A stretch of DNA of 32,723 nucleotides from Candidatus Moraniibacteriota bacterium (GTDB lineage Bacteria; Patescibacteriota; Minisyncoccia; Moranbacterales; UBA9337). Within the stretch, counting starts at the first letter, position 1, and each line of letters opens with the position of its first letter. Under the pieces are notes generated by a model. The model was not told the DNA's origin, did no database searches, and saw nothing but the letters and a program-made list of their open reading frames with translations. This document shows, in pieces, positions 1 to 32,723 of the stretch. Position numbers and translations under genes: made by a program. The stretch spans positions 5,314 through 38,036 of the forward strand of contig DNVQ01000031.1 in NCBI GenBank assembly GCA_003507475.1. The letters run 5' to 3'.

Positions 1-3
1 TTA

Positions 4-198
4 TTGGAAGAAAGAAGGGGACAAGTAATAAAAACATCTGAAATACCGCTTGATTGCGCCAACTGCTCGAATATTTTTTGTGTACATGTATGCAGAAGAG
101 GAAAGTTTTTGCTTTTAAATCCTTGCTGTGGAATGAGAAATACCTTTTTCACGCTCAAGGAGCTATTGGGTTCACTCCACTTTGAATTTGGCCACTGA
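4..198 (+). CDS. Short cysteine-rich protein, possibly 5'-truncated by the window edge
   Basis: The frame is open from base 1; the first usable start inside the window is a TTG at 4, so the true start may lie upstream. The 64-residue product has six cysteines (about residues 18, 21, 26, 30, 41, 42), including CxxC and CC pairs, which suggests metal binding or a small zinc-ribbon-like fold, but no family is recognised. There is no signal peptide or membrane segment. A convincing rho-independent terminator follows 28 bases after the stop, which supports this being the end of a real transcription unit. Function unknown. Confidence 0.5.
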   Translation: MEERRGQVIKTSEIPLDCANCSNIFCVHVCRRGKFLLLNPCCGMRNTFFTLKELLGSLHFEFGH

Positions 199-225
199 TA
201 TTATGTGGTTTATTTTTTCTCCAAG

Positions 226-264
226 GGCTTTGGTGCTTGTATTTAAACATCCAAAGCCTTTTTT
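226..264 (+). terminator. Rho-independent terminator
   Basis: An 8-bp stem GGCTTTGG/CCAAAGCC (226-233 with 251-258) is followed directly by a run of six T. It lies just after the cysteine-rich gene ending at 198. Confidence 0.75.
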
Positions 265-314
265 AATTGGATAAAATAAGTTAGAATTAAGACATAATTA
301 TTAATTTTAATAAT

Positions 315-536
315 ATGAAAAAGACAAAAAAAAGAGATATTGAAAAAGTTTATACCAAGAAAGAATTTATTCAAAAGTTGCGCCGTCTAGCTGATGCTTT
401 GGAAAAAGATAAAAAATTTAATATCCAAGTGGCAGGCGAAAGAATTTATATTCCCAAGGATGCTATTATTAATATCGAGCATGAAAGAGAGAGTAAAGAA
501 GAGGAACTAGAATTTCAAATTAAATGGAAACTATAA
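315..536 (+). CDS. amphi-Trp domain-containing protein
   Basis: A 73-residue soluble protein with a basic N-terminus (four lysines in the first six residues), a helix at about 14-32 and a beta-rich second half ending in the alternating hydrophobic stretch around residues 65-72 with a single tryptophan (W71, EFQIKW). This layout matches the amphi-Trp domain family, small proteins of unknown function named for that C-terminal amphipathic strand. The ATG is the only reasonable start. No obvious Shine-Dalgarno precedes it; the upstream spacer is very AT-rich, with a weak -10 (CATAAT at 293-298). The gene is monocistronic: a promoter for the next gene begins right after its stop. Family call from motif memory; molecular role unknown. 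Confidence 0.65.
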   Translation: MKKTKKRDIEKVYTKKEFIQKLRRLADALEKDKKFNIQVAGERIYIPKDAIINIEHERESKEEELEFQIKWKL

Positions 537-537
537 A

Positions 538-567
538 TTGACAAAAGATGAAATATTGAGGTAATCT
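538..567 (+). promoter_or_regulatory. Sigma-70-like promoter for the 635-1090 gene
   Basis: TTGACA at 538-543, an 18-base spacer, then TAATCT at 562-567. The predicted start of transcription is about 574, leaving a leader of roughly 60 bases before the ATG at 635. Confidence 0.5.
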
Positions 568-634
568 TTCTATAAGAGAGATAAAAGGGTGATATGCAAT
601 CAAGAGTTCCTCAAATAAAGCATGAGGTGGGAAA

Positions 635-1090
635 ATGAAAAAACTTCTGTTTTCTGCATGTGTGACTGGTATAGTTTGCGCTTTTTTCTTATCTGTGGCA
701 ATTACAATAGCGTTATTGCTGATTGCTTTGGGTGCGGTTGCTATTTTTTCTCCGCTGATTGTTTCAACCTGTCGTTTCAATACTCTTTTTTACATGGGAG
801 AAATGGAAGAGGATATAGTATGTATTCTCGATAGGGCAAAGAAATCATTGAGGAGCGAGGGATGGCTAACTTTCGACCAGATTTTCAGTTTAGCTGAAAC
901 ATTAAATCCAAATAAGTACTTGCCGAAGAATGGGTATTACATTGCTTTGTCCAATCTTCTCAACAGAAAGATGGTTGAAGCTGGTAGCAAAAATGGAGAG
1001 CATTTTTATCGGTTGATTGTCGAATGTATTCCCGAAAAAGGGAAGACGGAGAAATATCTTTCTCTCAATGAAGTTCCTTGCGCTGCGTAA
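635..1090 (+). CDS. Hypothetical membrane-anchored protein with a winged-helix-like C-terminal region
   Basis: The start is supported by GAGGTGG about 5 bases before the ATG. The 151-residue product has one or two hydrophobic segments in residues 3-48, then a soluble part (about 57-151) that reads like a small helical DNA-binding-type domain: helices around 60-75 and 79-90, and a segment near 100-120 rich in LSNLL and a YIALSNL-type helix followed by a beta-wing-like stretch. The helix-turn-helix reading is an inference from pattern only. It has its own promoter and a strong hairpin after the stop, so it looks like a single-gene unit. No family recognised. Confidence 0.6.
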   Translation: MKKLLFSACVTGIVCAFFLSVAITIALLLIALGAVAIFSPLIVSTCRFNTLFYMGEMEEDIVCILDRAKKSLRSEGWLTFDQIFSLAETLNPNKYLPKNGYYIALSNLLNRKMVEAGSKNGEHFYRLIVECIPEKGKTEKYLSLNEVPCAA

Positions 1091-1108
1091 GTTTTTGTCT
1101 TTCATATG

Positions 1109-1144
1109 GGGTTTAGTCATGCGTGTATGACTAAACCCTTATTA
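1109..1144 (+). terminator. Strong hairpin, probable terminator
   Basis: A perfect 12-bp stem, GGGTTTAGTCAT (1109-1120) with ATGACTAAACCC (1127-1138) and a 6-base loop, lies 18 bases after the preceding stop. The T tract is weak (TTATTAATTT), so termination may be partial. Confidence 0.65.
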
Positions 1145-1206
1145 ATTTAATTGCGAAAAATATAATATAGAGTAAAATTAGAGTATATACTTTTTAAAAT
1201 AAATAA

Positions 1207-1299
1207 TTAGCTTTAGAAAATAAAAAACATAATTTCGATTATCCAATAAGACATGCTATCGCGCGCTTAATGGATAATGGTTTTGAAATAAATTTATGA
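1207..1299 (+). pseudogene. Possible 3' remnant of a lost gene overlapping the rdgB start
   Basis: A 30-codon open frame without a proper start codon ends in TGA at 1297-1299, overlapping the rdgB ATG in an ATGA arrangement typical of translationally coupled genes. Its last residues (for example DYPIRHAIARL, then MDNGFEINL) look more like real protein than like random AT-rich translation, and the local GCGCGC is unlike the spacer. An in-frame TAA lies at 1204-1206. It could be the tail of a gene that once preceded rdgB, or chance. Confidence 0.25.
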
Positions 1300-1844
1300 A
1301 AAAAATAATTTTTGTGACAGGCAATCAAAACAAAGCTGATTATTTGGCGAAATTTTTAGATCATCCTATTGATCACAAAAAAATTGATTTGGATGAAATT
1401 CAATCTTTAGACCTTAAAGAGATTATTGAGCATAAAGTCAGGCAAGCTTATAAAAAAATAAAAAGACCGGTCATTGTGGAGGATACTTCTTTGGAATTTA
1501 AATCCTTGGGTGGATTGCCCGGGCCATTTATCAGATTTTTCGTGGATAATATGAAATTTGAAGATATCTGTTCTTTGGTTAATGGGAAAGATAGGGGCGC
1601 AGTGGCCAAATGCGCCATTGGGTATTTCGATGGGAAAATATTAAAAATTTTTGAAAAGAAAATGATGGGAGAAATTGCACAAAAACCAGCTGGAGAGAAC
1701 GGCTTTGGTTGGGACAAAATATTTATACCAAAAGGATATAATATTACACGTTCATCATTAAATGATATAGGATATCAGAAAACTTATTTGAAAATAAAAC
1801 CCTTGGTCCAATTAAAAAAGTTTTTAAAAGAAAATAATTTATAA
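1296..1844 (+). CDS. rdgB: Non-canonical purine NTP pyrophosphatase (RdgB/HAM1 family, XTP/dITP diphosphatase)
   Basis: This enzyme hydrolyses dITP, XTP and related deaminated purine nucleotides to monophosphates, keeping them out of DNA and RNA. Family marks are visible: the N-terminal substrate loop VTGNQNK (residues 7-13), the acidic VEDTSLEF segment with D63, the GLPGPF loop (73-78) and GENGFGWDKIF (133-143). The GFGWD form is closer to archaeal and eukaryotic ITPases than to the GYDP form of E. coli RdgB. At 182 residues it is slightly short for the family (about 190-200). It is followed after 7 bases by a CYTH gene, so the two are probably co-transcribed. No strong Shine-Dalgarno is seen; a TATAAT lies at 1161-1166 with a poor -35. 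Confidence 0.92.
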   Translation: MKKIIFVTGNQNKADYLAKFLDHPIDHKKIDLDEIQSLDLKEIIEHKVRQAYKKIKRPVIVEDTSLEFKSLGGLPGPFIRFFVDNMKFEDICSLVNGKDRGAVAKCAIGYFDGKILKIFEKKMMGEIAQKPAGENGFGWDKIFIPKGYNITRSSLNDIGYQKTYLKIKPLVQLKKFLKENNL

Positions 1845-1851
1845 AAATAAT

Positions 1852-2379
1852 ATGGAAATAGAATTAGAAAGAACGTTTTTGGCTAAACATATCCCAGAGG
1901 GATTGGATAAATGTGAATATAGGGAAATTTTAGACATTTATATTCCGATAAACTCGCCCCATCCAACTTTGCGAATTCGCAAACGAGGCGATGTTTTTGA
2001 AATAACCAAAAAACACATTGCTAACGGCAATGATTCTTCTGAGCTAATTGAGCATACTATTTTATTAAGCCAAGGTGAATTTGAAGAATTTTCACATATA
2101 AAGGGAAAGAGATTGCATAAAAACAGATATTTCTATCCATATGAAAACAGAGTTGCAGAAATAGATGTTTTCTTGGATAATTTGTCGGGATTAGTGGTGG
2201 TTGATTTTGAGTTTGAGTCGAGAGGGGAAATGGAATCGTTTGAAATGCCTGATTTTTGTCTTGTAGAGGTGACTCAAGATGAGGCTATGGCTGGAGGAAT
2301 GTTAACTGGTAAAAGTTATGTTGATATAGAGAAGGATTTGGAGAAATATGATTATAAGAAAATAGATGATAAAAACTAA
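1852..2379 (+). CDS. CYTH domain protein (class IV adenylate cyclase / triphosphate tunnel enzyme family)
   Basis: The N-terminus carries the defining ExExE motif (E2, E4, E6), followed by an RIRKRGDVFEITKK strand pair (about residues 41-54) of basic residues that bind triphosphate, and further acidic strands (VAEIDVF, VVVDFEFES), as in CYTH tunnel metalloenzymes. Members hydrolyse inorganic or organic triphosphates (tripolyphosphate, thiamine triphosphate) or cyclise ATP; which applies here cannot be told. At 175 residues it is a complete single-domain form. Placement directly behind rdgB suggests a shared nucleotide or polyphosphate housekeeping role, which is inference. Cytosolic. Confidence 0.85.
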   Translation: MEIELERTFLAKHIPEGLDKCEYREILDIYIPINSPHPTLRIRKRGDVFEITKKHIANGNDSSELIEHTILLSQGEFEEFSHIKGKRLHKNRYFYPYENRVAEIDVFLDNLSGLVVVDFEFESRGEMESFEMPDFCLVEVTQDEAMAGGMLTGKSYVDIEKDLEKYDYKKIDDKN

Positions 2380-2466
2380 AAAAATAAAAAAATCAGATTC
2401 ATTAAAATTAATAAATTAAAAAAATCTCCGTTTAATTGATATTAATTTAACGGGGTAGATAAAAAT

Positions 2467-2670
2467 ATGGAAGAAAAAATTTTAAAAAAAATGGAAGAGC
2501 AGGATAAGAAAATTGATGCTATTTGGGTAAGCGTGGAGAAAACTAGAAAATATTTTCTTTTTACCATGATAACTTCGATTCTAATGTTTGTTTTACCATT
2601 GATTGGACTTATTATTGCTATTCCATTAATGCTTGGCGCACTTTCAAAATCGATGGAAGGTTTGCTTTAG
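2467..2670 (+). CDS. Small membrane protein with N-terminal coiled coil, unknown function
   Basis: A 67-residue protein: residues 1-28 are charged and helical with heptad-like spacing (EEKILKKMEEQDKKIDAIW), and residues 30-60 form one long or two short hydrophobic segments. The layout suggests a small oligomeric inner-membrane protein. An imperfect but nearly loopless hairpin (2428-2453, CCGTT...AACGG) ends at the GGGGT that probably serves as the Shine-Dalgarno 9-13 bases before the ATG, so folding of the leader might limit translation. No family recognised. Confidence 0.6.
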   Translation: MEEKILKKMEEQDKKIDAIWVSVEKTRKYFLFTMITSILMFVLPLIGLIIAIPLMLGALSKSMEGLL

Positions 2671-2766
2671 GAAATGTCAAAATTCAAATTTCAAATGTCA
2701 AATAAATTTTTTAATGACTTAATGAAATAATTCAGGTTATTTTATTTTTTAGTATGAGTGGCTGTT

Positions 2767-2830
2767 ATATGCTAATATGTTAAAATGCTGATATGCTAAG
2801 ATGCTGGAATGTTAAAGTGCTAATATGATT
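2767..2830 (+). repeat. Imperfect tandem repeat, eight units of 8 bp (consensus ATATGCTA)
   Basis: Counting from 2767, eight consecutive 8-base blocks read ATATGCTA, ATATGTTA, AAATGCTG, ATATGCTA, AGATGCTG, GAATGTTA, AAGTGCTA, ATATGATT. The TG at positions 4-5 is kept in every block. The array ends 4 bases before tRNA-Ser. A shorter array with the same period and consensus is found at 27071-27110. Confidence 0.75.
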
Positions 2831-2834
2831 AAAC

Positions 2835-2921
2835 GGAGAGATGCCAGAGTGGTTGAATGGGACGCTCTCGAAAAGCGTTGTCCGAGAAATCGGATCGAGG
2901 GTTCGAATCCCTCTCTCTCCT
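2835..2921 (+). tRNA. tRNA-Ser (anticodon CGA)
   Basis: Acceptor stem GGAGAGA (2835-2841) pairs with TCTCTCC (2914-2920). The anticodon stem ACGCT/AGCGT (2862-2866, 2874-2878) holds the loop CTCGAAA with anticodon CGA at 2869-2871. A long variable arm (TCCGA/TCGGA, 2881-2894), the class II mark of Ser tRNAs, and the T arm GAGGG/CCCTC around TTCGAAT (2897-2913) are clear. CCA is not encoded. The base after the acceptor stem is T, whereas Ser tRNAs usually have G there. Confidence 0.95.
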
Positions 2922-3014
2922 CGTCTACAATTTTTTATCGAATATACCTTTTTATCGAACTAAATGGGTGATTAGAGATCCCTGTTTATCGGCAGATAAG
3001 CTAAAAAGTTGAAC

Positions 3015-3047
3015 AAAAAACAGCAATATTTTTTATTGCTGTTTTTT
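3015..3047 (+). terminator. Rho-independent terminator (works in either direction)
   Basis: A perfect 14-bp stem AAAAAACAGCAATA / TATTGCTGTTTTTT (3015-3028 with 3034-3047) with a 5-base loop; the T run is part of the stem and continues downstream. It probably ends the tRNA-Ser transcript. Confidence 0.85.
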
Positions 3048-3327
3048 GTTTTTCTATTTTTTCACCAACTTAAGATTTTTGTTTTTGAGATTTGTTGCAT
3101 AGAAGATGTCAGAGACAAGAAATTTTTTCTACTTCTAGTGACTAAACTTTATTCTTAAACCGAATTAACTTAAATCCTTCCAGTATATTATTTTAACCGG
3201 AGCGATAGCAGAGTGGAGAAATCTAACTTTTGTATTGGAAGTAATTAATTTGATTAGGTATTAGAACCATATACTGCATATGATTCCATTTACTTGTTTA
3301 TACTCATTTTATTCTGTTTAATTCGCT
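3048..3327. other. Spacer without a recognisable gene; possible decayed tRNA at 3199
   Basis: This AT-rich spacer has no plausible coding frame or Shine-Dalgarno. Its only notable feature is GGAGCGATAGCAGAGTGG at 3199-3216, which looks like the 5' end of a tRNA (acceptor strand, TA, start of D arm). A weak anticodon-like hairpin follows, but no matching 3' acceptor strand exists, so it is at best a remnant. Confidence 0.3.
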
Positions 3328-3356
3328 TTGATTTCCTGCCCTTAGTGTGTTATATT
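3328..3356 (+). promoter_or_regulatory. Sigma-70-like promoter of the DsrE-like/SHOCT genes
   Basis: TTGATT at 3328-3333, a 17-base spacer and TATATT at 3351-3356. Transcription would start near 3363, 23 bases before the ATG at 3386. Confidence 0.65.
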
Positions 3357-3385
3357 AATATTGAAAGACTTAATAATAAAACAAT

Positions 3386-3712
3386 ATGAAACTCGGTATA
3401 ATATTGCAGACAAATAAACAGGAGAAGGTTTGGAATGTTTTGCGTCTAAGCATAACCGCTTTGAAAGCGAGTCATCAGGTGGAGATTTTCTTATTGAGCG
3501 AAGGCTCGGAATTGGAAAATATTCCAGATAATCAGAATTTTGACATTTCCGCCAAGGTCAAAGAGTTTATAGAATTGGAAGGTAAAATATACGCTTGCGG
3601 AACGTGCCTCAAGATGCGCGGCAAAGAAGAAAGCGAAGTTTGTCCTGTTTCCACGATGTCAGATTTGCTCAAGCTGATTGAAACTTCGGATAAAGTTTTA
3701 GTTTTTGGTTAA
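3386..3712 (+). CDS. DsrE/DsrF-like sulfur-relay family protein
   Basis: A 108-residue cytosolic protein with the alpha/beta layout of the DsrE superfamily: KLGIILQTN first strand, a helix rich in LSITALKASHQVEIFLL, a segment with CGTCLK (C71, C74) and a third cysteine (C86), ending in DKVLVFG. In this family a conserved cysteine carries persulfide sulfur in tRNA thiolation or dissimilatory sulfur oxidation; small lone members often sit next to heavy-metal genes and are thought to act in thiol or sulfur handling. Here it leads a cassette with an exported SHOCT protein and a copper ATPase, which fits a metal or redox-thiol role, by inference. It ends 4 bases before the next ATG. Confidence 0.8.
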   Translation: MKLGIILQTNKQEKVWNVLRLSITALKASHQVEIFLLSEGSELENIPDNQNFDISAKVKEFIELEGKIYACGTCLKMRGKEESEVCPVSTMSDLLKLIETSDKVLVFG

Positions 3713-3716
3713 TCAT

Positions 3717-4448
3717 ATGAAAAAACTTATTTTTACAATTTTCGCTATTGGCGTTGTCGGATTTTTTCCAGTAGGTGTGTCTGCTCAAATGATGGGCGGA
3801 ATTCCTAATTCAAATATTGATTGGAATGAAGTGAAAGAGCACACGCTCCGCGAAGAAAAGGAAGGCAAGGAGCTATGGGATAAATTTCAAGCTAAAGAAA
3901 TTGCTTGTTCAAATTTAAGTGAGGAACAGTTTGGTGTTATTGGAGAGTATTTTATGGGGCAAATGGCGGGTGATTCTCATACTGCTATGAATGTTATGAT
4001 GATTCAAAGGTTGGGTGAAGAAGGTGAGGAACAGATGCATATCGCTATGGGCAAACGGATGAGCGGTTGCGACACCTCCGCTCAATATCCGCAAGGTTTC
4101 AATTTTATGCCGATGATGGGAGGTTGGTCCGCCTCGTTCGACGAGTGGGCGAGTCGAGACTGGTCGTCTCCCGCGGGATTTAATCAAAATAATAATAATT
4201 CTATGATGTGGGGTTTTGGAAATAATCCAATGGGTTGGGGCTTCGGCTGGTTCGGCGGCATTTTTATGCTCCTTTTTTGGATTTTAATTATCGCTGGTAT
4301 CGTGGCACTGGTGAGATGGTTTGCAATGAGTCAATCGCGAAAAGGACGCAAACGAGAGATTAATGCTTTGGATATTCTCAAAGAGCGTTATGCTAAAGGA
4401 GAAATAAGCAAGGAAGAATTCGAGATGATGAAAAAGGACTTAAAGTGA
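3717..4448 (+). CDS. Exported or membrane-anchored SHOCT domain protein
   Basis: The ATG at 3717 is preferred over an in-frame TTG at 3705 because it begins a clean signal peptide (MKKLIF, hydrophobic core, VSA at 21-23). The mature part has a Met-rich segment with many Met and Trp, a low-complexity Asn run near residues 155-162, one transmembrane helix at about 182-206, and a C-terminal SHOCT domain (LDILKERYAKGEISKEEFE, about 220-240). SHOCT is a short helical domain thought to bind nucleic acid or mediate oligomerisation; its placement after a single membrane helix is common. Methionine abundance next to a copper ATPase suggests Cu(I) binding outside the membrane, which is inference. A GC-rich patch interrupts the gene (see 4121-4177). 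Confidence 0.75.
   Translation: MKKLIFTIFAIGVVGFFPVGVSAQMMGGIPNSNIDWNEVKEHTLREEKEGKELWDKFQAKEIACSNLSEEQFGVIGEYFMGQMAGDSHTAMNVMMIQRLGEEGEEQMHIAMGKRMSGCDTSAQYPQGFNFMPMMGGWSASFDEWASRDWSSPAGFNQNNNNSMMWGFGNNPMGWGFGWFGGIFMLLFWILIIAGIVALVRWFAMSQSRKGRKREINALDILKERYAKGEISKEEFEMMKKDLK
4121..4177. repeat. GC-rich palindromic patch inside the SHOCT gene
   Basis: About 37 of 52 bases between 4126 and 4177 are G or C, against roughly a third in flanking DNA. Overlapping inverted repeats are visible: CTCG(TTCGA)CGAG, TCGAC...GTCGA and GAGAC(TGGTC)GTCTC. It stays in frame, encoding a Trp/Ser/Asp-rich stretch. It resembles a short interspersed palindrome inserted into the coding sequence. Confidence 0.5.
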
Positions 4449-4479
4449 ATTTAATTTGAGGGGCATTCATTACATGTAT

Positions 4480-4511
4480 ACAAAGGTAAGACCTTTTGTT
4501 GGTTTGTTTTT
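4480..4511 (+). terminator. Weak terminator-like hairpin
   Basis: ACAAAGGT (4480-4487) pairs with ACCTTTTGT (4491-4499) with one bulge, followed by TGGTTTGTTTTT. It lies between the SHOCT gene and the copper ATPase and may only partly separate them. Confidence 0.4.
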
Positions 4512-4572
4512 AATTAAATTAGAATAATTTTTTCTTTTCAATATAGTAAACATAATAAAATAAAACAAAAAT

Positions 4573-6630
4573 ATGCATAATCATGAGCATCATAATAATC
4601 ATAATTCAATGAATCATCATTCTCATGATGAGTCAAAAGAAATGCGCCATGATGATCACAATGAAGATTCCAGACATGATAAGCATGCGGGGCATTCAGT
4701 GGAGAACTTTAAGAAAAAACTTTACGTTTCTTTGATTGTCACAATTCCAATCTTACTCCTGTCTCCATTTATCCAAGAGTTATTGAAAATCTCAATTCAA
4801 TTTCCAGGCGATAAATGGATTTTATTTTTGCTTTCCTCGTTCGTATTTTTTTATGGAGGCAGTCCTTTTCTTATTGGCGCCTTAAGAGAAATTAGGCATG
4901 GAGCATTGGGAATGATGACGCTTATATCGTTAGCTATTGTTGTAGCGTATCTTTATAGCTCTGCTGTAACAATGGGATTTATGGGAGAGGTTTTCTTTTG
5001 GGAATTGGCCACATTGATTGATATTATGCTTTTGGGCCATTGGTTAGAAATGAAATCAATAATGGGAGCTTCTAGGGCTTTAGAAAAATTGTCTCAACTT
5101 ATTCCAGACATTGCTTATCTTAAAAAAGGAGATGGAATAATGGATGTGAGTGTAAATGAAATTAAGCAGGGAGATGTGGTTTTGGTAAAGCCGGGCGAAA
5201 AAATTCCAATAGATGGTGTTATTATTAAAGGCGAAAGTTTTGTAAATGAATCAATGCTTACCGGAGAATCTAAGCCAGTTGAGAAAAAAATAAAATCTAA
5301 AGTTATTGGTGGATCTATTGTTGAGGAAGGTTCGCTGGAAATAAAAGTAGAAGAAGTAGGGGATAAAACTTACCTTTCGAAAGTTATCGGTTTAGTGAAA
5401 AATGCGCAAGCCTCCAAATCCAAAACTCAACTTTTGGCTGACAAAGCGGCTTTTTGGCTAACTCTTATTTCCATAACCATTGGAGTAATAACTTTTGCAA
5501 CGTGGCTTATTTTGGGTAAGGATATTGTTTTTGCGATAGAAAGAACAGCTACGGTACTTATTATTGCTTGTCCTCATGCATTGGGATTGGCAGTTCCTTT
5601 GGTGGTGGCTATTTCCACAACCGTGTCTGCTCAAAACGGGCTTTTGATTAAAAATAGAACTGCTTTTGAAAACGCTAGGCGAATTACGACTATTATTTTT
5701 GATAAAACTGGAACATTGACCGAGGGAACTTTTGATGTAAAGAAAATTATTGTTTTAGATAATAATTATTCGGAAGAAAAAATATTGCAAATTGTTTCCG
5801 CTTTGGAAAAAAATTCTGAGCATCCCATTGGTAAAGCAATTATGCGAGAGGTAGGAAATAGAAAGTTAGCTTTACTCGAAGTGGATAAATTTAAAGCGAT
5901 AAAAGGCAAAGGAATAGAAGGAGTTATTAATAATGTGAAAAACATTGTCGCTAGCCCGGGATATTTAGTTGAGATTGGAATTAATAAATCTGAAGAAGTA
6001 GAAAAATTAGAAGGAACAAATATTTATTTAATCAGTCAAAAAGAAGAAAAATTTGAATTGATAGGGGCGATAAATCTTTCTGATACTATCAGAAAAGAAT
6101 CTTATGATGCAATCAGATTGCTTAAAAAAGAAAATATAAAATTATGGATGATTACCGGAGATAACGAAAATTCAGCCAAAAGCGTATCGGATGAATTAAA
6201 GTTGGATGGATATTTTGCTCAAGTGCTCCCGCATGAAAAACAAGAAAAAGTAAAAAAACTTCAAGGTAAGGAAGAATTTGTGGCGATGGTGGGAGATGGA
6301 ATCAATGATGCGCCCGCCTTAGCTCAGGCAGATGTCGGAATTGCTATCGGAAGTGGAACAGATATTGCGGCTGAAACAGCGGATATAATTTTGGTAAACA
6401 GTAATCCCAGAGACATCGCTTCGTTGGTTATTTTTGGTAAATCTACTTATAAGAAAATGGTGCAAAATCTTTGGTGGGCAACTGGCTATAATGTTGTGGC
6501 CATTCCTTTGGCTGCAGGAGTTTTGGCTAGCTATGGAATTTTACTTTCCCCAGCCTTAGGCGCAATCTTTATGTCACTTTCTACGGTTATAGTGGCAATC
6601 AACGCTAAAATGTTAAAAGTTAATAAATGA
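4573..6630 (+). CDS. copB: CopB-type copper/silver-translocating P-type ATPase (P1B, CPH motif)
   Basis: A 685-residue heavy-metal export pump. The first 42 residues are extremely His-rich (repeated HNH/HHxH), a soluble metal-binding tail typical of P1B-3 pumps instead of CxxC domains. Membrane helices flank the ion motif CPH at residues 333-335, which marks CopB-like Cu(II)/Cu(I)/Ag transport and not CopA (CPC). The catalytic set is complete: TGES 230-233 (actuator), DKTGTLT with phosphorylated D377, the HP pair H417-P418 in the nucleotide domain, and GDGIND 574-579 in the hinge. It overlaps the next gene by 4 bases. With DsrE-like and SHOCT genes upstream it forms a likely metal-stress cassette; TACATGTA at 4471-4478 upstream is palindromic but not a convincing CopY box. 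Confidence 0.93.
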   Translation: MHNHEHHNNHNSMNHHSHDESKEMRHDDHNEDSRHDKHAGHSVENFKKKLYVSLIVTIPILLLSPFIQELLKISIQFPGDKWILFLLSSFVFFYGGSPFLIGALREIRHGALGMMTLISLAIVVAYLYSSAVTMGFMGEVFFWELATLIDIMLLGHWLEMKSIMGASRALEKLSQLIPDIAYLKKGDGIMDVSVNEIKQGDVVLVKPGEKIPIDGVIIKGESFVNESMLTGESKPVEKKIKSKVIGGSIVEEGSLEIKVEEVGDKTYLSKVIGLVKNAQASKSKTQLLADKAAFWLTLISITIGVITFATWLILGKDIVFAIERTATVLIIACPHALGLAVPLVVAISTTVSAQNGLLIKNRTAFENARRITTIIFDKTGTLTEGTFDVKKIIVLDNNYSEEKILQIVSALEKNSEHPIGKAIMREVGNRKLALLEVDKFKAIKGKGIEGVINNVKNIVASPGYLVEIGINKSEEVEKLEGTNIYLISQKEEKFELIGAINLSDTIRKESYDAIRLLKKENIKLWMITGDNENSAKSVSDELKLDGYFAQVLPHEKQEKVKKLQGKEEFVAMVGDGINDAPALAQADVGIAIGSGTDIAAETADIILVNSNPRDIASLVIFGKSTYKKMVQNLWWATGYNVVAIPLAAGVLASYGILLSPALGAIFMSLSTVIVAINAKMLKVNK

Positions 6631-7052
6631 CGAAGAAATTTTTGTTAGTATATATAGGTTTTGCTTTTATTCTGAATTTTATTTGGGAAGTGAGCCAGGC
6701 TGGCTTGTACACGCCGCATTTTGAGGGAATATCGGGCTTATTTTGCGTTCATCTAAAAGCAACACTGGGGGATGTTATTATTCTTTTGGTTATTTATATA
6801 ATAATGAGTCTGATTTTAAGAGATTTAAAATGGATTAATCAGAAAAATAAGACTTTATTGATTTCATCTGCTATTTTGGGGTTTGTATTTGCTGTTACTA
6901 TTGAAAAATATGCTCTTTTAAATAATCGCTGGGCATATAATGAATTAATGCCTCTGATTCCTTATTTGGATGTTGGATTATCTCCAATCATGCAATTATT
7001 GATAATTGTCCCGGCGACTATATATTTTACGCGAATATATGGATTAAAATAA
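6627..7052 (+). CDS. Small integral membrane protein coupled to copB, unknown function
   Basis: The start overlaps the copB stop (ATGA at 6627-6630), implying translational coupling. The 141-residue product has about four hydrophobic segments (residues 3-24, 47-65, 76-96, 116-137). Conserved-looking polar and aromatic positions are WEVSQAGLY (20-28), a glutamate in the third helix region (VTIEKYA), NRWAYNELMP and GLSPIMQL. I do not recognise a family with confidence. A membrane partner of the copper pump is plausible from context only. Confidence 0.7.
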   Translation: MTKKFLLVYIGFAFILNFIWEVSQAGLYTPHFEGISGLFCVHLKATLGDVIILLVIYIIMSLILRDLKWINQKNKTLLISSAILGFVFAVTIEKYALLNNRWAYNELMPLIPYLDVGLSPIMQLLIIVPATIYFTRIYGLK

Positions 7053-7159
7053 AAATAAAGTAGTAGTTATATCCATAAGATAAGCTTTTTAGATTTTTTA
7101 TTTGCTAAACGCTTAAATATTGGGTAAAATTAGGGAGGTAGTGGGTTTTAAATTAAGTA

Positions 7160-7226
7160 CACCCTCACCCCAACCCTCTCCCAAAGGGAGAGAGGGGGCA
7201 AAGAGGAATGAGGGAGAGGGGGTGCT
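7160..7226. repeat. GC-rich palindromic intergenic element
   Basis: An inverted repeat of C/T-rich and G/A-rich arms with the core CTCTCCC(AAA)GGGAGAG at 7176-7192 and outer arms near CACCCTCACCCC and GGGAGAGGGGGTG. It is much richer in GC than the flanks and sits 22 bases before the next start codon. Similar elements lie at 10624, 11977 and 15537. Confidence 0.65.
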
Positions 7227-7247
7227 CTAAATAATAACTTAAAAATT

Positions 7248-8825
7248 ATGAAATCTTTTTTATTGAAAAGAAAGTTTTTGATTGTTTTGCTGGCCGTTTT
7301 AATACTGGCAGGGTTTTTGCGTTTTTATAATTTAAGTGAGAAGTCTTTTTCGGCTGATGAATTTTTGGGGGTAAATACCGCTTATGGATATATGAAACTG
7401 GGTGAGTGGCGCAGATGGGATTTTAATCTGGAAAAACCTTTTCAAGACAATGAATATTTTAAAACTTTTTTTGACTTTGATATTTGGAAAGATGGAGCAG
7501 ATACTTACACTCGAGCTTGGATTTACAATTGGCAAGTAGCGCAGTCTTTGAAATTTTTACCCGACAGCCAGGAATGGTCCTATCGGGCAACGAGTGTGAT
7601 TTGGGGGGTTCTTTCAGTATTGATAATTTATTGGATAGCTTTTAAATTTACCAAAAATAAGATTATTGGAATTATTGCCGCGCTTTTGATGGCGCTCAGT
7701 ATTGATGGGATAGAATTTTCTCGCAAAGTAAGAATGTACGCGATGTTTATGCCTGTTTTTTTGATTTTTAGTTACACAGCTTTTTTATTTTTCGAATCAA
7801 AAATTAAAAGTAAGTGGGAAAAATTAAATAAATTAAATGACAAAATGGGAATTAATTTTGTTTTTTTCTTGCCCGTTATTTTTTTGGGACTTTTGAGCAT
7901 GCATTTGCATTTGTTGGCGGCCAATTTTGTTTTTATTGGTTTGATTTATTTTTTAGTAATGGGACTCATTGTTTATAGAAAAAATAAAAATCTTAAAAAT
8001 CATTATTTAATTTATTCTTTGATTGCTATTTTGGCGGGAATTATTATTAATTTAAAAGGCAATGTGCTTTTGAGTTCGCTTAGTTGGGAGAATCATTTTT
8101 CTTATTTTGGGAAATCATTTGCTGATTACTCTAATGTAATAGTGGCCATAATTCTTTTGTCTGTGGGAGCATATTATCTGATTAAAAATAAAACCCAAGA
8201 AGGAGTTTATCTGCTAGTTAACTATTCAGTTATTTTTTTAGGCGCCATTTTTCTTTGGAACAGAAACACTGGTGAGCAATATATATTTTTTGCCAAGCCT
8301 TTTCAGATAATTTTGATTGCGGCTGGAATTTGGGCTATCGCTGAATTTTTAAAAAATAATCTAAAAAACTACAACCAAAAAGCTTATATAGGAGCAATTA
8401 TATTTTTGATTGTAGCCTCCGTTAATTGGGGATACTTTTGGGCTTCGGAGAACACTTATGTCCAAACTTCTGATTCTCCCAATCCGAATTATCGTAACGT
8501 TTTTAGCTATATAGTTAACAAGCGAGAAAAAAATGATGTTTTGATTACTCGTAACTTTAGAAATTTTTATTGGCAGGGAGCGAAAATGAAAGTGGTTTCT
8601 CTGGGCGGGGAAAGGGCAGATGAGAGTGAGAAAAAAATAGAGCTGGAAAATCTAAGACAAATTATAAATAGTAACAATAGCGGGTGGATAGTTTATTCTG
8701 ATAATGATGAATCTTTCTTTTCCAAGGAGGCCCAAACTTATATAGTGGAAAATTTAGAAAAAATAAATAACTTAAAAGTAAGAGGCCCAATTAATGTTTA
8801 TTATTGGAGCAATACTAAAAAATAA
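7248..8825 (+). CDS. GT-C fold glycosyltransferase (GT39/ArnT-like), polytopic membrane protein
   Basis: A 525-residue protein with about ten membrane segments. The first helix ends in FLRFYNL and is followed by the external loop SFSADEF with an acidic pair (D37, E38), the usual catalytic position of GT-C enzymes that take sugar from a polyprenyl-phosphate donor. Then come NWQVAQSL, an EWSYRATSVIWG segment typical of this family, and a soluble C-terminal region (about 415-525) outside the membrane. Such enzymes glycosylate proteins, lipids or cell-wall polymers on the outer face of the cytoplasmic membrane; acceptor and sugar are unknown. The next gene, of the same class, starts 2 bases after its stop. 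Confidence 0.8.
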   Translation: MKSFLLKRKFLIVLLAVLILAGFLRFYNLSEKSFSADEFLGVNTAYGYMKLGEWRRWDFNLEKPFQDNEYFKTFFDFDIWKDGADTYTRAWIYNWQVAQSLKFLPDSQEWSYRATSVIWGVLSVLIIYWIAFKFTKNKIIGIIAALLMALSIDGIEFSRKVRMYAMFMPVFLIFSYTAFLFFESKIKSKWEKLNKLNDKMGINFVFFLPVIFLGLLSMHLHLLAANFVFIGLIYFLVMGLIVYRKNKNLKNHYLIYSLIAILAGIIINLKGNVLLSSLSWENHFSYFGKSFADYSNVIVAIILLSVGAYYLIKNKTQEGVYLLVNYSVIFLGAIFLWNRNTGEQYIFFAKPFQIILIAAGIWAIAEFLKNNLKNYNQKAYIGAIIFLIVASVNWGYFWASENTYVQTSDSPNPNYRNVFSYIVNKREKNDVLITRNFRNFYWQGAKMKVVSLGGERADESEKKIELENLRQIINSNNSGWIVYSDNDESFFSKEAQTYIVENLEKINNLKVRGPINVYYWSNTKK

Positions 8826-8827
8826 AA

Positions 8828-10609
8828 ATGAGCAAGAATAAAAAAGGCAAATTTAAATTGTTTGAAAAAATCGGTTTTTTGAAAAACAAATATTTTTGGA
8901 TTTTTATATTATTTTTTGTAACGGGTGTATTTTTGCGAAGCTATAATTTTGCTCCCTGGATTCATTTTGAATTAGATCAAGCCAGGGATGCTACTTTGAT
9001 TGATGAGTCATTGGTGGGAGGACCGCTCAATCTTCCTCTTTTGGGACCCCGGGCAGCCGGAAGTTTTTTGAGATTGGGACCAGCCTCTTATTATGTTGAC
9101 TATATTTTTTCTGTGCCGATTAATAATTCTATCGTGGGTTCAGCTTTGGCAAGTTTGTTTTTTTCAATTCTTTCCATGATAGCTTTTTATTTTCTCTTGC
9201 GAAGATATTTTTCCAAAAATCTTTCTTTAGCTATAGGCGCCATATTCTCCACCTCGTTATTTTTGGTGACTTATGCTCGTTTTGCTTGGAACCCCAATTT
9301 GTTGCCATTTTTCGTTATCCTATTTTTCTTGGCGCTTCTGGGGGCTGTAGATGACCAAAAGAGCCAAAAACAGGGGTATTGGCTACTTCTAAGTGCCCTT
9401 ATGTTTGGAATTCTCTCCCAGCTTCATTTTTTAGCCATGATAATAATTTTCATTGTGGCCGTTTTATTTTTAGCGGTAAAAAGACCGCGCATAAAAATGA
9501 TTTATTGGGCCTTAAGTGTTTTGATAGTTTTATTTTTAAATTTGCCCTTGATAATAAACGATATAAAAAGTGGAGGGGATAATATCAAACAGCTTACAGC
9601 GACTGTGGGAGAAAAATCTGATGGCAAAGCTAAATATGATATAGTAGAAAAATTAATTAAAAATTATTCTGAAAACACTTTAAGTTACTGGACTATCGTA
9701 AGCGGTTCTCAAACTGCGGAGCTTCCCAGAATCGCCACTGAATTGAAAACCAGAAAAATAGAAGTTGAGTGCAAAGAGAGTTGCAGAAACCATCTTTTTA
9801 GCGGAGCTTTAGCGGCTGGCTTTTTTACTCTGGGTATAATTTTATTGTTTTTTGAAACTTTTAAGGAGAAGGATTTGCGAAAAAAAGATTTCTTAATTCT
9901 TAACTCAATTTTATTTGTCGTATCATTTGGAATTTTTACTTTGCTGGCTTATGACTTATCTCCTCGATTTTATTTGATTATAATTCCATTGCCGTTTATA
10001 TTTTGGGGATTGATTTTGGGTAAACTTTCAAAATTGATAAAAATTAATAATCTGGTTTGGGCGGTGGCGATAATTTTTGTGGCATTTAATTTATATTTTA
10101 CCGGCAACTTTTTAAATCAGCTTGCTAAAGCTAAAACCGAAGCGATAGATATCGGAAATGATAAAATTTTGCGACAGAAAACTCGAATTACGCTGGAGCA
10201 ACAACAGGCCATTACGGATTACATGGAAAGCGTTTACAGGCGAAATAATTATGCTGTTTTATATTATGGACAAAGTGAATTTCATCGAGCCTTTGCTTAT
10301 TTATTGGATAAGAAAAAAATTCCTCGTGATGGGCTGAGCGTGAGCGAGGGTGCCAAAATATGCCAAAAGACAAATTACTTCATAATTATCCGCACTCAAT
10401 CAGATAAGAAAAGTCTGGAAAAATATTTCGCTAAATTTATTTTGATAGAAGAGAAAAAATTTGGGACATTAACTGTTTATCACATAATGCCCAAACCAAT
10501 CACCATAAATTGCGGAGCTCCTGACCAATCGAAATTTCGCACTTATCAAAATGAAGGTGGAGCGGTAGCAGATAGGTATACATGGAAAGAAGTTTTTGGC
10601 ATAAAATGA
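8828..10609 (+). CDS. Second GT-C glycosyltransferase-like membrane protein
   Basis: At 593 residues, with about eleven membrane segments. The same hallmark start is present: a helix ending FLRSYNF, then an external loop WIHFELDQARD with acidic E48, D50 and D54, then a loop with GPRAAGSFLRLGPASYYVDY, as in GT39/PMT-related proteins. The C-terminal 150 residues are soluble and probably extracytoplasmic. It follows the previous GT-C gene after 2 bases, so the two are translated from one message and may build successive linkages of one glycan or form a heteromer. Cysteines at 317 and 321 in an external loop (ECKESC) could form a disulfide. Specificity cannot be predicted. Confidence 0.78.
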   Translation: MSKNKKGKFKLFEKIGFLKNKYFWIFILFFVTGVFLRSYNFAPWIHFELDQARDATLIDESLVGGPLNLPLLGPRAAGSFLRLGPASYYVDYIFSVPINNSIVGSALASLFFSILSMIAFYFLLRRYFSKNLSLAIGAIFSTSLFLVTYARFAWNPNLLPFFVILFFLALLGAVDDQKSQKQGYWLLLSALMFGILSQLHFLAMIIIFIVAVLFLAVKRPRIKMIYWALSVLIVLFLNLPLIINDIKSGGDNIKQLTATVGEKSDGKAKYDIVEKLIKNYSENTLSYWTIVSGSQTAELPRIATELKTRKIEVECKESCRNHLFSGALAAGFFTLGIILLFFETFKEKDLRKKDFLILNSILFVVSFGIFTLLAYDLSPRFYLIIIPLPFIFWGLILGKLSKLIKINNLVWAVAIIFVAFNLYFTGNFLNQLAKAKTEAIDIGNDKILRQKTRITLEQQQAITDYMESVYRRNNYAVLYYGQSEFHRAFAYLLDKKKIPRDGLSVSEGAKICQKTNYFIIIRTQSDKKSLEKYFAKFILIEEKKFGTLTVYHIMPKPITINCGAPDQSKFRTYQNEGGAVADRYTWKEVFGIK

Positions 10610-10623
10610 TTTTAATTCCTTAG

Positions 10624-10784
10624 CTTCCTCCTCTTGGCAAGGGGAGGGTTGGGAGGCCTGCCCGCAGTGCAGAGAGCGTTGCAGGCGGGGGTTTGAAAAA
10701 TTTAAAGAAACCCCCTCTTAGTCTCCCCCTTGAGTACCCCAGTCAAAAAAATATTTGACGGGGCAGGCAAGAGGGAGATGGAGA
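10624..10784. repeat. Mosaic of GC-rich palindromes between glycosylation genes
   Basis: About 160 bases of nested inverted repeats: outer arms around CTTCCTCCTCTTGGCAAGGG and CAAGAGGGAGATGGAG, an inner CCTGC...GCAGG, GGGGTTT(13 nt)AAACCCC, and a C-rich/G-rich hairpin with GTCAAA...TTTGAC at 10737-10762. It has no coding frame. The composition resembles a non-autonomous interspersed element that has collected further palindromes. Confidence 0.6.
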
Positions 10785-10808
10785 ATGTAATTCAATTGAT
10801 TTTAAAAA

Positions 10809-11966
10809 ATGAAAATATTATTTTTTAATTATGAATATCCACCACTGGGAGGAGGAGCAGCTAATGCAACCTTATGCATCCTTAAGGAATATTCTAAAAT
10901 AGATGATTTAAAAGTGGATTTAATAACCGCTTCTTTAAGTGATAAATATGAGATAGAAAAAATCGGAGAAAATATCACAATCCATCGTTTGCCAATCGGA
11001 AAAAATAAAAGTAATTTGCATTTCCAATCTCAAAAAGATTTAATCATTTACTCCTGGAAAGCCTTTCTGTTTACTAAAAAGTTAACAAAAGAAAATAAAT
11101 ATGATTTGACCCATTCTTTTTTTTCTGTACCTTGCGGAGCGGTTTCCTGGTGGTTAAAAATGACCCAAAAAATCCCTTACGTTATTTCTTTGCGCGGTTC
11201 GGATGTGCCTGGGTATAGCGACAGATTTAAATTTATTTATTTTGTTTTAAAACCATTTATTAGAATGATTTGGAAAAAATCTAGCGCAGTAGTCTCCAAT
11301 AGTCAGGGATTAAAAGAGTTAGCGCTCAAAACCAGTCAAAATCAGAAAGTGGATATTATTTTTAACGGAATTGATATAAATGATTTCTATCCCGAAAAAT
11401 CAATTCAAAGAAATGATAAATTTATTATTACTCTCGGAGGCACTCGCATTACGGAGCGCAAAGGCATAAATTATTTAATCCAAGCTTTAAGTCTTTTAGT
11501 TTCGAAGTATCCCAATATTTTTTTGCGCTTAGTGGGAGAAGGAAATGAAAAGGAAAATTTAATAAGCTTAACCAAAGAACTAAAATTGGATAATTTTGTT
11601 GAATTTGTGGGTTTAATTCCCAGAGAAAAAATTGCTCCTTATTATCAGGAGGCTAAACTTTTTGTGTTGCCGTCTCTCAATGAGGGTATGAGCAATGCCA
11701 TGCTTGAAGCTCTGGCTACAGGATTACCCATCGTGGCCACGGAAACCGGCGGTACAACTGAATTGGTAGAAGATGGTATAAACGGTTTGATTGTAAAAAT
11801 GAAAGATTCCAAGGATCTGGCTGATAAAATCGAAATGATTATAAAAGATGAAAAGTTACGAGTCAGAATGGGAGAGGAGAGTCGCAAAAAAGCGGAACAA
11901 ATGAGCTGGGAAAATGTGGCGAAAAAATATTATGATTTGTATACTCAGATAGCAGATAAAAAATAA
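10809..11966 (+). CDS. GT4 family glycosyltransferase (GT-B fold)
   Basis: A 385-residue cytosolic or membrane-associated retaining glycosyltransferase that uses a nucleotide-sugar donor. Visible marks are the N-terminal glycine loop PPLGGGAANA (residues 12-21), RGSDVPGY near residue 130, NGIDINDFYP at the start of the second Rossmann half (about 188-197), GGTRITERKGINYLI, and the donor-binding EX7E motif E292...E300 within LNEGMSNAMLEALATGLP. The length is normal for the family. It lies between GT-C genes and a YbhN-like membrane protein, so it most likely builds the lipid-linked or surface glycan. No Shine-Dalgarno is seen. Confidence 0.9.
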   Translation: MKILFFNYEYPPLGGGAANATLCILKEYSKIDDLKVDLITASLSDKYEIEKIGENITIHRLPIGKNKSNLHFQSQKDLIIYSWKAFLFTKKLTKENKYDLTHSFFSVPCGAVSWWLKMTQKIPYVISLRGSDVPGYSDRFKFIYFVLKPFIRMIWKKSSAVVSNSQGLKELALKTSQNQKVDIIFNGIDINDFYPEKSIQRNDKFIITLGGTRITERKGINYLIQALSLLVSKYPNIFLRLVGEGNEKENLISLTKELKLDNFVEFVGLIPREKIAPYYQEAKLFVLPSLNEGMSNAMLEALATGLPIVATETGGTTELVEDGINGLIVKMKDSKDLADKIEMIIKDEKLRVRMGEESRKKAEQMSWENVAKKYYDLYTQIADKK

Positions 11967-11976
11967 TCAAACAGAG

Positions 11977-12090
11977 CCTCCTCCCCTTTAAAGGGGAGGA
12001 TTGAGGAGGGGTTAGAAGAGTAATTAAAAAACAGGGTTAAATATATAGTTTCGCACCTCCCCCAACCCCCTCCTCCCGAGGAGGGGAGGC
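11977..12090. repeat. Paired GC-rich palindromes between GT4 and the YbhN-like gene
   Basis: A perfect 20-bp palindrome (CCTCCCCTTTAAAGGGGAGG, 11980-11999) is followed by GATTGAGGAGGGG. About 65 bases later comes a second hairpin CCCCTCCTC(CC)GAGGAGGGG (12067-12086). The two halves are roughly inverted relative to each other, with AT-rich DNA between, like the ends of a small non-autonomous element. Confidence 0.65.
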
Positions 12091-12100
12091 AAATTGTTTT

Positions 12101-13033
12101 ATGTTAAATAAAAAATTACTAAAATTTATTCTGAAACTTGCAGTAAGCTTATTTTTTGTTTGGTGGATTATTTTTAAAATTGATTGGCTGGAAGTATTAT
12201 TTTATTTTAAAAAAATAAGTATCCGGGGAATAATATTTTATATCAGCGCTTATTTTTTGGGAATGTTTTTCTCGGTTTATAAATGGAGATTTCTGGCCTC
12301 TTTTAAAGAGATAAATTTACCTATTAGGGAATATTTCAAAGCTTATTTTACCGGCACATTTGTCAATAATTTTATGCCGTCTTTTATCGGGGGAGATAGT
12401 TACAAGATTTATAGAATTGGAAAGTTGTCGGATAAATACAAGGAAGCGGCCTCAAGTGTGGTGATGGACAGGCTGACTGGTTTTTTGGGCGGAATGTTTT
12501 TGGTTTTTATTTTTTCTGTTTTGAATTGGAAAATAGTTTTAGATAATAAAATTTTATTGGCTTTAAATCTTATAAATATAATTTTATTGCTGAGCATTTT
12601 AGTGTTTATTAAATTTTTTACCCATAAAGAAATAAGCACCCCGATAAAAAAAGTGAATGAAATTTTTAACAGATTGATGCGGGAAGTTAATCGCTACAAT
12701 GGAGAATCAAAAACTATCTGGAAAGCTATTGGCTTATCTTTCTTTTTTAACCTAACCGGTTTGGCGCTAGCTAATTATATTCTTTTTTGGTCTCTGGGAA
12801 TTTCAGTGGGAGTTTTAGATTATCTATCCGTGATATTTTTAATCAGTATCGTGTCATCCTTACCGGTAAGCATTAATAACATCGGAATTAAAGAATGGGC
12901 CTACATCACCTTTTTTGGATTTTTTGGCCTCAATCCTGCCGCCGTAATAAGCGTGGCAATATTAAGCCGAATAATCCAGATGCTTTTAAGTTTCTTAGCG
13001 GTGGGGTTTTATTTGAGAAATAAAAAGGCTTGA
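12101..13033 (+). CDS. YbhN/AglD-type membrane protein (lysylphosphatidylglycerol synthase transmembrane domain family)
   Basis: A 310-residue protein with about eight membrane helices. Family marks include YKWRFLASF in the first cytosolic loop, NNFMPSFIGGDSYKIYRI (about 90-107), SSVVMDRLTGFLGG (about 118-131) and INNIGIKEWA near residue 265. Members include the membrane half of MprF and the AglD/YbhN proteins that accompany dolichol- or polyprenol-linked glycan assembly and are suspected lipid flippases. Its position at the end of a glycosyltransferase cluster supports a role in moving or modifying a lipid-linked sugar. It lacks the soluble aminoacyl-transferase domain of MprF. Confidence 0.85.
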   Translation: MLNKKLLKFILKLAVSLFFVWWIIFKIDWLEVLFYFKKISIRGIIFYISAYFLGMFFSVYKWRFLASFKEINLPIREYFKAYFTGTFVNNFMPSFIGGDSYKIYRIGKLSDKYKEAASSVVMDRLTGFLGGMFLVFIFSVLNWKIVLDNKILLALNLINIILLLSILVFIKFFTHKEISTPIKKVNEIFNRLMREVNRYNGESKTIWKAIGLSFFFNLTGLALANYILFWSLGISVGVLDYLSVIFLISIVSSLPVSINNIGIKEWAYITFFGFFGLNPAAVISVAILSRIIQMLLSFLAVGFYLRNKKA

Positions 13034-13099
13034 CTAAAATAAGCTTTCTCCACAATATATCATAATATAACTGTATTTTATACATAAAATTGTATAATG

Positions 13100-13128
13100 T
13101 TGACTTATAATTAAATATCTGATATTAT
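13100..13128 (+). promoter_or_regulatory. Sigma-70-like promoter of the AAA/RloB operon
   Basis: TTGACT at 13100-13105, a 17-base spacer, TATTAT at 13123-13128. Transcription would begin near 13135, 23 bases before the ATG at 13158. It separates this operon from the glycosylation cluster. Confidence 0.7.
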
Positions 13129-13157
13129 TTAAATATAATTAATAACAAGATAAAATT

Positions 13158-14369
13158 ATGATTCGTTCATTTTCTTGTAAAAATTTTTATTCCTTTGCAG
13201 ATGAAAATATAGTTAGTCTTTTGGTGAATGACAAAGCTCCAATAAGCGATATGTATGCAGATTCACTTTCTGGAGAAAGAATTTCAAAAGCGCTAGTTAT
13301 TATTGGTCCAAATGCTTCAGGTAAAACTAATTTAATAAAAGTTTTACCGTTTTTAAAATGGTTTATTTTAGATTCCTTTAAGCTAAAATTAGACGCAGAA
13401 ATTCCTGTAAAACCTTTTATTTTTAATAATACTAAAAGTAACCCGACAGAAATATCAATTGAGTTTGAAATCGAGAAAGAAATTTATGAGTATTTTGTTT
13501 CCATAACCAACAAGAGAATTATTGCTGAGGAGTTAAAAGTAAAAACTAAAGGAAAGCAGCGCTTAACATCAAAAACTCTTTTTACGCGAAATTGGAATAG
13601 TAAGATGGAGAAATATGAATTTACTGGAAAAAATTTTAAGTTACCGAATGATTTTAAAAATTCATTACGCAATAATGCAAGTATTATTAGCATTGCAAAT
13701 CAATTTAATCATATTGGAAGCAAGACAATAACTAATTATTGGTCAAAAATAAGAACCAACGTTGTCGAAACTGGACTGCCTGAAAATCTATTTCCATTCT
13801 TGAGTAGCTTTAATTTTTTTAATGCGCTTGAATTTTATAGTGAAAATAAAATATTAAAAGAAAAGGCGGAAAAAATATTGGCACGTTTCGATCTGGGAAT
13901 TACATCTTTTGATGTTAAAAAGGAAAAGAAGGAAAGAGGAACGTCACTGGACGCTACGGTTTTTCATTCTATCAATGGAGGGTCATTTGAAATTCCAATA
14001 ATATATGAATCATCTGGAACAAAACAGTTGGTTACATTGTTGAAAAGCATATTGCAAGTTTTAGAAGATGGAAGCACTGCGATATTGGATGAGCTAGATG
14101 CTTATCTCCATCCTGATATGGTCGAAGCACTTTTTGAATTATTTATCTCTCCTGATACGAATACTAAAAATGCGCAAATTATTTTTAGCACGCATAGTCA
14201 TCGCATATTGAATCAAATGGATAAATATCAGATTATTTTAACAGAAAAAAATGATAAAGGAAGCAGTGAGGCATGGAGATTGGATGATGTAGAGGGGGTG
14301 AGAGCTGACGATAATTACTACGCTAAATATGTGGCGGGAGCATATGGTGCAGTACCTAATATTGATTAA
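13158..14369 (+). CDS. AAA family ATPase (AAA_15/RloA/AbiLi-like, ABC-type ATP-binding domain)
   Basis: A 403-residue SMC/RecF-like ATPase. The N-terminal strand IRSFSCKNFYSFAD is typical of OLD/RloA-type ATPases. Walker A is GPNASGKT (50-57), the signature-like loop SSGTKQ (285-290), Walker B ILDELDAYLHP (about 309-319, catalytic D311/E312) and the switch STHSH (344-348). The insert between Walker A and signature (about 90-270) is small, without long coiled coils. With the RloB-like gene 12 bases downstream it matches the RloA-RloB / AbiL arrangement known from phage-defence islands, where the ATPase is thought to sense infection and the Toprim partner to act. It is monocistronic from the 13100 promoter onward with two followers. 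Confidence 0.88.
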   Translation: MIRSFSCKNFYSFADENIVSLLVNDKAPISDMYADSLSGERISKALVIIGPNASGKTNLIKVLPFLKWFILDSFKLKLDAEIPVKPFIFNNTKSNPTEISIEFEIEKEIYEYFVSITNKRIIAEELKVKTKGKQRLTSKTLFTRNWNSKMEKYEFTGKNFKLPNDFKNSLRNNASIISIANQFNHIGSKTITNYWSKIRTNVVETGLPENLFPFLSSFNFFNALEFYSENKILKEKAEKILARFDLGITSFDVKKEKKERGTSLDATVFHSINGGSFEIPIIYESSGTKQLVTLLKSILQVLEDGSTAILDELDAYLHPDMVEALFELFISPDTNTKNAQIIFSTHSHRILNQMDKYQIILTEKNDKGSSEAWRLDDVEGVRADDNYYAKYVAGAYGAVPNID

Positions 14370-14381
14370 TGCTTTGCACAT

Positions 14382-14930
14382 ATGCTAAAAAGAAAATATC
14401 AAAATAAAAAATGGAAAAAACAAAAGAGGACAATTCTTTTTTATGGAGAAGGTGCGGATGAAGATGTTTTCTTGAGATATTTAAATACAATATATGGAAA
14501 ACACAATATCAATTTAAGGATAAAGATTAAAAATGGTAGTGGAGGTGCGCCCGATATGGTTGTAAAAAAAGCAATTAACTATTACGGAGATTTTGATGCT
14601 CGTGTGGTAATTATTGATACTGACAGACCCAAAATTGAAATAGAGGCAGCTAGAAAAATGGCAAAAGATAGTGGTGTGTTTTTAATTGAAAATAATCCGT
14701 GTTTAGAGGCATTATTATTGCGAATTTTAAATGTTGGAAAAATAATAAAGAATAAAAAATCCGAATATTATAAAAAAGAGTTCGAGAAAGGGCATATTTG
14801 CGAGAGAAAAAGATGCAATGTCGATGAATATAAAAAAATATTTCCCAAAAATATTTTAGACAATAAACGAAAGGAAATAGAAGAGTTAAATAAGATTATT
14901 GGATTTATGGAGAGTAAAAAATTAAAATAA
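14382..14930 (+). CDS. RloB-like protein (Toprim-type nuclease fold), partner of the AAA ATPase
   Basis: A 182-residue protein with the RloB layout: a basic N-terminus, the first Toprim-like strand ILFYGEGADEDVFL (E23 and E27), the metal-binding strand VVIIDTDRP (D79, D81), then ENNPCLEALLL (103-113), which corresponds to the conserved N/S-P-C-F/L-E segment of RloB, followed by a helical C-terminus with CERKRC (C134 and C139 region). Toprim-fold proteins cleave or re-join nucleic acid using metal bound by the Glu and Asp residues. Cytosolic. Translation is probably coupled to the ATPase upstream. Family call good; target unknown. Confidence 0.85.
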   Translation: MLKRKYQNKKWKKQKRTILFYGEGADEDVFLRYLNTIYGKHNINLRIKIKNGSGGAPDMVVKKAINYYGDFDARVVIIDTDRPKIEIEAARKMAKDSGVFLIENNPCLEALLLRILNVGKIIKNKKSEYYKKEFEKGHICERKRCNVDEYKKIFPKNILDNKRKEIEELNKIIGFMESKKLK

Positions 14931-14935
14931 AAAAA

Positions 14936-15415
14936 ATGGAATTTATAAAAAATTTAAGCTTTGAAACATTAGTGTCAATACTTGGATTAGTTGGTTTTGG
15001 TGGTATAATAGGCGCTTTTATTGGTCATTTATTGCAAAAGGACCGCGAGGCAAATATGCAATCTCGAGTGAAAAAAATTGAAGCGTATTCAAGTCTTTTG
15101 AATTATTCTAGGGGTTTTATGGGTGATCCTACCCTTTCTTATGAAGAAGCATTAAGTTATCAACAAGAATTTTTAAAGAAATTCTACAATGATATTTTAC
15201 TTTTTTCATCAAAAGAAGTTATAGAATCTGTTGATAAATTCTTTGATACAGTAAGTATAAGTCATACAAATAAAGACATTGTTACCGATGCACTTTTTAC
15301 TCTCACAGAGTCAATGCGAAAAGATATTGGATTGAAATCTAATAAAATAAAAGAAAGGGATAAGTTTTATACAGTAAATACTGAAGATTTAAAAAAGAAG
15401 AAAGGGGTAAAATAA
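14936..15415 (+). CDS. Membrane-anchored protein, third gene of the AAA/RloB operon
   Basis: It begins 5 bases after the RloB-like stop, so it is almost certainly in the same operon. Of 159 residues, 10-33 form one membrane helix (VSILGLVGFGGIIGAFIGHLL), followed by a mostly helical cytosolic part (34-159) with no recognised motif. Similar one-helix proteins with a helical tail appear as uncharacterised companions in mobile islands and defence operons. A membrane-acting effector or a tether for the ATPase would fit the context, but nothing in the sequence proves it. Low GC and weak codon bias match its two neighbours. Confidence 0.7.
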   Translation: MEFIKNLSFETLVSILGLVGFGGIIGAFIGHLLQKDREANMQSRVKKIEAYSSLLNYSRGFMGDPTLSYEEALSYQQEFLKKFYNDILLFSSKEVIESVDKFFDTVSISHTNKDIVTDALFTLTESMRKDIGLKSNKIKERDKFYTVNTEDLKKKKGVK

Positions 15416-15536
15416 TCTCACAGCTTATAACAATTGCAACAGTGATAAAATAGTTTTCAAGATAAGGAGTTGTATTACGAAGCTTTAAATATTTAAATAA
15501 CTGCGTTATAATAAGGAGGTAAATTTTGACATTATG

Positions 15537-15581
15537 CACCCCCTCTTTAATTCTCCCCCTCAGGGAGGGGGAGAGGGGAAA
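15537..15581. repeat. GC-rich palindrome upstream of trpS
   Basis: CTCCCCCTC(AGG)GAGGGGGAG at 15553-15573 with C-rich and G-rich flanks. A near-perfect Shine-Dalgarno (TAAGGAGGTA around 15511-15520) lies just upstream, yet the trpS ATG is over 80 bases away, so the element may have been inserted between them. Confidence 0.6.
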
Positions 15582-15602
15582 ATACGTAATCTATAATAAA
15601 TT

Positions 15603-16613
15603 ATGAATGACAAGAAAACAATTTTAACTGGTGATAGACCCACTGGCAAGCTTCATTTGGGTCATTATATCGGCTCCCTTGAAAATAGAGTAAAAATGCA
15701 ACATGAATGCAACCAATTTATTATGATTGCTGATATGCAAGCATTGACGGATAATGCTGAAAATCCGCAAAAGGTAAGAGATAATATTTTAGAGCTAGGC
15801 TTGGATTATCTTTCAATCGGACTAGATCCCAAGATAAATACTATCTTCATCCAATCTTCTGTGCCTGAACTTTCTGATTTGACCATGTTTTATCTTAATT
15901 TAGTTACGGTAGCGAGACTCCAACGCAATCCCACAGTAAAAACCGAAATAGCCCAAAAAGGATTTGAAAAAAGTTTGCCAGCGGGATTTCTAATTTATCC
16001 CGTCAGTCAGGCAGCGGACATTACGGCTTTTAAAGCCCAGCTCGTGCCGGTAGGAGAAGACCAATTGCCCATGATAGAGCAAACTAATGAAGTAGTTCGC
16101 AGATTTAATCATACTTATAACTCTAATGTTTTGGTTGAGTGCGAGGCAGTGCGTTCAAGTGTTGGGAGATTAATCGGAACCGATGGAAAATCTAAAATGA
16201 GTAAATCTCTTAATAATACAATTTATCTTTCGGATAGTTCCGAAGAAGTGAAAAAGAAAGTGATGAGTATGATGACTGATCCTAATCATTTGAGAGTTGA
16301 AGATCCCGGCAAAGTTGAGGGTAATCCTGTTTTTGAGTATCTCACTGCTTTTGATAAAGACAAAGAAGGGCTGGGGGATTTAAAAACTCGTTACCAAAAA
16401 GGCGGGGTGGGGGATGTGGAGGTTAAAAAGAGATTGATTGAGGTTTTAGAAGAATTTTTAACGCCTATTCGAGAAAGACGGGCAGAATTTGAAAAAAAGC
16501 CTGAAGAGGTGATGAATATTCTAAAAGAGGGCGGACAAAAAGCCAGACTCGTAGCTCAACAAACTCTAAAAGACGTTAGAAAGGCTATGAATATAAATTA
16601 TTTTAATGATTAA
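15603..16613 (+). CDS. trpS: Tryptophanyl-tRNA synthetase
   Basis: A class I aminoacyl-tRNA synthetase that charges tRNA-Trp with tryptophan in the cytosol. Of 336 residues, the HIGH-type signature is HLGH within [13 protein letters not shown] (residues 13-25), KMSKS is at 198-202, and the family segments [14 protein letters not shown] and [14 protein letters not shown] are intact. The length is normal. The upstream spacer holds a GC-rich palindrome and no Shine-Dalgarno close to the ATG, so translation may rely on the AT-rich leader. It is transcribed alone: a 260-base spacer with a long hairpin follows. Confidence 0.97.
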
Positions 16614-16687
16614 TAAATAGTTACCCACTTCCCAATATTGGCTTTATTGAGTAATAAATATCGTCTTTGATTTGTAATCTAGAAATT

Positions 16688-16784
16688 CCCGCGAATCTAC
16701 AAATTTGCTACAAATCTACAAATATCCTGAAAAATGAGCTATTTTTCACATTTGTAAATTCGTACTTGATTTGTGGATTTGTGG
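16688..16784. repeat. Long imperfect inverted repeat (about 97 bases)
   Basis: Left arm CCCGCGAATCTACAAATTTG onward (16688-16723) is complementary, with few mismatches, to the right arm ending GATTTGTGGG (16750-16784). The centre is a perfect GAAAAAT(GAGCT)ATTTTTC. It lies between trpS and the exonuclease gene, and has no T tract on either side. Confidence 0.6.
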
Positions 16785-16875
16785 GAGAAGAGTCAGAATT
16801 ATAATCAAGAACTTAGTTTATGCTTAGAATAAACTGGGATATCAAAGTGCGTAATACCTGTAATTAATTTTAACT

Positions 16876-17622
16876 ATGTATAAAGACAATTTAATTTTTT
16901 TAGACACTGAGACAACAGGATTGGGAAAAGAAGATCGCTTGTGTCAGGTGGCCTACAAGTTTCAAGGACAAGAGAAAGAAAGCTTGCTTAAACCACCCGT
17001 TCCCATTGGCGTAGAGTCAATGTGCATCACTCACATTACTAATAAAATGGTGGCTGATAAGGAGGCTTTTATCGGTTCTGAGATGCATAAAGATTTAGAG
17101 GATATTTTTAAAAAAGATAATATTTTAGTTGCTCACAACGCCGATTTTGATGCAGACATGCTAAGGAAAGAAGGTCTAGTCATAAACAGAATAATTGATA
17201 CTTTCAAAATCGCTCACTATTTGGATCATGATGGAAAAATCCCGAAATATAGTTTGCAATATTTGAGATATTATTTTGAATTTGAAATTGAAAATGCAAC
17301 GGCTCACAATGCCCTGGGAGATATCCGAGTTTTGGAAGTTATCTTTGATTATTATTATGAAAAAATGCTGGCGATAAAAGAAACTCCCGAGGCCGCCATT
17401 GGGGAAATGATAAAAATCTCCAAAGAGCCGATATTGCTTCGAAAATTTAATTTTGGAAAATATAATGGAGAATGGGTGGAGGACGTAGCCAAAAAAGACG
17501 CTAACTATTTACGCTGGCTCTTGTCAGAAAAAAATAAAGCCAGAGAAAATGGAGAAGATGAAGATAAAAATTGGATTCATACCTTAAAATACTATTTGAA
17601 CGAGAGACCAACTTTGTTTTAA
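16876..17622 (+). CDS. DEDDh 3'-5' exonuclease (DnaQ-like) with ExoX-like C-terminal domain
   Basis: A 248-residue nuclease. The catalytic set is complete: D10 and E12 in FLDTETTG, D90 in HNADFDADML, H144 and D149 in HNALGDIRVL, giving DEDDh. The C-terminal part (from about residue 193, FGKYNGEWVEDVAKKDANYLRWLL) matches the small domain (DUF3820/ExoX C-terminal type) found after the exonuclease in ExoX. It should degrade single-stranded DNA 3' to 5' in repair or mismatch correction, not act as a replicative polymerase subunit, since no polymerase is linked. Single gene; no clear promoter. Confidence 0.87.
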   Translation: MYKDNLIFLDTETTGLGKEDRLCQVAYKFQGQEKESLLKPPVPIGVESMCITHITNKMVADKEAFIGSEMHKDLEDIFKKDNILVAHNADFDADMLRKEGLVINRIIDTFKIAHYLDHDGKIPKYSLQYLRYYFEFEIENATAHNALGDIRVLEVIFDYYYEKMLAIKETPEAAIGEMIKISKEPILLRKFNFGKYNGEWVEDVAKKDANYLRWLLSEKNKARENGEDEDKNWIHTLKYYLNERPTLF

Positions 17623-17770
17623 ATATTAATTAAGAAACTATCTAAAATCTCGACGCCAAAATGATTACGAAAAAAATACTTCTCCGCTAAAATATTAAAA
17701 TTTTAGAGGATTTAGCACACTTTGTTTTTTTAAAGTGGACACGAGATCTTACGTTGTTTCAAAAAAATAC

Positions 17771-18220
17771 ATGCAAGTAAAAGATATCATGACAAAAGAC
17801 GTAATCTCTGTATTTGAAAATACAGAGGTAAAAAATATTGCAGAAATTTTAACTAAAGAGAGGATTCATGGCGTGCCAGTAATAGACAAAGATCGCAAGG
17901 TGATTGGAATAGTGACGGAAACTAACTTTTTTTCAAGGGTGGATGGAGATTTATATTTGTCAAAATTTGTAAAAACTGTTCAGGAAAATAAATTGCCCGA
18001 CACAGGACTTTTGAAAAATAAAAATAAAATTAGTGCTAACACCACTGCCGGAGAAATCATGACTAAAAATTGTGTTACTGTTAGTCCGGAATTAGAACTA
18101 GAAAAATTATTTGAAGTATTTAGGAAAAAAGGTTTTCATTCTATCCCAGTAGCTAATGGCGAAGGAACCCTGGAAGGAATTATCACTTTGGCCGATATAA
18201 TAGCTTTCAGTGCTAAATAA
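17771..18220 (+). CDS. CBS-domain pair protein
   Basis: Two CBS domains, about residues 1-62 (start QVKDIMTKDVISVFENTEV, then GVPVIDKDRKVIGIVTETNFF) and 93-149 (GEIMTKNCVTVSPELELEKLF, then HSIPVANGEGTLEGIITLADI). A pair forms a Bateman module that binds adenosyl ligands (AMP, ATP, SAM) and usually reports energy state. Here it is free-standing, with no attached enzyme. The ATG at 17771 begins exactly at the first domain; an in-frame GTG at 17735 would add 12 residues. Neither has a Shine-Dalgarno, so the start is uncertain. Confidence 0.85.
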   Translation: MQVKDIMTKDVISVFENTEVKNIAEILTKERIHGVPVIDKDRKVIGIVTETNFFSRVDGDLYLSKFVKTVQENKLPDTGLLKNKNKISANTTAGEIMTKNCVTVSPELELEKLFEVFRKKGFHSIPVANGEGTLEGIITLADIIAFSAK

Positions 18221-18260
18221 GCTAAATTTAAAATTTTTCAATAAAAATTAACTTCGGATT

Positions 18261-19733
18261 ATGTCCAAATCTCGAATATTTTTTTTCTTGCTTTTGAGTT
18301 TCATAGGCGGAGTTTTTTACCAATCTTTTTGGTCAGCCAGTTTAATTTTAGCCTGGTTTGTTTTAATTTGTGCAATTGTTTTGATTTTAGTTGATTATAG
18401 AAATCGTGTTTTTATCGCTTTGGGTCTAATATTAATTTCTTTTTTACTAGGAATCGGTAAAACGAAATTATCCTTGCAAGAAATTCAAAATATAAAAGAA
18501 GATGTTTCCAGTATAGATACAATTGGACAAATCATAAAAGAACCTGACAAAAAAGAATTTTATCAGAATTTAACAATCGCTATCGAAGAAGGGGAAATTT
18601 TACAAAACAACAATAATCAAGATAGGATAAAAGTTTTAATTCGAACAGATCTTTATCGAGAATTTAATTACGGAGATTTACTCCAAGTGAAGTGCAATCC
18701 CGAGGTGGTGAAAAATTTCTCTTCAGATTTTGACTATAAAATGTATTTGGCTAAAGATAAAATTTATTACCTTTGCGCTAGTGCTGAAATTAAAAAAGTG
18801 GAGGAAGCTAAAAAAGGTTTTTATAAGATTGTTTTAAATATAAGAAATAAATTGGAGGAAAATATAGCCCAAATAATTCCACAGCCTCAAGCCGCTTTGG
18901 CGCAGGGAATTCTTTTCGGGGGCGGAAATCGTTTAAGTAAAGAGATGCAAGATTTGTTTTCCGTAACAGGCATGAGCCACATTGTGGCTGTTTCTGGGTA
19001 CAATGTTACAATCATCGTTGAATATCTGATGATTATTGGTATTTTCCTGGGACTGTGGAGGTCGCAAGCTTTTTATTTTGCCATTTTGGGAATTTTTATT
19101 TTTATTGCCATGATTGGATTTCCTAGTTCTGCTTTGAGAGCAGGAGTGATGGGCGGACTTATTCTTTGGGCGATAAAAAATGGCAGATTGGCTAATTTGG
19201 ATAATGCAATTTTATTGGCTGGAGCTATTATGCTTATTATTAATCCGCTTATTTTGAGATGGGATATCGGTTTTCAACTTTCTTTTTTGGCCACCATCGG
19301 ATTGGTCAAATTATCTCCCTTTTGGGATAAGTATTTTTTGAAAAAATATAAGTCTTGGGGAATATTGGAAATAATGTTAATGACAATCAGTGCCCAGCTT
19401 TTTGTTTTGCCGATTATATTGTATAATTTTCATAATCTGGCCCTGGTCTCAATTATCGCCAATGTTTTGATTTTACCCATTATTCCCGTTACAATGCTCT
19501 TTGTTTTTCTTTCCGCCATAGCTAGTTTTATTTTTTATCCTCTGGCCTTAGCTTTGGGTTGGCTGGCATATTTTTTATTAAAATACGAAATAGAAATAAT
19601 AGATTATTTGTCTAAATGGAAATTTTCAAATCTGGTTATTTTTGATTTTAGTTACTGGAAGATAATAACTTGGTATTTGCTCTTGATAATTTTTATCTAC
19701 TTTATAAATAAAAAAATTAATCCAAAAAAATAA
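18261..19733 (+). CDS. comEC: ComEC/Rec2 competence protein, membrane channel part
   Basis: A 490-residue polytopic protein. Residues 1-65 hold two or three helices; the soluble DUF4131-type OB-like region spans about 70-185; then comes the Competence domain with the family core ALAQGILFGGGNRL...MSHIVAVSGYNV (about 211-250) and seven or more helices. ComEC forms the channel that takes single-stranded DNA across the cytoplasmic membrane. The metallo-beta-lactamase domain normally fused at the C-terminus is instead a separate gene whose ATG overlaps this stop by one base (TAATG). It implies natural transformation, a common capacity in CPR bacteria. Confidence 0.9.
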   Translation: MSKSRIFFFLLLSFIGGVFYQSFWSASLILAWFVLICAIVLILVDYRNRVFIALGLILISFLLGIGKTKLSLQEIQNIKEDVSSIDTIGQIIKEPDKKEFYQNLTIAIEEGEILQNNNNQDRIKVLIRTDLYREFNYGDLLQVKCNPEVVKNFSSDFDYKMYLAKDKIYYLCASAEIKKVEEAKKGFYKIVLNIRNKLEENIAQIIPQPQAALAQGILFGGGNRLSKEMQDLFSVTGMSHIVAVSGYNVTIIVEYLMIIGIFLGLWRSQAFYFAILGIFIFIAMIGFPSSALRAGVMGGLILWAIKNGRLANLDNAILLAGAIMLIINPLILRWDIGFQLSFLATIGLVKLSPFWDKYFLKKYKSWGILEIMLMTISAQLFVLPIILYNFHNLALVSIIANVLILPIIPVTMLFVFLSAIASFIFYPLALALGWLAYFLLKYEIEIIDYLSKWKFSNLVIFDFSYWKIITWYLLLIIFIYFINKKINPKK

Positions 19734-20593
19734 TGAACAATAGAAAATTTATCTATTTTGTTTTGATTGCCCTTTTGGCTATGGGCATTATTTTGGGGGT
19801 AATTATTTTGGCCTTAAGAAATAACCAAGAAATGAAAATTAATTTTTTGGATGTAGGACAGGGCGATGCTATTTTGATAGAAAATGGACATAACCAAGTT
19901 TTGATAGATTCAGGCCGCAATGGTCGTGTTGTATTGGAAAAATTGGGCAGAGCGATGCCTTTTTGGGACAGAAAAATAGAGGCGTTAATAATAACTCATC
20001 CGGATGCTGATCACTATGGGGGATCAAATGAAATATTGGATTTTTATAAAATAGAAAATGTCATAAAAACCGATGCTACTAATGAAAGCGGAGAGTGGCT
20101 GAATCTGGTTAATAAAATTAGAGATAAAAAAATAAATGAGATAACTGCGACTTGGCAGACAGAAATTGTTTTCCCCGCTGGTGCCAGATTAAAATTTGTT
20201 TATCCTTGGAATAATTCTTTGGGCACCTCAATAGATCGTAATGACTCAAGTATCGTGACAAAATTAATCTTTGGCGAAAATGAATTCCTATTTACCGGAG
20301 ATTTGTCCAAAGAAGGAGAAAATTTATTGGTAGAAAGCAATATAGATATTGATGCCGATTTTCTAAAAATAGGGCATCACGGATCAAAATCTTCAACTAC
20401 AAGCGATTTCTTGGATAAAGTTACTCCTCAAGATGCGATTATTTCGGTGGGTAAAAATAGCTATGGTCATCCTCATAAAGAAGTGTTGGATAATCTTAAA
20501 AATAGAACTATTAGGATCTGGCGCACTGATCAAGACGGAAATATTATTTATAAATGTAAAAATATAAATCAAATGTGCCAAGTTAGCCGATAA
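19733..20593 (+). CDS. ComEC-type metallo-beta-lactamase domain protein (separate gene)
   Basis: A 286-residue protein: one N-terminal membrane helix (7-28), then the ComEC beta-lactamase-like domain. Motifs: NFLDVGQGDAILIE (about 38-51), LIDSGRNG, the metal site THPDADHYGG, RNDSSIVTKL, FLFTGDL, and IGHHGSKSSTTSDF, ending with SYGHPHKEVLDNL. In ComEC this domain probably degrades the non-transported strand or processes DNA at the channel. The helix places the domain outside the membrane. The one-base overlap with comEC indicates coupled synthesis in equal amounts. Confidence 0.9.
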   Translation: MNNRKFIYFVLIALLAMGIILGVIILALRNNQEMKINFLDVGQGDAILIENGHNQVLIDSGRNGRVVLEKLGRAMPFWDRKIEALIITHPDADHYGGSNEILDFYKIENVIKTDATNESGEWLNLVNKIRDKKINEITATWQTEIVFPAGARLKFVYPWNNSLGTSIDRNDSSIVTKLIFGENEFLFTGDLSKEGENLLVESNIDIDADFLKIGHHGSKSSTTSDFLDKVTPQDAIISVGKNSYGHPHKEVLDNLKNRTIRIWRTDQDGNIIYKCKNINQMCQVSR

Positions 20594-20629
20594 TTAAAAA
20601 TTTATGGGTGCTCCAATTTTATTTCAACC

Positions 20630-20658
20630 TTGATTTTTGGGCTAAAAAATGGTATAAT
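20630..20658 (+). promoter_or_regulatory. Sigma-70-like promoter of the small-protein leader
   Basis: TTGATT at 20630-20635, a 17-base spacer and a consensus TATAAT at 20653-20658. Transcription would begin near 20665, about 90 bases before the ATG at 20754. Confidence 0.8.
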
Positions 20659-20698
20659 TATAATAGATTAGTGAGGGTAGCTCTTTGAAAAAAATGCG

Positions 20699-20728
20699 CA
20701 AAACTTGCTTTTTAAGTTTTGTTTTTTT
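20699..20728 (+). terminator. Attenuator-like terminator in the leader of the 42-aa gene
   Basis: CAAAACTT/AAGTTTTG (20699-20706 with 20714-20721) is followed by seven T. It lies between the promoter and the Shine-Dalgarno of the next gene, so it would end a transcript of about 60 bases unless bypassed. Confidence 0.6.
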
Positions 20729-20753
20729 ATTCTCTTAAAATAAGGGGGTATTT

Positions 20754-20882
20754 ATGCTCACCAGAGAAGCTATTGGTATTCTTATGCTTAGTCCGCTCTA
20801 TTGGCACTATAAATTGGAAGCTCGCAAAGAGTTAATAAGAGAATTTATGGCTAATTATTGGTTTATAGTTATTGCAAATTAG
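20754..20882 (+). CDS. 42-residue small protein, unknown function
   Basis: A strong AAGGGGG Shine-Dalgarno precedes the ATG by 6-7 bases, and a consensus promoter and a strong terminator frame the unit. The product begins MLTREAIGILMLSPLYWHYK, continues with a charged amphipathic helix (LEARKELIREFM) and ends in WFIVIAN. It reads like a small amphipathic or membrane-surface peptide. An attenuator-like hairpin in the leader suggests conditional expression. No family can be named. Confidence 0.55.
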   Translation: MLTREAIGILMLSPLYWHYKLEARKELIREFMANYWFIVIAN

Positions 20883-20927
20883 CAAGAGAGGGGAAATGAA
20901 GCGCATTTTAATCTGCATTTCAGAGTA

Positions 20928-20982
20928 GCTGTTGGCAAATAAATTGAAATTATTTAATTTCACTTTGCCAACGGCTTTTTTT
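20928..20982 (+). terminator. Rho-independent terminator
   Basis: GCTGTTGGCAAA (20928-20939) pairs with TTTGCCAACGGC (20964-20975) through one T-G wobble. The 24-base loop can fold again, and seven T follow. Confidence 0.85.
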
Positions 20983-21069
20983 ATTGATTTTTAATTCAAA
21001 TTATGCAATATTAGTAATGGTTTTTGGGATAGTTTTTTTGTTAAATTTAATAAAGAGGAGTTATCGAAA

Positions 21070-21270
21070 ATGGAAAAAATAATATTTTTTTTAAATGGAT
21101 ATGAGATAACAGCCGGTTATTTGTGGCTGATAATCATATCAATTCTTTTAATTTTAGTTATCCCTTTGGCTGCATATCTGCTCAGTAGAGCCAAATGCCC
21201 CAAATGTGGCAGTGTGCAAATAAGTTTACGATTTGGACTCTCAAATGTGTGCAATAATTGCGGATGGTAA
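21070..21270 (+). CDS. Small membrane protein with C-terminal zinc ribbon
   Basis: A Shine-Dalgarno (AGAGGAG) sits about 9 bases before the ATG. Of 66 residues, 15-39 form one membrane helix and 43-64 a CPKC...CNNC zinc-ribbon knuckle pair (C43, C46, C61, C64) ending in GW. The layout suggests a membrane-bound zinc ribbon on the cytosolic face, a form often seen in uncharacterised CPR proteins. It is followed 35 bases later by another tiny membrane-protein gene. Confidence 0.65.
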   Translation: MEKIIFFLNGYEITAGYLWLIIISILLILVIPLAAYLLSRAKCPKCGSVQISLRFGLSNVCNNCGW

Positions 21271-21305
21271 AATTTTTCATTATCTGTTGAAAAAGGATCA
21301 ATGTT

Positions 21306-21458
21306 ATGAAAATAATTAATACTTTGTTGAGATGGGGTGAGGCTAAGTTGGTTTTAATTTTATCAACGTCTGTTTTAGTACTTGTGTTTTTAGTGTTAGT
21401 GCCGAAAATGCAATTTTTTTACCGTTTTATAAATTCACTATCTGCGGGATTAAACTAA
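21306..21458 (+). CDS. 50-residue single-helix membrane protein
   Basis: AAGGA lies about 10 bases before the ATG. The product starts MKIINTLLRWGEAK, has one hydrophobic helix at about 15-33 (LVLILSTSVLVLVFLVLV) and a short polar tail ending FINSLSAGLN. It follows the zinc-ribbon protein after 35 bases and precedes a good terminator, so the two small membrane proteins likely share a message. Unknown function. Confidence 0.5.
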   Translation: MKIINTLLRWGEAKLVLILSTSVLVLVFLVLVPKMQFFYRFINSLSAGLN

Positions 21459-21497
21459 CTAATAAAGATGAATTCCTTTTTATGATTAAGTTTTCTA

Positions 21498-21536
21498 TAA
21501 TCCTAGACAAGTAAATGCTTATCTAGGATTGATTTT
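21498..21536 (+). terminator. Rho-independent terminator
   Basis: AATCCTAGA (21499-21507) pairs perfectly with TCTAGGATT (21522-21530), followed by GATTTTT. It closes the small membrane-protein unit. Confidence 0.7.
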
Positions 21537-21581
21537 TAAGTTTGGCAATTAGCATGATTTATGCACTCTAGATAGCAGCTC

Positions 21582-21610
21582 TTGATTAATTTTGAAAAAG
21601 TTGCTAAATT
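21582..21610 (+). promoter_or_regulatory. Candidate promoter of tRNA-Glu
   Basis: TTGATT at 21582-21587, a 17-base spacer and TAAATT at 21605-21610. It is the best promoter-like pair before the tRNA. Confidence 0.4.
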
Positions 21611-21619
21611 AGTTTATGT

Positions 21620-21648
21620 AATGCGATATTCGCATTCCATTTTTTTTA
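21620..21648 (+). terminator. Hairpin with T tract just upstream of tRNA-Glu
   Basis: AATGCGA(TAT)TCGCATT at 21620-21636 is followed by CCA and eight T. It looks like a terminator yet lies between the candidate promoter and the tRNA, so it may be a 5' leader structure or a back-up terminator for the upstream unit. Confidence 0.45.
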
Positions 21649-21658
21649 TTTCAAAAAT

Positions 21659-21730
21659 GGCCCTATCGTCTAGAGGCTAGGACGTATCCCTCTCACGGAT
21701 AAAACTGGGGTTCGATTCCCCATAGGGTCA
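21659..21730 (+). tRNA. tRNA-Glu (anticodon CTC)
   Basis: Acceptor GGCCCTA (21659-21665) pairs with TAGGGTC (21723-21729) with one G-T. The anticodon stem TATCC/GGATA surrounds the loop CTCTCAC with anticodon CTC at 21692-21694. The T arm TGGGG/CCCCA encloses TTCGATT. Discriminator A, and CCA is not encoded. The last 17 bases are repeated at 21901-21917 as part of a longer duplication. Confidence 0.95.
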
Positions 21731-21839
21731 CACGAGACGAATTAAAAATTAAAAATTAATAATTAATCTTTTTTTGTTTCTTATTTGCCGGAATCGAAGG
21801 GCGAATTAGAAAGTAAAGAGTTTTGCTTTCTAAAAGCCC
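21714..21839 (+). repeat. Direct repeat copy 1, including the 3' end of tRNA-Glu
   Basis: Bases 21714-21813 (tRNA T-loop to GAATTAGAAAG) match 21901-22007 with one substitution and a 7-base length difference in an AATTAAT run. Weaker similarity continues to about 21839. Between the copies is an 87-base non-repeated core (21814-21900) with the hairpin GTGCTC(AGCG)GAGCAC. Confidence 0.9.
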
Positions 21840-21900
21840 AGGCCTAAACTGAGAAATGAGTCCTGTGCTCAGCGGAGCACGACGAATGACGAAGTGAAGG

Positions 21901-22053
21901 GATTCCCCATAGGGTCACACGAGACGAATTAAAAATTAAAAATTAATAATTAATAATTAATCTTTTTTTGTTTCTTATTTGCCGGAATTGAAGGGCGAAT
22001 TAGAAAGCCAACATCTGCCTATTGGCAGACAGAGTTTTGCTTTTTATGAGCCT
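21901..22053 (+). repeat. Direct repeat copy 2, with a partial tRNA-Glu 3' end
   Basis: It starts with the final 17 bases of tRNA-Glu, then repeats the tRNA flank. After base 22007 it carries an extra hairpin segment (TCTGCC(TATT)GGCAGA) absent from copy 1, before similarity resumes at AGAGTTTTGCTTT. No gene is seen in 21731-22226. Confidence 0.9.
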
Positions 22054-22226
22054 ATATTGAAAAATAGATGAGCGGTATATTAAAATATTTTTATATATTA
22101 GGGTGAGTATGGATTTATTTTAATTATGTACTGTGTTTAGTTACCATACTGTATTATAATTCAAAATTAGTTAACCACTTTTCTTTAGAGTGATTTTTTA
22201 AATCAAACAAAGAAAACGAAAAACAA

Positions 22227-22682
22227 ATGAAATTAATTACCAAAGAAGGATTAAAGAAATTGGAAGAAGAATTAAATGAAAGACAGGGAAAAATCCGCCA
22301 AGAAATTGCCAGAGCTATAAAAGAAGCAAAGGAGCAGGGTGACTTAAGCGAAAACGCAGAGTATAGCGAAGCTAAAAGACAACAATCCGAAAACGAATCA
22401 AAAATAGCTATTTTGGAATCCATGATTAAAAATTCTCAGATCGTAGAAGATAGCGGTTCCACCGATGGATTTGTTAGAATTGGTTCAGATGTGGGAGTAA
22501 AATTTAACAATAAAGAAGTTACCTTTCATATCGTAGGAGCTAGTGAAGCTGATCCTAGCAATTATAGAATTTCCAATGAATCTCCTTTGGGAAAAGCACT
22601 TTTGGGCAAGAAAAAGGGTGATGTTACAAAAGTAGAAACTCCAACTGGCGCAGTTAAGTACTCTATTTTAAGTGTTAAATAA
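22227..22682 (+). CDS. greA: Transcription elongation factor GreA
   Basis: GreA enters the secondary channel of paused RNA polymerase and stimulates cleavage of the backtracked transcript. The 151-residue protein has the N-terminal coiled coil with the acidic tip GDLSENAEYSEAKRQQ (about 38-53, catalytic D39 and E42) and the C-terminal FKBP-like domain with SPLGKALLGKKKGD (about 119-132) and a final beta strand. The length is slightly below E. coli GreA (158). A TATAAT at 22155-22160 with a poor -35 is the probable promoter. Terminator at 22702. Confidence 0.97.
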   Translation: MKLITKEGLKKLEEELNERQGKIRQEIARAIKEAKEQGDLSENAEYSEAKRQQSENESKIAILESMIKNSQIVEDSGSTDGFVRIGSDVGVKFNNKEVTFHIVGASEADPSNYRISNESPLGKALLGKKKGDVTKVETPTGAVKYSILSVK

Positions 22683-22701
22683 TTCAGTACTTAAAGAATG
22701 C

Positions 22702-22731
22702 AAAAAACACCTATTTAATTGGGTGTTTTTT
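22702..22731 (+). terminator. Rho-independent terminator of greA
   Basis: AAAAAACACC (22702-22711) pairs with GGTGTTTTTT (22722-22731); loop of 10 bases. Confidence 0.88.
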
Positions 22732-22950
22732 ATTTGGGAGAATATGTGGTTTATATAATATTTTTTATACACCGATATTGATAGAATTTGAAAATATACT
22801 CAGTCAACTAGTCAAACTAATATTTGTGGTATATAATCATCAGGGTAACTAAATTAGCAACAATGTTTGCAAGGAGTGCATTATCGTTATTTTATAGCAC
22901 CAAAAAGGCCAAGCTAAAAGTGTTTTTCAATCAAAAGTCGGGAGATTCAG

Positions 22951-23298
22951 ATGAGAGATGATAATAATTTTACAAGAGAAACAAATTTTGGCACCAAACA
23001 GTTAATGGATATGGCTCAATTAAAAAAGGGAATTGGGCCGATAGATCCATGTGTCGCATTGAAAGAATTGGGAGTAATTTTTATCAACTCCAATCACCTC
23101 GAAGAAGTTGAGGAAATTGGAAAATTTTTTACTTCAATTCTGGAGGGTTCGCAAGAGGATCAGATATGCGTAGTGCTTAAATATCTTGATTTGGGAAGTT
23201 TAAAATTAAGTAATTATAGCCGAAAAGCACTTGAGGATTTTAGGAAAGATTCCGGTAATTCAAAGATGATGATGCAATCCCAAGTATTTCTTGAATAA
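22951..23298 (+). CDS. Hypothetical soluble protein
   Basis: GGGAGA lies 6-11 bases before the ATG. TATAAT at 22832-22837 (no clear -35) would give a leader of about 107 bases. The 115-residue product is acidic and helical after an unstructured N-terminus: CVALKELGVIF, EEVEEIGKFFTSILEG, ICVVLKYLDLGSLKL and SRKALEDFRKDSG, ending in a Met-rich tail (KMMMQSQVF). No motif or family is recognised. It is framed by its own terminator at 23311, so it is a single-gene unit. Confidence 0.6.
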   Translation: MRDDNNFTRETNFGTKQLMDMAQLKKGIGPIDPCVALKELGVIFINSNHLEEVEEIGKFFTSILEGSQEDQICVVLKYLDLGSLKLSNYSRKALEDFRKDSGNSKMMMQSQVFLE

Positions 23299-23310
23299 TT
23301 GCCTTCTACC

Positions 23311-23348
23311 ACAGGAATTCACCAAAGTTGCGGTGGGTTCCTGTTTTA
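23311..23348 (+). terminator. Rho-independent terminator
   Basis: ACAGGAATTCACC (23311-23323) pairs with GGTGGGTTCCTGT (23332-23344) through two G-T wobbles; TTTATT follows. Confidence 0.75.
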
Positions 23349-23463
23349 TTAATTAGAAAGATCACTATCTTCCAGGCGCATTTATTAAGATCAATGGGCA
23401 GGTTTAAAATATGTGAATTAATTTAAGCTCGCCTATAAGTAACTTTGCTGTTTGAATTTTTTA

Positions 23464-23503
23464 TAAATAAAAGATGGCGAAATCTTAAGAGTAAGATTTC
23501 GCC
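23464..23503 (-). terminator. Terminator of the minus-strand 74-aa gene
   Basis: A perfect 12-bp stem GGCGAAATCTTA/TAAGATTTCGCC (23476-23487 with 23492-23503). Read on the minus strand it is followed by ATCTTTTATTTAT. Confidence 0.7.
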
Positions 23504-23528
23504 GTCCTTGTCCGCACCAAACTGAGAT

Positions 23529-23753
23529 TTATCTTTCAAATATCTCGATAGCTTTTTTTACCGTGTAAACTTCTTCCACGTTATCAATTACCCGAATAGG
23601 TTTTTGTTCCGGGAAAGTTTTAATAAAAAACATTGTCAATAAAAATACGTCGGGAACAACTGTTTCAAGAGTAACTTGGTCTTCATCGACATTTAAAAGT
23701 TTAGCAGTAAAAGATAATACGAATTTTTTTATTCGACTACATTTATCAAGCAT
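23529..23753 (-). CDS. Small acyl-carrier-protein-like protein without the usual Ser site
   Basis: The ATG whose first base is 23753 is chosen because AGGAG lies 8 bases before it; an in-frame upstream start (23810) lacks this. The 74-residue protein has the pattern of an acyl carrier protein: helix 1 (RIKKFVLSFTAKLLNVDEDQ), a VTLETVVP loop, a second helix region (FLLTMFFIKTF), a PIRVIDNVEE linker and a last helix (YTVKKAIEIFE). The DSL motif that carries phosphopantetheine is absent; PDVFLL stands there. The ACP reading is inference by eye. It is transcribed opposite to its neighbours, between a hypothetical gene and secA. Confidence 0.55.
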   Translation of the reverse strand: MLDKCSRIKKFVLSFTAKLLNVDEDQVTLETVVPDVFLLTMFFIKTFPEQKPIRVIDNVEEVYTVKKAIEIFER

Positions 23754-23875
23754 GCTGATTCTCCTGTTTGAATTCTCGGATGTTGGTCCACCATGATTGG
23801 TTGAGCCCATAAAATTAAAACAAATTTTCTAAATTTTGTCCATACCATGGATGTTTGAAAAAAGTTATTTTTTCT

Positions 23876-23904
23876 TTGACTAAGAGCTTTTTGTTTTATA
23901 TACT
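23876..23904 (+). promoter_or_regulatory. Sigma-70-like promoter of secA
   Basis: TTGACT at 23876-23881, a 17-base spacer and TATACT at 23899-23904. Transcription from about 23911 would give a leader of about 105 bases. Confidence 0.7.
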
Positions 23905-24015
23905 TAAGAAGTTATACATTATCCTGCGGGTCATGCATTGCTAAAAATTTGGCGCGTGATGAGCGGTGATACTAGATTATTAAACAAAATATTCAATTAA
24001 CTAAAATACTATTCT

Positions 24016-26685
24016 ATGAAATTTTTTAAAAAAATATTCGGGTCCAATGAAAGAGAAGTAAAAAAATTGCAACCGATGGTTGAAAAGATTAACGCATTGG
24101 AAGAATCCGTTAGCAAGCTTTCGGATGAAGAATTAAAAAATAAAACTCCCCAATTCAAAGAACGTATTAAGAAAGGAGAAAAACTTAATGATTTACTTCC
24201 TGAAGCTTTTGCAGTTGTGCGAGAAGCTTCTAAAAGAATTACAGGAGAGAGGCATTATGATGTTCAGCTTTTAGGGGGGATTGTTCTGCATAGCGGGAAA
24301 ATTGCTGAAATGAAAACTGGTGAAGGAAAAACTTTAACTTCAACTTTGCCTATTTATCTAAACGCGCTTGAGGGAAGAGGCGTACATGTCGTAACTGTTA
24401 ATGATTACTTGGCCAGGAGAGATTGCAATTGGATGGGATCAATTTTTAGTTTCTTGGGAATCTCCACGGCGTGTATCATGCACAATGTTTCTTATTTGTA
24501 TGAACCTAAAAAAATAGACTCTGATGAAGTAAGTATTGAGACGGAAAATCTAAAAGAAGTTTCTCGTAAAGATGCATACAATGCTGATATAACCTATGGA
24601 ACTAACAATGAGTTCGGTTTTGATTATTTGCGCGATAATATGGCCAGTCGCCTGGAGGATATGAATCAGCGAAAACTTCATTACGCGATTGTGGATGAAG
24701 TAGACTCAATTTTAATTGATGAGGCCCGGACTCCTTTGATAATTTCTGCTCCCGACACGGAATCTACCAAGCTTTATCAACAATTCGCCCAGATTATCCC
24801 GCGTTTAAAAATAGAAGAAGACTACAAGGTGGATGAAAAAGAAAGACACGTTTCTTTGACGGAGGCGGGAATTTCTAAGGTAGAAAAGTTTTTGAATATT
24901 GATAATCTTTATGAGCCTGGAAAAATAACGTATGTGCATCACCTCGAACAATCCCTTAAGGCGGAAGTTTTATTTAAACGCGAGAAGGACTATATCGTTA
25001 AAGACGGCCAGGTGATAATCGTAGATGATTTTACGGGTCGTTTGATGGAAGGACGTCGTTATAGTGAAGGACTTCATCAAGCCATTGAAGCCAAAGAAGG
25101 TGTGGCGGTCCAAAGAGAGTCCCGTACGCTTGCTACGATTACTTTTCAAAATTATTTTAGAATTTATAAAAAATTAGCCGGTATGACTGGAACCGCCCTA
25201 ACTAGTGCTGAAGAATTCGCCAAAGTATATAAACTGGATGTAATGGAAATCCCGACTCATAAAAAAATGATGCGCAAAGATTTGGCTGATATTATTTATA
25301 AAACCGAAAAAGGAAAATTCGATGCTATTGCCAGAGATATAAAAAAAATATCTGAAAAGGGTCAGCCGATTTTAGTGGGAACAATCGCAATCGAAAAATC
25401 CGAATATCTGAGCAATTTATTAAATAAAGAAGGAATCAAGCACGAAGTTCTCAACGCTAAACAGCACGAAAGAGAAGCAGGAATCATCGCCGACGCTGGA
25501 AAGCGTGGCTCCATTACTATTGCTACCAATATGGCTGGACGTGGAACCGATATTAAATTGGGAGAAGGCGTAAGAGAATTGGGTGGATTGGTGATAATCG
25601 GTTCAGAGAGACATGAGGCACGCCGAATTGATAATCAGCTAAGAGGTCGCGCCGGTCGCCAGGGAGATCCGGGAGTGAGTCAGTTTTATGTGTCTTTGGA
25701 AGATGAGTTAATGCGCAGATTCGGAGGAGACAAAATGAAAAATATAATGGACAAATTGAAACTACCCGAAGATCAGCCCATTCAAAATGCGATTATTTCA
25801 AAAACTATCGAGTCTGCTCAGTCAAAAATTGAAGGCTTTAACTTTGATATCCGTAAACATGTTTTGGATTATGATGATGTGATGAATAAGCAAAGAGAAG
25901 TTATTTACAAAAAAAGACAAGAAATACTGGAAGATAAAAACACCAAAGATGTTTTGCTTAAAATGATTTTTGATGAGATTAAAAAAATAATTTCAGTTCT
26001 AAGAGGTACTGAAGGGGAAGGTTGGGATACGGAAAAAATATTTTCTGAATTAAATAATATTACTTCGCTAAATGAAGGGGCCAAGAAAAGAATTGTTGAA
26101 ATTTCTCAAGATAAGACAAAAAATGAATCTGTTAAAATTACCAGTTGCATAGAGTTCGTTTTTGGGGAATTTAAAAAGAATCTGGGAGCCAAGGAGATAG
26201 AAATAGGGGAGACTAATATGAACGTGGTGAGAAAAATGGTTATGCTTCAAACGATCGATTCTCTTTGGATGAATCATTTGGATGAAATTGATTATTTGCG
26301 TCAAGGAATCGGTCTAAGAGGATATGGACAGAGAGATCCACTAATAGAATATAAAAAAGAATCCTATAATTTATTTACTCTTTTGATGGATAATATTCGC
26401 TCTAGCATAGTTAATACTATATTTAAAATTGCTCCAGCACCGACTGCTGAAATAAAAGAGGACCAAAGTTTGCAAAAAATGAATAATCTTAGTTTTTCGG
26501 GAGCTAGCGATGAAATTGAGCAATTTGGTGCAATTAAAAAAATGAGGGATAACGCTAGCTATAATCACGCTGGTGGCGATGATGCCCCTAAGCAAAAACC
26601 CATCATCAACACAAACACGGTCGGCCGCAACGATCCTTGCTCATGTGGAAGCGGGAAGAAGTATAAGAAGTGTTGTGGGAAATAA
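24016..26685 (+). CDS. secA: Preprotein translocase ATPase SecA
   Basis: The motor that drives unfolded preproteins through SecYEG. The 889-residue protein has all parts: Walker A MKTGEGKT (99-106), the DEVDSILIDEARTP Walker B region starting at D227, preprotein cross-linking domain (about 230-380), the second nucleotide domain with TNMAGRGTDI and RRIDNQLRGRAGRQGD, the helical scaffold and wing with DSLWMNHLDEIDYLRQGIGLRGYGQRDPL, and a C-terminal zinc-binding SEC-C tail with CxC and CC (C875, C877, C886, C887), which in other bacteria binds SecB or ribosomes and lipids. The length is normal. An ASCH-like gene follows after 6 bases in the same operon. Confidence 0.98.
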   Translation: MKFFKKIFGSNEREVKKLQPMVEKINALEESVSKLSDEELKNKTPQFKERIKKGEKLNDLLPEAFAVVREASKRITGERHYDVQLLGGIVLHSGKIAEMKTGEGKTLTSTLPIYLNALEGRGVHVVTVNDYLARRDCNWMGSIFSFLGISTACIMHNVSYLYEPKKIDSDEVSIETENLKEVSRKDAYNADITYGTNNEFGFDYLRDNMASRLEDMNQRKLHYAIVDEVDSILIDEARTPLIISAPDTESTKLYQQFAQIIPRLKIEEDYKVDEKERHVSLTEAGISKVEKFLNIDNLYEPGKITYVHHLEQSLKAEVLFKREKDYIVKDGQVIIVDDFTGRLMEGRRYSEGLHQAIEAKEGVAVQRESRTLATITFQNYFRIYKKLAGMTGTALTSAEEFAKVYKLDVMEIPTHKKMMRKDLADIIYKTEKGKFDAIARDIKKISEKGQPILVGTIAIEKSEYLSNLLNKEGIKHEVLNAKQHEREAGIIADAGKRGSITIATNMAGRGTDIKLGEGVRELGGLVIIGSERHEARRIDNQLRGRAGRQGDPGVSQFYVSLEDELMRRFGGDKMKNIMDKLKLPEDQPIQNAIISKTIESAQSKIEGFNFDIRKHVLDYDDVMNKQREVIYKKRQEILEDKNTKDVLLKMIFDEIKKIISVLRGTEGEGWDTEKIFSELNNITSLNEGAKKRIVEISQDKTKNESVKITSCIEFVFGEFKKNLGAKEIEIGETNMNVVRKMVMLQTIDSLWMNHLDEIDYLRQGIGLRGYGQRDPLIEYKKESYNLFTLLMDNIRSSIVNTIFKIAPAPTAEIKEDQSLQKMNNLSFSGASDEIEQFGAIKKMRDNASYNHAGGDDAPKQKPIINTNTVGRNDPCSCGSGKKYKKCCGK

Positions 26686-26691
26686 TTTATT

Positions 26692-26985
26692 ATGAACACA
26701 ATAACTTTTCCAAAAAATGAATGGGACGATATAAAATTAAGGCTTAAAAATAAGAAGACTGTTTGTACGCTGCGAGTTGATGATGAGTATGGAAAATATA
26801 AAACTGGCGATGTTTTAAAAACCGAGTGGGATTTAAATGTGAAAATTATATCAGTCAATAAAGTAAGCGGCGGTATTGATGGATTAAAGAAAGATTATGA
26901 ATTCTTTGATAAGCTAACTGAAGAAATGATTCAAGACTTAACTAGCTATGAAAAGATAGAAATTATTACTCTTGAGGCTGCATAA
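26692..26985 (+). CDS. ASCH/PUA-like domain protein
   Basis: A 97-residue protein that fits the ASCH fold: an N-terminal helix (WDDIKLRLKNKKTV), the strand TLRVDDEYGKYKTGDVLKTEW with the typical K-x-G-D turn (about 30-45), a beta strand LNVKIISVNKVSG and a C-terminal helical/strand end (EKIEIITLEA). ASCH proteins are PUA relatives expected to bind RNA, and some are nucleases or amidohydrolases. It starts 6 bases after the secA stop and shares the terminator at 27037. Any link to export is only positional. Confidence 0.65.
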   Translation: MNTITFPKNEWDDIKLRLKNKKTVCTLRVDDEYGKYKTGDVLKTEWDLNVKIISVNKVSGGIDGLKKDYEFFDKLTEEMIQDLTSYEKIEIITLEAA

Positions 26986-27036
26986 ATTAATTCAAAAATA
27001 TACCGTTAAGTTGTTGCATTGCTAGGGCTTAATTAT

Positions 27037-27064
27037 AAAACCTGGCTTGAAAGCTGGGTTTTTT
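27037..27064 (+). terminator. Terminator of the secA operon
   Basis: AAAACCTGGCT (27037-27047) pairs with AGCTGGGTTTT (27052-27062) with wobbles, loop TGAA, in a run of six T. Confidence 0.8.
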
Positions 27065-27070
27065 AATATT

Positions 27071-27110
27071 GTATGTTCACATGTTAATATGCTAACGTGC
27101 CATATTGCTC
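27071..27110 (+). repeat. Second 8-bp-period tandem array (about five units)
   Basis: From 27071: GTATGTTC, ACATGTTA, ATATGCTA, ACGTGCCA, TATTGCTC. TG is kept at positions 4-5 of each unit, as in the array at 2767-2830. It ends exactly at the -35 of the promoter at 27111. Confidence 0.6.
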
Positions 27111-27139
27111 TTGACTTTTTGCCTTAAATAGTGTATAGT
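27111..27139 (+). promoter_or_regulatory. Sigma-70-like promoter of the META-domain gene
   Basis: TTGACT at 27111-27116, a 17-base spacer, TATAGT at 27134-27139. Transcription would start near 27146. Confidence 0.72.
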
Positions 27140-27177
27140 TAAAAGTTAATTTGTTAATTATTTTTTTGTACACATTT

Positions 27178-27861
27178 ATGGGTAAAAAGCTTATTATTGG
27201 CTTAGTTTTAATAATTTTAGGGGGAATTTTTGCTGCCTCGTTGGTTAATGGAAAAGACTTGGATAGGGAGCAAAAATACTATGATAGTACAAGAGACGCT
27301 GAAATAGGGGTCACTTTCTACAAAAAAGTAGCTTATATGACGGGAGAAAATTTTGGTCCTAAAATTAAGCTTTCTCTGGATTCGAAAGATGTTTATAAAA
27401 ATGAAAAAAATAATTTAACTCTTTTAGAAAAAGATGACGAGGTTATTATTTTTATTGGAAAGAAAAAAGTTTTTGAGGGTAACTTGCAAAAAGATAATAG
27501 CTATAAAAATAGATTAGCCTCAACTTTAACGGAAAAAGTTTGGCTCTGGGAAAATTTAATAATTGGGGATGACAATCTTTTGAAACCTTTTGATCCTAAA
27601 AACTTTAATCTTTCTTTTTCTAAAGATGGTAAAATTTTAGCTACTACCAATTGCGCTAATTTTGAGGGAACATATGTTTTAAATAAAAATAGTTTAATCA
27701 TCTCAAGCCTTACTCAAACTAAAAATATTTGTTCTAATAAGGAAGGAGAAAGATTTATCCAAATCTTGGGCGAGGTTAACTCTGTGGCCTTGGATAATGA
27801 AAATAATCTGGTTTTATTTCTAAAAAATAATTCAGGCTCAATGTCTTTTGAAAAAAAATAA
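27178..27861 (+). CDS. Membrane-anchored META domain (HslJ-like) protein
   Basis: The ATG at 27178 is preferred to an in-frame TTG at 27151 because it lies about 30 bases after the predicted transcription start and begins a clean membrane anchor (GKKLIIGLVLIILGGIFAASL). The rest faces outward: a region of about 25-120 with no known fold, then a META domain (about 122-225) with WLWENL, a LSFSKDGKILATTNCANFEGTY core (Gly-Asn-Cys turn), SLTQTKNIC and the final strand NNLVLFLKNNSGSMSF. META/HslJ domains are found in exported or heat-induced proteins of unclear function. No Shine-Dalgarno is seen. Confidence 0.75.
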   Translation: MGKKLIIGLVLIILGGIFAASLVNGKDLDREQKYYDSTRDAEIGVTFYKKVAYMTGENFGPKIKLSLDSKDVYKNEKNNLTLLEKDDEVIIFIGKKKVFEGNLQKDNSYKNRLASTLTEKVWLWENLIIGDDNLLKPFDPKNFNLSFSKDGKILATTNCANFEGTYVLNKNSLIISSLTQTKNICSNKEGERFIQILGEVNSVALDNENNLVLFLKNNSGSMSFEKK

Positions 27862-27883
27862 ACACTGCTCAATCGGAAAATTT

Positions 27884-27914
27884 AAAAAACCTAATTGTCA
27901 AAATTAGGTTTTTT
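27884..27914. terminator. Bidirectional rho-independent terminator
   Basis: AAAAAACCTAAT (27884-27895) pairs perfectly with ATTAGGTTTTTT (27903-27914). The T tract works on the plus strand for the META gene and the complementary one on the minus strand for the 37-aa gene unit. Confidence 0.88.
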
Positions 27915-27936
27915 GTTTTATTAAAATAAAATTGGG

Positions 27937-27963
27937 CCCGCCTTGCGCAATGCGCAAAGCGGG
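27937..27963. repeat. GC-rich palindrome
   Basis: CCCGC(C)TTGCGCA(A)TGCGCAA(A)GCGGG is symmetrical over 27 bases. It lies in the 3' region of the minus-strand 37-aa transcript; further G/C-rich sequence (to about 27980) follows. Confidence 0.65.
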
Positions 27964-28042
27964 TGAACGGGCGGAGTGGGGTCATTTCTTTATAAAAATC
28001 GGGACGCTTTTAAAGGGGTTCCTGCTGGCCACATATAAAGCG

Positions 28043-28156
28043 CTAATTGCCATTGATGCTTTGTTGAGCTTCTTGATAAAAAAACCCCATAGCTTCATTG
28101 CATTGTCTTATGGGCACAGTTTCATGCCCAAAAATAGTTCTACGATTATTAGCCAT
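28043..28156 (-). CDS. 37-residue small protein, unknown function
   Basis: It is too small to be found by length, but the signals are excellent: AAGGAGAG 6 bases before the ATG (first base 28156), a consensus promoter at 28205-28233 and a terminator at 27884. The product is soluble and polar, starts MANNRRTIFGHETVPIRQCN, and ends with a helix (AMGFFYQEAQQSINGN). One Cys and one His are present. A plus-strand reading frame across the same bases (27932-28192) has no signals and is not called. Confidence 0.6.
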   Translation of the reverse strand: MANNRRTIFGHETVPIRQCNEAMGFFYQEAQQSINGN

Positions 28157-28204
28157 GTCTTCTCTCCTTATTTTAAAAAAGAATTGTATTAACTCGCCAA
28201 AATT

Positions 28205-28233
28205 ATTATATAAACATTGATATTGCTAGTCAA
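28205..28233 (-). promoter_or_regulatory. Consensus promoter of the 37-aa gene
   Basis: On the minus strand: TTGACT (28233-28228), 17 bases, TATAAT (28210-28205). Start of transcription near 28198. Confidence 0.82.
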
Positions 28234-28234
28234 A

Positions 28235-28413
28235 TAAAATATCCTCGCCGTATGCGATGATACAAAGCGAGGAAGAGGATGGAGGCGAGAGAGTAAAAAA
28301 GTCTTCTCTCTAAAAATAATCTTAATATGATTAGTACTGACTCATAGTAAGAGTGATAATTTATTTTTAACTCACGTTGGAGTTTTTGATAAAGAATCAG
28401 TGCTTCCATTCCT
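28235..28413 (-). ncRNA. Candidate structured small RNA (about 180 nt)
   Basis: A consensus promoter (28420-28448) fires at about 28413 and a terminator hairpin TCCTCGC...GCGAGGA (28273-28267 with 28248-28242; inner GTAT/ATAC), followed by TATTTTATTT, ends the RNA near 28235. Inside are ACTGATTC with GAGTCAGT (8 bp, one wobble), AACTC(CAACGT)GAGTT, AGAGAG...CTCTCT, and possible pairing of the 5' end (GGAATGGA) with TCCATCC close to the 3' end. A 59-codon frame (28409-28230) exists but has no Shine-Dalgarno, starts about 4 bases from the transcription start and runs through the terminator, so a leaderless protein is the less likely reading. A 6S-like or novel regulatory RNA is possible. Confidence 0.5.
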
Positions 28414-28419
28414 ATTGGA

Positions 28420-28448
28420 ATTATATAATTAACTGTAAATAGAGTCAA
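28420..28448 (-). promoter_or_regulatory. Consensus promoter of the candidate small RNA
   Basis: On the minus strand: TTGACT (28448-28443), 17 bases, TATAAT (28425-28420). Confidence 0.82.
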
Positions 28449-28461
28449 TTTTAATTCTTTA

Positions 28462-28497
28462 ATTTAAAACAACCTGATAGTTTATTGGCTATCAGGT
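28462..28497 (-). terminator. Terminator of the minus-strand 120-aa gene
   Basis: ACCTGATAG (minus strand, 28497-28489) pairs with CTATCAGGT (28480-28472), perfect 9-bp stem, followed by TGTTTTAAATT. Confidence 0.8.
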
Positions 28498-28516
28498 CGC
28501 GGGACGAAACAATATT

Positions 28517-28879
28517 TCAGAGCTTGATATTTATGGTACTATTTATGACGGAGATATTCAGTGAATCTCCTTCAAATCTTTCCAAAAATGATAATGTGGC
28601 GGGCGAAAGTCCTTCTTTTCGCTGGGAGAGATAAAAATAACAAATATGAGACACATCTTTTATATAAATCATAATGCTCAAGAGCAAATGTTCCGCCAAA
28701 TGGTCATTTTCGTCTAGGAAAATTTTTCCAATCTCGCTTACGGCCATTCCTCTGGTTATTTGCCATTTGGGTATGAAAACGATGTTGCCGTCACTGTCTT
28801 TATAGTTTCTTCTATTTTCTATTATTGTGAGTAGGTGCGACAGGCTCAGGCTGGTGATTCTTTTATGATTATATGTCAT
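28517..28879 (-). CDS. Hypothetical 120-residue protein
   Basis: A GGAGGAGAG Shine-Dalgarno lies 4 bases before the ATG, with a good promoter at 28946-28975 and a terminator at 28462. The protein is soluble or peripheral: a helical N-terminus (SLSLSHLLTIIENRR), a short beta region (DGNIVFIPKWQITRGM), a helical middle with DENDHLAEHLLLSIMIYIKD, and a beta end (LNISVINSTINIKL). The central HLAEHLLLSIMIYI segment is hydrophobic but interrupted by charges. No family recognised. It is the first of three minus-strand units between the META gene and msrAB. Confidence 0.62.
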   Translation of the reverse strand: MTYNHKRITSLSLSHLLTIIENRRNYKDSDGNIVFIPKWQITRGMAVSEIGKIFLDENDHLAEHLLLSIMIYIKDVSHICYFYLSQRKEGLSPATLSFLERFEGDSLNISVINSTINIKL

Positions 28880-28945
28880 TTTCTCTCCTCCCCATCATTA
28901 TATTTTGTTGCGATTGATATGATGAACTATTCTACTTGCCCACAA

Positions 28946-28975
28946 ATAATATAATAACAAAACTGCGGTTGTCAA
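28946..28975 (-). promoter_or_regulatory. Promoter of the minus-strand 120-aa gene
   Basis: On the minus strand TTGACA (28975-28970), then TATATT with 16-base or TATTAT with 18-base spacing (28953-28946). Leader of about 60 bases. Confidence 0.68.
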
Positions 28976-29136
28976 TTTTATGTGAAAGAAAGAAGAAATG
29001 CGAGCGTATTATAGATAAATAAATAGAATCTTTTAATTTTGGCAATTTATATCCACTTTTTTGAGAATTTAGTTATTTGAAAATATCATAAATTAATAAT
29101 TTTAAAAGATTAAAAAATAATTTATTTAAAAATTAT

Positions 29137-29298
29137 ATGAATACAATAAAAGAATTTTTTAATAATAAAAATAATATCTTAATAAGTCTCGTTTTGTTTT
29201 TATTGCCGATGCTTTTTTCTTCCTTGGGATATAATCGCCTGAGCAAGGTCTTATACTTGGTGGCAGGGTACCTCACCAAAAGATTAAGTAAACGTTAA
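29137..29298 (+). CDS. 53-residue membrane protein coupled to msrAB
   Basis: It starts at an ATG in a very AT-rich leader and stops at TAA 29296-29298, sharing one base with the msrAB ATG (TAATG), the same coupling seen between comEC genes. The product begins [13 protein letters not shown], has one strong hydrophobic helix at about 14-31 ([17 protein letters not shown]) and a second moderately hydrophobic helix with a basic end ([17 protein letters not shown]). It may be a membrane companion of the exported methionine sulfoxide reductase, inferred from coupling only. Confidence 0.5.
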
Positions 29299-30452
29299 TG
29301 ATTGGGAGAAATAAATCGAGATTATTTGGCTTTTTAATCGTTGGAGCTTTTCTTTTTTTATCATTATTAATTTTTCAAAATAATTCATCCACTAACAATA
29401 ATTATATGAAAAATTCAAGTAATAAAATCGGAACAAAAACAGCCATATTCGCAGGCGGATGTTTTTGGTGTGTTGAGGCAGATTTTGAAAAACTTAAAGG
29501 AATTTCCAATGTAATTTCGGGATATTCTGGTGGGCACACTTCAAATCCTAATTATCAAAATTATGCTCAAGGAGGTCATCGGGAAGTAGTGGAGGTAACC
29601 TATGATCCCAAGGAAACTACTTATAGGAATTTAGTTGAGCACATTATTCTTTATAGCGACCCAACTGATGCGGGCGGTTCTTTTGGCGATAGAGGAGTTC
29701 AATATGCGCCAGCTATTTATTATGAAAATGAAGAGGAAAAAAATATCGCTCACATGGTCATTGATGAAGTTAATGCAAAGAAAATTTATGATAAGTCGAT
29801 AGTAATAAGTGTTTTGCCACGTATGGAATTTTGGCCAGCTGAGGAATATCATCAAGATTATTACAAAAATAATCCTATTCGCTACAATATTTACAAAAAA
29901 GCATCTGGCAGAGAATCTTTTGTTAAAAAACATAATCAAAAAGCTTCCGAAAAGGGAATATTTTCTCAAGACACATTGCCCGTAGCAATGCCTGAGAATT
30001 TAGATTTTAAGGATTATCAGAAACCTCCAAAAGAGATTCTTCAAAAAAAATTAACTCCCTTGGAATATGAAGTTACCCAAGAAAAAGGCACTGAGAAGCC
30101 TTTTGAAAATGAATATAATGCAAATAAAGCGGAAGGTATTTATGTCGACAGGATTTCGGGTGAAGTGCTTTTTTCTTCGCGGGACAAGTACGACTCTGGC
30201 ACCGGCTGGCCTTCTTTTACTCAACCTGTCTTAAGTGAAAACGTGACTTTGCATAAAGACAAGAAACTTTTATCCAACCGTATCGAAGTTCGCTCCCGTT
30301 ACGGAGATTCTCATTTGGGTCATATTTTTGATGATGGTCCCAAAGATAAAGGCGGAAAACGTTATTGTATGAATTCAGCCTCTTTGCTTTTTATCCCCAA
30401 GGAAGAAATGGAAATGAAGGGTTACGGAAAATATCTTTATTTGTTTAAATAA
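29298..30452 (+). CDS. msrAB: Membrane-anchored MsrA-MsrB fusion (peptide methionine sulfoxide reductase)
   Basis: A 384-residue bifunctional repair enzyme. Residues 8-27 are a signal anchor ([17 protein letters not shown]), placing the catalytic part outside the cytoplasm. MsrA domain (about 46-205): catalytic C55 in [41 protein letters not shown] and [12 protein letters not shown]. MsrB domain (about 248-384): [25 protein letters not shown] and catalytic C357 in RYCMNSASL. The MsrB zinc CxxC pairs are absent and the usual resolving Cys is Thr (SGTGWPSF), as in some other MsrBs. It reduces both S and R epimers of methionine sulfoxide in exported proteins; the electron donor is not evident. 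Coupled to the 53-aa gene. Confidence 0.95.
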
Positions 30453-30507
30453 AATTTCTAAAATGGTATAATTAGAAAAATAAAAAAGTTTATGCAAAAT
30501 TAATAAT

Positions 30508-30753
30508 ATGTATTATCTTTATATCCTTGAATGTGCAGATAAAACTCTCTACACTGGAATTACCACTAATTTGGAGCGCAGAGTCGTTGAACATAATAGC
30601 AGTAAATTGGGAGCAAAATATACCGCTTCAAGACGGCCGGTCAAACTAATTTTTTCTAAAAAATTTAAAGATAGATCAGATGCATCAATAGAAGAAGCGC
30701 GCATTAAAAAATTAAACAGAATTCAAAAATTAGAATTGATAAAAAATATTTGA
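30508..30753 (+). CDS. GIY-YIG nuclease family protein (YhbQ/UPF0213-like)
   Basis: An 81-residue single-domain GIY-YIG protein: YYLYILECADKTLYTGITTN (GIY and YIG equivalents), R24-R25 in LERRVVEHN with H29, KYTASRRPVKLIF, and the C-terminal helix with EARIKKLNR. This is the whole YhbQ-like module. Related free-standing proteins bind or nick DNA, but most have no defined role. TATAAT at 30467-30472 may serve as -10; no Shine-Dalgarno is seen. Confidence 0.88.
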   Translation: MYYLYILECADKTLYTGITTNLERRVVEHNSSKLGAKYTASRRPVKLIFSKKFKDRSDASIEEARIKKLNRIQKLELIKNI

Positions 30754-30848
30754 TTGTAATCATGCTTGTTGCTGGGCACTGCGTAAAGTATTTGGCGAAT
30801 TGAGTATTGCACACAGTTAAAGTTCATACTCCACAGGGAATCAGCATA

Positions 30849-30877
30849 TTGCCAATCTTTAAAATATACACTATAAT
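30849..30877 (+). promoter_or_regulatory. Promoter giving a nearly leaderless secD message
   Basis: TTGCCA at 30849-30854, a 17-base spacer, TATAAT at 30872-30877. The predicted start (about 30884) falls one base before the ATG at 30885. Confidence 0.55.
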
Positions 30878-30884
30878 CGGGAAT

Positions 30885-32576
30885 ATGAGTATTCAAAATA
30901 AAATTAGGTTGAAATTTGCGTTAGTCATTCTTCTAACCATCACTTCAATAACAATAGCTTATCCGAAAACGGTGAAATTTATACCGCCAGTTTTCGAATT
31001 TGTTAATAAAGCTAAAATTAATTTAGGTTTGGATTTGCAAGGAGGCTACAGATTGGAATATGAGGTTGATACTTCTAAGGTAGAAGAGGATAAGAAGGAG
31101 GATGCAGTTCAAGCTGCTCAAGATGTTTTGGAGAGAAAAGTAAATGCTACCGGAACCAGTGAGGCTTTAATACAAACAGTGGCTGGCACTCCTCCTAGAA
31201 TAATTATCGAATATCCAGGAGCAAAAAGCGCTGAAGATTTAAAAAGTTTAATTAAGGAAACCCCTTATTTGATTTTCAAAGAAGAAAAGAACGAAGAGGA
31301 ACAAAAAGCAGAAAAACAAAAATTTAATGAATTACTTGCTCCAAATAACGAGAAGTCTCGTCAATCTGCGGCAGAAACTTTGCAAAAAATTAAAGAAGGC
31401 GGGGATTTCAATGCTTTGGCAAAAGAATTTAACCAAGATCCTGGTTCAAAAGATAAAGACGGTGTTTTGGATTTTGTAAAAAAAGGTGATTTGGTCCCTC
31501 AATTTGACGAAGCTTTATTTAATGGAAATCTAAAAAATGGAGAATATTATCCGGAATTGGTAGAAACTGATTATGGTTGGCATATTATCAAAAAACTCGA
31601 AGAAAAAGGTGAGGGAGAGAATAGGGAGATTAAAGCTCAACATATTTTACTTTCCAAGCAAACGGCTGAAATGTATCGAGATTATTGGATTTATAAAGAT
31701 ACTGAATTGACAGGGAAGAATCTAAAAGATACAGCTGTTGTGTTTACTGATCAAGGAGTGTCTGAACCGCAAGTACAGTTAAAATTTGATGGTGATGGAG
31801 CGAGGATTTTTGCCGAAATTACAAAGAGAAACATGGGGAAACAAGTAGCAATTTATTTGGATGATGAAATAATTAGCGCTCCAACAGTTCAAGCGGAAAT
31901 AACGGCTGGAGAAGCGGTGATTACCGGAAACTTTACCGTTGATGAGGCGAAGGAGCTAAAAAGAAGATTAAATGAAGGAGCTCTTCCTGTGCCGATAAAA
32001 TTAGTTTCTCAGCAAAGCATAGGCGCATCTTTAGGAAAAGTTTCTTTGGAAAAAAGTTTGAAAGCAGGGGTGGCGGGACTGGCAATTGTGGGAATTTTTA
32101 TGATTTTATATTATAGATTTTTTGGATTTATCGCGACCATTGCACTTTTTATTTATTCAGCTATGATGATTAGCGTTTTTAAACTTTCAGGAGTGGTTTC
32201 TGATTGGCCCATAACTTTAACTCTTTCAGGAATTGCCGGGTTCATCCTTTCTATTGGAATGGCGGTGGATGCCAATGTTTTAATTTTTGAAAGAATCAAA
32301 GAGGAATTAAGAGATGGACGCAATTTAGGGAGCGCTATCAATGAGGGATTTCGCAGGGCTTGGTCTAGTATCCGAGATGGAAATTATTCTACTATAATTA
32401 CTTCGATGATTTTAATTTGGGTAGGAACAGGATTTGTGAAAGGCTTTGCGGTAATATTGACAATCGGAGTTGTTTTGTCCATGTTTACCGCTATTGTATT
32501 GGTAAAAATAATACTGCAAGCTATCGTGGGAGAATGGATATCCAAGAGACTTTGGTTAGTAGTAAGAAAAAAATAA
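30885..32576 (+). CDS. secD: Protein translocase subunit SecD with an inserted parvulin-like domain
   Basis: SecD, with SecF, uses the proton gradient to pull exported proteins out of SecYEG. The ATG at 30885 is chosen over a TTG at 30807 because it begins the N-terminal membrane helix directly. Of 563 residues: helix about 10-28, GLDLQGGYRLEYEVD, then part of the P1 domain. About residues 136-262 are an insertion absent from ordinary SecD: a parvulin/PpiC-like segment (KEGGDFNALAKEF, LVPQF 203-207, YGWHII with H233) followed by KAQHILL (H253), which is normally the first strand. SecD resumes at TELTGKNLKDTAVVF, with six helices including GMAVDANVLIFERIKEEL. secF starts 10 bases downstream. 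Confidence 0.93.
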   Translation: MSIQNKIRLKFALVILLTITSITIAYPKTVKFIPPVFEFVNKAKINLGLDLQGGYRLEYEVDTSKVEEDKKEDAVQAAQDVLERKVNATGTSEALIQTVAGTPPRIIIEYPGAKSAEDLKSLIKETPYLIFKEEKNEEEQKAEKQKFNELLAPNNEKSRQSAAETLQKIKEGGDFNALAKEFNQDPGSKDKDGVLDFVKKGDLVPQFDEALFNGNLKNGEYYPELVETDYGWHIIKKLEEKGEGENREIKAQHILLSKQTAEMYRDYWIYKDTELTGKNLKDTAVVFTDQGVSEPQVQLKFDGDGARIFAEITKRNMGKQVAIYLDDEIISAPTVQAEITAGEAVITGNFTVDEAKELKRRLNEGALPVPIKLVSQQSIGASLGKVSLEKSLKAGVAGLAIVGIFMILYYRFFGFIATIALFIYSAMMISVFKLSGVVSDWPITLTLSGIAGFILSIGMAVDANVLIFERIKEELRDGRNLGSAINEGFRRAWSSIRDGNYSTIITSMILIWVGTGFVKGFAVILTIGVVLSMFTAIVLVKIILQAIVGEWISKRLWLVVRKK

Positions 32577-32586
32577 TTTTAAAATA

Positions 32587-32723
32587 ATGATAAACATAAT
32601 TGGGAAAAGAAAATATACATATATCGTTTCAAGCATATTGGTAGTCGCTAGTGTTTTTATTTTATTTTTTTGGGGATTAAAATTGGGAATCGATTTTAAA
32701 GGCGGGACATTGATGGAGGTTAA
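32587..32723 (+). CDS. secF: Protein translocase subunit SecF, 5' part
   Basis: The start lies 10 bases after the secD stop. The 45 codons in the window give a basic start (MINIIGKRKYTYIV), the first membrane helix (about 12-30) and the family signature GLKLGIDFKGGTLMEV, which begins the P1-like loop. It continues past the window edge. Confidence 0.93.
   Translation, partial: MINIIGKRKYTYIVSSILVVASVFILFFWGLKLGIDFKGGTLMEV

Follow-up and report, generated by a model that had tools for sequence, protein, structure and literature searches.

The window, the whole stretch of DNA that we analysed (32,723 nucleotides from a Candidatus Moraniibacteriota bacterium), carries secD near its end, followed by the start of secF. 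Upstream of secD lie, as judged by eye, an open reading frame (29298-30452) that looks like methionine sulfoxide reductases A and B fused into one protein, membrane-anchored at its N-terminus, and, after it, a small GIY-YIG-like frame (30508-30753). For secD itself, the ATG at 30885 is a likelier start than the upstream TTG of the listed open reading frame. The adjoining secF is interrupted just past the window by NN, two undetermined bases (L259, G000:C10:37800-38750), and its split frame is probably an assembly gap, not a broken gene. The features that concern us, all on the plus strand, are these:

30885-32576, + strand: secD, 563 amino acids; TIGR01129 at 398.5 bits against a cut-off of 244.4
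31110-31289, + strand: N-terminal part of the P1 base (Pfam SecD_1st, PF21760, 1.3e-9), with TPYLIFKE as its last strand
31287-31703, + strand: the whole insert, 139 amino acids, delimited by alignment against SecDs without an insert, whose shorter loop it replaces
31344-31604, + strand: parvulin core, from helix 1 to strand 4
31437-31439, + strand: codon of D185, Asp in 120/120 homologues listed of 379
31581-31583, + strand: codon of H233, the GWH histidine of strand 4, His in 119/120 homologues listed of 379
31626-31655, + strand: moved strand 1, EIKAQHILLS, C-terminal of strand 4; 20.7 bits in the strand-1 model, and a strand at E248-257 in the predicted structure
31641-31643, + strand: codon of H253, the active-site histidine of strand 1, His in 118/120 homologues listed of 379
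31674-31991, + strand: SecD P1 head subdomain (PF22599, 5.8e-32)
32587-32723, + strand: start of secF, partner of the motor, running past the window end; TIGR00966 match here and beyond the window

The other parts of the protein are those of a SecD: the P1 head (PF22599), the GG motif (PF07549) and the C-terminal membrane domain (PF02355) are all present, secF is adjacent, and SecDF chains stand at the top of its Foldseek list. The insert follows the P1 base strand TPYLIFKE and precedes the P1 head, at a site where seven SecDs without an insert have a variable loop of roughly 30-55 residues. A first-pass annotation had described a 125-residue parvulin (PpiC-like) domain at 31290-31670, and the sequence features that it named are present there, at residues 136-262 of the 563-residue SecD. 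The site it gave holds, and its limits need only slight adjustment: we place the swapped unit at about 31335-31676 and the whole insert of 139 residues at about 31287-31703.

The assignment to the parvulins is borne out by profile searches. The insert matches Rotamase_3 (PF13616; E = 3e-18, 66.9 bits against a cut-off of 22.5; residues 153-239) and Rotamase (PF00639; E = 2.9e-15, 57.5 bits against a cut-off of 21.7; residues 154-235), where the residue numbers count from the second residue of SecD. These matches, both above their cut-offs, rule out that the insert is ordinary SecD P1 sequence; SecDs without it have only the shorter loop. Both matches begin late in their profiles, at position 32 of 116 for Rotamase_3 and 15 of 97 for Rotamase, which indicates that strand 1 is absent at the front of the core.

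The active site appears to be intact. D185 sits at what we take to be the Cys/Asp position of the parvulin active site, and H253, H233, D185, F207 and F212 presumably correspond to the active-site positions of Pin1 and PrsA. The claim made at first pass that both histidines and the phenylalanine are kept agrees with their conservation among the 120 homologues listed of the 379 found, a set that includes the window SecD: besides the three residues whose counts are given above, F212 is invariant (120/120) and F207 is present in 109. Loss of a key histidine is confined to a few homologues, with Gln (P0012) or Asp (P0085) replacing H253, and P0085 also lacking H233. Because the insert keeps residues of the PrsA/PpiC type, it is probably a working prolyl isomerase and peptide holder.

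The signature difference from canonical parvulins is the place of strand 1. We built a strand-1 model from 25 segments lying upstream of the core in canonical parvulins, taken from records of other phyla, and used it to score the flanks on either side of every core; among 875 shuffled segments, 99% stay under 4.28 bits. In the window SecD, EIKAQHILLSKQ downstream of the core scores 20.7 bits, and the best upstream segment scores -6.4. The canonical order, with strand 1 before helix 1, is thus not found here, and the AQHILL strand with its active-site His does follow the last strand, as had been proposed. Core and strand stand in swapped order with no second copy of the strand in front, which is the arrangement of a permutant. 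Both flanks were scored because coverage of profile A2 to its last positions is unreliable as a marker of permutation. We dropped that marker, since canonical parvulins in tandem, E. coli SurA among them, show the same coverage; core 1 of SurA aligns to positions 4-104 of A2 because strand 1 of the next SurA domain follows.

The same order is seen in other SecDs with a single insert. Among 61 such rows with a parvulin (63 labelled single, minus L118 and L128), 59 have the strand downstream only, six of them duplicating the sequence of another row, and two (L162 and L165) have it on neither side. One SecD with undetermined bases (L048) scores on both sides, at 7.8 and 15.3 bits; at the 1% level per segment, one or two scores of this kind are expected. 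L118 and L128 are patescibacterial SecDs in which the same P1 site holds an acidic, low-complexity insert of about 120-130 residues with no parvulin match.

Two comparisons with known parvulins address the swapped order directly. Alignment of PpiC from the PDB (2m08) with the insert gives two pieces in swapped order, the usual signature of a permutation, the strand piece being weak on its own (4.9 bits). Rearranging the sequence for the Pfam models gave a mixed result. Restoring strand 1 in front of the core adds 9.4 bits for Rotamase_3 (1.7 for a shuffled strand), only 2.3 for Rotamase (3.6 shuffled) and 1.9 for Rotamase_2 (1.5 shuffled). The SecD P1 strand placed before the core also gains, by 4.7 bits for Rotamase_3, 5.8 for Rotamase and 1.9 for Rotamase_2.

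The AlphaFold2 model of the insert alone (pLDDT 95.1, pTM 0.86) has a strand at residues E248-257, which is the moved strand, connected to strand 4 by a six-residue turn. The model superposes on the solved PPIase 8hm4_B through this strand, at 1.8 Å over 103 residues. With its neighbours inferred from the strand order of the model and from the 8hm4 superposition, both indirect evidence, the moved strand probably occupies the strand-1 slot of the parvulin sheet. In a VIA-align comparison, the PpiD-YfgM structure 8zht spans model residues 17-125 (98 residues, 3.2 Å), there on chain residues 269-471. Structure prediction, which the first-pass annotation had named as its check, yields a confident parvulin fold (pLDDT 95). 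Its central claim of a circular permutation is upheld by the strand-model scores, the swapped 2m08 alignment, the predicted fold and the 8hm4 superposition, the Pfam rearrangement remaining mixed.

The insert is not peculiar to this genome. A search for it in patescibacterial SecDs, also suggested at first pass, finds it in nearly the whole order and in other lineages. In the window's order, the insert profile finds a match in 106 of 110 genomes. By table count 99 of these genomes reach E <= 3e-16, counted as matches to the profile and not as SecDs; their frames measure 559-731 amino acids in 92 cases, 242-498 in six and 877 in one, and 93 of the 99 reach profile position 103 or beyond. Across the phylum, the profile is matched in 172 of 379 genomes, and a SecD match is present in 322 (294 above cut-off). 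None of the 172 belongs to the window's class outside its order, where 29 genomes have a SecD match (one of them weak). The relatives named as carrying the insert in SecD are mostly Moranbacteria, and other record titles include Komeili-, Buchanan-, Kerfeld-, Kuenen- and Uhrbacteria, Microgenomatus and Paceibacter. SecD does carry a swapped parvulin, and the domain is conserved. One insert-bearing SecD comes from a record titled Lysobacteraceae, probably through a binning error.

Longer versions of the insert also exist. We retrieved 40 loci, mostly for their long frames, and 32 of them (L143, L145-L161, L163, L164, L166-L176 and L178) are SecD or SecDF frames from many patescibacterial families whose insert, at the same P1 site, measures 234-410 residues. 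Two parvulin cores are detected in 21 of the 32 and one in the rest, core 1 often being degenerate. Strand 1 stands before the last core in 31 of these inserts, and in five it is found after the last core as well.

Swapped order is found outside SecD too. Among 61 stand-alone patescibacterial frames, strand 1 lies solely downstream in 40 and solely upstream in 19; none has it on both sides, and in two it went undetected. This sample is non-random, with 21 frames from the best 30 profile matches, under a profile that favours the permuted order, and 40 hand-picked from two parts of the table. In the undetected pair (L233 and L239) the end of strand 4 was misplaced in scoring, and strand 1 lies downstream by eye; one of the 40 downstream-only frames (L106) starts at a contig end, which cuts off its upstream flank. 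Many stand-alone frames share a similar C-terminal tail, FxxWL (tails compared in a set of 40), which means that one kind of protein occurs in either strand order. A downstream-only strand also occurs in L052, L053, L062, L065 and L075, from records titled Acidobacteria or their families, and in the untitled L066; by eye, the full sequences of L053, L065 and L075 have one core each.

The window genome encodes one other parvulin, a PrsA-like frame of 373 amino acids (L001) without strand 1 in front. Alignment with 98 relatives (33 shown) places the strand after strand 4, with Gln replacing the His; the strand-1 model gives no score on either flank of L001, nor of L181 and L182, all three outside the 61. 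Of the genome's two parvulins, SecD alone has both active-site histidines (L001 judged by alignment). Two FKBP-type matches and one cyclophilin add to these, and SecD is therefore not the genome's sole prolyl isomerase.

Family f67 provides a potential explanation for how such domains arise. In a SecD tree built by FastTree with the insert removed (131 rows, 376 columns; L048 left out), 11 changes are needed among the states none, single and tandem, as labelled from insert length. The single-insert SecDs L162 and L165 of f67 are nested in this tree among two-core SecDs (support 99-100). In the core tree, the core of both clusters with core 1 of the two-core neighbours (92), and their last strand resembles by eye the strand after core 2 of those neighbours. 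If a two-core SecD lost its middle strand-plus-core, exactly the L162/L165 arrangement would remain, and f67 shows how a permuted single domain can arise from a tandem. In tandem parvulins, a core would be paired with strand 1 of the following repeat, and in-register loss of one repeat would leave a single core with a trailing strand 1. From these intermediates we infer tandem parvulins as the probable source of such permuted domains; the domain of the window SecD may share this origin.

The permuted unit may instead have come into SecD ready-made from a stand-alone permuted foldase, and not from tandem repeats within SecD. This alternative concerns origin only and is compatible with our explanation of function; we consider it a serious contender, a little short of even odds. 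The phylum sample contains many stand-alone permuted foldases, but the SecD cores of the order group with other single-insert SecDs, the window core weakly so, and not with stand-alone permuted proteins, in a core tree of 86 columns whose branches are mostly weak (8 of 167 inner ones starred).

The place of the insert suggests what it might do. According to published work (PMC7793623), SecDF pulls from outside by a swing of the P1 head, which is the substrate-binding part. The same source reports that in E. coli PpiD, a membrane-bound parvulin, crosslinks to Asp-359 of the SecD P1 head, and its authors call it conceivable that PpiD captures the chain and passes it to the P1 head. The SecD insert is most likely a built-in counterpart of PpiD, which would hold the chain being pulled out or isomerise proline bonds in it. 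Its parvulin fold would be normal, strand 1 reaching its place from the C-terminal side by way of the short turn after strand 4; the order is seen in the sequence, and the fold is predicted. Beside the mobile P1 head, the insert could grip the chain emerging from SecY, isomerise its proline bonds or delay its misfolding, and make back-sliding harder during the swing of the proton-driven head. Fusion at the base-head junction would make a PpiD-like hand-over to the P1 head intramolecular. We put at roughly three in four the probability that a circularly permuted parvulin sits in P1 at the base-head junction and works with a normal fold beside the P1 head.

A domain that is permuted and folded might still be no catalyst, serving next to the P1 head as a holdase or as a rigid spacer. 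The functional importance of PpiD's own parvulin domain has been questioned (PMC9643414). In many two-core SecDs the usual motifs are missing from core 1, and L001 has Gln at the position of the strand-1 His by alignment. However, a mere spacer would not need D185, F212, H233 and H253, kept in 120, 120, 119 and 118 of the 120 SecDs listed, and we regard a role of this kind as unlikely. Far less probable is that the domain is not permuted, with the P1 strand TPYLIFKE in the strand-1 slot and the HIL strand as a linker to the head: TPYLIFKE does precede the core and gains bits directly before it in two of the three Pfam models (4.7 and 5.8), but it is also found in SecDs without an insert and scores no better than -6.4 in the strand-1 model, and it is the downstream segment that carries His in 118 of the 120 homologues listed and through which 8hm4 superposes. 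Least credible is a strand-swapped dimer in which the moved strand completes the parvulin of an adjacent SecD molecule, an idea compatible with the strand order alone, whereas the six-residue turn from strand 4 favours intramolecular pairing and the single-chain prediction is confident.

A permuted parvulin within SecD, the reading we prefer, can be set against the known systems that it resembles. The window SecD shares with SecD and SecDF proteins (TIGR01129; T. thermophilus SecDF, 3aqp) the P1 base and head, the GG motif, the C-terminal membrane domain and the adjacent secF, and differs from them by the extra 139-residue parvulin insert at the base-head junction. The insert in turn shares with PpiC, PrsA and SurA (PF00639, PF13616) the core from helix 1 to strand 4, the active-site residues and the predicted fold, whereas its strand 1 comes after strand 4 and the domain is part of a membrane motor. 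In the SurA-like, two-core PPIase 8hm3/8hm4, a HIL strand comes after core 1, and the moved strand of SecD superposes on it; this protein differs as a two-core chaperone outside SecD, with a further degenerate strand, VEVQIITQ, before core 1. With 8hm3/8hm4, whose source we take to be Bacteroides from the entry title, BfUbb, the PDB may already contain a strand-shifted parvulin.

PpiD-YfgM at the Sec translocon also has a parvulin at the periplasmic exit that contacts the SecD P1 head (PMC9643414 and PMC7793623), but PpiD is a separate membrane protein, unfused to SecD. The NCBIfam family NF009585 (PRK13024.1-5, SecDF, 993 amino acids) aligns through the insert, query 63-547 on 165-648, with hardly any length difference; it is a fused SecDF, and the window SecD, at 317 bits, falls far under its cut-off of 1037. 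On this alignment, the NF009585 family may hold a similar insert. None of the papers listed in our searches of the open literature reports, in its title or the opening of its abstract, a SecD-parvulin fusion or a permuted parvulin. SecD with a swapped parvulin is a new combination of two known kinds, SecD and parvulin.

How SecDF pulls, and how chains are received outside, are unsettled matters, and a natural fusion of P1 with a PPIase fold bears on both. That the fusion is kept in nearly the whole order and in other lineages of the phylum argues that a parvulin belongs at the P1 head, and through the fusion the contact that crosslinking shows between PpiD and SecD can be modelled in a single chain. 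Canonical, tandem and permuted forms make a natural series for circular permutation evolving through gain and loss of repeats. We lean slightly towards a broader view, in which strand-shifted parvulins would be a widespread, unrecognised topological class derived from tandem repeats and built into the Sec motor in Patescibacteria, with P1 as both puller and foldase. If this is true, the phylum displays the whole path from canonical single to tandem to permuted single, among stand-alone proteins as well as within SecD. One SecD molecule seems to do both the pulling and the folding in this ultra-small bacterium and in a large number of its relatives.
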